This document shows, piece after piece, positions 1 to 64,000 of a stretch of DNA of 64,000 nt. The translations under genes and the position numbers were made by a program. The notes beneath the pieces were generated by a model. The model searched no databases. It saw only the letters and a list, made by a program, of their open reading frames with translations, and was not told the DNA's origin. The stretch is from positions 124,001-188,000 of the forward strand of contig CANLCJ010000002.1 of the NCBI GenBank assembly GCA_947489085.1, written 5' to 3'. The DNA comes from an uncultured Flavobacteriaceae bacterium. Its GTDB lineage: Bacteria; Bacteroidota; Bacteroidia; Flavobacteriales; Flavobacteriaceae. How positions within the stretch are numbered: the stretch's first letter is position 1; each line of letters begins with the position of its first letter.

Positions 1-1156
1 CTTTTACGAATCCATTTTCTTTTGCGGAATTATACACTTCCAATTCTTCCTTGTAATTATCAACCGCTTCTTCAAGTTCATCTTTCAGCTCATCTTCAGA
101 ATAGTCGTAATGTTGGTATTCTGTCTTAATTGCTTCCATTGTAGGTTCAATAGGTTCCTCGATTATTTCAACATCATCCAGAAGATAGACTTTCAATCCA
201 TTTTTTTCCAATTGCGATATAATGAGCTGGTTATTCTCGTCATCTGCCCAGTATTTGCGAATTTCAGGAATCAACAACACATTCTCTCTCTTCGATTTCT
301 CAATTAAATTCAAGAATGACTTGCTTTTCTTCGTTTCATAACAAGCTGATTTTGTACACACCATTTTACCATCGCCAAACAAATTGCCTTGATTTGCTGC
401 GTTGAACGGACATGTTGTACAGGCACCAGCTTTTGTTATTAATTTTTCATCGACCACATCGAAAGGTGCATTCTCCAAATCATAAGTCTGGTTTTTAATC
501 ATCTGATTAATTTGATGTGCATTAAATTCTTCGCCCATGGTTTCCAATATCATTTGCTGTTCCTCTGGCTCGAAAAGTGCAACACCTACGCCTAATGAAA
601 TGGTCATTTCGCCATTACGAACAAACACTTTAAAACCTTCAATTAGACCTGCTAATTTTAAACGTTGTCTTACAAAGTTTTCTGTTCTACCCAAGCGTTT
701 TGAAATCTCCGTTGGCGCATATTTTTCGCTTAGGAACGCAACCGCCTCAGCTTCTTCGGTAGGTTCAACATCCTGTCTTTGCAGGTTTTCGATAATTTGA
801 ATTTCCAGAACATCATTATTATCATATTCTCTTACGATACTCGGAATTGTCTTCTTTTTAGCCAATTTACTTGCACGATACCTACGCTCTCCCATTACAA
901 TGACGTAATCTCTTCCAGATTTTCGGACTGTGATAGGTTGTAGAACACCATGTTCTTCGATGCTTTCAGACAGCTGCTTAAGAGCTTCCTCGTTAAAGGT
1001 TTTTCTTGGTTGCATCGGGTCTGGGATAATCCTTCCGATAGGTAGTTCTTGAACTTGAAGTCCAATGACGCTTTGAGTCAATTTTTTCTTGACCTCATTT
1101 TTAACGGTAGCTGATGCCTTTCCGTTTTTACTTTCAGTACTCGCTTTTGTTGTCAT
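1..1156 (-). CDS. ParB/RepB/Spo0J-type partition protein, 3' end beyond window
   Basis: The reading frame starts at an ATG (complement of 1154-1156) and runs without a stop off the left edge, giving at least 385 residues. After a Lys/Ser/Thr-rich leader it has the ParB N-terminal signature: a segment like VQELPIGRIIPDPMQPRK near residues 35-55, then the GERRYRA-type box seen here as MGERRYRASKLAKK near residue 100, then the ENLQRQD motif. A helix-turn-helix region follows (SEKYAPTEISKRLGRTENF). The C-terminal half carries a cysteine cluster (CTTCPFN, then a further Cys-x5-Cys) and an acidic tail. In this family ParB binds centromere-like sites, hydrolyses CTP and segregates plasmids or chromosomes. 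The cysteine-bearing form is more typical of plasmids and conjugative elements, which fits an island backbone gene. The chromosomal parB cannot be excluded, since the neighbour that would be parA lies outside the window. Confidence 0.8.
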   Translation of the reverse strand, partial: MTTKASTESKNGKASATVKNEVKKKLTQSVIGLQVQELPIGRIIPDPMQPRKTFNEEALKQLSESIEEHGVLQPITVRKSGRDYVIVMGERRYRASKLAKKKTIPSIVREYDNNDVLEIQIIENLQRQDVEPTEEAEAVAFLSEKYAPTEISKRLGRTENFVRQRLKLAGLIEGFKVFVRNGEMTISLGVGVALFEPEEQQMILETMGEEFNAHQINQMIKNQTYDLENAPFDVVDEKLITKAGACTTCPFNAANQGNLFGDGKMVCTKSACYETKKSKSFLNLIEKSKRENVLLIPEIRKYWADDENNQLIISQLEKNGLKVYLLDDVEIIEEPIEPTMEAIKTEYQHYDYSEDELKDELEEAVDNYKEELEVYNSAKENGFVK

Positions 1157-1544
1157 AATACTTAAATTTTAGATTAAACAATATTTTTGCAGAACCCAAA
1201 CGGAAGTCAAAATTTCTGCTCAAAAGGAAACGGAATAAATGAGTTGTGGGCGAAGCGTTGGCTTTATGCCGTAGTCTTTTGATGATAATATTTTACGAGT
1301 TTATCTTTGTACCAATATTGATATAGATATCTCTCCCTTTTTTTAAGCGGACGTTATTTCAAAGTTTTATATTAGAAATGTAGTTTTACTGCTCCCGAAG
1401 TTTCGAGATTAGGCAGGATGAAGCGAAGTGGAAATCTAAAATTTTGGAATTGTGTCCAAGACCTGCTTTAAGTGAAGCTCTTTTCTTGGAATGTAGAGTA
1501 ACGGAATGTAGGGAAATGTGCTGAATGGCTTGTTAACTTTTAAA
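1157..1544. other. Gene-free interval between parB-like and KAP genes
   Basis: These 388 bases hold no convincing open reading frame on either strand and no clear terminator. Two short direct copies of GGAATGTAG occur at about 1490-1510. The interval is long for this island, where most gaps are below 150 bases. A regulatory site, a centromere-like site for the ParB protein or a decayed gene would all be possible, but nothing visible decides between them. Confidence 0.35.
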
Positions 1545-3407
1545 TTAAGCACCTAACTCGGCATCATCTTTTTTTAATGCTTCACATGTATTATCTAGCA
1601 AAGTTTCTAACTCCTCCCATAAAAACTTACGTAGAGTTGGAATTTCATTTTCATTTAAATGATTTTGAATAGCTAGTTGCAATTGGTACAAACATTTATA
1701 ATCATTAGGATAGAACATCTTAACATTAGTATGCTTATACCTTTCTTTAATTTCGTTTCTAAATAATGTTAAAAACTGATTTGTATTTTTATTTAAAGCT
1801 TGAAATAAGACCTGACCGTCTAAATAAGCTATAAAATCTTTGTTGAATTTTTTATCTTTAAAAAGCTCGTTTAGTTTTTCGTATTCCTCCTTTGCAAGTA
1901 CTTCAATAAGTTGATTGCTTTCCTCTTTCACTAACTCTTTATCAAGTGCTGTATGAAGTTCTATTATCTTATCCCTTATAGGCTGTACAATTGGATTGCT
2001 TACTTCAAAGTGAATCATATTATCGTAAAACCTACGGTCTATTTCATTTTTTTTTGAAGCAATTTGAATACCTGTGAATAGCTTTTCTTCTATTTCATCA
2101 TTAGTATAGTCTATTAGACCTTTTTCTGCAAAGAAATGATAGAAGCCGGATAATTGCTCATAAGAATACATACTGTAAGCACCTTCTTCTAAATACTTTA
2201 ATACGTCTGTGGTATAAGTTGCAAACTCATCGTCTGTAAATTTCCTGAAATTGTAACTCATAAGATTGCTAAAAGCATCTTGTTCCTTTGTCGGTTGTTC
2301 TGGTTTTCTTTTTTCTAATTCGTCAGAAAGCTTCTCCGTATTCAAATAACCAGATAAGACGTAAGTATAAACACTCTCGTAAAAATGATACTCTTCTAAT
2401 CTGTTACTTACATATTTTAGATAAAATATTTCGGCATAAGTTTTTTCCTTTTCAGGCTCTTCCTTCTTACCTAAAATATTGCCCCTTAATCTATCCGATT
2501 GTACTTCTTGATACCAGAAATATGTTGTATTACTAAGTGCTTTATAATTTTGAGATTCATTAGATTTTAAAAAACCTCGTTTAAATTCGATAGAAAGGAT
2601 AGCTGTTAAAAACAGTAATTCCTTTTTTAGCTCATCTTCAATTTCACTAGTGTGCTTGAATACATTTTTAAGACTATCTAAAAAAAATGAAATAATCCTT
2701 ATGTTATCTTCTTTCTGCTCATCAAATATTCGGAATATGTAGTTTTCGTTCTTTTTCAAAAGCGATAAAAAAGCTTCATCGTTTTCATACTTATTAAAAA
2801 GTTGCGGGATTACACTTTTAAGTTCTGGCTTATAATTTAAGACTCGTCCTATAACTTTTTCTTTAATGCTGTAGTAATTTGTTTTTTGATTTTCATCTGT
2901 CTCAAAAATCTTGTCCTCATCAGCTAGAATTAAGCACTTAAGATTTTTGTGTTCTACAAAACCATTTATAAAACCTAGCAATTCTTTCATTGGTATTCTA
3001 CAGCGTTCTAAATCATCGAAACAGATAAATTTCTTTGAGAAATCAAAATTATCTACACCAATACCTTGAAACAAATCAGATGGGTCAACCTTTATAAAAG
3101 CTTTACTAGCCGATTTTATAAGATTACCACTAATTGTTGCTAATGCTTTTAATGTTTTGTTTTGAGCTTTATCAAAATACGGTATAAGCTTAAAGAAAAG
3201 TTGTTTTTGTAACGCATCTATGGTTTTTATTCCATTAAGAGATATGTAGATGGTATCAAGATTCTTTTGTTGAATTAATGGTAATAATGTGTCTTTCCAG
3301 AAAAATGTTTTTCCTGTTCCCCAACCACCGTTAAGAAGTAAGGCATATTGTGTGTTTTGCGTTTCTATATACTCTACAACTATTGAAGCTATATTTTCGG
3401 AATTCAT
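1545..3407 (-). CDS. KAP-family P-loop NTPase
   Basis: 620 residues. A Walker A motif GGWGTGKTF lies at residues 27-35 and a Walker B segment FICFDDLER at 127-135, with paired aspartates followed by Glu-Arg. This spacing, with a helical insert between the motifs, is typical of KAP P-loop NTPases (Kidins220/ARMS and PifA family). A conserved-looking LILADEDKIF segment follows near residue 160. The remaining 440 residues are charged and predicted helical, with no recognised domain. Unlike membrane-anchored KAP proteins, it shows no obvious transmembrane pair inserted in the NTPase domain. Bacterial KAP proteins include plasmid-borne phage-exclusion factors (PifA), so a defence role on a mobile element is plausible but inferred. 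The gene stands alone: it is 388 bases from parB and 89 bases from the metal ATPase gene. Confidence 0.75.
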   Translation of the reverse strand: MNSENIASIVVEYIETQNTQYALLLNGGWGTGKTFFWKDTLLPLIQQKNLDTIYISLNGIKTIDALQKQLFFKLIPYFDKAQNKTLKALATISGNLIKSASKAFIKVDPSDLFQGIGVDNFDFSKKFICFDDLERCRIPMKELLGFINGFVEHKNLKCLILADEDKIFETDENQKTNYYSIKEKVIGRVLNYKPELKSVIPQLFNKYENDEAFLSLLKKNENYIFRIFDEQKEDNIRIISFFLDSLKNVFKHTSEIEDELKKELLFLTAILSIEFKRGFLKSNESQNYKALSNTTYFWYQEVQSDRLRGNILGKKEEPEKEKTYAEIFYLKYVSNRLEEYHFYESVYTYVLSGYLNTEKLSDELEKRKPEQPTKEQDAFSNLMSYNFRKFTDDEFATYTTDVLKYLEEGAYSMYSYEQLSGFYHFFAEKGLIDYTNDEIEEKLFTGIQIASKKNEIDRRFYDNMIHFEVSNPIVQPIRDKIIELHTALDKELVKEESNQLIEVLAKEEYEKLNELFKDKKFNKDFIAYLDGQVLFQALNKNTNQFLTLFRNEIKERYKHTNVKMFYPNDYKCLYQLQLAIQNHLNENEIPTLRKFLWEELETLLDNTCEALKKDDAELGA

Positions 3408-3496
3408 TTAAAAAAGATATTAGCTCTACAAGTTAAACAATAGTATAAGATTAATTTATAAAAATTAATCTTATACTATTTATAGCTTCAATTCTT

Positions 3497-5461
3497 TTAA
3501 TCAACCCATTTCATGCGCTGTAATCTAACCGCATTCAATATTGCTAACAATGCAACACCAACATCTGCAAATACTGCCTCCCACATTGTTGCTAAACCAC
3601 CTGCGCCTAAAATTAGAACAATCACTTTAACACCGAATGCGAGTATGATATTTTGCCACACAATCTTTCGGGTTGAACGACTAATTTTAATGGCTTTTAC
3701 CACTTTTGAAGGTTGGTCGGTTTGAATAATAACATCTGCTGTTTCAATGGCGACATCGCTTCCTAAACCACCCATTGCAATACCAACATCACTTGCTGCT
3801 AAAACTGGTGCATCATTAATACCATCGCCTATAAAAGCAATCTTATTTTTAGGGTCTTGTTTTAAAATTTCAACTTCATTTAATTTATCTTCTGGTAACA
3901 AACCGCCTTTAGCAATTTTTATATTTAATTCGGAAGCTACTTTTTGGGTAATGGAATCCTTATCTCCAGAAAGCATCATTATATTTTTGACACCTACTTT
4001 ATGCAATGCTATAATCGTTTCTTTTGCATCTTCTTTTAATTCATCTGCAATAACCACATAACCTGCAAATTTGTCATCAATAGCAACCAAAACAATCGAT
4101 TCTACAATGGTTTCGGTTTCCTCTAAAACATTAATTTCATTCGCTGTCATTAGGGCTTTATTACCAACTAAAACAGTCTTACCATTTACGATACCTTTTA
4201 AACCTTTTCCTGCTATTTCAGATACTTTGGAAGCCTCATAATCTGCACCTTCATCTTTATATTCTAAAATGGCTTTAGCGATTGGATGTGTAGATTGTTC
4301 TTCCATAGCCATAAGGTATTTCATAAACTCTTTTTCATCCCAATTTATGGCTTTAATCTCCTTGATTTTAAAGACACCTTTTGTTACCGTTCCTGTTTTA
4401 TCCATTACCAATGTGTTTATCTTGGTCATGGCATCTAAAAACGAAGCTCCTTTAAACAAAATTCCATTTTTTGAAGCTGCTCCCAAACCACCGAAATAAC
4501 CCAATGGAATGGATATAACCAAAGCACAAGGACAGGATATAACCAAAAATATTAAGGCACGATACAACCAATCTCTAAACACATAATCATCTACAAAAAG
4601 GTAAGGAATGAAAGTAACACCTATAGCCAAGAACACAACAATGGGTGTGTAAATTCGAGCAAATTGTCTGATGAATAATTCTGTTTTTGATTTTCGCGCT
4701 GTGGCATTCTGTACCATATCGAGAATTCGAGCAATTGAACTATCCTTAAACTCTTTTGTGGTTTCGATTTCTATAACACCATCCATATTAATACTCCCTG
4801 CAAATACTTTTTCGCCTTTTGCAATCGTATCAGGCTTGCTTTCGCCTGTCAATGCCGCTGTATTAAATGAACCCTTTTCGGAAAGTAGAATACCGTCTAA
4901 AGGAATTTTTTCTCCCACACGGACTTGAACTTTTTCTCCAATTTCAACCGTCTCTGGACTTACAGAAATGTAATCATTATTCCGATATACTAAAGCTTCA
5001 TTAGGGCGTACATCGAGCAATGCTTTAATATTACTTTTTGCTCGATTGACTGCTGCACTCTGAAATAATTCTCCAACCGCATAAAAAAGCATTACTGCCA
5101 CACCTTCGGGATATTCGCCAATAATGAATGCTCCTATGGTAGCAATAGACATTAAAAGGAATTCGGTAAAAAAATCGCCACTTTTAATGCTTTTCCAGCC
5201 TTCCTTTATAACAGGAAATCCAACTGGAATATAAGCTATAACATACCAAAGAATACGAATCCAACCAGAAAAATGTGGAAATACTTCAAAATAATCAACA
5301 GTAATTCCAACTATCAACATTACGAAACTGAAAATAGCTGGTAAATAGGTTTCAATATTTGAAACTTTTTTAGGACTGCTATGGTTATGACCATCATCGT
5401 GACTATGTTGTCCATCAGAACCTGGCTTTAAATCTCTTAGATTAACTTTCTTTTTTTTCAT
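3497..5461 (-). CDS. cadA: Heavy-metal P1B-type ATPase (Cd/Zn/Pb class)
   Basis: 654 residues from the ATG at 5461. The frame is open further upstream, but that extension overlaps the next gene and looks like noise. The N-terminus is a short His/Asp-rich stretch (HSHDDGHNHS) in place of an HMA domain. Six to eight membrane segments, an actuator TGES motif, the metal-binding CPC in SCPCALVIS near residue 309, the phosphorylation motif DKTGTVT near 352, an HP motif (STHPIA) and the hinge GDGINDAP are all visible. The family pumps divalent soft metals (Zn, Cd, Pb) from the cytoplasm. Its start lies 11 bases after the end of the GDCCVxC gene, so it is probably the last gene of the MerTP operon. 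The symbol is by family; zntA or zosA would be equally fair. Confidence 0.88.
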   Translation of the reverse strand: MKKKKVNLRDLKPGSDGQHSHDDGHNHSSPKKVSNIETYLPAIFSFVMLIVGITVDYFEVFPHFSGWIRILWYVIAYIPVGFPVIKEGWKSIKSGDFFTEFLLMSIATIGAFIIGEYPEGVAVMLFYAVGELFQSAAVNRAKSNIKALLDVRPNEALVYRNNDYISVSPETVEIGEKVQVRVGEKIPLDGILLSEKGSFNTAALTGESKPDTIAKGEKVFAGSINMDGVIEIETTKEFKDSSIARILDMVQNATARKSKTELFIRQFARIYTPIVVFLAIGVTFIPYLFVDDYVFRDWLYRALIFLVISCPCALVISIPLGYFGGLGAASKNGILFKGASFLDAMTKINTLVMDKTGTVTKGVFKIKEIKAINWDEKEFMKYLMAMEEQSTHPIAKAILEYKDEGADYEASKVSEIAGKGLKGIVNGKTVLVGNKALMTANEINVLEETETIVESIVLVAIDDKFAGYVVIADELKEDAKETIIALHKVGVKNIMMLSGDKDSITQKVASELNIKIAKGGLLPEDKLNEVEILKQDPKNKIAFIGDGINDAPVLAASDVGIAMGGLGSDVAIETADVIIQTDQPSKVVKAIKISRSTRKIVWQNIILAFGVKVIVLILGAGGLATMWEAVFADVGVALLAILNAVRLQRMKWVD

Positions 5462-5472
5462 CAAGTTTTGTT

Positions 5473-5679
5473 TTAGCAACAACTTTTGTTTTGTTGAATT
5501 GGTGGACAAGGAACTGTACCATAAGAGCAATACACACAACAATCTCCTTCTTTTGGTTTCATTACCGTTTTGCAATTATCACATTCATAGAAGAATTGAC
5601 AAGCATTTGTTGGCATATCTTCTTCTTTTTTATGACCACAGTTTGGGCAAGTGATTACTGATTTTAATATAATTTTCAT
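5473..5679 (-). CDS. GDCCVxC-domain cysteine-rich mini-protein
   Basis: 68 residues with eleven cysteines. An N-terminal CPNC motif is followed by a CDNC pair, then GDCCVYCSYGTVPCPP and a C-terminal SCC. The GDCCVxC block defines a small family that is often found beside mercury or other metal-transport genes, and which in some bacteria occurs as a selenoprotein. Here the motif is encoded by ordinary cysteine codons. The pattern suggests metal binding, possibly as a small cytoplasmic metallochaperone, but no activity is established. Translation looks coupled to MerTP: the MerTP stop and this start overlap by one base. The metal ATPase begins 11 bases downstream. Confidence 0.82.
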   Translation of the reverse strand: MKIILKSVITCPNCGHKKEEDMPTNACQFFYECDNCKTVMKPKEGDCCVYCSYGTVPCPPIQQNKSCC

Positions 5680-6272
5680 TAGTTTTCTATTTTGTCAGTT
5701 ATTTTGTAACCAGTTGAAATTATTGCTTTCTCAATTTCCCTCTTATTGGTTTTAGTTTTGTCAAATTCAATAATTGCATTACCCTTTTTGTATGAAGTAT
5801 TTGAGTTAATAATTCCGTTGAGTTTATTTACTTCATGATTTACGTGTTCTTCGCAACTCGCACAGGTCATTCCATCTATTTTATATTCTGTAATTTTGAT
5901 GTTTGATTTATCAACTACTAGGACTTGCTTTTCTGTGTTTGGATAAAAAATACTTGAGTAATATGGAAACGCCAACATTATAATTGCGAATACTGTAATA
6001 ATCCCTAGAAAGGTTTTTGATTGAATAAATTTTGGTTTTTCATCTGTTTCACATTCACAATCGATTTCTTTTTCTGGTTTCAGTTTTTGATACCAAGCAA
6101 AGACAAGTACTAATATTGTAAGTCCTATTAAATAAGGTCTAAATGGTTCTATCCAAGAAAAAGTTGAAGCTACACCACTTGTTCCTGCAATTAAAGCCAA
6201 AACAGGTGTGATACAACACAATGAAGCCGTAATTGCCGTTAGTAAACTAGTGATGACTAATTTGTTTTTCAT
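5679..6272 (-). CDS. merTP: MerTP-type fused mercuric transport protein
   Basis: 197 residues. The N-terminal half is MerT-like: a first membrane helix with the vicinal pair SLCC at residues 17-20, further helices to about residue 120, and a cytoplasmic loop with the CECE cysteines. The C-terminal third is a MerP-like HMA domain with GMTCASC near residue 135. In mer operons MerP captures Hg(II) in the periplasm and MerT carries it into the cytoplasm for MerA to reduce. The T-P fusion is the usual form in Bacteroidetes. No merA, merB or merR is present in the window, which is odd for a mercury importer. It lies in an operon-like run with the GDCCVxC protein and the Cd/Zn-type ATPase, so it may hand metals to that pump or serve a merA outside the window. 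Confidence 0.85.
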   Translation of the reverse strand: MKNKLVITSLLTAITASLCCITPVLALIAGTSGVASTFSWIEPFRPYLIGLTILVLVFAWYQKLKPEKEIDCECETDEKPKFIQSKTFLGIITVFAIIMLAFPYYSSIFYPNTEKQVLVVDKSNIKITEYKIDGMTCASCEEHVNHEVNKLNGIINSNTSYKKGNAIIEFDKTKTNKREIEKAIISTGYKITDKIEN

Positions 6273-6294
6273 AATTACTTTAATTATTTAATAT

Positions 6295-6879
6295 TTATAT
6301 CCAACGCCTTACTTTATTTACATACTCTAAATAATCATTACCAAACTCTCGTTCTAAAAATGCTTCTTCTAATCTAATTTGGGTATTTATACTTATAGTT
6401 GATAATGAAATTATCAATAGTGTAAAAGCATTTGGAATAACCAAAAACAATCCCATATTCGCAATCATAATTCCGAGAAAGATTGGGTTACGGGAAAATG
6501 AAAATAATCCTTTAGTTACAAGTTTCGTCTTATTCTTTTCATCAATTCCAATTCTCCACGAATTAGCCATATGTGATTGAGCAATCCAAACTATGATTAG
6601 AGAAATAATTAAAAATCCCCAACCAATTATGGATAAAATTTCATTTTCTATATACCAAAAAGGAAGTAAATATTTATACCATTCAATCTTAAAAGCGTAG
6701 ATTCCAACAACAACTAATTCCATAAAAGTTATTACGGTAAATACCTTTCCATTAAAACCGTGAGCATCATCAGTTTTATTAAAGGTCAATGGATTAATGC
6801 CTGTTTTATTTTTTAATAAAATTGACCTGATTACAAATACAAATAGAAAGTAAATTATAAAGAAAATGAATAAAAGCAT
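6295..6879 (-). CDS. Isoprenylcysteine carboxylmethyltransferase-like membrane protein
   Basis: 194 residues with about five hydrophobic segments. The C-terminal part shows the ICMT/PEMT signature: TKGLFSFSRNPIFLGIM near residue 130, and EEAFLEREFGNDYLEYVNKV near the end. These residues form the S-adenosylmethionine pocket in that family of integral membrane methyltransferases. Bacterial members frequently sit in metal-resistance clusters (annotated as isoprenylcysteine carboxyl methyltransferase family), but their substrates are unknown. The gene ends 23 bases before merTP. A TGCAAT-rich site lies just upstream of its start (about 6927-6943), similar to one in front of the DUF6660 gene, which suggests metal-responsive control. 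Confidence 0.78.
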   Translation of the reverse strand: MLLFIFFIIYFLFVFVIRSILLKNKTGINPLTFNKTDDAHGFNGKVFTVITFMELVVVGIYAFKIEWYKYLLPFWYIENEILSIIGWGFLIISLIIVWIAQSHMANSWRIGIDEKNKTKLVTKGLFSFSRNPIFLGIMIANMGLFLVIPNAFTLLIISLSTISINTQIRLEEAFLEREFGNDYLEYVNKVRRWI

Positions 6880-6945
6880 TGATTCCTATATTAATTATGA
6901 TGATACAAAAATGCTATAAAAACCAATGCAATGGAAGTGCAATTA

Positions 6946-7359
6946 TTACCCACTACACTTATCACATATACCTTTTACAACCAAGTTTACATTTTCTGAA
7001 ACAAAACCATCAGGTACTTTTATTTGAGGTATTTTATGGTCTGTTAAGCAAATGGTTTCATTACAATTATTACAATGAAAGTGTAAATGCAAATCAGTTT
7101 TTATATCGCAATTACAACCTTGTTCACATAACGCATATTTTGTAATCCCAGTACCATCATCTATTTGATGCACAATCGCTTTTTCCTCAAAAGTTTTTAT
7201 AGTTCTGTATAATGTAGTTCTATCTGCTTTTACAAACGCATTTTCTATGTCACTTAAAGTAACAGCTACCTCTTTTTCTGCAAGAAACTTATAAATTAAC
7301 ATACGCATTGCTGTAACACGAATGTTTCTCGACTCTAATACTTGTTCTATTGTTTCCAT
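6946..7359 (-). CDS. Fur-family metalloregulator
   Basis: 137 residues, the usual Fur size. The N-terminal winged helix ends in the DNA-recognition region DRTTLYRTIKTFEEKAIVH (residues 46-64). The dimerisation domain carries HLHFHCNNC (91-99) and a C-terminal CDKC pair (132-135), which form the structural CxxC...CxxC zinc site of Fur, Zur and PerR proteins. The ligand set cannot tell Zur from Fur or PerR. Its gene lies 2 bases downstream of the czcB stop, so it is co-transcribed with the RND pump, and it probably controls metal-efflux transcription in this block. TGCAAT-type palindromes near 6930 and 13341 are candidate operators. Confidence 0.88.
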   Translation of the reverse strand: METIEQVLESRNIRVTAMRMLIYKFLAEKEVAVTLSDIENAFVKADRTTLYRTIKTFEEKAIVHQIDDGTGITKYALCEQGCNCDIKTDLHLHFHCNNCNETICLTDHKIPQIKVPDGFVSENVNLVVKGICDKCSG

Positions 7360-7361
7360 AA

Positions 7362-8567
7362 TTAATGTTCGTGTTCTGCTTCTCCCTTTTTCATTTCAGC
7401 AATTAAATAATATGCATTATTATAAGCAAATTTCATGGTTTTATCTTGCTCTTCAGTAAATTGAACAGCAATCCAATCGCCATCTTTTGCCCCTAAAAGC
7501 ACTTCAATAGGTTTAAAACTCCAATCTTCATTTTCTCTTTCCGCGGAAAAAACATAAAACCTATCGCCCTCTTTTATAATAGCACTTTCTGGTAATGCCT
7601 TAGTTTCTTTATTCTCAACTTGAATTTTACCTCTTATATACATCCCTGGAATTAGATTCCCTTTTTTGTTTTCAATTTCAGCGTGTACGTGAAGCGCTTT
7701 AGGATTATCTTCAAAAGTCTTACTTACCGAATAGATTTCAGCTGTAAGATCTTCTTCTGTATTGGACTGTAAATTGAAAATCACTTTTTGACCTTTCTTT
7801 ACTTTATAAACGTCTTTTTCGAACACCATTAAATCTGCGTGAACGTGATGCGTGTTTACAATTTCAAAAAGTTCGGTTTGTGGCTCAACATATTGTCCTG
7901 TTTTAACTTCAACTTTTTGGACAAAGCCTTCTATTGGACTTCTTAATGATATACTTTGAGCAATTGTTCCATTTCGTATTGATGACGTGTTTATGTTTAA
8001 TAGTCTCAATTGGGCTTCCAATCCGTTTACCATCGCTTTAGAGGCATCATATTCTGCTTCGGCTTTTTGAAAATTTGCACCAGAGCCAACTCCTGCATCA
8101 TTTAATTTTTGTTGACGCTCGTAGTTCTTCTTTAAAAAATTACTGTTGCTAAAAGCATTCAAATAATCAGTCTGCATTTTTATAATATTAGGATGTGATA
8201 GATATGCAACCACTTGACCTTTTTTAACTTTATCGCCTTCAATAACTTTTATAGATACCACATTAGCACCAACTACAGAAGTTATTGCAGCTTCGTTTTG
8301 TGGTGGCACTTCCAATGTGCCATTCGCTTCTACATAACCGCTCATATTGCGCAATACCAAGGTGTCAGTTTTCATTTTTAAGGCGTCAAACTGTTGCTGT
8401 GAAAGCATCACTTCTTCTTCATCACTATGGGCTTCTTCAGCTTCTGGCTTTGCATCTTCATTGTGTTCATGACCATCGCCTTCTTTATGACTTTCTTTAT
8501 TTCCACATGCAACAACTAAAAGTGAAACTGCAAGTAATGTTAAGATTATATATCGTGTGTTTTTCAT
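7362..8567 (-). CDS. czcB: RND efflux periplasmic adaptor (CzcB-like)
   Basis: 401 residues. It begins with a lipoprotein signal (LLAVSLLVVACGN, lipobox cysteine near residue 21). A His/Glu/Asp-rich stretch follows (HKEGDGHEHNED), a probable metal-sensing or metal-buffering tail. The body is the membrane-fusion type: a biotinyl-lipoyl half near residues 85-115, a helical hairpin near 120-190, the second lipoyl half (SPIEGFVQKVEVKTGQYVEPQ) and a beta-barrel domain. The protein ends in a short His-rich tail (HEH). The family bridges the inner-membrane RND pump and the outer-membrane channel. It is 4 bases downstream of the fused czcA-czcC gene and 2 bases upstream of the fur-like gene, and forms an operon with both. 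Confidence 0.88.
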   Translation of the reverse strand: MKNTRYIILTLLAVSLLVVACGNKESHKEGDGHEHNEDAKPEAEEAHSDEEEVMLSQQQFDALKMKTDTLVLRNMSGYVEANGTLEVPPQNEAAITSVVGANVVSIKVIEGDKVKKGQVVAYLSHPNIIKMQTDYLNAFSNSNFLKKNYERQQKLNDAGVGSGANFQKAEAEYDASKAMVNGLEAQLRLLNINTSSIRNGTIAQSISLRSPIEGFVQKVEVKTGQYVEPQTELFEIVNTHHVHADLMVFEKDVYKVKKGQKVIFNLQSNTEEDLTAEIYSVSKTFEDNPKALHVHAEIENKKGNLIPGMYIRGKIQVENKETKALPESAIIKEGDRFYVFSAERENEDWSFKPIEVLLGAKDGDWIAVQFTEEQDKTMKFAYNNAYYLIAEMKKGEAEHEH

Positions 8568-8571
8568 TTTC

Positions 8572-11500
8572 TTATTTATTAAAATATTGTAGTTGAAATG
8601 TACTTTCTAAATAATTTATTAATGCTTCTTGAGCTTGTAATTCAGATTGGATAGCTTCTTTTATGAGTTGTGTAAATCCTGTATAATCTACCTCGCCTTC
8701 TCTATAGGCAAATAAAGCACCCACTTTTTGTTCTTTTACAAGTGGTAAAACCTCATTTTTATAGAAAAGCCAAGAGGTCTTCCATTTTTGATAATTCTCT
8801 TTTGATTGTAGAAACTTGGATTGTACTTCTTGTTTTTTAAACTGAATGTTCGTTTCGGCAATTTCCTTATCTATTTTTGCAGTTTTAACTTTTGCTTTAT
8901 TTGTACCAGACAAAAAAGGAATAGAAACACCTGCTTGATACGTATAAAAACCTGAATTTCCATTTACATTTTGTAAACCACCTTGAAGATTTAACTTGGG
9001 TAAGTTATCTGCTTTGGCAGCTTTATATGTTGCTTCTGCTTCTGACACTTGTAATTGTGCTAGACCATATAAGGGATGTTCTTCTATGCTAAAAGTATCA
9101 ACATCAATTTCATTGGTTATTTCAAAATCATTTGGAACCGTATAGAACGTATCAGAAACCAGCCATAGGTTTAACTGTTGTAATGCAATATTGTATTCAC
9201 TTTTTGATTGCATAAATTTATTTTGAATCTGTAAGGCTTGATTTTTAGCTGCTGAATATTCTAACATAGAAATAGCTTCAACTTCATAATTTAATGCTAC
9301 TGCTTTTTCAAAATTGGTATATATAGAATCTAATTCTTTGTATAATTTATAATTCCTTTTACTCTGCAAGGCATTTGCCCACGCCTTTTTCACTTCCAAT
9401 TCTAAATCTAATTCTGAAAGCTGAAACGCCTTTTGAGCTAATTGAATGCGTTGTTCTTGCAATCGCTTTTTTGCAGAAATACCGAACACATCAATGTTGC
9501 TTTGACCAATTCCTATAGTTGTATAAATACCATTTCCGTTATTAATTTCCTCGCCTCCAGTAAAAATTTGAGTCGTTCCAAAATCATAAGCTGTACTTTT
9601 TAACTGTTCTTGTTTTCTAATTTCTAATTGCTTTTGTTTTAAAAGTGGAAAATTTTCTTTTGATAATTTAACCGCTTCATTCATTGAAATAGTTGGCAAT
9701 GTATCGTTAACTACTTGTGCGTTTCCTGTTATTGGCAACAAAAGCATTAAAGCTACCATAGCAGTAACTGTAATTATTTTTTTGTCTGCTCTAAACTTGA
9801 ATGATTTGTTTTCTACCCAATGATATAATATAGGTAAAACGAACAATGTTAATAATGTAGACGTTAATAAACCACCAATTACAACCGTTGCTAAAGGCCG
9901 TTGTACTTCTGCACCAGCTGATGCAGAAATTGCCATAGGTAAAAACCCTAAAACATCTGTAAAAGCGGTTAGCATAATTGGTCTAATTCTTCGTTTTGTT
10001 CCCTCTATAATTCTATCTTTAAGATTGGTAACACCTTCATCTTTCAACTCATTCAAACCACTAATCATTACTAATCCATTTAAAACCGCAACACCAAATA
10101 AAACAATAAAACCAACTCCTGCTGAAATACTAAATGGCATATCTCGTAACCACAATGCTACGACACCACCAATGGTTGCCATAGGTATTGCGATATAAAT
10201 CATTAAGGTTTGTGGCAAGGATTTTAAAGCAAAATATATGAGCACAAAAATGAGTAATAACGCAATTGGCACAACGGTTTGCAATCGGTTACTTGCGCGT
10301 TCTAAATTTTCAAATGCTCCACCATACCTAATAAAATATCCTGATGGTAATTCAAGTTTAGCATCTAACTTGGATTTTATTTCTGTTACCAACGATTTTA
10401 CATCACGTCCTCTTACATTAATACCAACATAGGTTCTTCTGTTTGTATTATCCCTACTTATTTGCATTGGACCGGCTTTGTAGCTTATATCTGCAACTTC
10501 ACGAAGTGGAATTTGAGTACCAGATGGTAAATTGATGTACAAGTTTTGAACATCTGAAATATCCTTTCGGTTTTGAGAATTTAATCTTACTACTAAATCG
10601 AATCGTTTTTCGCCTTCAAAAATAATTCCTGCTGTACCGCCTGCAAAAGCAGATTGAACGATTTGATTCAAGGTATTTATTTGCAGTCCGTATTGGGACA
10701 ATTTATTTCTATTGTACGTAATGGTCATTTGTGGTAACCCTGTTGTGGCTTCCGCTTTCATATCTCCAATTCCATCTGTACCTGCAATAATTTTGGATAT
10801 TTCTTCAGCTTTTTGAGAGAGTATATTTATATCTTCTCCATAAAGTTTTATAGCAATATCCTCTCTGACACCTTCAAGTAATTCATTAAAGCGCATTTCG
10901 ATAGGTTGTGTAAATTCATAGTTAACACCAGGAACCATTTCAACCGCTTCTTTCATCTTCTCTATCAATTCATCTTTTGAAGTAGCTGTTGTCCATTCAC
11001 TTTTTGGTTTCAAAATCACAAAAACATCTGCCAAATCCATTGGCATTGGATCTGTTGGTATTTCGGCAACACCAATTCGACTTACAATTTTTTCAACTTC
11101 TGGAAACTTTGCTTTTACAATTTGTTCAATCTTTGTCGTCGTTTCAATAGTTTCTGTAAGGGAACTGCCTGGTTTTAAAATGGCGTGAAATGCAATATCG
11201 CCTTCATCGAGTTGTGGGATGAACTCGCCTCCCATTCGACTAAACATAAAAACTGTTAGTCCGAATAGCACGACTGCAATGCCTATAATCCATTTTCCTT
11301 TTTGTATCGCTTTAACTAATATAGGTTGGTATTTTTCTTCTACCCAATGCACAAATTTATCGCCATAAGATTTTTTGTCTGACTTTGGTGCTCTTAAAAC
11401 CAAGGCAGACATCATTGGCACATACGTCAAACAAAGTACCATTGCACCAATCATTGCAAAAATGAAAGTCAATGCCATCGGTTTGAACATTTTTCCTTCA

Positions 11501-12906
11501 ATCCCTTCTAATGCCAAAATAGGCAAGAAGACAATTAGAATAATTAGCTGACCAAAAAAGGCTGCATTCATCATTTTTTTTGAAGCATTAGAAGCCACTT
11601 TATCTCTTTCTTTTGCAGTAAGTTTCTTCTTTTTTAGCACTTGTGATGCAATAAGAAAAACGGTACTTTCTACTATAATTACTGCACCATCGACAATAAT
11701 ACCGAAATCTATTGCTCCTAAACTCATTAGGTTAGCCCATACATCAAACACATTCATAAGTATAAATGCAAACAACAACGATAATGGAATAGTGGATGCG
11801 ACTATTAAACCACCTCGCCAATTTCCTAATAAAAAGATGAGTACAAATATTACTATTAATGCACCTTCAATTAGGTTTGTTGCTACAGTTGATGTAGTTT
11901 CTGCTATTAACTTACTTCGGTCTAATAAAGGTTCAATAATAACACCTTCTGGCAATGATTTTTCGATTTGAGCCATGCGCTCTTTTACATTTTCAATAAC
12001 ATCGTTTGAATTTGCGCCTTTAAGCATCATTACCAAACCACCTACAACTTCTCCTTCTCCATCTTGTGTTAATGCACCATAACGAATAGCTGAACCAAAT
12101 TGTACTTTGGCAATATCGCCAATAGTTATAGGAATATTATTGACGTTTCTTACTGTGATTTTTTTAATATCATCCAAACTACGCACTAAACCTTCGCCAC
12201 GAATAAAATTGGCTTGATGGTTCTTTTCGATATATGCACCACCTGTATTTTGATTGTTGTTTTCTAGAGCCTCAAAGACATCGGTAATTGTTAATCCGAT
12301 TGCTCGCAACTCATTCGGATCAACAGCGACTTCATATTGCTTAATTTTTCCGCCAATAGCATTAACTTCAACAACACCTTCTACCATTGCCATTTGACGC
12401 TGTACTATCCAATCTTGCATGGTGCGCAAATCAGTAACTGAATATTTCTCTTTGTATTCTGGTTTGACTTTAAGTGTGTATTGATATATTTCTCCTAGAC
12501 CAGATGAAATAGGACCCATTGAAGGTTCTCCGAATCCCTCGGGAATTTGTTCTTTAATGTCGTTGAGTTTTTCAGCGACTAATTGGCGTGGCAGATACGT
12601 TCCCATATCATCGTCAAAAACAATGGTAACGACTGATAAGCCAAAACGAGAAATTGAACGAATTTCTTGGACATTAGGTAGATTGCTCATTGCTACCTCT
12701 ACTGGATAGGTTATGATTTGCTCAATATCCTCTGTTCCTAAATTTGGTGCTTGCGTAATGACTTGTACTTGGTTGTTGGTAATATCTGGTACCGCATCTA
12801 TAGGTACTTGAGTCATACTCCAAATACCAGCTCCAACAATGGTAAGCGTTAGCAAACCAATAATGAATTTGTTATTGATTGAAAAATCAATGATTTTATT
12901 AATCAT
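8572..12906 (-). CDS. czcA: CzcA-type heavy-metal RND pump fused to a TolC-type channel
   Basis: 1444 residues. Residues 1 to about 1035 are a full heavy-metal-efflux RND permease: the N-terminal helix, VPIDAVPDITNNQVQV near residue 35, two large periplasmic loops, and twelve membrane segments. Acidic residues lie in the fourth helix region (GAIDFGIIVDGAVIIVE), typical of HME-RND proton relays. Residues about 1040-1064 look like a signal peptide (basic KK, then a hydrophobic run ending GNAQ). Residues 1065-1444 are a TolC/CzcC-type outer-membrane factor with heptad-rich coiled coils. The pump exports Zn, Cd, Co or Cu-type ions by proton antiport. Fusion of CzcA and CzcC is seen in Bacteroidetes. 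The internal signal-like segment suggests processing into two polypeptides, which is inference. Confidence 0.9.
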   Translation of the reverse strand: MINKIIDFSINNKFIIGLLTLTIVGAGIWSMTQVPIDAVPDITNNQVQVITQAPNLGTEDIEQIITYPVEVAMSNLPNVQEIRSISRFGLSVVTIVFDDDMGTYLPRQLVAEKLNDIKEQIPEGFGEPSMGPISSGLGEIYQYTLKVKPEYKEKYSVTDLRTMQDWIVQRQMAMVEGVVEVNAIGGKIKQYEVAVDPNELRAIGLTITDVFEALENNNQNTGGAYIEKNHQANFIRGEGLVRSLDDIKKITVRNVNNIPITIGDIAKVQFGSAIRYGALTQDGEGEVVGGLVMMLKGANSNDVIENVKERMAQIEKSLPEGVIIEPLLDRSKLIAETTSTVATNLIEGALIVIFVLIFLLGNWRGGLIVASTIPLSLLFAFILMNVFDVWANLMSLGAIDFGIIVDGAVIIVESTVFLIASQVLKKKKLTAKERDKVASNASKKMMNAAFFGQLIILIVFLPILALEGIEGKMFKPMALTFIFAMIGAMVLCLTYVPMMSALVLRAPKSDKKSYGDKFVHWVEEKYQPILVKAIQKGKWIIGIAVVLFGLTVFMFSRMGGEFIPQLDEGDIAFHAILKPGSSLTETIETTTKIEQIVKAKFPEVEKIVSRIGVAEIPTDPMPMDLADVFVILKPKSEWTTATSKDELIEKMKEAVEMVPGVNYEFTQPIEMRFNELLEGVREDIAIKLYGEDINILSQKAEEISKIIAGTDGIGDMKAEATTGLPQMTITYNRNKLSQYGLQINTLNQIVQSAFAGGTAGIIFEGEKRFDLVVRLNSQNRKDISDVQNLYINLPSGTQIPLREVADISYKAGPMQISRDNTNRRTYVGINVRGRDVKSLVTEIKSKLDAKLELPSGYFIRYGGAFENLERASNRLQTVVPIALLLIFVLIYFALKSLPQTLMIYIAIPMATIGGVVALWLRDMPFSISAGVGFIVLFGVAVLNGLVMISGLNELKDEGVTNLKDRIIEGTKRRIRPIMLTAFTDVLGFLPMAISASAGAEVQRPLATVVIGGLLTSTLLTLFVLPILYHWVENKSFKFRADKKIITVTAMVALMLLLPITGNAQVVNDTLPTISMNEAVKLSKENFPLLKQKQLEIRKQEQLKSTAYDFGTTQIFTGGEEINNGNGIYTTIGIGQSNIDVFGISAKKRLQEQRIQLAQKAFQLSELDLELEVKKAWANALQSKRNYKLYKELDSIYTNFEKAVALNYEVEAISMLEYSAAKNQALQIQNKFMQSKSEYNIALQQLNLWLVSDTFYTVPNDFEITNEIDVDTFSIEEHPLYGLAQLQVSEAEATYKAAKADNLPKLNLQGGLQNVNGNSGFYTYQAGVSIPFLSGTNKAKVKTAKIDKEIAETNIQFKKQEVQSKFLQSKENYQKWKTSWLFYKNEVLPLVKEQKVGALFAYREGEVDYTGFTQLIKEAIQSELQAQEALINYLESTFQLQYFNK

Positions 12907-13003
12907 AGAATTATAGTTATAATGAATTTATAAATAAAGAATAGTTACCAAAGAGTATCGATGGTAGCATAGATTTATAATACACCTGCGTAGCAGGTAT
13001 TCA

Positions 13004-13315
13004 TTACACTTGTGGTGGTTGTAAAACGGAATTTGTGAAGTCTTTTTCTGAACCGCTTAGGTATAAAACATCTTTTGTGGAAATAAAAGATATGTCTAAT
13101 TTTAAATCTGGAATATCAAAATGTACAGCACTTATATGGCAGCATTGACAAATACAAAAAGGCGAACATAAATCTGAATCTTGATGTTGATGGTCATTGT
13201 CCATTCCTTGTGAAATTTCTGTTTGAACCTCATTATCAAGCGTAACATTATCTTCGCAGGGTGCTAAATTAAGCGCGAAAATATAAATTGATAATATAAA
13301 AGCTAAAAACTTCAT
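13004..13315 (-). CDS. DUF6660-type small His/Cys-rich exported protein
   Basis: 103 residues from the second of two adjacent ATG codons. The start region MKFLAFILSIYIFALNLAPCEDN is signal-peptide-like. A His/Asp stretch (DNDHQHQDSD) and a cysteine cluster (CSPFCICQCCHIS) follow. The pattern matches DUF6660, a small Bacteroidetes family found next to heavy-metal RND operons. It probably sits in the periplasm or membrane and may bind metal; no function is known. A TATCTTTG promoter box on the minus strand (13321-13328) is only 5 bases from the start, and the palindrome TGCAATGGTATTGCA is just upstream, so the transcript would be almost leaderless and probably metal-regulated. It lies 97 bases upstream of czcA and may be the first gene of that operon. 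Confidence 0.72.
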   Translation of the reverse strand: MKFLAFILSIYIFALNLAPCEDNVTLDNEVQTEISQGMDNDHQHQDSDLCSPFCICQCCHISAVHFDIPDLKLDISFISTKDVLYLSGSEKDFTNSVLQPPQV

Positions 13316-13320
13316 CATAG

Positions 13321-13355
13321 CAAAGATATAAATTATTTAATGCAATGGTATTGCA
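13321..13355 (-). promoter_or_regulatory. Promoter -7 box and palindromic operator before DUF6660/czc operon
   Basis: On the minus strand TATCTTTG (13321-13328) matches the Bacteroidetes -7 consensus TAnnTTTG. Immediately upstream lies the perfect palindrome TGCAAT-GGT-ATTGCA (13341-13355), positioned between the -7 and -33 elements where a repressor would block polymerase. A related, less symmetric site (TGCAATGGAAGTGCAAT) lies at about 6927-6943 upstream of the ICMT-like gene. Both are good candidates for the Fur-family regulator encoded at 6946-7359; that link is inferred. Confidence 0.5.
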
Positions 13356-13382
13356 AATAACGCTAGTATGATTTTTTTATAA

Positions 13383-13413
13383 TAGAAGAGCCTTAAATAA
13401 CAAGGCTCTTCTA
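13383..13413 (-). terminator. Hairpin terminator after the MerP-like gene
   Basis: Perfect 12-bp inverted repeat (TAGAAGAGCCTT and its complement) with a 7-base loop, located about 50 bases downstream of the MerP-like lipoprotein stop on the minus strand. An AT-rich tract follows in that direction. It separates that transcript from the DUF6660/czc operon. Confidence 0.6.
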
Positions 13414-13462
13414 TATTTATTATTAATGGTCATGGTCTGAATGATCCTCTTCCTTTATCTCC

Positions 13463-13861
13463 TTATTGATTCATCATCATTTCGTGGTCGTATTGACAAC
13501 ATCCTGGTAGGTTACTGTATGCATCTTCATCTCCTGAAACTTTTTCTGTATCGTAACCTGATGCTGCTATTGCTTTGTGAATTGCCATTGCATCTGTTTT
13601 AGCATCATCAAAAGACACATCTATTTTCTTTTTATCGACATCCCATGTTGCATTAGCAACACCTTCAACTTTGTTAGCAGCTTTTTCGATGGTTTTTTTA
13701 CACATTCCACAATTACCTCTAACACCAAAAGATATGTCTACCATAGCCATGTCTTTAGATACTTCCGTTTTTGTTTCTGTTGTTTCTTGCTTGGTTTCGT
13801 TTTTACAACTCGTTAAACCTATAGCCATAATTACAGCTACACTTAAAATTACTTTTTTCAT
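13463..13861 (-). CDS. HMA-domain (MerP-like) lipoprotein
   Basis: 132 residues. It starts with a lipoprotein signal (VIMAIGLTSCKNE, lipobox cysteine at about residue 19) and a Thr/Lys/Glu linker. An HMA metal-binding domain follows from about residue 41 to 110, but with GNCGMC in place of the usual GMTCxxC. The C-terminus has GCCQYDHEMMM, another possible metal site. The family captures soft metals such as Cu(I) or Hg(II) in the periplasm. It lies 35 bases downstream of the CusB-type adaptor gene and ends the cus-like operon, before a terminator. Directly after the stop, another frame encodes a His-rich stretch (EEDHSDHDH), which suggests the original tail was lost by a frameshift. Confidence 0.82.
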   Translation of the reverse strand: MKKVILSVAVIMAIGLTSCKNETKQETTETKTEVSKDMAMVDISFGVRGNCGMCKKTIEKAANKVEGVANATWDVDKKKIDVSFDDAKTDAMAIHKAIAASGYDTEKVSGDEDAYSNLPGCCQYDHEMMMNQ

Positions 13862-13896
13862 TGTTAAAAAATTTAATTGTTATTATTTGATTTTTA

Positions 13897-15675
13897 TTAT
13901 TCTATTACTTGTTTTACTTCTCCACAGGTTAGCATTGCACCACCAAAATATGGATTGATTACTTTTTCTTCCCTGCTCAACCAGTACGCACCGTTGTTAT
14001 CGTCTACCATCGGACAAAACTCAACAAAGACTTTTTCATTGATACCAAATGTCTGAATCGCGCTAATTAAATATGATGAAAGATGCTTAAAATGATTTCG
14101 TTGTGATTCAATATTTGGTGCATTTGAAATTGATGTGGCAGATGCTTTTATTTCTTTTTCTAATGACATCCAATGACCATGAGCCTCTTTATCTTTTAAT
14201 AGCTTCATATCAACTTTAGATAAATTACCCAGTAGTCTTTTTGATTCAGTTATTACGTTATTAGATTCATCTTTAAGTAAAGCATCTTTTAATTTGATAT
14301 AATCATTAAAAACGACTTTCAATTGATTCTGAAAACCCTTGGACACTTTTACCCTCTCATTCATATTAGAATGATTCGCGTTATTTGCTGAAGGATTATT
14401 TTCCATTCCAAGATGTCCTTCATGACCAGTAATAACTTTTCCGCCTTCTTTATTCATCATTGATTTTTTACCTTGTAATTGCGCTGCTGCATCAACGGTA
14501 AATGTTCCATTTGTTACTATCTCATCATCAATTTTCAAACCCTCTAACACTTCATAATTATCGCCAATTTGATTCCCTAATGTAATTTTTCGCATTTCAA
14601 AAACAGGTTGAGCAGGGTCTGTTTTTATATAGACAACTGAACGTTCTCCAGTCCATAAAACGGCTGTGGATGGAATGGTTAATGCTTGTTCTTTACTTGA
14701 AGTCATCCCTTTAACTTTTCCTTCAACAAACATTCCTGGCTTAAAAACATCCTGTTTATTATTAAGTATCGCTCGTAATTTTACAGTTCTTGTTCTGGTA
14801 TCTAAAACAGGGTCTATAAAATCTACTTTAGCTTCAAATTCTTTATTAGCATAAGCATTGGTAGTGACTAAAATCTTTTGTCCTTTTTTAAATAAATCGA
14901 TTTGATTTTCATACACATCAAAATTTGCCCAAACTGTACTTAGATTTGCTATTTTGAGCAAAGGTTGGCCTTGTTTGATATAATCGCCTTGTTCTACTAA
15001 TTTTTCAGAAACTGTTCCTGAAACCGTTGCATAGACAGGAAAGTTTTCTTTAACCTTACCAGAAATTTCAATTTGATTAATTTGATTTTCAGAGAGCTTC
15101 CATAATTTTAATTTGTTGCGCACAGCTTTATATAATGCAGGTTGTGATTCTTTTAATGAAGCTGCTGTAATGAGTTCTTGTTGCGCTGCATATAATTCGG
15201 GCGAATAGATAGTTGCCAATAACTGTCCTTTTCCAACTTCCTCGCCTGTAAAACTCACATTTAGACGTTCTATTCTTCCTGAAAAATAACTGACTTGAAC
15301 GGCATTGGCTTCTTCATTCTCTACAATTTTTCCAGATAATTTAACTGTATTATCTTCTACTTTACCATTGCCAACTATAGAGGTTTGAATATTTGCCAAT
15401 GCCATAGCGTTTTCTGTAAGCTTGAATTGGTCTGCTAATAAGCCGTCAGCACTACTTGCTGCAGGAATTAAATCCATCCCGCAAATTGGGCAATCTCCAG
15501 CTTCTGATTGCATAATCTGTGGATGCATAGAACACGTCCACATTTGATTAACTTCAGATACCGCATTGTGATTATGTTCAGTTTCTTTAGTAGATGAATT
15601 ACCAAATAGAAACCATCCTAACAAAAGTCCAACTGCTAATATCCCTATGTAAATGACTATTTTATTATTTTTCAT
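13897..15675 (-). CDS. cusB: CusB-type RND adaptor with heavy-metal-binding and DUF3347 domains
   Basis: 592 residues. One N-terminal membrane anchor (IVIYIGILAVGLLLGWFLF) is followed by a heavy-metal-binding module, WTCSMHPQIM...CPICGMDL, near residues 46-72. The membrane-fusion core then runs to about residue 400, with lipoyl, hairpin and beta-barrel parts. A C-terminal domain (about 440-590) fits DUF3347, with VEFCPMVDDNNGAYWLS as its conserved block. The module combination is characteristic of copper/silver efflux adaptors in Bacteroidetes. The protein would pass periplasmic metal to the CusA-type pump encoded upstream. Its start overlaps the preceding DUF305 gene by 11 bases, so the two are translated from one transcript. 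Confidence 0.88.
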   Translation of the reverse strand: MKNNKIVIYIGILAVGLLLGWFLFGNSSTKETEHNHNAVSEVNQMWTCSMHPQIMQSEAGDCPICGMDLIPAASSADGLLADQFKLTENAMALANIQTSIVGNGKVEDNTVKLSGKIVENEEANAVQVSYFSGRIERLNVSFTGEEVGKGQLLATIYSPELYAAQQELITAASLKESQPALYKAVRNKLKLWKLSENQINQIEISGKVKENFPVYATVSGTVSEKLVEQGDYIKQGQPLLKIANLSTVWANFDVYENQIDLFKKGQKILVTTNAYANKEFEAKVDFIDPVLDTRTRTVKLRAILNNKQDVFKPGMFVEGKVKGMTSSKEQALTIPSTAVLWTGERSVVYIKTDPAQPVFEMRKITLGNQIGDNYEVLEGLKIDDEIVTNGTFTVDAAAQLQGKKSMMNKEGGKVITGHEGHLGMENNPSANNANHSNMNERVKVSKGFQNQLKVVFNDYIKLKDALLKDESNNVITESKRLLGNLSKVDMKLLKDKEAHGHWMSLEKEIKASATSISNAPNIESQRNHFKHLSSYLISAIQTFGINEKVFVEFCPMVDDNNGAYWLSREEKVINPYFGGAMLTCGEVKQVIE

Positions 15676-16147
15676 TCTCTAATCTTTTTATCATTGCTTT
15701 CATGTCTTCTATTTCTTTTCGTTGCGCTTCAATAATATCATCTGCCAGCTTTCTAACTTCTGGGTCTTGAATATCTGCACGCTCACTTGTAAGTATAGCA
15801 ATTGAATGGTGTGGAATCATCCCTTTTAACCAAAGTACGTCTCCTACAATTGGTGCTTGTGCTCTAACTAATCCTAACGCACTAATAAAAAGCACTAGAC
15901 TCCCTATAAGTATTGCCATATTTTTCTTTTTGTTTTTATACATTTTCAGCATGAATAATAGCATAATTACTGCCATTGTTGAAATCCCTAAGCAAACCAT
16001 ATAAAAACGAGTCAAGCTGAAATATATGTGGTCTACGGCATAGGTATTTAAGTACATTGTTATATACATAGCTATAAATGATAACCCTAACATTAAAAAA
16101 AATGTTTTATAGTTTCCTTTATTTGAGTGTTGATTTGAATTTTCCAT
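15665..16147 (-). CDS. DUF305-type membrane protein
   Basis: 160 residues. Three hydrophobic segments occupy about residues 14-110. The C-terminal part has the DUF305 core WLKGMIPHHSIAILTSERADIQDPEVRKLA, with the paired histidines of the MIPHH motif, followed by a charged helix. DUF305 proteins are four-helix ferritin-like domains that often sit in copper-resistance clusters and may bind metal through those histidines; their role is unproven. The gene is in tight series with copA (18 bases upstream) and the CusB adaptor (overlapping its end). Confidence 0.82.
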   Translation of the reverse strand: MENSNQHSNKGNYKTFFLMLGLSFIAMYITMYLNTYAVDHIYFSLTRFYMVCLGISTMAVIMLLFMLKMYKNKKKNMAILIGSLVLFISALGLVRAQAPIVGDVLWLKGMIPHHSIAILTSERADIQDPEVRKLADDIIEAQRKEIEDMKAMIKRLENEK

Positions 16148-16165
16148 AATTATTTGATTTTATAT

Positions 16166-18664
16166 TTAAACTTTAATTGTTCTTAATCTTAATGCATTGG
16201 CGATAACCGAAACAGAGCTAAAACTCATGGCTAACGCTGCAATCATAGGCGAGAGTAAAATTCCGAAAAACGGAAACAAAACACCTGCTGCAATAGGCAC
16301 TCCTAATGTGTTATAGATGAGAGCGAAAAACAGATTTTGTTTAATATTCTTCATTACGGCATCACTCAAATGTCGCGCCTTGACAATACCGTGTAAATCT
16401 CCTTTTACCAAGGTTATCATAGCACTTTCTATAGCAACATCTGTTCCTGTTCCCATTGCGATACCTACATCACTTTTAGCAAGTGCTGGTGCATCATTAA
16501 TACCATCGCCCGCCATAGCAACAACTTTTCCTTTTTCTTGTAGTTTCTCTACTTCTTTGAGTTTATCCTCAGGCAACATACTTGCTTTAAAATCTGTAAG
16601 ATTTAATTCTGTTGCTACTGCTTGCGCTGTGTCGTGATTATCGCCTGTTAACATGATGACTTCAATACCTTTGTCTTGAAGTTTCTTAATGGCTTTGGCG
16701 CTAGTCCCCTTAATTTTATCTCCTATAACTACATAACCAGTAACCGTTTCATCTATTGACAAATAAGAAACTGTTTTACCTTGTCTTTGATAGGTTTTAG
16801 CTTCTTCCTCCATTTGCGAGGTTATCTCTGCATTAGCATAATCCATCATCTTAGGATTTCCCAATGCTATTTTTTTATTATCAATAGTAGCTTCTACACC
16901 TTTACCTGTAACTGCGCTAAATGCATCTGATTTTAAAATTTCAGAATTTTGTACTTTTCCATATTTAACCGTAGCTTCTGCTAATGGATGTTCGCTGTTA
17001 TTGTTCAACGAAACAATATATTTCAGAATGTCATTTTCGCTAAAATCTGCATCAAAAGAACCTACTGTTTCAACGGTTGGTTTTCCTTCTGTAATTGTTC
17101 CTGTCTTATCTACAATTAGCGACGTAACCCTATCCATTTTTTCAAGTGCTTCGGCATTTTTAATCAATACACCATTTTGAGCACCTTTACCAACACCAAC
17201 CATTACAGACATAGGTGTTGCCAATCCCAATGCACAAGGACAAGCTATTATCAAAACAGCAATAGCATTCACAAAGGCATAAACATAAACTGGTTCTGGT
17301 CCCCAAATTGCCCAAACCGCAAAAGTTAGTAATGAGATAATGACCACAACAGGCACAAAATAACCTGATACTTTATCGGCTAAATTTTGAATTGGCGCAC
17401 GACTTCTACTGGCATTATTAACCATGTGGATGATTTGAGAGAGTAGTGTATCACTCCCCACTTTTTCAGCTTTCATTAAAAAAGATTGGTTGCCGTTTAT
17501 TGTTCCGCTACTTACTTTATCATTTGCTGTTTTATTAACAGGAATTGGCTCTCCAGTAATCATTGACTCATCAATGGTTGTATCTCCTTCTGTTATCGAG
17601 CCATCCACAGGAATCTTATCGCCTGGTTTTACTTTTAGAATATCATTTAATTCAATAGCATCTATGGTTACTTCAACATCTTCGCCATCTACTATTTTTA
17701 TAGCTTTATTGGGTGCTAACTTTAATAATTCTTTTACTGCCGAATTCGTTTTACTATGCGCACGAGCTTCTAAAAGTTGACCTAGAAGTACCAATGTTAG
17801 AATGACGGTTGCTGCTTCAAAATAAACGTGTACTGCTCCAGATTCTGTTTTGAACTGACTTGGAAAAATATCTGGAAAAAACATGCCGAAAACACTAAAT
17901 AACCAAGCGACACCTGCACCTATTCCAATAAGTGTAAACATATTAAGATTCCATGTTTTTATACTCTTATAGGCACGTTCAAAGAACATCCAAGTAGCAT
18001 AAAACACAACTGGAATGGATAATGCGAACTGAATCCAATTCCAATATTTTTGTTCCATGATGTCATACAATGGATTATTGGTCAGCATTTCACTCATTGC
18101 CATTAAAAAAATTGGTAATGTAAAAGCAACTGCAATCTTAAACTTCTTTAATAATTTTTTATAGATCTTCTCTTCTGCTGAACTATCTGCTTCCATTGGA
18201 ACTAAATCCATTCCGCATTTAGGACAAGCACCTGCTTCATCTTTTATAATTTCTGGATGCATCGGGCATGTCCATTGCGCTGATGAAGTTGTGGATAGAT
18301 TTTGTTCTTCAACTAAATCCATTCCGCAGACGGGGCAATCGCCCGGTTTATCATAGGTCTTATCTCCTTCACAATGCATTGGGCAATAAAATGTACCCGT
18401 ACCTTTACCTTTTGGCTGTTTTTCCATTTCTACTTTGGTATGATGGTGTTCTCCTAATTTTTGAATACTATATTTTCCGCCATCTTTCTTTAAAGCTTCT
18501 TGAAACCTTTCTATTGGAATATGAGATTCCATTTCGATTGCTGCTTCTGCTTTTTCTAAATCAACAGAAGCCTTTGAAACACCTTTCACTTTTGAAAGTG
18601 TTTCTTCTACGTGACTGCGACAACCGTTGCAAGTCATTCCGTGTATGTGATATGTATGTTTCAT
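16166..18664 (-). CDS. copA: Copper-type P1B ATPase with HMA and two metal-binding modules
   Basis: 832 residues. An HMA domain with GMTCNGC (residues 9-15) is followed by two short cysteine/histidine modules, FYCPMHCEG...CPVCGMDL near 92-117 and WTCPMHPEI...CPKCGMDL near 132-156. The ATPase core has eight membrane segments, TGEPIP in the actuator, ACPCALGLATP with the CPC metal site near residue 475, DKTGTITEGKP near 517, a SEHPLA motif, and GDGINDAP. These features mark a Cu(I)/Ag(I)-exporting P1B-1 ATPase. The start codon overlaps the stop of the TolC-type gene by one base, so pump, channel and ATPase are co-expressed. Tandem CPMH...CPxCGM modules are common in Bacteroidetes copper ATPases. 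Confidence 0.92.
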   Translation of the reverse strand: MKHTYHIHGMTCNGCRSHVEETLSKVKGVSKASVDLEKAEAAIEMESHIPIERFQEALKKDGGKYSIQKLGEHHHTKVEMEKQPKGKGTGTFYCPMHCEGDKTYDKPGDCPVCGMDLVEEQNLSTTSSAQWTCPMHPEIIKDEAGACPKCGMDLVPMEADSSAEEKIYKKLLKKFKIAVAFTLPIFLMAMSEMLTNNPLYDIMEQKYWNWIQFALSIPVVFYATWMFFERAYKSIKTWNLNMFTLIGIGAGVAWLFSVFGMFFPDIFPSQFKTESGAVHVYFEAATVILTLVLLGQLLEARAHSKTNSAVKELLKLAPNKAIKIVDGEDVEVTIDAIELNDILKVKPGDKIPVDGSITEGDTTIDESMITGEPIPVNKTANDKVSSGTINGNQSFLMKAEKVGSDTLLSQIIHMVNNASRSRAPIQNLADKVSGYFVPVVVIISLLTFAVWAIWGPEPVYVYAFVNAIAVLIIACPCALGLATPMSVMVGVGKGAQNGVLIKNAEALEKMDRVTSLIVDKTGTITEGKPTVETVGSFDADFSENDILKYIVSLNNNSEHPLAEATVKYGKVQNSEILKSDAFSAVTGKGVEATIDNKKIALGNPKMMDYANAEITSQMEEEAKTYQRQGKTVSYLSIDETVTGYVVIGDKIKGTSAKAIKKLQDKGIEVIMLTGDNHDTAQAVATELNLTDFKASMLPEDKLKEVEKLQEKGKVVAMAGDGINDAPALAKSDVGIAMGTGTDVAIESAMITLVKGDLHGIVKARHLSDAVMKNIKQNLFFALIYNTLGVPIAAGVLFPFFGILLSPMIAALAMSFSSVSVIANALRLRTIKV

Positions 18665-19884
18665 TATTGCTGTGTTAAATAATTAATAATTGTAGTTTGC
18701 ACATAGTAGGTTTTAACAGACTCAATTTGATTTATTTGAAACTTCAGTTGCAATTCTTGTATGTCCAAAACGTCATTAAAATCAATCGTTCCTGTTTCGT
18801 AATTTTTAATAAGAATCTCTTCAGCATCTTTAGCTTGCTTTAAGTTCTTCGTTTGGGTTGCATAACTTATTCTTGCTGAAATCTTATCGTTTACTGCTTT
18901 ATCCAATAGTATTTCTAATGCATTTGTGCGCTCTTGTTTTTGTGCCAAAATCTCTTGCTGTTGCAACTCATTTTGTTTGGTTTGGGATTTGTACTTATTA
19001 TTAAATATGGGAATTGATACTGATACCATTGGCATAATTATATCTTTTCCATTGTCACTAAAATCCATGTTAGGACGTTTATCAACATTGATATAATCTA
19101 AACCGAAACCAATCATTGGACTACTTTCTTTTTGATTCAATAATTCAGATTGCTCTACAGACTGATAGAGTTTATCGAATTTTAGTAATTCAGGATGTAG
19201 AGATAAATTTCCAGAATTGATTTCAAAATCTTCTGAGGGAATTATTAACTCATTAATAACAGAAACTTGTACATCCTTATCACGATTTAAAAGCTTATTA
19301 AAAGTAGTTTGTTCTGCTAAAAATTGTTGAACCAAAACATCTAATAACTGTTGCATTTCATTTTGACGCATTTGCAATCGTAAAACATCTACAGCTGAAG
19401 CTTTGCCAACTTCAACCGATGTTAATGCTAACGTTTCGTAGGTTTTAAGTAGTTTAATATTCTCGTTTAAAACGTCTTGTTTTGCTTTATTAGCGTAGAG
19501 ATTATAATAGGATTGCGATACAGAAGCCATCAGTTTTCTTTTGGCAATAACAATGTCCTTGTATTTAGCATCTGCCAAAGCACTCACATAGTTTTCTCTT
19601 GCGGTAATATTACCAAACCAAGGCAACATTTGTTTAGCTGATACTTTGAAGCGTTGCGCTCCTGTTCGGGTTTCTGGTTCGCTTACGAAGTAACCCACAC
19701 CAAATTCGGTATTAGGCAATGTATTTACTTCATTCACTTTTTCGGAAGCAATACTATACTGTAATTCAAACTTTTGAATTTCAGGATTGTTATTTAATGC
19801 TTCATTAATAAGCGTTTCTAATTCTTGTGCATTAGAAACACTAAAAGTTAATAAACCTATGAGTGTATAAATTATTCTTTTCAT
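18664..19884 (-). CDS. cusC: TolC-family outer-membrane channel (CusC-like)
   Basis: 406 residues. A signal peptide (IYTLIGLLTFSVSNAQ) is followed by two repeated outer-membrane-efflux halves with long coiled coils, for example around residues 150-210 and 310-390 (QTKQNELQQQEILAQKQERTN). The family forms the trimeric channel that takes substrate from an RND pump across the outer membrane. The start overlaps the end of the CusA-type gene by four bases (ATGA), and its stop overlaps the copA start. It is therefore the dedicated channel for this pump, unlike the czc system, where the channel is fused to the pump. Confidence 0.9.
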   Translation of the reverse strand: MKRIIYTLIGLLTFSVSNAQELETLINEALNNNPEIQKFELQYSIASEKVNEVNTLPNTEFGVGYFVSEPETRTGAQRFKVSAKQMLPWFGNITARENYVSALADAKYKDIVIAKRKLMASVSQSYYNLYANKAKQDVLNENIKLLKTYETLALTSVEVGKASAVDVLRLQMRQNEMQQLLDVLVQQFLAEQTTFNKLLNRDKDVQVSVINELIIPSEDFEINSGNLSLHPELLKFDKLYQSVEQSELLNQKESSPMIGFGLDYINVDKRPNMDFSDNGKDIIMPMVSVSIPIFNNKYKSQTKQNELQQQEILAQKQERTNALEILLDKAVNDKISARISYATQTKNLKQAKDAEEILIKNYETGTIDFNDVLDIQELQLKFQINQIESVKTYYVQTTIINYLTQQ

Positions 19885-22800
19885 TTGTTTGCTCTTTTCA
19901 ATTTAAACTCTTCTCTCCAGCTGTATAATACCGGTACAATAAAATAAGAGGTAATATCTATAACCATTCCGCCAAATATTGGAATTGCCATAGGTATCAT
20001 AATATCACTTCCTTTTCCTGTGGATGTCAATACTGGTAACAGCGCCAAAATGGTAGTTACAGTAGTCATTAAACACGGACGAATACGTTTTTCGGCTGCT
20101 TGTAATGCGGAAGCTCTAATACTCTTTTTATCAGAAGGTTTTTCACGCTCAAAAGTTTGCTTGAGGTATGTTGCCATAACGACACCATCATCTGTAGCAA
20201 TACCAAATAATGCTATAAAACCTACCCAAACCGCAACACTTAAATTGATAGTTTTCATATTGAAAAGGTCTCGCATATTCTCTCCAAACAAACTAAAATT
20301 GAAAAACCAATCTTGACCGTAAAGCCATATCATTATAAAACCACCCGCAAAAGCAACTGTTATTCCTGTAAAAACCATGAGTGACGTAGTAACAGATTTG
20401 AATTGGAAATATAGAATCAAGAAAATAATAGCAAGTGCTAATGGAACGACAACAGAAAGCGTTTTTTCTGCTCGTAACTGATTTTCATAAGTGCCTGTAA
20501 ATTTATAGCTGATGCCCTTTGGAACAGTTAATTCTCCTGAATCTATTTTCTGTTGAAATAAAGCTTGCGCATTTTCAACAACATCAACTTCTGCAAACCC
20601 ATCTAATTTATCAAACAACACATAGCCAACTAAAAAGGTATCTTCACTTTTTATGACTTGTGGACCTTGCTCATACCGAATCGTCGCTAATTCACTTAAT
20701 GGAATAGGACTTCCTTTTTCAACAGGAATATAGATGCCTTTTATATCTTCTGGATTACCTCGTAGCTCTCTAGGGTATCGCACTCTAACAACATAGCGTT
20801 CTCTTCCTTCTACGGTTTGAGTAATAGCCATACCGCCAATGGCTACTTTCAGCACACTTTGTACATCTTCTATAGATACACCATAACGTGCTATTTTTTC
20901 TCTATCAATATCAATAAGTAAATAAGGTTTCCCTACAATTCTATCTGCAAAAACAGCTTGCTCTTTTACACCTTCTGCTTGTTTAAGAATGGTTTCTAGC
21001 TGCAATCCAAACGCTTCAATTTGTTTTAAATCTTGTCCTTTTACTTTTATTCCCATTGGTGCACGCATTCCTGTTTGAAGCATGACCAATCTGGTTTCTA
21101 TCGGTTGTAATTTAGGTGCAGAAGTAACGCCTGGTAATTTGGTAACTCTAACTATTTCATTCCAAATATCATCAGGACTATTAATTTCTGGTCGCCAATT
21201 ACGATAGAATTCGCCATCATTATCTTCGATAAGTTGAGCATGTCTAACTTTTGTAAAAACAATATTTTCGGAATTATTAGGATTGGCGATAAATGTTCCA
21301 TCTTTCAACTCAAAAGCACCATCGTCATTTACTTTGTAACGTTGTCTTTTTCCTTTTGAGTTACGCATGTATTCAGACTTATACTGAATCATGTTTTCGT
21401 ACATAGATAAAGGCGCAGGATCTAATGCAGATTCTGTTCTACCAGACTTTCCTACTACGGTTTCAATTTCTGGAATGGTGGCTACAGCCATATCTAATTG
21501 CTGAAGCACACGTTTATTTTCGGCAACACCTGAGTGTGGTAATGAGGTTGGCATTAATAGAAAAGAGCCTTCGTTTAAAGATGGCATAAATTCTTTTCCT
21601 GTATTGTTCATAATCCATCCTCCAGAAACAACCACAGTTGCTGGAATAATTAAAAACAAAAGTTTGTTTGCTAAAGCCCAGTTTAAAATCTGTCCATAAT
21701 AACTTCTAAAAATTGAAAATATTCCTAAAATTCCGAAGCAAATAATAGCTACAAAAATAAGATTGACTAAAATACTTCTGTCAAAGCCTAGTGGTCTCCA
21801 ATATTCGGCAAGTAAAAAAATAATGGCAGTACACGAAATAATAATATTTACAAGATTGCTGTTTTTCTTATTTAGTTTACCCAAGACTCCAAGTAAACTA
21901 GTAATACCAAAAGCAATTAAAATAATCCCTAACCAATATCCAGTAACCATAATTGCTATTCCAGCAATTATTAAAGCACCATTTATGATGTATTTAAATG
22001 ACTTTTTAAATGATGTTTTTCTGAATAAATAAGCTGCTAATGGTGGGATTAGAAATAAGGCAATAACCAAAGATGCTGATAACGCCATCGTTTTGGTAAA
22101 TGCTAATGGTCTAAACAATTTTCCTTCTGCACCAATCATTGTAAATACAGGAACGAAGCTGATAATTGTAGTTAATACCGCAGTTAAAATCGCTCCAGAA
22201 ACTTCGGCAGTCGCATTATAAACTACTTCATTCGTAGTTAACTCTGTACCATCTTCTCGTAATCGTAATTTGTCATCATCGAGATGGCGAATCATATTTT
22301 CTGCGAGAATGACGCCTACATCTACCATAGTTCCAATTGCAATAGCAATACCAGAAAGTGCTACAATATTGGCATCTACGTTAAACAGTTTCATGGTAAC
22401 AAATACCATTAATACGGCGACAGGCAACAATCCAGAAATTAAAATAGAAGCTCTTAAATTGAAAACCATAACAATAATAACCAAAATGGTAATTAATATT
22501 TCTAGTGTCAACGCTTCATTAAGCGTGTCTAATGTTTCTTCAATAAGCTCGGTACGATCATAGAAAGGAACAACTGTTAATTGAGATGTTCGTCCATCTG
22601 CCAATACCTTTGAAGGTAATCCACCTTTCAGCTCCTCAATTTGCGCCTTTACATTATTAATGACTTCCATTGGATTTGCACCATATCGTGCCACTACAAC
22701 ACCACCAACGACTTCCGCACCTTCTTTATCCAATAAACCTCTTCGTGTTGCTGGACCTAATGATACTTTACCAATGTCTTTAATCTTAATTGAAGTAAAA

Positions 22801-23609
22801 TCCTCTGAAGTAACTACAGCATTTTCAATATCTTCAACAGATTTCACATAACCCAAACCACGTACTAAATATTCAGCTTGATTAATTTCTATAGTCTGCG
22901 CACCAATATCTTGATTACTACTTTTAACCGCTTTTACAATCTGGTTTAAACTAATGTTATATTGACGCATCAGCTCTGGATTGACATCCACCTGATACTC
23001 CTGTACATAACCACCAATGGAAGCGACTTCAGAAACACCGCTTGCAGTAGATAAAGCATATTTCACATAGTAATCTTGAATGCTACGCAGTTCGTGTAAA
23101 TCCCAACCACCAGTAACATTTCCATTTTCATCTCTACCTTCAAGAGTGTACCAAAATATTTGTCCCAAACCTGTGGCATCTGGTCCCAATGCAGGATTAA
23201 CACCTTCTGGTAATAATCCACTTGGTAATGAATTGAGTTTTTCTAGAATACGACTGCGACTCCAATAGAATTCTATATCTTCTTCAAAAATGATATAGAT
23301 ACTTGAAAACCCAAACATAGAAGAACTACGAATGGTTTTTACTCCTGGAATACCGAGTAAAGAAGTCGTTAATGGATAAGTGATTTGGTCTTCTATATCT
23401 TGTGGCGAACGACCATCCCACTTTGTGAATACAATTTGTTGGTTTTCTCCAATATCTGGAATGGCGTCAACCGCTACAGGGTTGCTTGGCAAAAATCCTG
23501 TATCCCAATTAAAAGGTGCGTTTACAGTTCCCCATCCTACAAAAAGGACGAGTAACAGAACTGCTACGAGTTTATTTTCTATTAAAAATTTGATGCTTTT
23601 ATTTAGCAT
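19881..23609 (-). CDS. cusA: CusA/CzcA-type heavy-metal RND efflux pump
   Basis: 1242 residues, longer than the usual 1040. Extra material lies in the membrane region after about residue 530 (additional hydrophobic helices around ALIIAGIAIMVTGYWLG) and in the second periplasmic loop. Family landmarks are VAVDAIPDIGENQQIVF near residue 45, SSMFGFSSIYIIFEED near 90, and TPV-like loop residues. The putative proton-relay helix is GIAIAIGTMVDVGVILAENM near residue 425. HME-RND pumps of this type move Cu/Ag or Zn/Cd/Co from the periplasm through the adaptor and channel. Its neighbours (copA, HMA modules, DUF305, DUF3347 adaptor) point to copper or silver. Confidence 0.9.
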   Translation of the reverse strand: MLNKSIKFLIENKLVAVLLLVLFVGWGTVNAPFNWDTGFLPSNPVAVDAIPDIGENQQIVFTKWDGRSPQDIEDQITYPLTTSLLGIPGVKTIRSSSMFGFSSIYIIFEEDIEFYWSRSRILEKLNSLPSGLLPEGVNPALGPDATGLGQIFWYTLEGRDENGNVTGGWDLHELRSIQDYYVKYALSTASGVSEVASIGGYVQEYQVDVNPELMRQYNISLNQIVKAVKSSNQDIGAQTIEINQAEYLVRGLGYVKSVEDIENAVVTSEDFTSIKIKDIGKVSLGPATRRGLLDKEGAEVVGGVVVARYGANPMEVINNVKAQIEELKGGLPSKVLADGRTSQLTVVPFYDRTELIEETLDTLNEALTLEILITILVIIVMVFNLRASILISGLLPVAVLMVFVTMKLFNVDANIVALSGIAIAIGTMVDVGVILAENMIRHLDDDKLRLREDGTELTTNEVVYNATAEVSGAILTAVLTTIISFVPVFTMIGAEGKLFRPLAFTKTMALSASLVIALFLIPPLAAYLFRKTSFKKSFKYIINGALIIAGIAIMVTGYWLGIILIAFGITSLLGVLGKLNKKNSNLVNIIISCTAIIFLLAEYWRPLGFDRSILVNLIFVAIICFGILGIFSIFRSYYGQILNWALANKLLFLIIPATVVVSGGWIMNNTGKEFMPSLNEGSFLLMPTSLPHSGVAENKRVLQQLDMAVATIPEIETVVGKSGRTESALDPAPLSMYENMIQYKSEYMRNSKGKRQRYKVNDDGAFELKDGTFIANPNNSENIVFTKVRHAQLIEDNDGEFYRNWRPEINSPDDIWNEIVRVTKLPGVTSAPKLQPIETRLVMLQTGMRAPMGIKVKGQDLKQIEAFGLQLETILKQAEGVKEQAVFADRIVGKPYLLIDIDREKIARYGVSIEDVQSVLKVAIGGMAITQTVEGRERYVVRVRYPRELRGNPEDIKGIYIPVEKGSPIPLSELATIRYEQGPQVIKSEDTFLVGYVLFDKLDGFAEVDVVENAQALFQQKIDSGELTVPKGISYKFTGTYENQLRAEKTLSVVVPLALAIIFLILYFQFKSVTTSLMVFTGITVAFAGGFIMIWLYGQDWFFNFSLFGENMRDLFNMKTINLSVAVWVGFIALFGIATDDGVVMATYLKQTFEREKPSDKKSIRASALQAAEKRIRPCLMTTVTTILALLPVLTSTGKGSDIMIPMAIPIFGGMVIDITSYFIVPVLYSWREEFKLKRANK

Positions 23610-23667
23610 TGGCTTTGATTATTAAACAGTTAGACATTGGCGTTAGAAAAACACCGAATACAGCAAA

Positions 23668-23697
23668 TTATCCTTATGACATAAAGTCATAGGATAA
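23668..23697. repeat. Inverted repeat between HYC_CC_PP gene and cusA
   Basis: Arms TTATCCTTATGAC and GTCATAGGATAA are complementary apart from one extra T, with a 5-base loop. The site is downstream of the HYC_CC_PP gene and upstream of cusA on the minus strand. No U-tract follows in the transcribed direction, so it may be a regulator site or an RNA hairpin and not a classical terminator. Confidence 0.5.
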
Positions 23698-23717
23698 ATC
23701 AGTCTATTGTTTAAAAA

Positions 23718-24131
23718 TCAAATTAAATACGTCTCGTCAATTTTGTAGAGTTGCCTTATGACGAGTGGCGGTTTGTATTCTTCAAAAGAAGATACATTGT
23801 TATCTAAACCTTCAAAAAGGTTAATATAAGTATAAACAAATGAAGCGATGAATACTTGTTGTTCAAAAGAAATTTTGTCAACTTGTAATTGTAGTTCGTC
23901 TTGACCATCAACTACCAATTGTTCATCATTACAACAATTCTTTTTTGTAATAGAACAACCTTCAGTTGAAGGATTATCCATTTCCATTCCGCATCCTTCA
24001 GCTTTATGGAACATAGCAGTTTCTACCAAAGTATCTCCACAATAATGCATACTGAGCGTAAATGACATTGTAGAGAGTAACACTACAAAAGCCATTGCCA
24101 AAGACATTGCTTTATGGAATACTTGTTTCAT
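23718..24131 (-). CDS. HYC_CC_PP family exported protein
   Basis: 137 residues from the ATG at 24131; the open frame upstream begins with TTG and adds ten residues that are not needed. An N-terminal signal segment (AMSLAMAFVVLLSTMSFTLSMHYCG) carries the HYC motif. CGMEM, CSITKKNCC and, towards the end, a YKPPLV motif follow, which together define the HYC_CC_PP family of Bacteroidetes metal clusters. The cysteines and histidines suggest metal binding in the periplasm. It is the first gene of the cus-like block, and a TACCTTTG promoter box lies 8 bases upstream of the start. Its function is unknown. Confidence 0.75.
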   Translation of the reverse strand: MKQVFHKAMSLAMAFVVLLSTMSFTLSMHYCGDTLVETAMFHKAEGCGMEMDNPSTEGCSITKKNCCNDEQLVVDGQDELQLQVDKISFEQQVFIASFVYTYINLFEGLDNNVSSFEEYKPPLVIRQLYKIDETYLI

Positions 24132-24220
24132 ATTGAGTACAAAGGTATAAAATTTTAACAATTCCTAAATTTTGTTTAACAGAAGTTTAGATATAAAACT
24201 GCAAAAAACAAATAATCAAT

Positions 24221-25324
24221 TTACCACTTACCCATTTTTGATAGCACCTTTTTGTACTTCAACATTTGGATATCGTCTTTACAATATGGATGTTCTAAAA
24301 GTTCTTTAAGTTTACCTATAAACTCTTTTGAAACAAACCCTTTTTTCTTTAAAACATCAAATAAAACGAGGGCTTGCTCTGCCCTATATTTAGCTTTTTT
24401 CAAAAACTCTTCTCCATTTTCTGGGTTTTCATAATGGTTTTGAATATCAAAATGTTTATCAATATCTCCTTTGTATGCTACTAATAAGTTTTCAGCATTC
24501 TGTTGTGTAACTCCATTTGTTGTAAATACATAGTCTCTGTCTTGAGTAAGTCTATTAATTCTCGTTTGTCCATCTGCGTAATCATTAGGATGAATCTCTA
24601 AATAATGTGAACGATCCAAGGGTAAAGTAATAACTGCTTTGGGATCATATAAACCTTGAAATTTATTAGTTTCAAAATGCCTAATTGAAACTGGATTATC
24701 GCAAGTAATTATTGGCGCATTTGAATCTTCTATTTTAATTACATTTATTGTACAATCGTATTTGTATTTAACAAAGTTTCCCCATTGTTCAAGATGGTTA
24801 ACTAAGAAGGCAGTTCTTGAACGTTCATCGTACTGTTTTTTAACCTCCTCTATTTCATCAATATGAAATTCCATTTTCTCTCCAAATAAATTCATTTTTA
24901 TCAAACCATGTTCATTTGCTGTATGAGCTGCCCTATCAAAGATTTGTTTATTCATACCTTTTTGAAGATTTAAAATTCTTGGTGTACGAAAATATAATGA
25001 TAGACATACATATAGTATTTGAATTTTTTGCTCTTGACTAACTGTCAATACCTTTTCATCAACAAGTAATTTATATATTTTTGGAAACTCGCTATCAACA
25101 TTTTCAGCATAATGTTTTTCTAAGGCGTATTTTACTTCATCTGATTCGGCAGGAATTGTATAAATGTTTTTTTCAAAACAAATATCTTTTGTGCTTATTT
25201 GCTCTAAAAGCATATCATTGTCCATTTTATAAACATCGACAAAATGATTTCTTTTTCTTCCTTCAACTGCAAAGTTCTTTAAATATGAACGTGGTATATA
25301 ATGTTGCTTTATTGGATTTGACAT
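24221..25324 (-). CDS. DUF4238 family protein
   Basis: 367 residues. The N-terminus KQHYIPRSYLKNFA is the diagnostic DUF4238 start. FRTPRILNLQKGM near residue 115 and a segment TCDNPVSIRHF near residue 205, followed by a PLDRSHYLEI block, are also typical. The family is cytoplasmic, sporadic and of unknown activity. It is the last gene of a three-gene operon: its start lies 4 bases after the stop of the 561-residue gene. That coupling suggests it acts with the two upstream proteins. Base composition is AT-rich, as in its neighbours. A toxin or effector role in defence is only inferred. Confidence 0.75.
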   Translation of the reverse strand: MSNPIKQHYIPRSYLKNFAVEGRKRNHFVDVYKMDNDMLLEQISTKDICFEKNIYTIPAESDEVKYALEKHYAENVDSEFPKIYKLLVDEKVLTVSQEQKIQILYVCLSLYFRTPRILNLQKGMNKQIFDRAAHTANEHGLIKMNLFGEKMEFHIDEIEEVKKQYDERSRTAFLVNHLEQWGNFVKYKYDCTINVIKIEDSNAPIITCDNPVSIRHFETNKFQGLYDPKAVITLPLDRSHYLEIHPNDYADGQTRINRLTQDRDYVFTTNGVTQQNAENLLVAYKGDIDKHFDIQNHYENPENGEEFLKKAKYRAEQALVLFDVLKKKGFVSKEFIGKLKELLEHPYCKDDIQMLKYKKVLSKMGKW

Positions 25325-25328
25325 TATT

Positions 25329-27014
25329 CTATTCTTTTGTTGAGACTTCTTGTTTCATTAAAACTCGCCACGTTAAAGGAAAAGGCTGGCTTTTGTAGTG
25401 CCTACTTGCAACGTGAGCAACAATATCGAAACTATGCTTAAAAATTTTAAAGTCCTTTTCTGGTCCGAAGAGTTCCATTTCTGATACCATTTCTTTTTTG
25501 TACTCTTCTACATTCTCGTATATTGTTACAGAATGTTTTAGTGTTCCTTCGCCACGACTATAATCCTGAACACATATTTTATTTTCCATTTCTTCAAGTG
25601 GAAACCATATTTGCAAGTTCAAATCTGGAAAAAGTTCAGTAGGGATCTTGCGGACAAACTGATATAGGTCTTCATCCTTTAAAACTAAAGTGTATTCTGC
25701 CAATATAAGAACTATCATTGAAGACTGAATTTCACATTCTTCATCTCCATTATGAATATCCACCAGCTTATCATAACTTTTTCTAAACAATGGGAAAAAC
25801 TTATTTATTTTATATCTGTTATTAAAACCTAAAGTCATTTCAGAAATCCATTTTTTGGCTGGGTTAAAGTTTCTTGTAAAATTCATTAAGTTAAGTGCTA
25901 AAGCTATTTCAATACTATGCACATCGTATTCTGGATATTTTGAAGGTGGATTGTTTTTTATAAACAAACATAATCCGTTACTAATTGAAAGAGCGCTTTG
26001 GTAATATGTTTGAGCATGCTCTTCATTACCTTCTCTATAATGGATTCTAAACTCTTGTATTTCCGTTAACCCTATTGTTGCTATAATTCCTATTTCTTCC
26101 CAAACATTAAGACTGTACTCTAGACTATTTCTGCTGTATTTATATATACTGTGCTCTGTTTTGTAATGTTTAGCAACTTTGTTAAAATAATAGACACCTA
26201 TATTTCTTTTTAAAGAATGGATTTTGTAAAATTCCTGTCTTACAAAATTTTTCTCCAAATGATTACCTTCTTGCATAAAGTGCCAGCTTAGTAACAAACA
26301 TCGTTCACTTGCATAAATTGAAGGTTTCAAATTATTATTGTCTTGAGACCATTTATATATAATGTTAAGGCATAATCGTACCAGTCTTAACTTTTTTAAT
26401 ATTTGTCTTTTTTGTTTGGGTTGCTTGTCTAAAATTTTTTGAATCAGCGTATAGAAATGTGATAAATCATAATCTGGTAAATCTAAAAATGCCAAAGACT
26501 TTCTTAATAATGATTGATATTCTTGTGGAAATAGTTTTTCACTAACAAGATAGTCGTCAAGCATTGCAGTTATTTCGCCTGTACCCCAAAAATCATATTC
26601 AACAGCATCTGTAGTATTCTGGTCGATATATTGTGTCCAATCAACTAAAACATTTTGATTTATAACACCATTAGTACAAACTATTATTTTTTTAGGAAGT
26701 TTTTTTAAACGATTTGTAAGTGATGTTGGAATAAACGTGTCTTTAATTTGGTTTAGAGTTGAGCGTATGGCGTTGACATCTCCATCCCAAGTGGTTCTTG
26801 TTAGATTACCTTGTTTTACAGCGAACAAAAACACCTTCTTAATACCATCTTCTGGATCAATACCTACAGCTGAAATATCTACACCAAATTGACGACCTTT
26901 CATTGGCTTTGAGATAGTTGTAAATTTCATTCCAACTAGCAGATCAGTCAGCAACACATCAAGTTCTTTATCTTCTTTTAAAAGATTAATATATTCACTC
27001 AGTAAAAATCTCAT
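25329..27014 (-). CDS. Unknown protein, nuclease-like N-terminus and helical repeats
   Basis: 561 residues, no confident family. Residues about 18-150 resemble an Mrr/restriction-endonuclease-like fold. A helix precedes a loop with GRQFGVDISAVG, then a strand with FLFAVKQGNL, then a strand IIVCTNG, a helix and a Trp-rich segment (EYDFWGTGEITAMLDDYL). The lysine of AVKQG would be the catalytic Lys, but the usual acidic or Gln partner is replaced by Ala, so activity is doubtful. Residues about 180-540 are helical and repetitive in feel, perhaps TPR-like, with no signal peptide or membrane segment. The gene overlaps the upstream unknown gene by four bases (ATGA) and is followed 4 bases later by DUF4238. 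A sensor or effector in a defence operon is possible; it is not established. Confidence 0.55.
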   Translation of the reverse strand: MRFLLSEYINLLKEDKELDVLLTDLLVGMKFTTISKPMKGRQFGVDISAVGIDPEDGIKKVFLFAVKQGNLTRTTWDGDVNAIRSTLNQIKDTFIPTSLTNRLKKLPKKIIVCTNGVINQNVLVDWTQYIDQNTTDAVEYDFWGTGEITAMLDDYLVSEKLFPQEYQSLLRKSLAFLDLPDYDLSHFYTLIQKILDKQPKQKRQILKKLRLVRLCLNIIYKWSQDNNNLKPSIYASERCLLLSWHFMQEGNHLEKNFVRQEFYKIHSLKRNIGVYYFNKVAKHYKTEHSIYKYSRNSLEYSLNVWEEIGIIATIGLTEIQEFRIHYREGNEEHAQTYYQSALSISNGLCLFIKNNPPSKYPEYDVHSIEIALALNLMNFTRNFNPAKKWISEMTLGFNNRYKINKFFPLFRKSYDKLVDIHNGDEECEIQSSMIVLILAEYTLVLKDEDLYQFVRKIPTELFPDLNLQIWFPLEEMENKICVQDYSRGEGTLKHSVTIYENVEEYKKEMVSEMELFGPEKDFKIFKHSFDIVAHVASRHYKSQPFPLTWRVLMKQEVSTKE

Positions 27015-28672
27015 TGCCTTCTTTTAAAATTTTGCCATAGTAACCGTTCTGTTGCTTGACCTATGGGGTCTATAAATTCGCCTCTTGGCATTTCGCCACT
27101 ATGCGAAATAAGTGCTGGTGTCATCTTTTCGGTGTATTTGCCTTGGTATTTTGAAAATGTAGACTTTCCCGTTCTGTAATTGATATTCGTAATCATACTT
27201 AAAAATGATGAACTTTCTGACTCACTCTCTTTATAGGATTTATTAAATTTTCTATTCTGTATTTTATTATAATATATCATTCTTCTCTCTGAAGGCGCAA
27301 ACTCTTTTAGGTTTTCTAGATCTGAATACGCCTTGTATTTATCTTCCCCTTCATCAACAATATCTTTTATTATTTTTTTAAGTTTTCTATTGGCAGTCTT
27401 CTTTTTTAAATTTAAAAACTCAATAGTTGAATAATAATTAAAAATTAAGTGGTTAATAAATAAATCAGCTAAGAAAATTACAACCTCTTTATTGTCTACT
27501 TTTTGTTCGAGTATGGAATATATCAAAGATAAAGAGGTGTCTTTATCATAAACATAGGCAAGTATTTTGTACGTGATATATTCAATATCGTAATCTGAAA
27601 AGTCCTTTATTAGAACTTCTGAAACCGTCAATCCTGATAAATCTCTCATATATCTAGCACTATTCATTTCAAAAATGGCAATATGAAAATTTGGATTGTC
27701 TTTATTTAACCAATTTGTATATAGCTTTTGGAAATCTGAATAAAAATCATCGCAAAGTGTATTCAGCAAATGGCTGAAATATTCTATTTTTCTAGCATTT
27801 TTTGGACTTATCCCTACCCAATCTGTAATAAAACCAACTACCAAATCTAAATTGGTTTTAGCCACATTTTCCAATCGATAAGCCAATTGATTATACGCTC
27901 CTGCATGTTCTATATCAATGTGAAGCAACAATGGAAGATATTTTTTAAAGAGGTGTATTTCGTTACCTAAATCTATATTGTAATCCAAAAAGTAAATGAG
28001 CTCTAATTGAATTTCAATAGTCTTAATACTTGATAGCTTATCTATAATTTTATCTGTATTTTTTAATTCATTTCTTTTATTTCTAATGGTAAAGAAAACT
28101 GATGGCCATAACTCCTTAAGAGTCTTATTATTAATAATACTATTGAATTGTTTCTCAATCCAGCTCACAAATGTTTTTGGTGTTGTTTTCGCTATCAAAT
28201 CAATTTTGACGATAGATTTTATTCCTATTTCATTTAAGCTTATGTTATCATCTTCGATTAGGCGTTTAATTTCATCTATTGAAAACTTTTGGTCTGAATG
28301 ATATAATCCGGATAGAATATCCATTAATGTAAAATACGAATCAGGATTTTTCGTTTCAAGTGTTTTTAAATAAATTTCTTTACCAAAAGAAGCATCCTCT
28401 TTTGCTTCGCGAGTAATGGCTATTTGAAGATTTCTTACAGGATAGTTACTTTTTAAGTTTTTAAGCAATTCTGGTAGTGCCTTAACATAAAGGTCTATAT
28501 CAACATTTTTAATATTGTCACAAAAGGTTCTATAATCTTGCCATCGATTGGAAGGCTCTTTATTGTCTAATAAGTCTTGTAGAAATTGCAAATGAAAAGG
28601 GTTATAATTTTTGACTAAAGTTAAAAAAGAATTGATACCGTTCTGAAAAAGAGTAACAAAGTTTTTTTCCAT
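27011..28672 (-). CDS. Unknown 553-residue helical protein
   Basis: The ATG at 28672 is preferred over an upstream in-frame TTG at 28690. The product is hydrophilic and almost wholly helical, with many short Leu/Ile-rich repeats (HEAT or ARM-like in character) over residues 1-430. A Lys/Arg-rich helical stretch (KKKTANRKLKKIIKDIVDEG) follows. A distinct C-terminal tail then shows TPALISHSGEMPRGEF and an aromatic/basic end (LLWQNFKRRQ). I recognise no family. It is the first gene of the operon and overlaps the next one by four bases. It is the gene closest to the tRNA-Leu end of the island, a common place for cargo. With its partners it may be a defence system, by position only. Confidence 0.55.
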   Translation of the reverse strand: MEKNFVTLFQNGINSFLTLVKNYNPFHLQFLQDLLDNKEPSNRWQDYRTFCDNIKNVDIDLYVKALPELLKNLKSNYPVRNLQIAITREAKEDASFGKEIYLKTLETKNPDSYFTLMDILSGLYHSDQKFSIDEIKRLIEDDNISLNEIGIKSIVKIDLIAKTTPKTFVSWIEKQFNSIINNKTLKELWPSVFFTIRNKRNELKNTDKIIDKLSSIKTIEIQLELIYFLDYNIDLGNEIHLFKKYLPLLLHIDIEHAGAYNQLAYRLENVAKTNLDLVVGFITDWVGISPKNARKIEYFSHLLNTLCDDFYSDFQKLYTNWLNKDNPNFHIAIFEMNSARYMRDLSGLTVSEVLIKDFSDYDIEYITYKILAYVYDKDTSLSLIYSILEQKVDNKEVVIFLADLFINHLIFNYYSTIEFLNLKKKTANRKLKKIIKDIVDEGEDKYKAYSDLENLKEFAPSERRMIYYNKIQNRKFNKSYKESESESSSFLSMITNINYRTGKSTFSKYQGKYTEKMTPALISHSGEMPRGEFIDPIGQATERLLWQNFKRRQ

Positions 28673-28730
28673 TCTACCAAAAGAAATCAAACTATATCAA
28701 ATACTATTAAATGGACAAAAAGAAACAAAA

Positions 28731-28750
28731 TGTTGTACCTATGTTGTACC
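28731..28750. repeat. Direct repeat near the tRNA-Leu island boundary
   Basis: Two adjacent copies of TGTTGTACC separated by TA, 60-80 bases from the 3' end of tRNA-Leu. The end of the tRNA gene itself contains a related TTGTAC string (28807-28813). Such repeats next to a tRNA 3' end can be arm-type integrase binding sites of an integrated element. This is only a candidate, since no integrase gene lies in the window. Confidence 0.3.
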
Positions 28751-28775
28751 CAAACATTTTTCCGAGCTTATTTTA

Positions 28776-28809
28776 AATAAAAAAAGCCGAAGATTTCTCT
28801 TCGACTTTT
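28776..28809 (-). terminator. Intrinsic terminator of tRNA-Leu
   Basis: A 12-bp stem with TTTC/GAAA loop lies directly after the tRNA 3' end, followed on the minus strand by a U-rich run. One pair is a G-U wobble only when read as minus-strand RNA (an A-C mismatch on the other strand), which supports use in the tRNA direction. Confidence 0.8.
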
Positions 28810-28810
28810 G

Positions 28811-28892
28811 TACAGGCGGCGAGACTCGAACTCGCACACCTCGCGGCATTAGATCCTAAGTCTAACGTGTCTACCAATTCCACCACGCCTGC
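28811..28892 (-). tRNA. tRNA-Leu (anticodon UAG)
   Basis: 82 bases without an encoded CCA. The acceptor 5' strand GCAGGCG pairs with CGCCTGT (one G-U at the first pair). The D-arm region is GGTGGAATTGGTAGACAC. The anticodon stem TTAGA/TCTAA encloses the loop CTTAGGA, giving anticodon UAG for CUA codons. A long variable arm of Leu type and a T-arm GCGAG-TTCGAGT-CTCGC follow. The gene is followed by a good terminator and is served by a promoter at about 28978-29007, which lies beyond a partial second copy. The 3' end borders the metal-resistance island, so this is the likely integration target. Confidence 0.93.
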
Positions 28893-28926
28893 ATTTTATT
28901 TTTTTTAACACTAATAATTAGGTTAA

Positions 28927-28969
28927 ATCCTAAGTCTAGCGTGTCTACCAATTCCACCACGCCCGCATT
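28927..28969 (-). pseudogene. Partial tRNA-Leu duplicate (5' half)
   Basis: 43 bases match the 5' half of the intact tRNA-Leu (28853-28895) at 41 positions. The copy covers the acceptor 5' strand (here GCGGGCG), the D-arm and the anticodon loop, then stops being tRNA-like just after the anticodon. It is separated from the intact gene by 31 AT-rich bases. It sits between the promoter and the functional gene, so it would be transcribed as part of the precursor. It looks like a scar of integration, excision or unequal recombination at the tRNA locus. Confidence 0.8.
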
Positions 28970-28977
28970 AAGGTCTG

Positions 28978-29007
28978 CAAATATAATCAAGATTTTTAAA
29001 TTGCAAA
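28978..29007 (-). promoter_or_regulatory. Promoter for tRNA-Leu locus
   Basis: On the minus strand TTTG (29004-29007) and TATATTTG (28978-28985) are 18 bases apart, an almost ideal Bacteroidetes -33/-7 pair. Transcription would start near 28972, a few bases upstream of the partial tRNA copy, and then read through to the intact tRNA-Leu. Confidence 0.65.
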
Positions 29008-29068
29008 CTTATTACATAAAAAAACATTCTTTTTTTTATTTTTGATTCTAATTTATTCCTCCCGTTCC

Positions 29069-30460
29069 ATGAATCCTATCCAATCTTATATTGCAACACA
29101 TAAAACTCGTTTTTTAGACGAATTAATAACACTACTTAAAATTCCTTCTATAAGTGCAGACCCTAACTATAGCAATGCTGTTTTAACAGTTGCTTCTGCC
29201 TTAAAGGACGATTTAGAACGCGCAGGATGCACATCGGTTAACTTATATACTACTGAGGGATACCCTATAATTTACGGTGAAAAAATTATTAGCAGCGAAC
29301 TCCCTACAGTTTTGGTTTATGGCCATTACGATGTACAACCACCAGATCCTGTAGCGTTATGGGATTCGCCTCCTTTTGAGCCTATTATAAAAACAACAGA
29401 CAAGCACCCTGAAGGCGCTATTTTTGCAAGAGGTGCCTGTGATGACAAAGGGCAACTTTTTATGCATGTAAAGGCTTTGGAACTTATGGTAGCGAATAAC
29501 ACACTACCATGCAATGTTAAATTTATGATCGAGGGCGAAGAGGAAATTGGCAGCAAAAATCTTTCAACATTCATTGAAGAACATAAGGAGATGCTTAAAA
29601 ATGACGTCATTCTAATTTCAGATACGGGAATGATTGCCAACAACATACCTTCTATAACAACAGGCTTACGTGGTTTAAGTTATGTTGAGGTTGAAGTTAC
29701 TGGGCCTAATCGCGATTTACACTCTGGGCTTTATGGCGGCGCAGTGGCAAACCCTATTAACATTTTAACCAAAATGATAGCTTCTCTTCACGATACAGAC
29801 CAGCGTATTACAATACCTGGTTTTTATGATAATGTAGAAATACTTTCTAAAGAAGAACGTGCCGAAATGGCAAAAGCGCCTTTTAATCTTGATGCTTACA
29901 AAGATGCTTTAAATATTGAAGCCGTTTACGGTGAAAAGGGATATACAACCAACGAGCGCAACGCCATTCGCCCCACACTCGATGTTAATGGCATTTGGGG
30001 TGGCTATATTGGAGAAGGCGCTAAAACAGTTATTCCTAGCAAAGCATATGCTAAGATTTCGATGCGTTTGGTACCCAATCAAGACTGGAAAACCATAACA
30101 CAACAATTTACAACACATTTTAATAACATAGCACCCAAAGGCGTAACGGTTAAAGTAACACCGCACCATGGAGGGCAGGGTTACGTTACACCTGTAGACA
30201 GTTTAGGGTACATTGCCGCAAGCAAAGCCTATGCAACAACGTTTGGTAAAACACCTATACCACAGCGAAGTGGAGGTAGTATTCCTATTGTAGCGCTTTT
30301 TGAAGAGGTTTTAAAAAGTAAAACTATTTTAATGGGTTTTGGTTTAGACAGCGATGCCATACATTCCCCAAACGAACACTTTGGGGTTTGGAATTTTTTA
30401 AAAGGCATAGAAACCATCCCCTATTTTTACGAATATTTTACTGAGTTGTCAAAAAAATAG
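29069..30460 (+). CDS. M20-family dipeptidase
   Basis: 463 residues from the ATG at 29069; an upstream in-frame TTG is less likely. Metallopeptidase landmarks are VLVYGHYDVQPPDP near residue 85 (first zinc ligand and catalytic Asp), ARGACDDKGQ near 120 (bridging Asp), and EGEEEIGS near 155 (general-base Glu and metal ligand). A later TGLRGLSYVEVEVTGPN dimerisation region and a C-terminal His (DAIHSPNEHF) are also visible. The family cleaves dipeptides or short peptides with a di-zinc centre in the cytoplasm. The gene is monocistronic and is the first chromosomal gene beyond the island boundary. Confidence 0.9.
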   Translation: MNPIQSYIATHKTRFLDELITLLKIPSISADPNYSNAVLTVASALKDDLERAGCTSVNLYTTEGYPIIYGEKIISSELPTVLVYGHYDVQPPDPVALWDSPPFEPIIKTTDKHPEGAIFARGACDDKGQLFMHVKALELMVANNTLPCNVKFMIEGEEEIGSKNLSTFIEEHKEMLKNDVILISDTGMIANNIPSITTGLRGLSYVEVEVTGPNRDLHSGLYGGAVANPINILTKMIASLHDTDQRITIPGFYDNVEILSKEERAEMAKAPFNLDAYKDALNIEAVYGEKGYTTNERNAIRPTLDVNGIWGGYIGEGAKTVIPSKAYAKISMRLVPNQDWKTITQQFTTHFNNIAPKGVTVKVTPHHGGQGYVTPVDSLGYIAASKAYATTFGKTPIPQRSGGSIPIVALFEEVLKSKTILMGFGLDSDAIHSPNEHFGVWNFLKGIETIPYFYEYFTELSKK

Positions 30461-30565
30461 GAAGTAGTGCTGTACTAAGACTAAAGTCTTAAATTTGCAA
30501 GCTTAACAATATTCTGTACGCCCTTGCATGTGTAATAGTAAGGTTGAATTGCCTATTTAAAAACC

Positions 30566-31432
30566 ATGAAAAGTCAACATAACAATTATTTACTATTACT
30601 AGCACTAGCCACTGTACTTATAAGTACCTCTGGTGCATTAGGAAAGTTTATAGACCTACCAACGCCTGTAATTATATGGTTTAGAAGTGCTTTAGCTGCA
30701 CTTTTCTTATTTTTATTTTGCAAATACAAGAAATTAAAAATAGGTATAAAGTCTAAGAAAGACCTCCCCACTATACTGTTAGGAGCTGTACTTTTAGGCA
30801 CGCATTGGGTTACATATTTTTACGCCTTAAAACTCTCTAATGTGGCTATTGGCATGCTTTCTATGTTTACCTTTCCTGTAATAACAGCTTTGCTAGAACC
30901 CTTGTTTACTAAAACAAAATTAAATCCTATACATATCCTGTTAGGTTTAATGGTACTTCTAGGCATTTACATACTGGCTCCAGAAATTAATTTTGAAAGC
31001 AACTACCTTAAAGGTATTTTATTAGGCGTATTTTCTGCTTTTTCTTATGCCATTAGAAATTTAATTTTAAAGCGCCACGTTAAATCGTATAACGGCACTG
31101 TACTCATGGTTCAGCAATCTTTAATAGTTGCTGTTTTGCTCTCGCCCGTTTTATTACGTTTTAGTCTGGAAAATGTACAAAGTCAACTCCCCTACCTATT
31201 AATTTTAGGCTTGGTTACAACAGCAATAGGCCATTCCTTATTTATCAGCAGTTTAAAACATTTTTCTGTAAGCACCGCCAGTATTATTGGTAGTGCACAG
31301 CCCATTATAGGCATTGTTTTCGCTTATCTTTTTTTAAACGAAATGCCTAGTTTGAATACGTTTTTTGGAGGTGCTTTAATTATTGGCACTGTGGTAATAG
31401 AGAGTATTCGTTCTAGAGAAAAAAACAAATAA
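30566..31432 (+). CDS. EamA/DMT-family transporter
   Basis: 288 residues with ten hydrophobic segments arranged as two EamA halves. The first half begins at the N-terminus (LLLLALATVLISTSGALGKF) and the second after residue 150 (GILLGVFSAFSYAIRNLILKR). A short basic C-terminus (SREKNK) is cytoplasmic. The family exports or imports small metabolites such as amino acids; the substrate cannot be predicted. A TAAATTTG promoter box lies at 30490-30497, giving a leader of about 60 bases. Confidence 0.87.
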   Translation: MKSQHNNYLLLLALATVLISTSGALGKFIDLPTPVIIWFRSALAALFLFLFCKYKKLKIGIKSKKDLPTILLGAVLLGTHWVTYFYALKLSNVAIGMLSMFTFPVITALLEPLFTKTKLNPIHILLGLMVLLGIYILAPEINFESNYLKGILLGVFSAFSYAIRNLILKRHVKSYNGTVLMVQQSLIVAVLLSPVLLRFSLENVQSQLPYLLILGLVTTAIGHSLFISSLKHFSVSTASIIGSAQPIIGIVFAYLFLNEMPSLNTFFGGALIIGTVVIESIRSREKNK

Positions 31433-31699
31433 TATCACCTAGACAATACATTTACAGATAACAATTTCGTAGCAATACGTTGAATTATTTTTCGCTAGTC
31501 TAAGGTAAAAATTAAAGCTTAGTCGCAGTTAAAATTTCATTTTTCAACTTAATAATAGTAGAAAAAGAAACTACTTATATATGGTATTTTGCTTAGAATT
31601 GTATAAAACAAGTCTATTGAGAGAGATACACGTTTTAAGATTAAAAGCACATAAGTTTTACCCAATGCGCTTTTAATTTTTATATATAGCAATTAATAG

Positions 31700-31990
31700 T
31701 TATGCCGCTACAGTTCCAACATTTAGTGTCTTGAAATGGTTGTATAATTCTTTACAGCCAGAACCTACTATAGACAACTCTATATTGTGCTTAATAGACA
31801 TGCTGTGAAGCTCTGTAATAGCGTTTACTCCTGTTTTATCTATACTCTCTAAAGCTTCTACACTAATGGTAAGCCTGTTAAATTTTTCGAAAGCAGATTG
31901 AAATTCATTTTGAAACAACCCAATATTTCTTTTATTAAGTTCTCCTTTTAATTTAAAAAAGTTGTTACAGCTAGTTATTCGTAAATCCAT
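31700..31990 (-). CDS. STAS-domain protein
   Basis: 96 residues, one STAS domain and nothing else. The beta-strand/helix order fits anti-sigma-factor antagonists. The phospho-acceptor loop reads SIDKTGVNAI, where the usual DSSG has become DKTG, so Thr would be the candidate phosphorylation site. The gene stands alone, with no anti-sigma kinase or phosphatase beside it. It is probably cytoplasmic and regulatory, with unknown partners. Confidence 0.72.
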   Translation of the reverse strand: MDLRITSCNNFFKLKGELNKRNIGLFQNEFQSAFEKFNRLTISVEALESIDKTGVNAITELHSMSIKHNIELSIVGSGCKELYNHFKTLNVGTVAA

Positions 31991-32215
31991 GATGTTTATT
32001 TTTTTATTGATTGAACATTAATTATAAGCTATTAATCATGTTACTACGCTGTAAATATATATCTCAAAAATTTAAAGCCTTTTATTTTTCGATAAATAGA
32101 TAAGTACTCTAGCTAAAAGTAATCTACATGCATATTTCATCGACAACCAACCACTATTGTCTTAATTTTTGCATTACTTTTACTGCTCGACATGTATTTT
32201 TTAATCTTAGTTACC

Positions 32216-32647
32216 ATGAAAAAAATCACCATTGCGCTTATATTGCTTTTAGCATGCCAACTTACTGCGCAAACAAATACTAGTACAGATGTTAAAGCCA
32301 TTAATAAAGTTTTAAAAAAACAACGCATCGCATGGTCTAACAACGATATTGAAACTTATATGGAAGCTTTCTGGAAAAGCGACTCTTTGGCATTTTATGG
32401 TAAAAAAGGACTAACACATGGCTGGGAGGACACTCTCGATTATTATTTAACATACTACCCTACTGCAGCTTACACTGGTAAATTGAGTTATAAAATCAAT
32501 GCAATAACCAATATTGCTCCAGATGCTTATTACGTATTAGGAGAATATCATATTAAAAGAGAAGTTGGTAATGCAGATGGTTTATTTATGCTTGTACTTA
32601 AAAAAATAAACGGCGAGTGGAAAATTGTTGCAGATACCTCTGTATAA
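32216..32647 (+). CDS. Exported DUF4440/SnoaL-like protein
   Basis: 143 residues from the ATG at 32216, which gives a clean signal peptide (MKKITIALILLLACQLTAQ); an upstream ATG at 32192 would add eight residues before it. The mature part is an NTF2-like fold: a first helix with KQRIAWSNNDIETYMEAFW, DSLAFYGKKGLTHGWEDTLDYY, then strands ending GEWKIVADTSV. This pattern is DUF4440. Members bind or act on small molecules but are mostly uncharacterised. A periplasmic location is inferred from the signal peptide. Confidence 0.78.
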   Translation: MKKITIALILLLACQLTAQTNTSTDVKAINKVLKKQRIAWSNNDIETYMEAFWKSDSLAFYGKKGLTHGWEDTLDYYLTYYPTAAYTGKLSYKINAITNIAPDAYYVLGEYHIKREVGNADGLFMLVLKKINGEWKIVADTSV

Positions 32648-32686
32648 ACCCATTAAACAACAGATTAGGTTTTAATTTAAATATAA

Positions 32687-33823
32687 TTAAGAGGTGAAAA
32701 TTTTATCTAAAACCCATAAATAATCGGCACGGTTATTAATAAAATCTCTATTAGACATATCTATTATTTTAGAATTGATACCTTTCTCAGTACTCAAAAA
32801 ATCCATATACCCTTTGTGGATGTCATCTAAATACGTATTAGAAATCTGTTGCTCGTAGCTGCGTCCACGTTGTTTTATATTCTGTTGCAATTGTAAGGTG
32901 TGCTGTTGTAAATACACATACACTTTGGGCTTGGTAACGGCCTTAAACATGATTTTAAAAAGTGCTTCGTACAGTTCAAACTCTTTTGCTTCTAAATTTA
33001 TCTTAGAAAATATTAAAGACTTATAAATGCTATAATCGCTAACAATACGCTTTCCATTAGTACTTAAAGACAACATGTCTTTAGTAATTTGCTGGTAACG
33101 GTCTTTTAAAAAACACATTTCCAGAGGAAATGCATAGCGCTCGGCGTTTTTATAAAACTCTGGCAAAAAAGGATTGTCTGCAAAGCGTTCTAAAACAAGA
33201 TTAGCATTAAAATCTGTCGCAATTTTAGTAGCTAAACTCGTTTTTCCAGCACCTATATTCCCTTCTATAGCAATATAATTAAATTTGTATTTGGTAAAAC
33301 GGGCTAATGGATTGCTAAGCTGTGCTTCTATAAGTGTAAGCACAGATGTGTCTTTACATGCTACTAATAATTGTTCTACCGTTTTATTGTATAATGGGTG
33401 CTTGTTTTGTCCTGCAATATCACAAAGTGGTTGCAATACAAATTTACGTTTGTGCAGTTCTGGATGAGGTACTTTAAGTGCATCGGTATCGATAACGCAT
33501 TGCTCAACAAATATAATATCTAAATCTATTGGCCTTGCTTCGTAAACTCCTGGTGTAGTTCTCGTGCGTCCTAGATCTGTTTCTATAGCAAGCAACATTG
33601 CTAAAACCTCTTGCGGCCTGTAATCTGTTTTTAACGCCAAACAACAATTTATAAAATCGTCTCCTTTAAAACCAAAAGCGGGTGTTTTATAAAGATTCGA
33701 TATGGCATTAATAGCCCCGATACGTTCAAATATTAAATCTACGGCTTGTTGTAAATATTTAAGTTTATCTCCCTTATTACTCCCTAATGCAATGTAAAAA
33801 GTTTTGGTTGTCGACGGTATCAT
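32687..33823 (-). CDS. folK: HPPK (FolK) fused to deoxynucleoside kinase
   Basis: 378 residues from the ATG at 33823 (the longer frame starts with TTG). Residues 1 to about 160 are 6-hydroxymethyl-7,8-dihydropterin pyrophosphokinase: FYIALGSNKGDKL at the start and RPIDLDIIF at 97-105, the Mg/pterin site. HPPK makes the diphosphate precursor of folate. Residues about 182-378 are a deoxynucleoside-kinase-like P-loop domain, with GNIGAGKTS at 188-196 and the ERFADNPFL motif typical of dNKs. The joined architecture is a Bacteroidetes trait and would link folate and nucleotide-salvage steps in one polypeptide. Confidence 0.88.
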   Translation of the reverse strand: MIPSTTKTFYIALGSNKGDKLKYLQQAVDLIFERIGAINAISNLYKTPAFGFKGDDFINCCLALKTDYRPQEVLAMLLAIETDLGRTRTTPGVYEARPIDLDIIFVEQCVIDTDALKVPHPELHKRKFVLQPLCDIAGQNKHPLYNKTVEQLLVACKDTSVLTLIEAQLSNPLARFTKYKFNYIAIEGNIGAGKTSLATKIATDFNANLVLERFADNPFLPEFYKNAERYAFPLEMCFLKDRYQQITKDMLSLSTNGKRIVSDYSIYKSLIFSKINLEAKEFELYEALFKIMFKAVTKPKVYVYLQQHTLQLQQNIKQRGRSYEQQISNTYLDDIHKGYMDFLSTEKGINSKIIDMSNRDFINNRADYLWVLDKIFTS

Positions 33824-33892
33824 ATAAAGCAAAATAATAAAAAGTAAATGTATTGTTTTATATTTACAGAACGTATTTATTCACAATATAGA

Positions 33893-34597
33893 ATGGCCAT
33901 TAAAAACGCACTTGCTGCCCAACGTATTTATTTTCTTTTGGGCGCTCTATTTATCACTTCTCTCGTGGTATCCAATCTTATATTTCAAAAGTTTTTTTAT
34001 TGGTACCCTGTAAACCTTTCTATTTTTGGCAGCAATTTGTTCGAAATTTCAGTTGGTATTTTACCCTACCCCATTACGTTTTTAATAACAGATTTAATTA
34101 GTGAAATTTACGGTAAAAAACGTGCTAACGATATTGTTATTATTGGCATTTTTGCCTCTCTATTTTCTATGCTTATAATTTACACGGCAAACGCGGTGCC
34201 TGCAACACCTTGGTCTCCAGTTAACAATGAGACTTTTACAACTGTATTTGGTAGTACTGCCATAGCTGTATTTGCCAGTATGATGGCCTATTTATTAGCT
34301 CAATTTGTAGACATCCAAATTTATCATTTTTGGAAAAATCTTACCAAAGGCAAACATTTATGGCTTAGAAATAACTGCTCTACCTTTCTGTCTCAGTTTG
34401 TAGACACTGCTACTGTATTGTTATTATTATGCTTGTTTGGTAAAATCGAGTGGTCTAAATTTTTGGGGTTATTAAGTTCTGGTTTTATATTTAAGGTATT
34501 AATAGCAGCTTTGGACACCCCTTTTCTGTATCTCGGCGTACATCTCTTTAAAAAACGTTTTAATTTAAAGCCAAACGAAGAAATAAATTTACTTTAA
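33893..34597 (+). CDS. Queuosine precursor transporter (YhhQ/VUT family)
   Basis: 234 residues from the ATG at 33893; a start at 33848 would add a poorly conserved leader. Six membrane segments are visible, with the family signature GILPYPITFLITDLISEIYGKKRAN near residues 60-84 and the later block NNCSTFLSQFVDTATV. Family members import the queuine precursor preQ0/preQ1 for tRNA modification. The gene is divergent from the HPPK-dNK gene, with about 70 bases between starts. Confidence 0.87.
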   Translation: MAIKNALAAQRIYFLLGALFITSLVVSNLIFQKFFYWYPVNLSIFGSNLFEISVGILPYPITFLITDLISEIYGKKRANDIVIIGIFASLFSMLIIYTANAVPATPWSPVNNETFTTVFGSTAIAVFASMMAYLLAQFVDIQIYHFWKNLTKGKHLWLRNNCSTFLSQFVDTATVLLLLCLFGKIEWSKFLGLLSSGFIFKVLIAALDTPFLYLGVHLFKKRFNLKPNEEINLL

Positions 34598-34706
34598 CCG
34601 ATACAAGACAATAGTTTTCCTTTTTAGGTTAAATTTGTATTAATCTTTTTTGTTCATTAAGAGTGAAATAAAATCACTCTCGTATCTTTATACAAACACC
34701 CTTTAT

Positions 34707-37364
34707 ATGCGTAAATTTTTAAAAGTTTTTGGTATCCTATTGCTTTCTTTAGTACTTATTTTAATTGCTTTGCCTTTTATTTTTCAAGGTCAAATTAAAG
34801 ACATTGTAAAACGGGTTATTAATGAAAATGTAAATGCAAAAGTAGAATTTAGCGACGTAAACCTTAGTTTTATAAGAGATTTTCCGCAGGCTAATGTCTC
34901 CATATCAGACTTGCATATTATTAATTTTGAACCTTTTAAAGACGAGACCTTTGTTACTGCAAAATCCATCTCGCTTTCCATGTCTATTCCCGAAGTATTA
35001 AAAACAGCTAGCGATGGCGCTATTACTGTAAATGCAATTACTGTAGACGAAGCACTTATAACGTTAAAAACCGACAAGCACGGCAACGTTAATTACGACA
35101 TTGCAAAAACTAAAGATGCCGAGAGTACACCCAAAGACCCTTCTAGCAAAGGGTTTACTTTCGATATAGAAGACTACCAAATTAAAAATAGTGCTTTTGG
35201 ATATATCGATGAAGGTACTAAAATTGCAATGCACATTACAGAATTAAACCATGAAGGACACGGAACATTTTCGGCAGCAACATCTCAATTAGACACTCAT
35301 ACAGATGCTAACGTAAGTTTTACTTTAGATAGCGTTAATTACCTCTCTAATAACCCTATAAAACTAGATGCGCTTCTTGGACTTGATTTAGAAAACAGTA
35401 AGTATACCTTTAAGGAAAACAAAGCACTTGTAAACCAGCTCCCTTTAGAATTCGATGGGTATCTACAACTTGTTGACGAGGGACAACTTATGGATATTAC
35501 TTTCGAGAATCCTGAGTCTGACTTTAAAAATTTTCTAGCTCTAATTCCTGAGGTCTATTCTAAAAACATAGAAAATGTTGCCACCACTGGAGACTTTAAA
35601 ATAAAGGGCATGGTTAAAGGGCTTAGTTCAGACCAAACCATACCAAAGCTAGACATTTCTATCTTATCGAAAAACGCATCTTTTAAATATCCAGATTTGC
35701 CCAAAAAGGTAAGTCAGATTTTTATTGATACCAATATAAAAAATGAAACAGGACTTTTAGAGGATACTTCCATAGATATAAAAACATTAAATTTTAAAAT
35801 AGACGAGGATGTATTTAAATCTTCTGCCACTTTAAAAAACATTACAAAAAACATGTTGGTTAATGCCAACTTGGATGGTACGCTAAACTTAGATAATATT
35901 TCTAAGGCCTATCCTGTTAAATTAGAAAATAAGTTAAGTGGTATATTAAAAGCAAAAGTTAATACTGCTTTCGATATGAATGCTATAGAAACAAACGCCT
36001 ATAAACGCATAAAGAACAATGGTACTGCCAGTATTACCGATTTTGTGTTTTCTTCCGAAGATATTGTTAACCCTATACACATTAGCACAGCAAATGTAAT
36101 GTTCTCTCCAGGTAACATTACGCTTAATAATTTTAACGCAAAAACTGGAGATAGCGACATTAATGCTAATGGAAGTATAGATAATCTCTTAGGATTTTTA
36201 TTGAGCGACACCCCCCTTAAAGGTAACTTTAACGTTAACTCGAACTTGTTTAAAATTAGCGATTTTATGACAGATGATACAGAGGACGATGTTGATAATA
36301 AAACAACAGACCACACAGAGTCGTTAAAAATACCCGCTTTTTTAGACTGTGCTATTAAAGCCGATGCTAAAACTGTAGTTTACGATAACTTAAAGCTGCA
36401 AAATGTTAAAGGCAGCCTACTCATAAAAGAACAACAAGCTACTTTACAAAATCTAAGCTCCAATCTTTTTAACGGATCTTTAGCCATATCTGGTAACGTG
36501 TCTACCAAAGAAAAAACGCCGACATTCGATTTAAATTTAGGTGCGAAGGATTTTGACATTACACAATCGTTTAAAAATCTAGAACTTTTACAAAATATTG
36601 CGCCTGTAGCTAAACTACTTACAGGAAAACTTAATACAAACATAAACCTTACGGGTGCCTTAACCAGCACGTTTTCTCCAGATTTAAGCACCATTTCTGG
36701 TAGTGCTTTAGCCGAATTGTTATCTGCTAAATTCGATAAAACGCAAAGCAATCTTATAAGCGCTTTAGAACGTAATTTAAGTTTCTTAAACTTTAACGAT
36801 ATCAATTTAAAAGATTTAAAAACACAATTAGAGTTTTCTGAAGGCAAAGTCGCTGTAAAGCCTTTCGGTTTTAATTATAAAGATGTTGAAGTAGAAGTTT
36901 CTGGTGTGCACAGCTTTGGTAAAGATGTTGATTACAATGCCGTATTTAATGTGCCTGCCAAATACCTTGGTAGCGAGGTAAACAGGCTTATAGGCAGTAT
37001 TAATGATGCCGAAGTTAATAACATTACTGTTCCCGTTACTGCAAATATATCAGGACCATTTAACGATCCCAAAGTTAAAACCGATGTTACTAATAGCATT
37101 AAAAATCTAACGAGCCAGCTTGTTAGCATACAAAAACAAAAACTCCTTAATAATGGCAAAGGCAAGGTAAAACAACTTATAGGAGGCAATAAAAGCAAGA
37201 CAGACTCTATAAAAACACAACAAAGCAATACTGTTAAAGATGTTATTGGTAGCATTGTAAAACCAAAAACAGAAACAAAAGACTCTACCCAAACCAAAAC
37301 TTCAACAAGGGAAACTGTTAAAAATGTTTTAGGAGGCCTTTTAGGAAGCAAAAAGAAAAAGTAA
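34707..37364 (+). CDS. AsmA-family membrane-anchored protein
   Basis: 885 residues from the ATG at 34707. One N-terminal membrane anchor (VFGILLLSLVLILIALPFIF) is followed by a long periplasmic beta-rich region. The AsmA N-terminal pattern (NENVNAKVEFSDVNLSFIRDFPQANVSISDL) and the AsmA-2 type C-terminal repeats (LTGALTSTFSPDLSTISGSALAELL) are visible. The tail from about residue 800 is low-complexity and Lys/Thr/Ser-rich. AsmA-like proteins belong to the group thought to move phospholipids toward the outer membrane. A TAAATTTG box at 34630-34637 is a possible promoter. Confidence 0.83.
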   Translation: MRKFLKVFGILLLSLVLILIALPFIFQGQIKDIVKRVINENVNAKVEFSDVNLSFIRDFPQANVSISDLHIINFEPFKDETFVTAKSISLSMSIPEVLKTASDGAITVNAITVDEALITLKTDKHGNVNYDIAKTKDAESTPKDPSSKGFTFDIEDYQIKNSAFGYIDEGTKIAMHITELNHEGHGTFSAATSQLDTHTDANVSFTLDSVNYLSNNPIKLDALLGLDLENSKYTFKENKALVNQLPLEFDGYLQLVDEGQLMDITFENPESDFKNFLALIPEVYSKNIENVATTGDFKIKGMVKGLSSDQTIPKLDISILSKNASFKYPDLPKKVSQIFIDTNIKNETGLLEDTSIDIKTLNFKIDEDVFKSSATLKNITKNMLVNANLDGTLNLDNISKAYPVKLENKLSGILKAKVNTAFDMNAIETNAYKRIKNNGTASITDFVFSSEDIVNPIHISTANVMFSPGNITLNNFNAKTGDSDINANGSIDNLLGFLLSDTPLKGNFNVNSNLFKISDFMTDDTEDDVDNKTTDHTESLKIPAFLDCAIKADAKTVVYDNLKLQNVKGSLLIKEQQATLQNLSSNLFNGSLAISGNVSTKEKTPTFDLNLGAKDFDITQSFKNLELLQNIAPVAKLLTGKLNTNINLTGALTSTFSPDLSTISGSALAELLSAKFDKTQSNLISALERNLSFLNFNDINLKDLKTQLEFSEGKVAVKPFGFNYKDVEVEVSGVHSFGKDVDYNAVFNVPAKYLGSEVNRLIGSINDAEVNNITVPVTANISGPFNDPKVKTDVTNSIKNLTSQLVSIQKQKLLNNGKGKVKQLIGGNKSKTDSIKTQQSNTVKDVIGSIVKPKTETKDSTQTKTSTRETVKNVLGGLLGSKKKK

Positions 37365-37466
37365 CTATTTTTCTCCTAATACTTTTAAGTGTGAGCTGGT
37401 TTCAATACCAAAAGCCACTTTACAAAATGTTTTTTTGCTAAACATGAGTTATTTTAAAAGTCTTTA

Positions 37467-37498
37467 TTGCATATTTAAAGATAATTATATTACTTTTG
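37467..37498 (+). promoter_or_regulatory. rpsU promoter
   Basis: TTG (37467-37469) and TACTTTTG (37491-37498) are 21 bases apart and match the Bacteroidetes -33/-7 pattern. Transcription would start near 37505, giving a leader of about 115 bases before rpsU. Confidence 0.55.
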
Positions 37499-37554
37499 CA
37501 GCCTGATTTGGCGCGAATTTTAAGGTTAGAGTGATTTAGATACCTCTAAACATT

Positions 37555-37581
37555 CCTGATTACGTGTTAAACGTATTTAGG
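37555..37581 (+). promoter_or_regulatory. Hairpin in rpsU leader
   Basis: CCTGATTACG and CGTATTTAGG form a stem of ten pairs with one mismatch and one G-U pair, around a 7-base loop. It lies in the 5' leader of rpsU, 38 bases before the start codon. It may be an autoregulatory site for a ribosomal protein, but it could also be a simple structural element. Confidence 0.4.
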
Positions 37582-37618
37582 ATAGCCCTAAAACAAAAAC
37601 TATTTATAAAGACAAGAT

Positions 37619-37813
37619 ATGTTAAAAATTATTGTAAAAGATGGCGAAAACATAGAACGCGCCCTAAAACGTTACAAACGTAAACACAGAAACATAAAAG
37701 TAATGCAAAATCTTAGAGAAGGACAGTTTTTCACGAAACCATCTGTAAGAAGACGTCGCGAGGTACAAAAAGCGGCTTATATTCAAAATTTAAGAGATCA
37801 AGAAGACATATAA
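37619..37813 (+). CDS. rpsU: 30S ribosomal protein S21
   Basis: 64 residues, the normal size for Bacteroidetes. It starts MLKIIVKDGENIERALKRYKRK and continues with the conserved FFTKPSVRRRREVQKA block. S21 binds the 3' end of 16S rRNA near the anti-Shine-Dalgarno region and aids initiation. The gene has its own promoter, a structured leader and a strong terminator. Confidence 0.95.
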   Translation: MLKIIVKDGENIERALKRYKRKHRNIKVMQNLREGQFFTKPSVRRRREVQKAAYIQNLRDQEDI

Positions 37814-37834
37814 ATCTTCTTAACCATCATAAAC

Positions 37835-37870
37835 AAAAAAACTATTTGCTCTAGCAAGTAGTTTTTTTTT
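37835..37870 (+). terminator. rpsU terminator
   Basis: A 12-bp stem (AAACTATTTGCT with its complement, one G-U pair) is followed by a run of ten T residues, 25 bases after the rpsU stop. A classical intrinsic terminator. Confidence 0.85.
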
Positions 37871-38070
37871 ACAGTAAATTCAAACTGTTTACTTAAGACC
37901 TCTTTTGGAAAAACAGCCTAAACCCATCTCATTTTAGCTGCTTTTAGGTAAACGAATGATTAATGTAAACTTGATACACAGTTTACACTTTGTATACTAA
38001 TGCCAAAGAAAAAAATTATCTCACTCGTGTTTTTTTGTAAGCTTTAAATCGCTTTTACTACAAATACATC

Positions 38071-38694
38071 ATGGTTATAGTATATTTACTTATTGGATTA
38101 TTTACTGCTATATTAAGCGCCCTACCTCTAGGCGCTTCCAACATTGCTGTAATAAATACTACGCTTAAGCAAAATGCCAAACAAGCATTTAAAATAGCTG
38201 TTACCGCAGGACTATCGGAAGTTATTTTATCGTATTATGCCTTACACTGTAACACAGCTATTACTACATTTTTTGAGGAAAACTTATGGTTACAAACAAC
38301 TATAGCCGTCTTACTTATAAGTATTGGAACTTATTTATTAATTAAGAAACATACAGAAAAGCAAGAGTCTAAAAAAATGAAATTAACCAAGTCTAAATAC
38401 ACCACAGGCTTTGTATTAGGCATTGTAAATCCACCTGTACTAATTTATTGGGTAGTTGCTTTTGGAATTATAAACAATAACAACATCATGCTGTCCTTAA
38501 AGTCTTCTTTCCTAGCTTTATCTTTATTCTTTATAGGTGTTTATTTTGGAAAACTTATAACGCTATATGGATATAGTAAAATGAGTATTGTTATTAAAAA
38601 TAAAGTTAAAAATATAACAACTACAGTTAATAAAATAACAGGCATATTACTTATTTGTATAGGTTTTATACAAGCTATACAACTTTACCTTTAA
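38071..38694 (+). CDS. LysE-family amino-acid exporter-like protein
   Basis: 207 residues with six predicted membrane segments. The N-terminus (LIGLFTAILSALPLGASNIAVINTTLKQNAKQAF) has the PxGP-like glycine/proline motif and first-loop pattern of the LysE superfamily. Another hallmark is GFVLGIVNPPVLIYWVVAFG, near residue 115, matching the NP motif. The family exports basic or other amino acids; the substrate here is unknown. The gene has no close partner. Confidence 0.8.
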   Translation: MVIVYLLIGLFTAILSALPLGASNIAVINTTLKQNAKQAFKIAVTAGLSEVILSYYALHCNTAITTFFEENLWLQTTIAVLLISIGTYLLIKKHTEKQESKKMKLTKSKYTTGFVLGIVNPPVLIYWVVAFGIINNNNIMLSLKSSFLALSLFFIGVYFGKLITLYGYSKMSIVIKNKVKNITTTVNKITGILLICIGFIQAIQLYL

Positions 38695-38763
38695 CAAATC
38701 AAACAAGGCGTAAGTAGAGAAGAAAACTAAAAAGGCAAAATATTAGTTTTTGTTATTCTAGAC

Positions 38764-39558
38764 TTAAACTACAGCTATTTTCACTACCAGTCCTTCATTA
38801 GCACGAACATTAAATACGGTATCGTCTTCGAAAATAAGATACTGGCCTTTAATACCAGACAGCACTCCAGAGTAATGCTGTTCTTTTTTAATATTCAAAC
38901 TCTTAGGTTTTTCAGGATACCTATTAACAGGAAAACACAAATTTGTTTCTGTATTATTTTCTATAAAATAAGGCTTAGCTTCATCTGGAATATAGTCTTT
39001 GAGTTTCTCACGCCAATCTGCTAAGTTTTCATCTTCAATTTTGTTTTTAAGCATAGTGCGCCAGTTGGTTTTATCGCTAACATAAGCCTTTAATGCCACC
39101 TCAGTTATTCCTGCTAAATACCTGTTAGGCAATTCGGCAATTTCAATAGCTTCATGAGCACCTTGATCTATCCAACGCGTAGGTACCTGTGTTTTTCGTG
39201 TTACCCCAACCTTAACGCTACTAGAATTTGCTAAATACACTATATGTGGCTGTAATTGCACACGTTTTTCATACTCTAAATCCCTGTCCTCTTCGTCCAA
39301 ATGCGCTTTACTCAATTCTGGCTTCATAATCCAATCTGCCGCTTGAGGGATGTTAAAAAAACATTGTTTATCGAAACCCTGTCTGTAGATCGGTTTATCC
39401 ATTCCACAATTTAAACACTGGTACTTAACAAACTTAATACTAACTTGTTTCCCTAAAAGCTGGTTCACATTAATAAAGTCGTTTTCGAAAACCAAATAAT
39501 ATTGTATCGGGTTCGAAAATTCAGTTTGCATTTTTGTTAAAACACCTTCGTAAATCAT
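38764..39558 (-). CDS. DUF2797 family protein
   Basis: 264 residues. It contains CLNCGMDKPIYRQGFDKQCFFNIP near residue 50, a zinc-ribbon-like motif. A block HIVYLANSSSVKVGVTRKTQVPTRWIDQGA near 105-135 is GIY-YIG-like in pattern and typical of DUF2797. It is cytoplasmic with no known activity. It is divergent from the GH3-like gene, with only 44 bases between starts. Confidence 0.85.
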   Translation of the reverse strand: MIYEGVLTKMQTEFSNPIQYYLVFENDFINVNQLLGKQVSIKFVKYQCLNCGMDKPIYRQGFDKQCFFNIPQAADWIMKPELSKAHLDEEDRDLEYEKRVQLQPHIVYLANSSSVKVGVTRKTQVPTRWIDQGAHEAIEIAELPNRYLAGITEVALKAYVSDKTNWRTMLKNKIEDENLADWREKLKDYIPDEAKPYFIENNTETNLCFPVNRYPEKPKSLNIKKEQHYSGVLSGIKGQYLIFEDDTVFNVRANEGLVVKIAVV

Positions 39559-39602
39559 ATGAAAAAAAATGTTATTTTTAAATTTTTAAAGATAGCACAA
39601 AT

Positions 39603-41117
39603 ATGCCAATTCCCTTAGTTAATTCCATTGCATCGTGGTTTCTTAAAAAACGATTTCACCAAATCGAACTGTTCTTAAAGTACCCTAATGAGGTGCAACA
39701 AGAACTGCTTTTAAACCTACTTCAATTTGCTAAGGATACCCAAATGGGTAAAACTTACGACTTTGCCAGCATTAAAGATTACAAAACATTTGCAGAACGT
39801 ATACCCATAAGAAATTACGAGGGTATTGAAGATGATATAGAACGTGCAAGAAGAGGCGAACACAATCTGTTTTGGCCATCGCCTATCAAGTGGTTTGCAA
39901 AATCTAGTGGCACTACGAGATCCAAAAGTAAGTTTGTTCCCGTTAGTCAAGAATCTCTGGAGCATTGCCATTACGCTGCCAGCAAGGATTTACTTTGCAT
40001 GTATTTAAATAACAATGAAAACTCACAATTATTTACCGGAAAAAGTTTGCGACTAGGAGGGAGTAAAGAACTTTATAAAGAAAATGGAACTGTTTTTGGG
40101 GACCTCTCTGCCATACTTATAGACAACATGCCTTTTTGGGCAGAATTAAGCAGTACGCCCAGCAATAAAGTGTCCCTTATGAGCAACTGGGAACATAAAA
40201 TGCAGGCCATAGTAAACGAAACTATTAAAGAAAATGTAACCAGTTTAGCAGGTGTACCATCATGGATGCTGGTATTGCTTAATAATGTTTTAGAAACCAC
40301 AAAACAAATTAGTTTACAAGACGTTTGGCCTAATTTAGAAGTCTATTTTCATGGAGGTGTTAGTTTTGTGCCTTATGTAGATCAATACAAAAAAATACTA
40401 CCAAAAAGCAACTTTAAATATTACGAAATTTACAATGCCTCTGAAGGTTTTTTTGCAATACAAGATCGAAACAACTCCTCAGAATTACTTTTAATGCTAG
40501 ATTATGGTATTTTTTATGAGTTTATACCCATGGACGTCTATGCAACACCCCAAGAAAAAGCCATTCCACTAAATGAAGTGGTTTTAAACCAAAACTATGC
40601 TGTAATTATTACAACCAATGCAGGACTTTGGCGTTATAAAATTGGAGATACTGTACGTTTTACGTCTTTAAACCCATATCGTATAAAAATATCTGGAAGG
40701 ACTAAGCACCATATTAACGTATTTGGAGAAGAGCTCATAATCGAGAATGCAGAAACAGCGTTAAAGCAAGCATGCAAACAAACAAATTCTGAAATTGTAG
40801 ATTTTACTGCTGCACCTATTTTTATGAAGGAAAAAGAAAAAGGAGCACACGAATGGCTTATAGAATTTAAAACACCACCAGAGGATTTAGGTTATTTTAA
40901 CGAATTGTTTGATAACGCTCTGAAAGCTTTAAATTCTGATTACGAAGCCAAACGCCAAAATAATATTACCCTCAACAAACCCAAAATAACTATAGCTAGA
41001 CCTCAATTGTTTCACAATTGGCTGAAAACCAACAATAAGCTTGGAGGACAGCACAAAATACCGCGCCTCTCAAATACTAGAAATTACTTAAATGAGCTTC
41101 TGAAACTCAACAAATAG
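39603..41117 (+). CDS. GH3-family (auxin-responsive-like) adenylating enzyme
   Basis: 504 residues. The ATP-binding motif KSSGTTRSKSKFVP lies at residues 100-113. Later segments FHGGVSFVPYVDQYK (near 258), YNASEGFFAIQD (near 278), and IGDTVRFTSLNPYRIKISGR with the flexible hinge complete the acyl-adenylate fold. Plant GH3 enzymes conjugate amino acids to acids such as auxin. Bacterial members have unknown substrates, and an acid-amido synthetase reaction is inferred from family only. The gene is not obviously in an operon. Confidence 0.85.
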   Translation: MPIPLVNSIASWFLKKRFHQIELFLKYPNEVQQELLLNLLQFAKDTQMGKTYDFASIKDYKTFAERIPIRNYEGIEDDIERARRGEHNLFWPSPIKWFAKSSGTTRSKSKFVPVSQESLEHCHYAASKDLLCMYLNNNENSQLFTGKSLRLGGSKELYKENGTVFGDLSAILIDNMPFWAELSSTPSNKVSLMSNWEHKMQAIVNETIKENVTSLAGVPSWMLVLLNNVLETTKQISLQDVWPNLEVYFHGGVSFVPYVDQYKKILPKSNFKYYEIYNASEGFFAIQDRNNSSELLLMLDYGIFYEFIPMDVYATPQEKAIPLNEVVLNQNYAVIITTNAGLWRYKIGDTVRFTSLNPYRIKISGRTKHHINVFGEELIIENAETALKQACKQTNSEIVDFTAAPIFMKEKEKGAHEWLIEFKTPPEDLGYFNELFDNALKALNSDYEAKRQNNITLNKPKITIARPQLFHNWLKTNNKLGGQHKIPRLSNTRNYLNELLKLNK

Positions 41118-41226
41118 AGATATATTCTTAATTTTTTAAGAAATAAACATGTAATTACTTAAAAAAACACTTGATTTTTTGCTAAATTCAATAAAAAATA
41201 AGTAATTAGTTAGATAATTTATTAAA

Positions 41227-43104
41227 ATGAAGCCTTTTGTTTTAATTTTATCGCTATTAAATGTTCTATTAGGCATAGGGCAAACCACAAGTTCTCTCCC
41301 TAATACAAACACTGCCATTCCTAAATTTAAAACCAATACAGTTGCTAGTATTGGAGATAATGGCTTTAAATTTAATGTTAGGAAAACTGGAGGTAATTCT
41401 AAATTTAGTGAATTTGGTTCTGGTATTTTTAAGGGTAAATTTATTATGGTCTCTTCTAAAAAAATTGGAGGCTTAGCCAAAGTGGATAAAACAACCAGAG
41501 AAGCTAATAAAGAACTGTATTGTTTAGAAGTAGATGAAGATGGTGAGTTAAGCGATCCCTTATTTTTTTCAAGAATTTTAAACACATCAAATAGTGAAGA
41601 CCAGCTAACCTTTAGCAGCGATGAGAGCATCGTGTATTACACCAGAAACAGTAAAGAAAAACCTGTAGAATTTAAAATATACAGAGCAACCCTAGAGCCT
41701 AATTCCCATGGCAACTGGATAAATCATGAACGTTTATCTATAAATCAAGATGGTGTTTCTATAGAAAATCCTTTTTTAAGCCCTGACGGACAGCAGTTGT
41801 ATTTTTCTTCCAATAGAGAAGACGCTCTTGGAGGCTACGACATTTACGCATCTCGAATTGACAAAGATGGAAAACTTAGTACTCCAAAAAATTTAGGCAA
41901 CCTAGTAAACACAACACATAACGAAACACACCCTTCACTTTCTCCCGATGGCAAGAAACTTTATTTTGCCTCTCAAGGTCATAACAATTTAGGAGGTTAC
42001 GATATTTTTGTAAGTAGGATTTCTCAAGATGGCGTAAAAGCACCTAAAAACTTGGGAAATACAATTAATACAGCATACGATGAACTTGCCTATTTTATAG
42101 CAAAGAACAACATAGGTTACATCTCTTCTAATAAGCCAGAAGGCCAAGGTAGTTTTGATGTTTACATTGCTTTAGATAACACAGTAAAGCAGTTTGTAAA
42201 AGGAGTTGTTAAACATTCTGAATCTCAAACATTACTACCAAAAACTACTGTTATACTTAAAGACGAAGAGGGCAAGGAATTAGACAAGCAGTTAACAGAC
42301 GCAAAAGGCAGCTACGTGTTTGAAATAACACCTACTAAAACCTACACCATGAGTACTTTAAAAGAAGGTTATAGCGATAAAGATTTTACATTATATGCCG
42401 AAAAAGAGACTCCAACAACCTACACTAAAAACCTAGAAATAGAGAGCACAGCTCCAAGAATAGGTGTTAAAAATGAAAAACTAGCTATAATTGTAGAAAA
42501 TGTTTATTTCGATTTTAACAAACACAATGTCAAATCAGAATCTTACATTACGTTAGATAAAATTATTAAAGTCCTCGAAGACAATCCAAACATAAAACTT
42601 TCAATTAATGCACACACAGATAACATCGATACAGATGCTTACAATCTCAGACTAGCCTCAAGGCGTGCTAAATTTATACTTAAATATCTAACAGAAAATA
42701 ACGTAGATAGAAACAGATTGTTTTATAAAGCCTATGGAGAAAAACACCCAGAAATAGACTGTAAAAACAACTGTTCTAAAAAAGAACTTCAAGCCAATAG
42801 ACGTGTTGAGTTTTTAATCTTTAACGATGCGCCCGAGAATACAATAAGTTTTACTAACACCAAAGGTAATTATCACATTATTGCAGGTGCTTTTACTCAC
42901 AATAACGCCTTACTTAAAATAAAACACCTTAAGGCAGAAGGATTTACTGGCGCAAGATCTATCGGTAAAAACTCTAAAGGGTTGCACTTGGTAACCCATG
43001 CTACCTTTAAAACCAAAGAAGAGGCAACAAAAGCTTTAAAGCTTATAAGAACAATTAATAATGAGGAAGCCTGGTTAAAACAGAAAAACATCGCACCACT
43101 CTAA
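41227..43104 (+). CDS. OmpA-family protein with PD40 repeats and SPOR-like tail
   Basis: 625 residues. A short signal sequence (VLILSLLNVLLGIGQ) is followed by PD40/WD40-like beta-propeller repeats at about residues 95-310 (LSPDGQQLYFSSNREDALGGYDIYAS is one clear copy). A carboxypeptidase-regulatory-like beta domain spans about 315-410. An OmpA C-terminal peptidoglycan-binding domain follows (NAHTDNIDTDAYNLRLASRRA near residue 458). A final 80-residue segment (HIIAGAFTHNNALLKIK) looks like a SPOR domain. It probably tethers an outer-membrane complex to peptidoglycan. It is a paralogue of the next gene, which shares the same order but lacks the SPOR tail. Confidence 0.87.
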   Translation: MKPFVLILSLLNVLLGIGQTTSSLPNTNTAIPKFKTNTVASIGDNGFKFNVRKTGGNSKFSEFGSGIFKGKFIMVSSKKIGGLAKVDKTTREANKELYCLEVDEDGELSDPLFFSRILNTSNSEDQLTFSSDESIVYYTRNSKEKPVEFKIYRATLEPNSHGNWINHERLSINQDGVSIENPFLSPDGQQLYFSSNREDALGGYDIYASRIDKDGKLSTPKNLGNLVNTTHNETHPSLSPDGKKLYFASQGHNNLGGYDIFVSRISQDGVKAPKNLGNTINTAYDELAYFIAKNNIGYISSNKPEGQGSFDVYIALDNTVKQFVKGVVKHSESQTLLPKTTVILKDEEGKELDKQLTDAKGSYVFEITPTKTYTMSTLKEGYSDKDFTLYAEKETPTTYTKNLEIESTAPRIGVKNEKLAIIVENVYFDFNKHNVKSESYITLDKIIKVLEDNPNIKLSINAHTDNIDTDAYNLRLASRRAKFILKYLTENNVDRNRLFYKAYGEKHPEIDCKNNCSKKELQANRRVEFLIFNDAPENTISFTNTKGNYHIIAGAFTHNNALLKIKHLKAEGFTGARSIGKNSKGLHLVTHATFKTKEEATKALKLIRTINNEEAWLKQKNIAPL

Positions 43105-43337
43105 TTCAATCGTCCTGTATTCATAAAACCTAAGTGCCTAAAAAAAACCTTCTGTTAAAATTGTTTCGCCGAAATACTACCAGAAAGCTCAAGGTAGAAA
43201 ACTAGAGTCAATTTATGCATAATATTAAGTGTTGTAGGTGTTTATTAACGACTTTAGTTGCTTTTTATCTGATATTTTTGTGAGACGTGCTACCCCCCTA
43301 TACTTTTATTGCGTTAATCCCTTTTAAATTAAACACG

Positions 43338-44924
43338 ATGAGATTTATCGCTACAGCAATACTCTTATTAGCTACAAGTTACGGCTTTAGTCAAGCTCCC
43401 TTAGAATTCAGCGCCGATAACACTATTTTAGAAAACACTAGCAATTTTAACGCTGAAGAAATAGGCAATAACGGTTTCAACTTCGACATATTAGATGCGG
43501 GAACCAACACTAAATTTTCTGAATTTGCTACAGCCATTTTTAGAGACAAACTCATAATGGTATCCTCTAAAAAAATTGGTGGTCTTGCAAAAATTGACCC
43601 TAATACAAACGAAGCATATAAGGAATTGTATTGTGTCGATATAAAATCTAACGGGCGTTTAAAAAAACCGCTTTTGTTTTCAAGAATGCTTAATACTGTA
43701 AATAGTGAAGATCAATTATCTTTTAGCAAAGACAATAATACAGTATATTATACACGAAGCGATAGAAAAAACTCTATGGAGTATAAATTGTACAAGGCAG
43801 ATTTAGAGCCTAATTCTCATGGGAATTGGATTAACCAAGAATTATTGCCTTTAAACGAAGACGGTGTTTCTGTAGAAAACCCGTTTGTAAGTCCTGATGG
43901 TACTAAACTGTACTTTGCTTCTAACAGAGCAGACTCTTACGGCGGTTTCGATATTTACGTAGCCAATATAAAAGCAGATGGTGCTTTAGGAACTCCTAAA
44001 AACTTGGGTGCAGCAATAAACACAGCTTCTAACGAAAAATACCCTTCTGTATCTAAAGATGGCAACTACCTATATTTTTCGTCTAACGGCCATAAAACCA
44101 TAGGCGGTTACGACGTATTTACGAGTAGAATTTTGAAAGACCGTTACAAAGCCCCTAGAAATATGGGGAATACTATAAACTCTCAATTTAATGAAGTAGC
44201 TTATTTTTTAGCTTCAAAAAATAAAGGTTACGTGTCTTCAGACAGACCTAACGGTAAAGGTGGATACGACATGTACACTGCTACTAACGACGAGGTGGTA
44301 CAAAGTGTAAAAGGAAGCGTTATAGACACAGATACTAAAACCGACATTCCTAACGCCTCTCTTATTATTTACAACGAAGATGGCGATGTTGTAGATCAAA
44401 TTGTGACTGATAAAGACGGTAATTTCAAATTTAATGTTGTGCCTTTCGAAATATATACAATAAGCGCTACCAAAGAAGGCTTTAAACAACAAGCCGTTAA
44501 CTTTACAGCAACTAAGGGCTACAATACAGAATACATAAAAGATTTTGAACTTACGTCTTCTGTTAATCTCGTGGCTTTAGAAATAGACAATATCTATTTC
44601 GATTCTGCTAAATGGACTATAAAAGAGAATTCTTATAACGCCTTAAACGAAGTTATAGAAATTTTAAATAAATTTCCAAATAGTGCTATCGTTATTAATG
44701 CACACACAGATAATGTAGGTAGCGACAATTACAACCTTGGTTTATCTGAAAAGCGAGCTAATGCTGCTGTAGAGTATTTAGTAGCTCATGGCATAGAAGA
44801 AAGCAGATTAAAACCTAAGGGTTATGGTGAAACTCAACCAAAAGTAGACTGTAGCATAACATGTACACCAGACCAGTTGGGCGAAAACAGACGTATTGAA
44901 TTTATGATTGTAAAACAAGACTAA
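43338..44924 (+). CDS. OmpA-family protein with PD40 repeats
   Basis: 528 residues from the ATG at 43338, directly in front of a signal peptide (RFIATAILLLATSYGFSQA). The architecture copies the preceding gene: PD40 repeats, a beta-sandwich carboxypeptidase-regulatory-like domain, and a C-terminal OmpA domain (NAHTDNVGSDNYNLGLSEKRA). It lacks the SPOR tail and ends after the OmpA domain. The first 100 residues are strikingly alike in the two proteins (MVSSKKIGGLAK in both). A tandem duplication with later divergence is the simplest origin. A TATTTTTG box at 43273-43280 gives the gene its own promoter. Confidence 0.87.
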   Translation: MRFIATAILLLATSYGFSQAPLEFSADNTILENTSNFNAEEIGNNGFNFDILDAGTNTKFSEFATAIFRDKLIMVSSKKIGGLAKIDPNTNEAYKELYCVDIKSNGRLKKPLLFSRMLNTVNSEDQLSFSKDNNTVYYTRSDRKNSMEYKLYKADLEPNSHGNWINQELLPLNEDGVSVENPFVSPDGTKLYFASNRADSYGGFDIYVANIKADGALGTPKNLGAAINTASNEKYPSVSKDGNYLYFSSNGHKTIGGYDVFTSRILKDRYKAPRNMGNTINSQFNEVAYFLASKNKGYVSSDRPNGKGGYDMYTATNDEVVQSVKGSVIDTDTKTDIPNASLIIYNEDGDVVDQIVTDKDGNFKFNVVPFEIYTISATKEGFKQQAVNFTATKGYNTEYIKDFELTSSVNLVALEIDNIYFDSAKWTIKENSYNALNEVIEILNKFPNSAIVINAHTDNVGSDNYNLGLSEKRANAAVEYLVAHGIEESRLKPKGYGETQPKVDCSITCTPDQLGENRRIEFMIVKQD

Positions 44925-45104
44925 TACAAAACGCTTTGAAATGCCGATAAACAACAGTAAAAGCTTAAACTTATATGCTTTTAACGAGTTATTTATCGCA
45001 TGGTCTAAAAGCTTTAAAACCACTTGTAGATACTAATAACTAGCATTACTTTTGGGGCCGTAGAAACGCATAAAAGTATCTATTAATTAATATCCATAAA
45101 ATTT

Positions 45105-45134
45105 GCCACACTATTTTAGTGTGGCTTTTTTTAT
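45105..45134 (+). terminator. Intrinsic terminator downstream of the OmpA pair
   Basis: A 9-bp perfect stem (GCCACACTA) with a TTT loop, followed by a T run. It lies 180 bases after the OmpA gene and immediately ahead of the next plus-strand gene, so it ends read-through from the OmpA pair. It argues against a start for the next gene inside the hairpin. Confidence 0.75.
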
Positions 45135-45166
45135 TAAATTCAAGTACCTTTACTAAAATGATATTT

Positions 45167-45679
45167 ATGTGTAAACTCAAACCACTCGTAATCCTATTTT
45201 TAGTTTTAAGCCCTCTTATTGGCAAAGCACAAGACGACACAACATCTTTTTGGAAAACACTAAAATATGGTGGTAGTTTTGGCCTTAACTTTAGCGATGG
45301 CTTTTTTGGCGCTACTCTAGCGCCCTCTGCCATTTACGAGTTCGATTCGAATTTCGCTTTGGGTGCAGGTCTTAATTTTACCTATAACACCCAAAAGGAC
45401 ATCTCTAAAACCACCATATTAGGCGCTAATATTATTGGACTTTATAACGTATTGCCAACCCTACAAATCTCTGCAGAATTCGAACAGCTAAACGTAAATC
45501 GTAGATTTGACTCAAATTTAGAATTCCCCAATGAGAACTTCTGGTCGCCTGCTTTATTTTTTGGTGCTGGCTTTAGAAACGGAAGTGTTACTTTTGGATT
45601 ACGTTACAACGTATTGTTCGACGAAGATGATAGTATTTATGCAGATCCTCTAATTCCTTTTATTAGAGTTTATTTCTAA
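45167..45679 (+). CDS. Flavobacterial exported beta-barrel-like protein
   Basis: 170 residues from the ATG at 45167 (another ATG at 45158 would add three). It has a signal peptide (KLKPLVILFLVLSPLIGKAQ). The mature part is rich in alternating hydrophobic/Gly segments: GGSFGLNFSDGFFGATLAPSAIYEF, then FALGAGLNFTYNT, a pattern of short outer-membrane barrels. Homologues in flavobacteria have been labelled alpha-ketoglutarate decarboxylase by error, with no sequence support for that activity. It converges with the next gene and overlaps its stop by four bases. Confidence 0.7.
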   Translation: MCKLKPLVILFLVLSPLIGKAQDDTTSFWKTLKYGGSFGLNFSDGFFGATLAPSAIYEFDSNFALGAGLNFTYNTQKDISKTTILGANIIGLYNVLPTLQISAEFEQLNVNRRFDSNLEFPNENFWSPALFFGAGFRNGSVTFGLRYNVLFDEDDSIYADPLIPFIRVYF

Positions 45680-46026
45680 GAATATGTATTTCTAAACCAT
45701 ACCTTTTGCCACTCGCGCTTTAAAATAAGAAAAGCCACATCGTTAGAGAGCTTTAAAACATCGTTACCATCTAATGCTTTAACATCGGCTTCAGACACAT
45801 CAATAATATACAGTAAATTTAAATACGCCATAAATTTTTCCTGTATAAGATGGTAAACTGTCTCGTGAAGCAATAGTTTTAAACTCGAAGGAAGCACATC
45901 TAAATGAAACTCCAAATCTACATTGGCCAACAAGAAGTCTTTGTTAAGCTGTTCAATTAACGATTTGTAAAGCTTTGCATCTCTTGCAGTCTCTATCAAA
46001 GCATCAAAACTAACTGGCATTTGCAT
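45676..46026 (-). CDS. Conserved small helical protein of unknown function
   Basis: 116 residues, all-helical in appearance with Leu/Val-rich heptads and no signal peptide. I do not recognise the family. It begins one base after the stop of the polyprenyl synthetase gene, so it is probably translated from the same mRNA. A helper or regulatory role for that enzyme is possible but unsupported. Confidence 0.6.
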   Translation of the reverse strand: MQMPVSFDALIETARDAKLYKSLIEQLNKDFLLANVDLEFHLDVLPSSLKLLLHETVYHLIQEKFMAYLNLLYIIDVSEADVKALDGNDVLKLSNDVAFLILKREWQKVWFRNTYS

Positions 46027-46027
46027 A

Positions 46028-47002
46028 CTAAACAGTCCTGTTCATTAAATTGTTTCCAAAAGCCTTAAGAATAGCTTTTTTAGCATCAGAAACATGTAAG
46101 GTTTCTAAAACTCCAAAAGCTTTTTTGGTATAATCTAAAATAGCCGCTTTGGTGGCATTAGCACCACCAGAAGATTTAAAAATAGATTTAGCCGTTTCAA
46201 TTTTAGAACTAGGATCTTTTGGCTGAGTTTTAAACAATTCAGCTAAAGCAACTTTATCAGTTTTCGAAGAAAATTCTAATGCTTTTAAATACAAGTACGT
46301 TTTTTTGTTCTCTATAATATCGCCTCCTACCTGTTTGCCAAACGTCTCTGGATCTCCAAAAGCATCTAAATAATCATCTTGCAATTGAAAGGCAATCCCA
46401 AGATTTTTACCAAACTCGTAAATATTATCTTGGTCTGCCTGACTCGCTCCTGCAATTATAGCACCCATCTTCATTGCTGCAGCCACAAGTACTGCGGTTT
46501 TGTATTCAATCATCTTTAAATACTCTGGTAGGGTTACGTCCGTTCGCGTTTCAAAATCCACATCATATTGTTGGCCTTCGCAAACTTCTATAGCCGTTTT
46601 GCTAAACACTTCAATTAAAGCCTTAAAACGTTCTGGCGCGTACCCTTCGAACAACTGGTACGCCATTATAAGCATAGCATCTCCAGACAAAATTCCTGTA
46701 TTGGTATCCCATTTTTCATGAACTGTTTGCTGGCCACGTCGTAAAGGTGCAGCATCCATAATATCATCGTGTACCAATGAAAAATTATGAAATACCTCAA
46801 CGCTTAAAGCCGCATTAAGCGCCGCTTTGTAATCCCCATCAAAAACATCGGCAGTCATCAAGGTCAATACTGGGCGTAAACGTTTACCCCCTAATCCTAA
46901 AATATAATTTATAGGCGCATATAAATTTTCTGGTTCGCGTTCTACACTGTACTGTTCTAAATGAGCAATAAACGCTTTTTGGTAAGTTTCTATCGTAAGC
47001 AT
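46028..47002 (-). CDS. Polyprenyl diphosphate synthase
   Basis: 324 residues. The trans-prenyltransferase motifs are clear: GGKRLRP at 38-44, first aspartate-rich motif DDIMD at 79-83 and second DDYLD at 209-213. KTAVLVAAAMKMGA and GDIIENKKTYLYLKA lie between or after them. The enzyme condenses isopentenyl diphosphate into C15-C40 chains. The product length cannot be read safely, though the residues before the first DDxxD (HNFSLVH) fit medium-to-long chains for menaquinone or a GGPP-like role. A TATTTTTG box on the minus strand (47007-47014) ends 4 bases from the start codon. Confidence 0.9.
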   Translation of the reverse strand: MLTIETYQKAFIAHLEQYSVEREPENLYAPINYILGLGGKRLRPVLTLMTADVFDGDYKAALNAALSVEVFHNFSLVHDDIMDAAPLRRGQQTVHEKWDTNTGILSGDAMLIMAYQLFEGYAPERFKALIEVFSKTAIEVCEGQQYDVDFETRTDVTLPEYLKMIEYKTAVLVAAAMKMGAIIAGASQADQDNIYEFGKNLGIAFQLQDDYLDAFGDPETFGKQVGGDIIENKKTYLYLKALEFSSKTDKVALAELFKTQPKDPSSKIETAKSIFKSSGGANATKAAILDYTKKAFGVLETLHVSDAKKAILKAFGNNLMNRTV

Positions 47003-47076
47003 CGCACAAAAATAAAGGAAATAAGGCTAAAAAAATGGTGCTATGTAAAGTATATGTTAAAAAACATTAAAACCAA

Positions 47077-47117
47077 GGAAACTTCTAATGTTTCTAAAGT
47101 TTCCATTTGTATCTTTG
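47077..47117 (+). promoter_or_regulatory. tetR operator and promoter
   Basis: GGAAACTT (47077-47084) and AAGTTTCC (47097-47104) are perfect inverted arms around a 12-base centre. They lie directly upstream of a TATCTTTG -7 box (47110-47117) for the tetR operon, at the position where binding would block polymerase. This is probably the autoregulatory operator of the TetR-family protein. Confidence 0.65.
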
Positions 47118-47124
47118 TGGTGTT

Positions 47125-47730
47125 ATGAAGGATAAAATTTTAAAAAACGCTACAGACCTATTTTTAAGCTACGGCTTTAAAAGCGTTACTATGGACGATA
47201 TCGCTAACAAAATAGGCATGTCTAAAAAAACCATTTATCAGCACTTTGATAATAAAACAAAACTTGTAGAAGCTACTACAATGCATTTATTTGAACTTAT
47301 ATCGAATGGCATCAATCATATTTGCGAGCTGGAAACCAACCCCATAGAAGAAATCTACAGCATTAAACAATTTGTAATGGCACATCTTAAAGACGAAAAA
47401 TCGTCGCCCCAGTACCAGTTGCAAAAATACTACCCAGCAATTTTTAGTGTGCTTAAACACAAGCAGTTTTCTGTAATGCAAGACTGCGTTACTAAAAATT
47501 TAGAAAGAGGTGTACAACTTGGCATCTATAGAAAAGACATACATATCGATTTTATTTCAAGACTCTATTTTAGTGGTACTACAGTAATAAAAGATAAAGA
47601 CCTCTTTCCTGAAAACAAATTTTCAATGCACATGCTCATGAATAATTACTTAGAATATCACCTGCGCGGTATTTGTACCCCAAAAGGCTTAGACATATTA
47701 AATACTCATATCATTTCAAACCAATCTTAA
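47125..47730 (+). CDS. TetR/AcrR-family repressor
   Basis: 201 residues from the ATG at 47125. The N-terminal helix-turn-helix is canonical: FLSYGFKSVTMDDIANKIGMSKKTIYQHFDNKTKLV over residues 12-47. The C-terminal ligand domain is helical and variable. The gene is the first of a four-gene operon (regulator, TolC, adaptor, RND pump), and a palindromic operator sits at its promoter. It very likely represses this operon until a toxic ligand binds. The -7 box is 7 bases from the start codon, so the mRNA is nearly leaderless. Confidence 0.9.
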   Translation: MKDKILKNATDLFLSYGFKSVTMDDIANKIGMSKKTIYQHFDNKTKLVEATTMHLFELISNGINHICELETNPIEEIYSIKQFVMAHLKDEKSSPQYQLQKYYPAIFSVLKHKQFSVMQDCVTKNLERGVQLGIYRKDIHIDFISRLYFSGTTVIKDKDLFPENKFSMHMLMNNYLEYHLRGICTPKGLDILNTHIISNQS

Positions 47731-47731
47731 A

Positions 47732-49075
47732 ATGAAAAACAAACTCATCTTTTTTGTCTGTTTATGCTTTACCATAACGCTTATGGCGCAAAACGAGACG
47801 AAACAGTTTTCTTTACAAGAAGCTATAGATTATGCTCTAACGCATAATACTGCGGCTAATGGCGCTGCTTTAGACATCGAGGCTGCCAAAAAACAGAAGT
47901 GGGAGACTATAGCAACAGGATTGCCGCAAATTGATGGTAACATAGATTATCAAAACTTTATAAAACAGCAGGTTACTGTAATTCCTTCCAGTGCTTTTGG
48001 TGGCCCAGAGGGCGAGTTTAATGCAGTAGAGTTTGGGTTAAGCCAAAACGTGAATGCCTCTGCAACTGTAACACAGTTAATTTTTGACGGATCTTACATC
48101 GTTGGGCTCCAATCTGCCAAAGTATTTTTAGAAATTTCTAAAAACGCCAAAGCTAAAACAGATTTAGAGATTAGAAAAAACGTCATCAATGCCTATGGTA
48201 ATGTATTATTGGCTGAAAAAAGTGTTGCTATTTTAGAAAAAAACAAGGCTGTTTTGGAGAAAAATCTCAAAGAAATTACCAAAATATACGAAAGTGGTTT
48301 TGAAGAAGAAGAAAGCGTCCAACAACTTCAAATTACACTATCTGGTATAGAAAGTAATCTAAATAATAGCTTAAGACTTAAAGACGTAAGTTACCAAATG
48401 CTAAACATGACTATTGGTAGACCTGTAGACGCCACATCGGTTCTAACGGAAGATTTGGAGACTTTAACCTCTAAAAACATAGACCTTAATTTCGCAAATA
48501 CAACCTTTGCTGTTAATACCACCGTAGATTATTTGATTGCAGAAAACGATAAAACCAGTAAGGAACTTCTAGTTAAACTTGAAAGAAGCAGAACTCTACC
48601 TACGGTTGGCGCGTTTTTATCTGGCGGGTACACCTCTTTTAGTGATGACTTCGATTTTTTAAAGCGAGACCAAGATTATTTTGGATATGCCGTATTTGGT
48701 GCAAATATTAAAATACCCATATTTGGCTCTGGTTTAAAAAGTGCACGAACGCAACGTGCTAAAATCAATTTAGAAAAATCTAAAGCAGAGCTTAGCGATA
48801 CAGAACAACGTTTAAAGCTTCAAATTGCCAAAGCAAAGAGCGACTACCAATTTGCGATAGAAGATTTTAATAATAAAAAAGAAAACCTAGACCTTGCAGA
48901 GCGCATAGAACAAAAAAACCAGACAAAGCTTTTTGAAGGCGTAGGCTCTAGCTTTGAGTTAAGACAAGCACAAGTGCAACTCTATAGCGCACAACAAGAA
49001 CTTTTACAAGCCATGCTTAACGTTATTACAAGTAAGGCCGCTTTAGAAACCATATCCAATACCATCAAAAATTAA
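47732..49075 (+). CDS. TolC-family outer-membrane efflux channel
   Basis: 447 residues. It has a signal peptide (LIFFVCLCFTITLMAQ). The typical N-terminal FSLQEAIDYALTHNTAANGAALDIEAAK pattern follows, and two coiled-coil domains occur around residues 120-220 and 340-430. It forms the outer-membrane duct for the adjacent RND pump. It starts one base after the tetR stop, which indicates tight co-translation. Confidence 0.9.
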   Translation: MKNKLIFFVCLCFTITLMAQNETKQFSLQEAIDYALTHNTAANGAALDIEAAKKQKWETIATGLPQIDGNIDYQNFIKQQVTVIPSSAFGGPEGEFNAVEFGLSQNVNASATVTQLIFDGSYIVGLQSAKVFLEISKNAKAKTDLEIRKNVINAYGNVLLAEKSVAILEKNKAVLEKNLKEITKIYESGFEEEESVQQLQITLSGIESNLNNSLRLKDVSYQMLNMTIGRPVDATSVLTEDLETLTSKNIDLNFANTTFAVNTTVDYLIAENDKTSKELLVKLERSRTLPTVGAFLSGGYTSFSDDFDFLKRDQDYFGYAVFGANIKIPIFGSGLKSARTQRAKINLEKSKAELSDTEQRLKLQIAKAKSDYQFAIEDFNNKKENLDLAERIEQKNQTKLFEGVGSSFELRQAQVQLYSAQQELLQAMLNVITSKAALETISNTIKN

Positions 49076-49088
49076 AAAATTAATCCAA

Positions 49089-50261
49089 ATGAAATATTTA
49101 AGTTTACTACTAATAAGCGCCCTTATACTAAATTCTTGTGGTAAAGATAAAACTGCATCTACAGCAACTGTTATCGCATCTAATGATCTTGAATTGATTC
49201 GACAAAAAAAAGCGGAGTTAGACACTAAATCTCAAGAAATTTCAGAGCAACTCAAACAATTAGAAAAAAGCATAAAAGCTTTAGATCCGCAATCTAAAAT
49301 TCCTTTAATTACCACGTTTGCAGCCAAAACATCGGTATTCGAACATTATGTGGAGTTACAAGGTGGTGTAGATACCAAACAAAACCTGGTAATTTATCCT
49401 GAGTATTCAGGATTATTAACCCGCGTCTACGTTAAAGAGGGCCAACGCGTACACAAAGGGCAAACCTTAGCCAAAATAGACGATGGCGGTTTAAGCCAAC
49501 AAGTCGCACAACTAAAAATTCAGGCTGATTTGGCACGCACCACTTTCGAGCGTCAAAAACGCTTATGGGATCAAAAAATAGGGAGTGAAATTCAGTTTTT
49601 ACAAGCCAAATCCTCTTACGAAGCCCAAGAACAAGCCGTCAACCAACTCGAACAACAAATTGGAAAAACAATAGTACGTGCGCCATTTTCAGGAACCATA
49701 GATGATGTTATTACCGAGCAAGGAAGTGTTGTTGCTCCTGGACAATCCCAATTATTTCGTCTTATCAATTTAGACGACATGTATATTGAAACCGATGTGC
49801 CAGAACGCTACATCGCAGATATTGTAACTGGCAAAACCGTTAAAGTTAATTTCCCTGTACTGGGAAGAACAATCGATGCCAAGGTAAGACAGGCTGGTAA
49901 CTTTATAAATCCTGCCAACCGGACTTTTAAAGCAGAAATTGCGCTTCCTAAAACCAAAGATGCAAGCATTAAACCCAACTTAACGGCAAAGCTTAAAATA
50001 AACGACTACACCAACCCTAAAGCCATTCTTATTCCACAAAGTATCATCTCCGAAAATGCTGAAGGCCAGCAATACGTGTACACCGTTACAGATAAAGATG
50101 GTACAACAGGAAAAGCAAAACGCACAATTATAACAACAGGTAAAACACAGGGCGATGCTATTGAAATAGTATCTGGAATTGCCAATGGCGACGAAATTAT
50201 CGAAGAAGGCGCTAGAAGTGTTAAAGACGGACAAGCTGTAAAGGTGATAACGCAAGGTTAA
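49089..50261 (+). CDS. RND efflux periplasmic adaptor
   Basis: 390 residues. A lipoprotein signal with lipobox cysteine (LISALILNSCGKD, near residue 17) is followed by a coiled region (DLELIRQKKAELDTKSQEI). Lipoyl halves (TRVYVKEGQRVHKGQTLAKI near 117 and VRAPFSGTIDDVITEQGSVVAPGQ near 200), the hairpin and a beta-barrel follow. It connects the RND pump and TolC channel, and differs from the metal adaptors in the left part of the window by lacking His-rich or HMBD modules. It lies 13 bases after tolC. Confidence 0.9.
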   Translation: MKYLSLLLISALILNSCGKDKTASTATVIASNDLELIRQKKAELDTKSQEISEQLKQLEKSIKALDPQSKIPLITTFAAKTSVFEHYVELQGGVDTKQNLVIYPEYSGLLTRVYVKEGQRVHKGQTLAKIDDGGLSQQVAQLKIQADLARTTFERQKRLWDQKIGSEIQFLQAKSSYEAQEQAVNQLEQQIGKTIVRAPFSGTIDDVITEQGSVVAPGQSQLFRLINLDDMYIETDVPERYIADIVTGKTVKVNFPVLGRTIDAKVRQAGNFINPANRTFKAEIALPKTKDASIKPNLTAKLKINDYTNPKAILIPQSIISENAEGQQYVYTVTDKDGTTGKAKRTIITTGKTQGDAIEIVSGIANGDEIIEEGARSVKDGQAVKVITQG

Positions 50262-50295
50262 ATCGCAAAATTTTAAACTTAAATGCATTTAAGTA

Positions 50296-53200
50296 ATGGC
50301 AAAAACAAACAAAAAAGTAGATAAAGAATTTGCGTGGTCGTCTTGGGCGATTAATAATAAAACAACCATGTATGTGCTTATAGCGCTTATCTTGGTTCTA
50401 GGTACGGGCGCCTATTTTAGCATGCCCCGAGAAAATTTTCCTGAGATAAAAGAAACTAAAATTTACATTAGTTCTATCTATCCTGGAAACACCGCAGAAG
50501 ATATTGAGAAACTCATTACAGACCCCATAGAAGACAAGCTTAAAACGGTAAGTAATGTGGTTGAAATTACATCGACTTCTCAAGAGGATTATTCTATTGT
50601 AATTGTAGAGTTTGATGAAAATATTTCGGTAGAAGCTGCCAAACAAAAAGTAAAAGACGAGGTAGACTCTGAAACAGCAAGTGAGGACTGGCCCACATTT
50701 AACGGTGCTAAAGTAGAGCCCAATGTGTTCGATTTAAGCATGTCTGAAGAAATTCCCATACTTAACATTAACATCTCTGGAGACTATCCTATCGATAAGC
50801 TTAAAGCCTTTGGAGAATATTTAGAAGATGAAATCGAGAGTTTGCAGGAAATCAAACAAGTTGATATTCGTGGTGCACAAGAAAAAGAAGTTGAAATTGC
50901 TGTAGACATCTATAAAATGATGGCTGCCCAAGTAAGTTTTGACGATATTATCAATACAATTAGCCGCGAAAATTTAACCATGTCTGCCGGTAACCTCATT
51001 ACCAGCGGCCAACGCCGTACCATTAGAATTATTGGTGAAATTGAAAAACCAGAAGAACTGGAAAGCTTCGTTGTAAAGTCAGAACGTGGCAACGCCATAT
51101 ACCTAAGAGACGTGGCTGTAGTGACTTTTAAAGACGAAGATAAAACGACTTATGCTAGAGAGTTTGGACACCCTGTTGTAATGCTCGACGTTAAAAAACG
51201 TGCGGGCAAAAACATGGTAGACGCCGCAGAGCAAATTCAAAAAATAAAAGCCGATGCTGTTGCCAATGTATTTCCTCCAGATTTAACGGTAACCATTGCC
51301 AACGATCAATCTTCCAAGACGATTGGTCAAGTAGACGATTTGGTAAATAACATCATTTTTGGTATTCTATTAGTAGTAACCGTTTTAATGTTCTTTTTAG
51401 GATTTAAAAACGCACTCTTTGTAGGCTTTGCCATCCCCATGTCGATGTTCATGTCGCTTATGATTTTGAACCTTCTGGGATATACAATGAATACCATGAT
51501 TCTATTTGGATTAATTATGGGCTTAGGCATGTTGGTAGATAACGGTATTGTGGTTGTAGAAAACGTTTACCGCTTAATGAGCGAAGAAGGTATGAGCCGC
51601 ATAGAAGCCGCAAAAAAAGGTATTGGCGAGATTGCATACCCCATTATTATATCTACTGCGACTACAGTAGCCGCCTTTATTCCTTTAGGGTTATGGCCAG
51701 GCGTTATGGGACAATTCATGATCTATTTCCCCATCACACTTTCGGTGGTACTAGGCTCCTCTTTATTTGTTGCCATCTTTTTTAATTCTGTATTGGTATC
51801 ACAATACATGACCATAGAAGACAAAGAAATGCCTCTTAAAAATATCATTAAAATTTCTGCCATTGTTGGTGGTTTAGGAGTTCTCATATTAATTTTTGGG
51901 GGTACTTATAGAGGTTTAGGCACACTTATGGTTGCAACCATAGTATTGCTGTGGGCTTACCGTTTCTTTTTAAGAGGTTGGGCCAACGGATTTCAAAACA
52001 AAATACTCCCCAAATGGGAACGCTTTTACGAACGTATTTTACGTGCTACACTAAAAGGCGGCAAGCCTATTGTGATAACAATAATTACTTTTGTGCTACT
52101 TATTATAGCTTTTATGGGCTTTGGCGCATCTGTTGGAAGTCAGCGTACCAAAGTAGAGTTTTTTCCAGACAATACCCCCAATCAAATTATTGTATATATA
52201 GAATACCCTGAAGGCACAGACATTGCAAAAACCAATGCCATAACCAAAGATATAGAACAACGGGTTTATACCGTTTTAAATGAAAATACCTACATGAAAG
52301 GAGACTTCAATTTCTTAACAGAAAGTGCGGTATCCCAAGTTGGTGAAGGTGCTGGTAATCCGCAAACCGATGGCGGATCGGCTGCTGAAATGCCACACCG
52401 CGGTAAAATTACAGCAACTATGCGCGAATACAAATTTAGAGACGGTGCCGATAGTAACGTATTGCTTAAAAAGGTACAAGAAGCTTTAAAAGGCATTTAC
52501 CCTGGTGTTGCCATTTCTGTTGAAAAAGATGCCGTAGGCCCTCCTGCTGGTTACCCTATTAATATTGAAATTGAAGGTAAAGACTATGGCGAATTGATTG
52601 CTACGGCCGAAAAAATGAAAGATTTCATTAATACCAAAAATATCCAAGGTATAGATGCTCTAAAAATTGATGTTAATAAATCGAAACCATCCATGAAGGT
52701 TCAAATAGATCGTAAAAAAGCTGGAGAGTTAGGCGTTACGGCAGGACAAGTAGGCCAGCAACTCCGAAATTCTATCTTTGGAGCTAAAGCAGGTATCTAT
52801 AAAAATGATGGCGAAGATTACGATATTTATGTGCGTTTCAATAAAGAGAACCGCTATAACACCAGTGCCATTTTTAATCAAAAAATCACCTTTAGGGACA
52901 TCTCTACAGGACAAATTAAAGAAGTTCCTGTATCTGCTGTAGCCCATCAAAATAATTCATCTGGCTTTAGTGCTATTAAGCACAAAAGTGTAAAACGTGT
53001 GGTAACCCTTTATTCTGCTTTAGCCCCTGGGTTTACAGATGCTGGTGCTATTGTTACCAAAATTCAAAATGAAATGAAAAGTTTCACAGAAAAACCAGAT
53101 GATGTTAAAATAGATTATACTGGTCAAATTGAAGAGCAAAATAAGCAAATGGCATTTTTAATGGGTGCTTTCTTTACTGGATTAGGATTAATTTTCTTTA

Positions 53201-53799
53201 TCCTCATCTTTCAATTCAATTCAGTATCAAAACCAGCCATTATCATGCTCGCTATCTTTTTAAGTCTTATTGGCGTGTTTGGAGGTATCGTTATAACAGG
53301 TAGCGCTTTTGTTATCATGATGACCATGATGGGGATCATTTCTCTCGCAGGAATTGTTGTAAACAACGGTGTGGTGCTTCTGGATTACACCCAATTGTTA
53401 ATCGATAGAAAAAAAGTACAGCTTAACATTGCCGAAGACGTCTATATACAGAAACCAGATTTAATAGAAGCCATAGTAAAAGGCGGTAAAGCGCGTTTAC
53501 GCCCAGTACTCTTAACCGCTATTACTACTATTTTAGGATTAATCCCCTTAGCTACAGGTTTAAACATTAACTTTTTTACATTATTTAGCGAATTTAACCC
53601 TCATATTTATGTTGGTGGAGATAATGTTATCTTTTGGGGACCTCTGGCATGGACGGTAATTTATGGTTTATTTATAGCCACTTTCCTGACATTAATCGTG
53701 GTTCCTATTTTATTCTACCTCGTAACCTTATTTAAAATGTGGTTGTATAAAGATCGTGTAGCAACTACTGAAGCTCTAGCTACTTCTAAAGACAATTAG
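50296..53799 (+). CDS. RND multidrug efflux permease (AcrB-like)
   Basis: 1167 residues with twelve transmembrane segments and two large periplasmic loops. Landmarks include ETKIYISSIYPGNTAEDIEKLITDPIEDKL near residue 45. The fourth helix region GLIMGLGMLVDNGIVVVENVYRL near 410 carries the essential Asp of the proton relay, and a later GIISLAGIVVNNGVVLLDY near 1015. An extra membrane block lies around residues 515-560 (IGGLGVLILIFGGTYRGLG). The family uses proton flow to expel drugs, bile-salt-like compounds or dyes. It is the last gene of the tetR operon and is followed by a strong terminator. Confidence 0.9.
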   Translation: MAKTNKKVDKEFAWSSWAINNKTTMYVLIALILVLGTGAYFSMPRENFPEIKETKIYISSIYPGNTAEDIEKLITDPIEDKLKTVSNVVEITSTSQEDYSIVIVEFDENISVEAAKQKVKDEVDSETASEDWPTFNGAKVEPNVFDLSMSEEIPILNINISGDYPIDKLKAFGEYLEDEIESLQEIKQVDIRGAQEKEVEIAVDIYKMMAAQVSFDDIINTISRENLTMSAGNLITSGQRRTIRIIGEIEKPEELESFVVKSERGNAIYLRDVAVVTFKDEDKTTYAREFGHPVVMLDVKKRAGKNMVDAAEQIQKIKADAVANVFPPDLTVTIANDQSSKTIGQVDDLVNNIIFGILLVVTVLMFFLGFKNALFVGFAIPMSMFMSLMILNLLGYTMNTMILFGLIMGLGMLVDNGIVVVENVYRLMSEEGMSRIEAAKKGIGEIAYPIIISTATTVAAFIPLGLWPGVMGQFMIYFPITLSVVLGSSLFVAIFFNSVLVSQYMTIEDKEMPLKNIIKISAIVGGLGVLILIFGGTYRGLGTLMVATIVLLWAYRFFLRGWANGFQNKILPKWERFYERILRATLKGGKPIVITIITFVLLIIAFMGFGASVGSQRTKVEFFPDNTPNQIIVYIEYPEGTDIAKTNAITKDIEQRVYTVLNENTYMKGDFNFLTESAVSQVGEGAGNPQTDGGSAAEMPHRGKITATMREYKFRDGADSNVLLKKVQEALKGIYPGVAISVEKDAVGPPAGYPINIEIEGKDYGELIATAEKMKDFINTKNIQGIDALKIDVNKSKPSMKVQIDRKKAGELGVTAGQVGQQLRNSIFGAKAGIYKNDGEDYDIYVRFNKENRYNTSAIFNQKITFRDISTGQIKEVPVSAVAHQNNSSGFSAIKHKSVKRVVTLYSALAPGFTDAGAIVTKIQNEMKSFTEKPDDVKIDYTGQIEEQNKQMAFLMGAFFTGLGLIFFILIFQFNSVSKPAIIMLAIFLSLIGVFGGIVITGSAFVIMMTMMGIISLAGIVVNNGVVLLDYTQLLIDRKKVQLNIAEDVYIQKPDLIEAIVKGGKARLRPVLLTAITTILGLIPLATGLNINFFTLFSEFNPHIYVGGDNVIFWGPLAWTVIYGLFIATFLTLIVVPILFYLVTLFKMWLYKDRVATTEALATSKDN

Positions 53800-53821
53800 A
53801 TCTAATAGTTTTAAAATATCC

Positions 53822-53854
53822 AAAAAGAGTTGCCTTTTATGTGCAACTCTTTTT
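53822..53854 (+). terminator. Terminator of the RND operon
   Basis: A perfect 12-bp stem (AAAAAGAGTTGC and its complement) with a 9-base loop and a T run inside the right arm. It starts 23 bases after the RND stop. Confidence 0.8.
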
Positions 53855-53862
53855 GGTATCAT

Positions 53863-54795
53863 TTTTTTAACACTACAGTTTTCATCCTAACAAGGAGGGA
53901 CTAAGGGAGGTGTTACTTATAATTTCAAAACAGAGAAATAACAGACCTCCAACACACCCCTTAATCCCCTCTTCCTAAAGGGGAAACGCATACCCTATAT
54001 TATTATTAAACAACCCTCTTTTTTAACACTACAGTTTCCATCCTAACAAGGAGGGAGTAAGAGTGGTGCTTAAATAACTTTAAAAATAGACACATCAAAA
54101 CGCAACAAACACTCCCCCTATTCCCCTCTTTCTAGAGGGGAACCGCATACGTTATCTTATTTTTAAACAACTCTATTTTTTAACGCTACAGTTTCCCTCC
54201 TAACAAGGAGGGAGTAAGGGAGGTGTTTAAATAACTCTTAAAAGAAATACTCTTAAAACATCAAAACACATCGTACACTCCCCTTACTCCCCTCTTTATA
54301 GAGGGGAAACGCACTCCCCTATATTATCATTAAACAACTCTCTTTTTTAACACTACAGTTTCCCTCCTAATAAGGAGGGATTAAGGGAGGTGTTAATAAC
54401 AACTTCAAAACAGAGAAACAACAGACCCGCAACACACCCCTTACTCCCCTCTTCCTAGAGGGGAAAACGCATACACTATCTTATCCTTAAACAACTCTAC
54501 TTTTTAACACTACAGTTTCCCTCCTAACAAGGAGGGAGTAAGGGTGGTGTTAATAACAACTTCAAAACAGAGAAACAACAGACCCGCAACACACCCCTTA
54601 CTCCCCTCTTCCTAGAGGGGAAAACGCATACACTATCTTATCCTTAAACAACTCTACTTTTTAACACTACAGTTTCCCTCCTAATAAGGAGGGATTAAGG
54701 GAGGTGTTAGAATAACTCTAAAACAGAAACACCCTTAAAACATCAAAACACATCATACACAACTTAGCTCCTCCTTTTTAGAGGGGGAATTCGAG
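53863..54795. repeat. Palindromic tandem-repeat array, left block (6 units)
   Basis: Six units of about 154-168 bases. Each unit has a first hairpin (core CCCTCCTAACAAGGAGGG or a variant) beside a GTAAGGGAGGTGTT-like stretch. A short variable linker follows, then ACACCCCTTACTCCCC leading to a second hairpin (core CCCCTCTTCCTAGAGGGG). An AT-rich link that ends TTTTTTAACACTACAG comes before the next unit. The stretches beside the two hairpins are complementary, so a unit can fold either into two small hairpins or one long one. Units at about 54346-54500 and 54500-54656 are nearly identical in their second halves, which points to recent duplication. No long reading frame is encoded. The array lies between the RND terminator and the DUF559 gene. 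Confidence 0.85.
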
Positions 54796-54806
54796 CACCA
54801 TGTATT

Positions 54807-55184
54807 TCAAATACTATGACGATTTTCAAATTGGATAATATAATCTTCTATAGCTCTTAAAACATTGTCTATATCGTTCATAATTTGATAATCAGAAAAT
54901 CGCAATACCTCTATCCCTAATTCATTCAATCGTTTTGTCTTCAGTTCATCTTTTTCGTAAACTTCCAATACCTCATGGGAATAACCATCACATTCTATAG
55001 CCAGTTTGAGCCTATTACAAAAAAAATCAACAATATATTCATCAATGGGCTTTTGTCTATGAAAATCATAGCCATACATTTGATCTCTTCTCAAAAATGT
55101 CCACAGTTTAATTTCAGATTTTGTAGAATTATTTCGAAGTTGTCTTGCTAAAATTTTTAGTTTAGGATTATAGTAGATTTTCAT
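54807..55184 (-). CDS. DUF559 (Vsr-like) endonuclease-domain protein
   Basis: 125 residues, a single DUF559 domain. Conserved residues are Glu in SEIKLWTFLR (residue 24), RQKPIDEYIVDFFC (43-56, with Asp53 a candidate catalytic residue), LAIECDGYSH (61-70, with Glu64 and Asp66) and RLNELGIEVLRF (85-96). The fold belongs to the PD-(D/E)XK class together with very-short-patch repair endonuclease Vsr. No cleavage site or partner is known. The gene lies inside the repeat array, replacing the AT-rich link between two units, with its 3' end touching a hairpin-bearing unit. That context suggests a role in repeat mobility or homing, but is only suggestive. Confidence 0.85.
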   Translation of the reverse strand: MKIYYNPKLKILARQLRNNSTKSEIKLWTFLRRDQMYGYDFHRQKPIDEYIVDFFCNRLKLAIECDGYSHEVLEVYEKDELKTKRLNELGIEVLRFSDYQIMNDIDNVLRAIEDYIIQFENRHSI

Positions 55185-55257
55185 TATTACTAATTAGATT
55201 AATTATATTAATTTACTTTCAAAAATAAAAGAAAAAGATTTCAAATCATATAATCCA

Positions 55258-55951
55258 ATACCAACTTTCTTTTTTAACAAACAGTTTTCCTCCTACGAGA
55301 CGAGATTGTAAACAATGCTATTTATAGCTTCACACACCCCTTACTCCCCTCTTCCTAGAGGGGAAACGCATACGCTTCCGCATCATTTAATATCCTCTTT
55401 TTTAACACCACAGTTTCCCTCCTAACAAGGAGGGACTAAGGGTGGTGTTCAAATAACGCTAAAATAGAAACACCCTTAAAACAATAAAACACATCACACA
55501 CTCCCCTTAATCCCCTCTTCCTAGAGAGGAAACGCATTCCCTATATTATCATTAAACAACTCTATTTTTTTAACACTACAGTTTACCTCCTAACAAGGAG
55601 GGATTAAGGGAGGTTTTCAAATAACGCTAAAATAGAAACACCCTTAAAACAATAAAACACATCACACACTCCCCTTAATCCCCTCTTTCTAGAGGGGTAA
55701 ACGCATTCCCTATATTATCATTAAACAACTCTATTTTTTTAACACTATAGTTTCCCTCCTAATAAGGAGGGAGTAAGGGTGGTGTTAGAATAACTCTAAA
55801 ACAGAAACACCTTTAAAACATCAAACACATCACACACTCCCCTTACTCCCCTCTTTATAGAGGGGAAACGCATTCCCTATATTATCATTAAACAACTCTA
55901 CTTTTTAACGTTACAGTTTCCCTCCTAATAAGGAGGGAGTAAGGGAGGTGT
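55258..55951. repeat. Palindromic tandem-repeat array, right block (5 units)
   Basis: Continues the array on the far side of DUF559. The first unit is degenerate (its first hairpin is broken near 55285-55310). Three full units follow, starting near 55398, 55566 and 55734. The last unit is half, starting near 55899 and ending after the first hairpin at about 55951. Period is about 165-168 bases, slightly longer than on the left. The aspS promoter begins about 90 bases later. With the left block the array has roughly eleven first-type and ten second-type hairpins. Confidence 0.83.
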
Positions 55952-56038
55952 CCGCAAAAAGCATCATAAAGTCCTTCCTAAAATGAATAGCCTATAAATT
56001 CAATACAAAAATGACTTAGTAAACTCCCATAACTTATG

Positions 56039-56046
56039 TAAATTTG
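56039..56046 (+). promoter_or_regulatory. aspS promoter -7 box
   Basis: TAAATTTG matches the Bacteroidetes TAnnTTTG consensus and lies 18 bases ahead of the aspS start, giving a short leader. No convincing -33 element was found at the expected distance. Confidence 0.45.
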
Positions 56047-56064
56047 TGGCTCAATTTTTTTACA

Positions 56065-57819
56065 ATGTACAGAAGTCATAATTGCGGCGAATTAAGAGCT
56101 GCTCATATCAATACAGAAGTTACACTTTCAGGTTGGGTGCAACGCATCAAAGATTTAGGCGCCATTAATTGGGTCATTCTTAGAGACCGCTACGGTTTAA
56201 CCCAACTGGTGTTTGATCAAGAACGCTCTGAAGCAGCACTCTTAGAACGTTCTCAAAAATTAGGCAGAGAGTTTGTCATCCAAATTAAAGGAACGGTTAT
56301 AGAGCGCGAATCTAAAAATAACGCCATGGCCACTGGAGACATTGAAATTTTAGTGTCTGAACTCACTATTCTTAACGAAGCTCAAACACCTCCTTTTACA
56401 ATAGAAGACCAAACCGATGGCGGCGAAGATTTAAGAATGAAATACCGCTATCTAGACATACGCCGTAACCCGGTTAAAGAAAGCCTTATTTTTAGACATA
56501 AAGTAACGCAAGAAGTTCGCAACTATTTATCTAAAGATGGGTTTATTGAAGTTGAAACGCCTTACCTCATCAAATCTACACCAGAAGGTGCTAGAGATTT
56601 CGTGGTCCCTTCTAGAATGAATGAAGGACAGTTTTATGCCTTGCCACAATCGCCTCAAACCTTCAAACAACTATTGATGGTAGGCGGTATGGATAAGTAT
56701 TTTCAAATTGTAAAATGCTTTAGAGATGAAGATTTACGTGCCGATAGACAACCAGAGTTCACACAAATAGACTGTGAAATGGCATTTATCGAGCAAGAAG
56801 ATATTCTAAATGCTTTTGAAGGTCTTACCCGCCACCTTTTAAAAGAAATAAATGGTGTAGAAATTGAAAAGTTTCCACGCATGCTTTACGACGATGCCAT
56901 GCGTCTTTATGGTAATGACAAACCAGATATTCGTTTTGGGATGGCATTTGGTGAATTAAATGCAGTCGCGCAACATAAAGACTTCAAAGTCTTTAATTCT
57001 GCCGAACTTGTTGTAGGTATCGCTGTGCCTGGTGGTAACACCTATACCCGAAAAGACATCGACAAACTTATTTCTTGGGTAAAACGCCCGCAAGTAGGGG
57101 CTTTAGGAATGGTGTATTGCCGTTGCAACGAAGATGGTTCTTATAAATCTTCTGTAGACAAATTTTACAACCAAGACGATTTGGCAAAATGGGCAGACGT
57201 TACTGGCGCCAAACCAGGAGACCTTATTTGTGTACTTTCTGGAGACACGAATAAAGTGCGTGCACAGCTAAGTGCTTTACGTATGGAGCTGGCTGAGCGT
57301 TTAGAATTACGTAAACCCGACGAATTTGCACCACTTTGGGTGATGGATTTCCCATTATTAGAATGGGACGAAGACACCGAACGTTACCATGCCATGCACC
57401 ACCCATTTACAGCTCCAAAACCAGGGCAACTTGAATTATTAAAGACAGACCCAGGTGCTGTAAAAGCTAATGCTTACGATTTGGTACTTAATGGTAACGA
57501 AATAGGCGGTGGTTCTATTAGAATACACGACAAAGCAACACAAGCCCTAATGTTCGATTATTTAGGCTTTACTCCAGAAGAAGCTAAAGCGCAATTTGGA
57601 TTCCTTATGGATGCCTTTCAATACGGTGCACCACCACATGGTGGTTTGGCTTTTGGCTTAGACCGTTTGGTTGCCATTTTAGGCGGGCAAGAAACCATAC
57701 GCGACTTTATCGCGTTCCCGAAAAACAACTCCGGACGCGATGTCATGATCGATGCGCCTGCGCCAATAGACGATGCGCAATTAGAGGAGTTAAGCTTAAA
57801 ACTTAATGTAAAATCATAA
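56065..57819 (+). CDS. aspS: Aspartyl-tRNA synthetase
   Basis: 584 residues from the ATG at 56065; the open frame upstream begins at TTG and is not needed. The N-terminal OB-fold ([29 protein letters not shown]) binds the anticodon. Class II motifs follow: motif 1 around residue 150 ([30 protein letters not shown]), motif 2 ([23 protein letters not shown]), the bacterial insertion domain around 280-430 (GAD-type), and motif 3 ([15 protein letters not shown]) near the end. The enzyme charges tRNA-Asp, and the bacterial type is present in all members of this phylum. A strong terminator lies directly after the stop. Confidence 0.96.
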
Positions 57820-57822
57820 ATC

Positions 57823-57853
57823 AAAAAAAATCCTGCTCGCGCGGGATTTTTTA
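57823..57853 (+). terminator. aspS terminator
   Basis: A 10-bp stem (AAAATCCTGC with its partner, one G-U pair), 4-base loop TCGC and a T run start 4 bases after the aspS stop. Confidence 0.85.
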
Positions 57854-57913
57854 TTAATTTTATAAAAGCACCGATGTCTTATTCTAGCCTTATTCTAAAA
57901 CCCAAGAACACAC

Positions 57914-59695
57914 ATGAGTTTTAAAGGTGTTTTACGCAATTTTTTAATTTGGAAATACAAACATATTTCCGAACAACAGTTTATATACATACTTAGTATT
58001 CTTGTGGGCTTTTTAGCAGGAATAGGTACTGTTATTCTAAAAAACTTAACCCACTCCATACGCTACTTTTTTAACCTTTACATCTTTAAAGACTATCAAA
58101 ATTCATTATACTTCATACTCCCTATTATCGGATTGTTATTGGTCTACATTATAAAGCAAACCTTTTTAAAAAAACATATTGGGCACGGCATTTCTACAAC
58201 ACTACATGCTGTTTCCAAACTTAATGGCATTATACCCCGTTACAACATTTACGCTGCCCTAATTACCGCGCCTTTAACTGTAGGCTTTGGGGGTTCTGTA
58301 GGGTTACAAGGGCCTGCTGTGAGTGTAGGAGCTGCGCTAGGTTCTAACGCTGCACGTTTATTTCATATGAACACCAAAACGCGCCTGTTACTTATTGCTT
58401 GTGCTGCTACTGGTGCTATGGCTTCTATGTTTAAAGCCCCTATAGCAGCCATTGTATTTGCCATAGAAATATTTAGTTTAGACATTGCCTTTGGGGCATT
58501 AATTCCTCTCCTACTCGCTTCTGTTGCTGCAATACTAACGTCTTATTTCTTTCTTGGCACAGATGTCTTACTCCGTTTTAAATTAACAGATACCTTTCAA
58601 ATAGAAGATATAGGTTTCTATGCCCTACTTGCTGTAGCGACTGGTTTTATATCTGTATACTACTCTAAAGTATTCTTTGGAATTACCAACTATTTTAAAA
58701 CATTTAACAGCAGGGCCAAACGCCTATTAATAGGGGGACTTGCTATCGGTACCATGCTCTATATTGTCCCTCCCCTATATGGTGAAGGGTATGGTATCAT
58801 GAACAATTTGCTTAAAGGAGACCATATCGCTGCTATAGGGCGTACACCTTTCGATTTAGATTTAGAGAATATTTGGATTGTTATAGGACTTTTATTGGGC
58901 ATTACAGTTTTTAAAGCCATTGCAATGACCACAACTTTTGGTGCTGGTGGCGTAGGCGGTGTATTTATTCCAACCCTTGTAATGGGAAGTGCCTTAGGTA
59001 ATGCCTTTGCTAAAATTATTAACCATATGGGACTGCATTTTCAAGTCTCAGAATCTAATTTTACGTTAATTGGGATGACAGGGCTAATGGCAGGTGTTTT
59101 ACATGCCCCATTAACCGCCATTTTCTTAATTGCAGAAATAACAGGAGGCTACGAACTGTTTGTGCCTTTAATGCTAGTATCGGCCATATCCTTTGCTATT
59201 ACCAAATATTATGTTCCGCACTCTATTTATACCTTAAAATTGGCCAAACGTGGTGAACTTATTACTTACGATAAGGATAAAAACGTGCTTATGATGTTAG
59301 AAATAGATAAGGTTATCGAAACTAATTTCGTCATTCTAAACCCCGAAATGAAGCTAGGGGACGTTTTAAAAAATGCTGTAGCCAAATCGTCTAGAAATCA
59401 TTTTCCTGTAGTTAACGCAACTAATGAATTTTTAGGCGTACTACGCCTAGACGACATAAGACACCTTATGTTTAATACAGAACTTTACGATAAAGTAGAC
59501 GTAGAAAGCTTAATGAATGCTAGCGCGGGGCTTATTACATATGAAAAAGATACCATGAGCACTATAATGGATAAGTTTAAAACCAGTGGGGCTTGGAATT
59601 TGCCTGTTATAAAAAACGGCAAATATTATGGCTACATCTCTAAATCGAAATTACTAACGGCCTACAGACGCCAATTGATTAACGTGACACACTAA
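57914..59695 (+). CDS. ClC-type chloride channel/transporter with CBS domains
   Basis: 593 residues. The ClC membrane core (about residues 20-440) is clear, with GHGISTTLHAV near residue 90, GFGGSVGLQGPAVSVG near 126-141, and GAGGVGGVFIPTLVMGSALG near 345. Two CBS domains follow (about 460-590), which usually bind adenine nucleotides. The GREGP-type selectivity motif here reads GLQGP, with Gln at residue 132 where exchangers have the gating Glu. The second (internal) proton Glu pair of exchangers is also not obvious (FAIEIFSLD). So it may be a passive chloride channel, not a 2Cl-/H+ exchanger. The following small gene is 9 bases downstream. Confidence 0.88.
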   Translation: MSFKGVLRNFLIWKYKHISEQQFIYILSILVGFLAGIGTVILKNLTHSIRYFFNLYIFKDYQNSLYFILPIIGLLLVYIIKQTFLKKHIGHGISTTLHAVSKLNGIIPRYNIYAALITAPLTVGFGGSVGLQGPAVSVGAALGSNAARLFHMNTKTRLLLIACAATGAMASMFKAPIAAIVFAIEIFSLDIAFGALIPLLLASVAAILTSYFFLGTDVLLRFKLTDTFQIEDIGFYALLAVATGFISVYYSKVFFGITNYFKTFNSRAKRLLIGGLAIGTMLYIVPPLYGEGYGIMNNLLKGDHIAAIGRTPFDLDLENIWIVIGLLLGITVFKAIAMTTTFGAGGVGGVFIPTLVMGSALGNAFAKIINHMGLHFQVSESNFTLIGMTGLMAGVLHAPLTAIFLIAEITGGYELFVPLMLVSAISFAITKYYVPHSIYTLKLAKRGELITYDKDKNVLMMLEIDKVIETNFVILNPEMKLGDVLKNAVAKSSRNHFPVVNATNEFLGVLRLDDIRHLMFNTELYDKVDVESLMNASAGLITYEKDTMSTIMDKFKTSGAWNLPVIKNGKYYGYISKSKLLTAYRRQLINVTH

Positions 59696-59704
59696 GTATT
59701 AATT

Positions 59705-59941
59705 ATGAAATATGTTGCCTTACTATTATTCCTAATATCTGGAGGTTTAATTACCTATGGTTATTTAACTCCCTCTAACGATGCTCAAAAATTTATTGGA
59801 TCGGGTGTTGCCGTACTTTTTTTACTCGCATTTCCTTTTTTTACATATTACCGTTGGAAGGATAAAGACATTAAAGACTACATGCTTACCAAAGAGAATT
59901 TAGATAAGATGAGAGCGAAAGGAAAAGACAAAACTCTTTGA
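59705..59941 (+). CDS. Small membrane protein, unknown
   Basis: 78 residues with two hydrophobic segments (VALLLFLISGGLITYGYL and GSGVAVLFLLAFPFFTYY) and a basic, charged C-terminal tail. No family recognised. It lies 9 bases downstream of the ClC gene and is probably co-transcribed, so it may be an accessory factor, though conservation was not tested. Confidence 0.62.
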   Translation: MKYVALLLFLISGGLITYGYLTPSNDAQKFIGSGVAVLFLLAFPFFTYYRWKDKDIKDYMLTKENLDKMRAKGKDKTL

Positions 59942-59993
59942 TCTTCTTATATGTTACAAGTTTCCCGAAATACAAAACTCAAAGAAGACTCGC

Positions 59994-60443
59994 TTAATTT
60001 AAATTGCGCTTCTGTATAAAGAAGCGTTTTAATAATTCACTAGCTTCCTCTGCTAAAACACCGCCTTTTAAGGTCGTTTTAGGGTGTAATTTTGTTTGCA
60101 ATGCAATACAACCCCGTTCTAGGTCGCGAGCGCCGTAAACAATATGAGATATTTGGCTCCAATACAAAGCCCCTGCGCACATTTGGCAAGGCTCTAAAGT
60201 AACATATAAGGTGCATTTTTTTAAATACTTCCCTCCCAAATAGTTTGCCGCTGCCGTTATCGCTTGCATCTCGGCATGTGCAGTAACATCGGTTAAGGTT
60301 TCGGTAAGGTTATGGCCTCTTGCTATAATGGTATTATCGACTACAATAACTGCGCCTACAGGAATTTCACCTTTTTCAAAAGCTATTTCTGCCTCTTGCA
60401 AGGCTTTTTTCATAAAATAAGTATCATCAAAAGGTTGTATCAT
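59994..60443 (-). CDS. tadA: tRNA-adenosine deaminase TadA-like
   Basis: 149 residues, a cytidine-deaminase fold. The zinc and proton-shuttle motif HAE lies at 56-58 and PCQMC at 85-89, with conserved EIPVGAVIVV near 26-35 and the helix-5 block around ARDLERG. TadA converts A34 to inosine in tRNA-Arg(ACG); other deaminases with the same motifs act on guanine or nucleosides, so the symbol is by best family match. Its promoter box overlaps that of dxs, and the two genes are divergent with 39 bases between starts. Confidence 0.85.
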   Translation of the reverse strand: MIQPFDDTYFMKKALQEAEIAFEKGEIPVGAVIVVDNTIIARGHNLTETLTDVTAHAEMQAITAAANYLGGKYLKKCTLYVTLEPCQMCAGALYWSQISHIVYGARDLERGCIALQTKLHPKTTLKGGVLAEEASELLKRFFIQKRNLN

Positions 60444-60448
60444 AATAA

Positions 60449-60478
60449 CAAAAATACGATTTCATTCTCGTATTTTTG
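60449..60478. promoter_or_regulatory. Mirror-image divergent promoters of tadA and dxs
   Basis: TATTTTTG on the plus strand (60471-60478) and TATTTTTG on the minus strand (60449-60456) are mirror images and form the arms of one perfect inverted repeat (AAAATACGA/TCGTATTTT, 60451-60476). Each box ends 4-5 bases before a start codon: GTG of dxs at 60483 and ATG of tadA at 60443. Both transcripts would be leaderless or nearly so. The -33 region of each promoter overlaps the -7 box of the other, so they cannot be occupied simultaneously. Confidence 0.55.
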
Positions 60479-60482
60479 CACT

Positions 60483-62237
60483 GTGCAACATTCGCTTTTA
60501 AATACCATAAATTCGCCAGAAGATCTTCGGCTTTTAGCTCCAAAAGACTTAACGCAACTTGCGCAAGAATTGCGCGAATTTATTATTACAATTGTAGCGA
60601 CCAAAGAAGGACATTTGGGGGCTAGTTTAGGTGTGATAGAGTTGACGATTGCACTACATTACGTTTATAACACCCCTGTAGACCAATTACTCTGGGACGT
60701 AGGGCACCAGGCCTATGGTCATAAAATCTTAACAGGCCGTCGTGATGTGTTTCATACCAACAGGCAATTGGGCGGTATTAGTGGTTTCCCTAAACGTAGT
60801 GAAAGTGCTTATGACACGTTCGGCGTTGGCCATTCTTCCACATCGATTTCTGCAGCTTTAGGTATGGCTATTGCGTCGCAACTTAAAGGCGAAGACAAAC
60901 ACCATATTGCCGTTATTGGCGATGCTTCTATTGCGAGCGGTATGGCTTTCGAAGGTTTAAACCATGCGGGAGTTTCCCCTGCTAATCTCTTAATTATTTT
61001 AAACGATAATGCTATTGGTATAGACCCTAGTGTTGGAGCTTTAAAACAATACCTAACTAACGTTAAAAAAGGCACACAGCGCCGAAATAATATTATTGAG
61101 GCTTTAAATATCGACTACTCTGGTCCTGTAGACGGTCATGATTTTACAGCTTTAATTTCAGAATTAAAACGTCTTAAAGCTGTTAAAGGGCCTAAACTCC
61201 TACATGTGATTACTACCAAAGGTAAGGGCTTAAAACAAGCAGAAGCAGACCAAGTAAAATACCATGCGCCTGGAAAATTCGATGCTAAAACAGGGGAACT
61301 GCCTTACAGCCCTCCTAAAGTACAACCGCCAAAATACCAAGATGTTTTTGGACATACTATTGTGGAATTGGCTAATGCTAATAAAAACATTGTAGGCATT
61401 ACGCCTGCTATGCCTACAGGAAGTTCGCTTAAATTTATGATGGAAGCCCTTCCTGAACGGGCTTTCGACGTTGGTATTGCCGAGCAGCATGCCGTAACAC
61501 TAGCCGCTGGTATGGCCACACAAGGGCTGATCCCTTTTTGCACCATTTATTCTACCTTTATACAACGGGCTTACGATCAAATTATTCATGACGTTGCCCT
61601 ACAAAACCTTCCTGTGGTGTTTTGTTTAGACCGCGCTGGTTTAGTTGGAGAAGATGGCGCTACACACCATGGTGTTTTCGATTTAAGTTATCTACGCTGC
61701 ATTCCTAACCTTATTATTTTTGCGCCCCGTAACGAAATTGAGTTGCGCAATATTATGTATACCGCACAACTTGGTCTAGAACATCCTATAGCGATTCGCT
61801 ATCCTAGAGGTCGAGGTGTTACCATAGATTGGCAACAACCTTTTAATGCAATAGACATAGGTACAGCAGAACGACTAAAACAAGGAGATGCCATCGCCGT
61901 ACTTAGTATTGGTACTATAGCTAAAAATGTCACTGCTGCAATTACAGATCTAAAGGTATCGCATTACGACATGCGCTTTGTGAAACCTTTAGACGAGGCG
62001 TTATTGCATCGTATTTTTAAAACCCATTATAATATTGTCACTGTAGAAGACAACGCTTTATCTGGTGGTTTTGGATCGGTTATTTTAGAATTTGCAGCAC
62101 GTCATCATTATAAAAACAAAATAGAAGTCTTAGGCATTCCAGATAACTTTATAGAACACGGCCGTGTTGATGAATTACAAACATTAGTGGGATTAGATGT
62201 TAAATGTATACGACATTTACTAATGAAACTTATATAA
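60483..62237 (+). CDS. dxs: 1-deoxy-D-xylulose-5-phosphate synthase
   Basis: 584 residues from a GTG at 60483, which begins VQHSLLNTINSPEDLRLLAPKDLTQLA. The frame is open farther upstream, but that region overlaps tadA and is not protein-like. The thiamine-pyrophosphate site is recognisable (GDASIASGMAFEGLNHAG near 140, where GDG has become GDA), as are the conserved HGVFDLSYLRCIPNL block and GIAEQHAVTLAAGMA near 335. DXS joins pyruvate and glyceraldehyde-3-phosphate in the first step of the MEP pathway of isoprenoid synthesis, which also feeds the polyprenyl synthetase at 46028-47002. It is followed by an inverted-repeat element, with no terminator seen. Confidence 0.93.
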   Translation: MQHSLLNTINSPEDLRLLAPKDLTQLAQELREFIITIVATKEGHLGASLGVIELTIALHYVYNTPVDQLLWDVGHQAYGHKILTGRRDVFHTNRQLGGISGFPKRSESAYDTFGVGHSSTSISAALGMAIASQLKGEDKHHIAVIGDASIASGMAFEGLNHAGVSPANLLIILNDNAIGIDPSVGALKQYLTNVKKGTQRRNNIIEALNIDYSGPVDGHDFTALISELKRLKAVKGPKLLHVITTKGKGLKQAEADQVKYHAPGKFDAKTGELPYSPPKVQPPKYQDVFGHTIVELANANKNIVGITPAMPTGSSLKFMMEALPERAFDVGIAEQHAVTLAAGMATQGLIPFCTIYSTFIQRAYDQIIHDVALQNLPVVFCLDRAGLVGEDGATHHGVFDLSYLRCIPNLIIFAPRNEIELRNIMYTAQLGLEHPIAIRYPRGRGVTIDWQQPFNAIDIGTAERLKQGDAIAVLSIGTIAKNVTAAITDLKVSHYDMRFVKPLDEALLHRIFKTHYNIVTVEDNALSGGFGSVILEFAARHHYKNKIEVLGIPDNFIEHGRVDELQTLVGLDVKCIRHLLMKLI

Positions 62238-62273
62238 TGCTAATTTTGTAAAACTTGAGTTGATTTTAACACG

Positions 62274-62432
62274 GAACTCATCTTGACTTTTTGTTTTTAA
62301 CCGAAAATGAGTTGAAATTTAACCAGATGAAGCATTTTTTGAAGCTCTTAGCAACGCTACAGACAAAAAAGTAACGAAATATAAGTGAGTTTCAGCCATT
62401 TTTCAGGAAACAGAAAAAGTCAAGATGAGTTC
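62274..62432. mobile_element. Putative MITE with 19-bp terminal inverted repeats
   Basis: GAACTCATCTTGACTTTTT (62274-62292) recurs as its exact reverse complement at 62414-62432, flanking 121 bases with no reading frame. The size and the perfect terminal repeats fit a non-autonomous miniature transposable element. No clear target-site duplication was found. The right end lies 30 bases before the next gene. Confidence 0.5.
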
Positions 62433-62461
62433 AAGTTGCAATTAAAATAAATGCTATTTAT

Positions 62462-63880
62462 ATGAAACTGAAATTTTCTTATTTCCTATTAATACTCTTT
62501 ATTCCAAATACTGTTATTGCGCAAGTACATGAATTATTTTACGATAATGGCAAAATAAAAGAAGTAGGAACATTTACTAATGCTAAAAAAACTGGAGAGT
62601 GGCGCTATTTTTATAAAAATGGTCAATTAAAACACACAGGTGCTTTTGTTCTAGGCAAAAAACATGGAGAATGGAAAACCTACAGCAAAAATGGTACGAT
62701 ACAAGAATTTAGCTCTTACAAAAATGGCAAAAAAAATGGAGAGTGGCAATTGTACTACAGCAATGGGAAACTTAAACGTATTTTCTTTTACAGTGATGAT
62801 TTGAAAGTTGGCAATTGGAAATATTATCATGAAAATGGACAAATAAGCGACCTTAGAACCTTTAGTAATGATACGCTAGTTGGAAAATGGGAGGCATTTT
62901 ACGATAACAATCGACCGAAGCTTGTTGAAACGTATAAAAATGGCAAAAAACATGGCATTTTTAAAACTTATCATAAAAATGGAGAATTAAATAGTCTTAG
63001 AACCTATGACAACGATACGCTTGTTGGAAGATTAGAGGAGTTTTACAACAACAAACAACTGAAGTTTGTTGGAACGTATAAAAAAGGCAAAAAACATGGT
63101 GTTTTTAAGACTTATCATAGAAATGCTCAATTAAAATGTTCTTACAATTATATGAATGACAAAGCACATGGAACTACCAAATGTTTTTATAAAGAGGGAA
63201 ACTTAAGTAATATTGGAGTGTACAACGCTGAAGGAGAAGGCGCATTCAGGTTTTTCTACAAAAACGGGAAATTGAACTCTACATGTACTTATAAAAACGG
63301 TGTTATGATAAACGAAAGCAAATCGTATTACCATAACGGTAATCTTAAAAGCGTTGTAGCGTTCAAAAATGGAGAAATTCATGGTGAATGGAAAGAATAC
63401 CATCCCAATGGGACCTTACACAGAATAAAATATTTTGAAGAAGGTAAATTCATGAATATTACATCTTGTTTTGACGATAAGGGCAATTCTTTACAAAAAG
63501 GCACTCTAAAAAATGGGAATGGAACGGACAGATCTTACTATAAAAATGGCACTCTAAAAGCAACAGGGAACTATAGTAAGGGTTACAAATCAGGTACTTT
63601 TAAAGTGTTCCATTCTAATGGTAATTTAAGTGAAGAAGGCCTTTACTTAAACAACCAACCAACTGGAAAATGGAAAATTTATCATAAAAACGGTGCTATA
63701 CACCAAATTAGGCTTTGGAAAGACGGCAAATTAATGGAATTACTTGTTTATAAAGATATTAACGGTAAGGATTACGACAAAGGCACTCTAAAAAATGGCT
63801 ATGGCAGTTTCCATCAATATGACAAAAATGGCAAACGAAAAAGTACAAAGCATTACCGAAAAGGACGTTTAGTTAGATGA
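62462..63880 (+). CDS. Secreted YwqK/MORN-like repeat protein
   Basis: 472 residues with a signal peptide (KLKFSYFLLILFIPNTVIAQ). The whole mature part is about twenty copies of a 20-24 residue repeat: a core GxWKxYxxNGxL with variations such as KTGEWRYFYKNGQLKHTG, HGEWKTYSKNGTIQ and VGNWKYYHENGQI. This pattern is the MORN-like YwqK family, in which short beta-hairpins form an elongated solenoid. YwqK in Bacillus is called an antitoxin, but these long exported versions are probably structural or binding proteins at the cell surface. No sorting signal is visible at the C-terminus. Confidence 0.8.
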   Translation: MKLKFSYFLLILFIPNTVIAQVHELFYDNGKIKEVGTFTNAKKTGEWRYFYKNGQLKHTGAFVLGKKHGEWKTYSKNGTIQEFSSYKNGKKNGEWQLYYSNGKLKRIFFYSDDLKVGNWKYYHENGQISDLRTFSNDTLVGKWEAFYDNNRPKLVETYKNGKKHGIFKTYHKNGELNSLRTYDNDTLVGRLEEFYNNKQLKFVGTYKKGKKHGVFKTYHRNAQLKCSYNYMNDKAHGTTKCFYKEGNLSNIGVYNAEGEGAFRFFYKNGKLNSTCTYKNGVMINESKSYYHNGNLKSVVAFKNGEIHGEWKEYHPNGTLHRIKYFEEGKFMNITSCFDDKGNSLQKGTLKNGNGTDRSYYKNGTLKATGNYSKGYKSGTFKVFHSNGNLSEEGLYLNNQPTGKWKIYHKNGAIHQIRLWKDGKLMELLVYKDINGKDYDKGTLKNGYGSFHQYDKNGKRKSTKHYRKGRLVR

Positions 63881-63910
63881 GTTCGATAATAAAGCGCTTC
63901 ATATTAACAA

Positions 63911-64000
63911 CTAAAACGCCACACCTTCTATATTCTTAAAATTCTGTATGGCTTTACTATCGCTCAACAAAGATACATAATGGCACACCGCTAATAATCT
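63911..64000 (-). CDS. Truncated CDS at right edge, unidentified
   Basis: The minus strand has an open frame that enters from beyond the right edge and ends at TAG (complement of 63911-63913). The visible C-terminus is 29 residues with LLAVCHYVSLLSDSKAIQNF followed by KNIEGVAF. The coding-like composition supports a real gene, but it is too short to assign. Confidence 0.5.
   Translation of the reverse strand, partial: RLLAVCHYVSLLSDSKAIQNFKNIEGVAF

Follow-up and report, generated by a model that had tools for sequence, protein, structure and literature searches.

A palindromic repeat array around a DUF559 nuclease gene in a Flavobacteriaceae bacterium, probably a selfish element

The repeat array in the window, by which we mean the whole stretch of 64,000 nucleotides analysed from an uncultured Flavobacteriaceae bacterium, probably belongs to a selfish palindromic element that carries its own nuclease and spreads by cutting and repair. 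We observed an association between DUF559 genes and palindromes, co-divergence of the two, in-frame insertions in conserved genes, mixed occupancy of one such site, purifying selection on the nuclease and a predicted nuclease fold, while cleavage and movement are inferred only.

The array of hairpin units is 2.1 kb long and contains two kinds of hairpins, A and B, each with a C/G-rich tail. In total, ten A hairpins are well preserved, with 0-3 mismatches to the consensus, as are nine B hairpins; in addition there is a decayed A hairpin near 55282, recognized by reading, and a decayed B hairpin at 54756-54793. The array noted originally is confirmed. The features are as follows, in window coordinates:

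53863-55951, no strand: entire array of palindromes, including the DUF559 gene (sequence reading and repeat analysis)
53876-53913, plus strand: A hairpin with tail, copy 1 (2 mismatches)
53953-53990, plus strand: B hairpin with tail, copy 1
54032-54069, plus strand: A hairpin, copy 2 (3 mismatches)
54110-54147, plus strand: B hairpin, copy 2
54189-54226, plus strand: A hairpin, copy 3 (A-pattern match)
54276-54313, plus strand: B hairpin, copy 3
54356-54393, plus strand: A hairpin, copy 4 (A-pattern match)
54389-54527, no strand: 139-bp stretch with an exact copy 157 bp downstream (putative recent duplication)
54433-54470, plus strand: B hairpin, copy 4
54513-54550, plus strand: A hairpin, copy 5 (A-pattern match)
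54590-54627, plus strand: B hairpin, copy 5
54670-54707, plus strand: A hairpin, copy 6 (A-pattern match)
54756-54793, plus strand: decayed B hairpin adjoining the 3' end of the DUF559 gene (11 mismatches)
54807-55184, minus strand: DUF559 (PF04480) gene coding for 125 aa, with a fold predicted to be Vsr/EDxHD-like and the conserved residues retained (E 1.6e-31, pLDDT 88.3)
55282-55299, plus strand: decayed A hairpin on the 5' side of the DUF559 gene (read from the sequence; repeat family D5)
55333-55370, plus strand: B hairpin, copy 6
55411-55448, plus strand: A hairpin, copy 7 (A-pattern match)
55499-55536, plus strand: B hairpin, copy 7
55579-55616, plus strand: A hairpin, copy 8 (A-pattern match)
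55667-55704, plus strand: B hairpin, copy 8
55748-55785, plus strand: A hairpin, copy 9 (A-pattern match)
55835-55872, plus strand: B hairpin, copy 9
55914-55951, plus strand: A hairpin, copy 10, at the end of the array (A-pattern match)

Away from the gene, the A hairpins are spaced by 156-169 bp, the exceptions being 612 bp across the DUF559 gene and 129 bp at the adjoining decayed A hairpin. The longest exact internal repeat, which starts at 54389 with an offset of 157, is to judge from its sequence a recent tandem duplication, in agreement with the recent expansion inferred originally from two nearly identical neighbouring units. The A and B hairpins are inverted repeats of each other over approximately 36 nt and are 70-78% complementary in the listed pairs; two A-link-B stretches that were folded as single-stranded DNA obtained z-scores of -4.2 and -4.6, with no shuffled sequence folding as well. 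Elsewhere in the window, at 62824-63173, a sequence of about 144 bp is repeated in tandem, in approximately two copies.

A 31-nt pattern for the A hairpin, with up to three mismatches allowed, gave ten matches in the assembly (3.65 Mb, 135 contigs, 98.6% complete), all of which were located in the array and on the plus strand, as compared to none for the same pattern read backwards. A search with full units recovered only weak and short matches elsewhere (21-33 nt, E 0.04-1). The outcome that would have spoken against the original prediction, a repeat at thousands of sites without DUF559, was not seen: both searches place the repeat at the array locus only, although missed copies cannot be excluded because the assembly is in 135 contigs. 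The array follows an AcrB-family efflux gene and precedes aspS, so the earlier description of the surroundings as two housekeeping operons is loose. By reading, both neighbours are kept without an array between them in 7 of 11 relatives from the same genus, and the sequence upstream of aspS differs in the other four. In a separate comparison, two of the relatives (G000 and G001; L185, L186) were 97.7% identical over 3.28 kb from about 80 bp past the array (window position ~56033 onward), against approximately 80% identity in recG; going by these identities, this stretch likely arose by recombination and has one boundary close to the array.

The DUF559 gene is the single one in the assembly and is placed in a short B-to-A link, with the decayed B hairpin on one side and the decayed A hairpin on the other, as originally noted for a nuclease gene inserted in the link between two units. 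Its product matches DUF559 with 108.8 bits (curated cut-off 20.6); apart from a sub-threshold match to MTES_1575 there was no other Pfam match, and none to the Vsr domain at E <= 0.001. An AlphaFold2 model of the protein (pLDDT 88.3) had three structural matches at E <= 0.001, namely the DUF559-type structure 3hrl and two chains of the homing endonuclease I-Bth0305I, and weaker matches to PvuRts1I, mitoribosomal proteins and Vsr. The predicted fold resembles that of I-Bth0305I (3r3p; Foldseek E 2.4e-5, TM 0.66/0.82), and profile searches recovered 3hrl with E 1e-28 and I-Bth0305I with E 5.1e-7. Residues E24, D53, E64, D66, H70 and D79 are all present in the window protein, and across other domains D53 is conserved in 178 of 178, E64 in 177 of 178 and H70 in 172 of 176. 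The dN/dS ratio of the gene is 0.036-0.062 in comparisons to four of five relatives, the fifth pair not being computable, which indicates purifying selection on the nuclease, albeit from pairs with saturated dS.

To what extent palindromes accompany DUF559 genes in other genomes was estimated from several samples. Among 149 genomes of the same family, 54 contain DUF559 at E <= 1e-10. In the genus, 11 of 12 genomes matched the DUF559 profile, with 26 matches in total, of which 21 (in 10 genomes) are DUF559 proper according to Pfam, while the five partial matches are true Vsr proteins and were excluded from the pooled set. The family and genus searches together provided 107 loci, of which 105 had enough flank for analysis and two short-flank rows were left out. 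Hairpins were required to be perfect, with an arm of at least 7, a loop of at most 8 and an arm G+C content of at least 50%, and to be located within 250 bp. With this rule, 58 of the 70 free-standing DUF559 genes have a palindrome, on both sides in 39, and so do 24 of the 35 copies in frames of more than 300 aa, on both sides in 12; no perfect hairpin was found within this distance for the remaining 12 free-standing and 11 embedded genes. Close to the gene there are 3.66 hairpins per kb, as compared to 0.23 at a distance of 600-1500 bp. By the same rule, none of the five true Vsr loci of the genus, each examined over 3.1 kb, has a hairpin.

We also examined contig loci from many phyla, which represent the best 80 of at least 577 and are therefore not a random sample; nine without full flanks were excluded, leaving 71, and one row is identical to a row in the other sample. 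In the best 80, hairpins number 6.4 per kb over the first 150 bp and 0.3-0.4 per kb at distances above 1 kb. Any palindrome within 200 bp was present at 69 of the 71 loci, and one with pyrimidine-rich arms (pyrimidine-armed) at 68 of 71, as compared to 22 of 330 nearby ORFs; the corresponding numbers for pyrimidine-armed hairpins on both sides are 38 of 71 and 0 of 330. The second outcome that could have refuted the prediction, DUF559 genes in relatives without the repeat, was thus in general not borne out, and the association is wider than proposed, extending to many phyla and to in-frame copies in conserved genes. Comparisons of the two flanks in inverted and direct orientation gave medians of 17 and 19, with a control of 10, and do not settle the orientation. 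On viral contigs, several of which end near the gene, 4 of 9 relatives (L143, L145, L146, L147) have a pyrimidine-armed hairpin within 300 bp. In a plasmid collection with 34 matching records, six loci were read. A perfect hairpin lies close to the gene at five of them, from N. gonorrhoeae, Sinorhizobium, Picosynechococcus, Pseudanabaena and Azospirillum (without pyrimidine arms in Azospirillum), and the sixth, from E. coli, has imperfect hairpins only.

Protein identity correlates with the k-mer similarity of the adjoining palindromes, with a Mantel r of 0.474 for 150 rows, 0.444 for 75 contig rows and 0.477 for 40 free-standing genes taken one per genome, and none of 2000 permutations reached as high a value in any of the three comparisons. 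Co-divergence is also expected from plain linkage. In genome G011, two DUF559 types (L050, L056) are each associated with a different type of palindrome, which shows that palindrome type goes with the nuclease rather than with the genome. At the level of whole genomes, a single pattern (CCCCTCYN{2,5}RGAGGGG) that was searched for in the 149 family genomes is present in 36 of the 54 with DUF559 and in 13 of the 95 without (odds ratio 12.6, Fisher p 8e-11). It is found in two or more copies in 26 and 3 genomes, and in 279 and 24 copies in total, respectively. As many as 136 of the 279 copies are from one genome, G044, which has three DUF559 genes and in which a tail-plus-hairpin form was common to all 20 sampled sites. 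The pattern was not found in 18 of the 54 genomes with DUF559, and it occurs without DUF559 at the threshold used in G153 (9 copies), G030 (3) and G111 (2); likewise, G005 from the genus contains palindromes but no DUF559 match. Such palindromes without a detected DUF559 gene count against the selfish-element explanation. Two further observations concern individual loci. G001 has palindrome arrays without a DUF559 gene (L197, L199; the first 1400 bases of each were read), its sole DUF559 match being in recG. In G006 (L210), an A-B pair is interrupted inside B by another short sequence, with a CGTC-like repeat nearby, as seen by eye.

DUF559 was also found in frame within conserved genes. The domain is located between RSKLWxK and PPHILVM in recG (as identified by NCBIfam), at the start of the editing domain in leuS and ahead of the B12-binding domain in metH, and it is fused ahead of hemD. 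Other in-frame hosts are HsdR, a DNA methylase and also a type ISP enzyme, and a PALP enzyme, a Mur-ligase-type protein and a SpoU methylase occur as further fusion partners; Pfam searches covered ten examples. A perfect hairpin within 250 bp accompanies 12 of 15 copies in leuS, 5 of 7 in recG, 5 of 6 in hemD and 0 of 3 in metH, which suggests that the ends of embedded copies are often decayed. No intein domain was found in the recG, leuS and metH examples scanned. In a tree of 178 of the 187 domains (those with stops or shorter than 80 aa were left out), five contexts (free, leuS, recG, hemD and metH; 97 labelled rows) require five changes, one more than the minimum, and each site thus has nearly its own lineage. 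As a separate observation by eye, an HsdR protein from Calditrichia (L130) has DUF559 bordered on either side by tandem units that resemble palindromes translated in frame.

The recG site was compared in 11 relatives from one genus, of which four are full, two contain a single palindrome (one like the left end, the other like the right end), one has a remnant and four are empty. Full and single-palindrome alleles are sisters in G007/G011 (support 99/99), as are full and remnant alleles in G001/G000 (99/97). The states require six changes on the recG tree, no fewer than for shuffled labels, and 3 of the 8 inner branches are well supported. Insert identity follows host identity (r 0.83 for recG and 0.47 for leuS), and the insert is closer than the host gene in 0 of 21 recG pairs and 4 of 91 leuS pairs, so that the inserts seem to be of old date and for the most part inherited, with repeated loss. 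For recG, a single early gain followed by several losses would fit, as far as these sequences go. There was no clear co-conversion tract (mild ratios only, of 1.3-1.5 on the 5' side up to 255 bp and of 1.3 in a single window on the 3' side), and neither a target-site duplication nor a pair of empty and full sites among close strains was found. Recent homing into recG or leuS is not supported by the insert and host identities, and the old-looking inserts, together with the lack of a clear co-conversion tract, weigh against the selfish-element explanation to the extent that recent homing has not been demonstrated. In four other genomes the recG site has 6-12 extra residues with no clear palindrome. 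A PPN/PPH difference beside the site was considered as a mark of occupied alleles and dropped, since PPH is the norm at all 29 readable sites among 30 loci.

A selfish element of this kind would have an end module made of a C-rich tail plus a hairpin, two of which would face each other in inverted orientation with the DUF559 gene between them or absent. We infer that the nuclease, with its predicted Vsr/EDxHD fold, may recognize the palindrome cognate to it, probably extruded into a hairpin or cruciform, and cut there. Repair from another copy could then lead to the spread of the element, to array expansion and to hairpins without a gene. Since translation can pass through both the hairpins and the gene without meeting a stop, some in-frame copies may survive in conserved genes, either in tolerant loops or at the ends.

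The alternative that deserves most attention, unlikely as we consider it, is that another enzyme, such as a RAYT-type transposase, or replication slippage drives the palindromes and that DUF559 merely rides between them. Palindromes without a DUF559 match in G005, G153, G030 and G111 would be expected in this case, and the 139-bp exact repeat means that the array could have grown by simple slippage. However, a passenger does not account well for the co-divergence of nuclease and palindrome, for the two DUF559 types with different palindromes in G011 or for the low dN/dS of the nuclease. It is considerably less probable that DUF559 is a Vsr-like mismatch-repair endonuclease maintained for the host, with palindromes that mark a hotspot of breaks. 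Vsr is indeed among the weaker fold matches, and the Caulobacter DUF559 protein VsrA is needed for the DNA-damage response when a cytosine methylase is missing, according to PMC12907096. A housekeeping repair gene is nevertheless difficult to reconcile with the patchy presence of DUF559 in 54 of 149 genomes and with in-frame copies in unrelated genes, and palindromes are missing from all five true Vsr loci in the same genus.

We give very little credence to the hypothesis that the hairpins act at the RNA level, as terminators or mRNA stabilizers unrelated to the nuclease. The hairpins in the window are intergenic and fold well, but no terminator-like sites were detected in the array region (1.7 in shuffled sequences) and no Rfam family reached its gathering score there; moreover, copies are found in frame inside genes, and other ORFs at the same loci rarely have hairpins (22/330). 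Equally improbable in our judgement is a defence or addiction system, in which DUF559 would cut foreign or unmodified DNA and the palindrome would regulate or protect, as in selfish restriction systems. The predicted nuclease fold and the several copies inside restriction-modification genes are compatible with such a role, whereas the palindromes flank the gene as ends, no defence model matched the window protein with confidence (best E 0.005), and with acrB and aspS on either side there is no adjacent partner methylase. An embedded recG copy matched the homing-endonuclease model of the same library (E 2.5e-7).

The selfish-element reading was compared to known systems. As in REPtrons (REP sequences with a RAYT gene), palindromes flank the enzyme gene, on both sides for 39 of the 70 free-standing genes, and copies without the gene are found elsewhere, as indicated by the 136 pattern matches in G044, although the window assembly has only one locus. 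Unlike the REPtrons described in PMC3733652, the enzyme is a DUF559 protein, Vsr/EDxHD-like, rather than an HUH Y1 tyrosine transposase, and the GTAG at the end of the palindrome was not seen by eye in the A or B hairpins of the window, the only units inspected; some copies are moreover located in frame, with the nuclease, inside genes. With the Rickettsia palindromic elements (RPE), which are also treated in PMC10969869, the element shares palindromic DNA in frame in unrelated genes, but the array in the window is itself intergenic. CGTC repeats, with which PMC3733652 connects RPE, are described in that paper as being without a dedicated transposase; here, the nuclease gene belongs to the element, and no CGTC tag was seen by eye in the window units. 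Finally, the predicted catalytic-domain fold is shared with the EDxHD homing endonuclease I-Bth0305I, and occupied and empty alleles exist at one conserved site (recG), as for homing endonucleases, yet the expectation that the insert is closer than the host gene is not met. In contrast to such enzymes and to the Vsr-type enzymes in inteins, the protein has a single domain, with palindromic ends, and the insert stays in frame. A phage-like protein (by reading) in G136 (L300, 2554-4704) contains an intein-splicing match that encloses a DUF559/Vsr-like domain, in keeping with a role of the fold in homing.

The best reading is that the element works like a REPtron or a homing element and belongs to neither, with the cutting and copying inferred: the enzyme differs from that of REPtrons and the GTAG tag is missing from the window units. 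Nor is it an RPE, since it carries a gene, or an intein, no splicing domain having been found in the examples scanned. The original prediction of an undescribed selfish system, similar to REP/RAYT or homing systems with DUF559 as the enzyme, is supported, neither of its two refuting outcomes having been seen; mobility and cleavage are inferred. In the titles and beginnings of abstracts of open-licence papers, to which the literature search was confined, we found nothing that links DUF559 to palindromic repeats.

The same family includes YcjD from E. coli, 3hrl from N. gonorrhoeae and VsrA from Caulobacter. In E. coli K-12, C-rich and mostly imperfect palindromes are located directly after ycjD, and the Neisseria gene likewise adjoins C-rich palindromes. 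By eye, the last codons of YcjD in K-12 match the palindrome tail of strain KE47, in which one such pattern has four matches in the genome, two of them beside ycjD. At least 80% of the ycjD query is held by 3330 of 5426 E. coli genomes. A 47-nt palindrome from the K-12 locus is present in 5375 of the 5426 genomes, at a median of 16 places per genome; it may be the repeat called Box C in E. coli. The absence of ycjD was considered as an empty-site test and remains unsettled: two of the genomes below that 80% limit, read from their annotation, carry an efflux operon beside fabI. No description of these DUF559 proteins as part of a mobile element was found among the papers listed. In experimentally evolved Legionella, a transposase/DUF559 segment is reported to be a mutational and recombination hotspot (PMC12308824).

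With somewhat less than even confidence, we propose that DUF559 nucleases are dedicated mobilizers of a large class of palindromic repeats in many phyla, a third partnership beside REP/RAYT and inteins, which would include orphan palindromes such as the family with approximately 16 copies beside E. coli ycjD. Some bacterial palindromic repeats have no known mobilizer, for example the CGTC class according to PMC3733652. The co-divergence of a nuclease with its palindromes makes this nuclease a concrete candidate for the enzyme behind one large set of them. If correct, the proposal could explain how palindromes enter genes in frame, and it would give a function to a widespread Pfam family of unknown function that includes YcjD. 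For annotation and for protein evolution, it matters that RecG, LeuS, MetH and restriction enzymes can contain in-frame nuclease domains.
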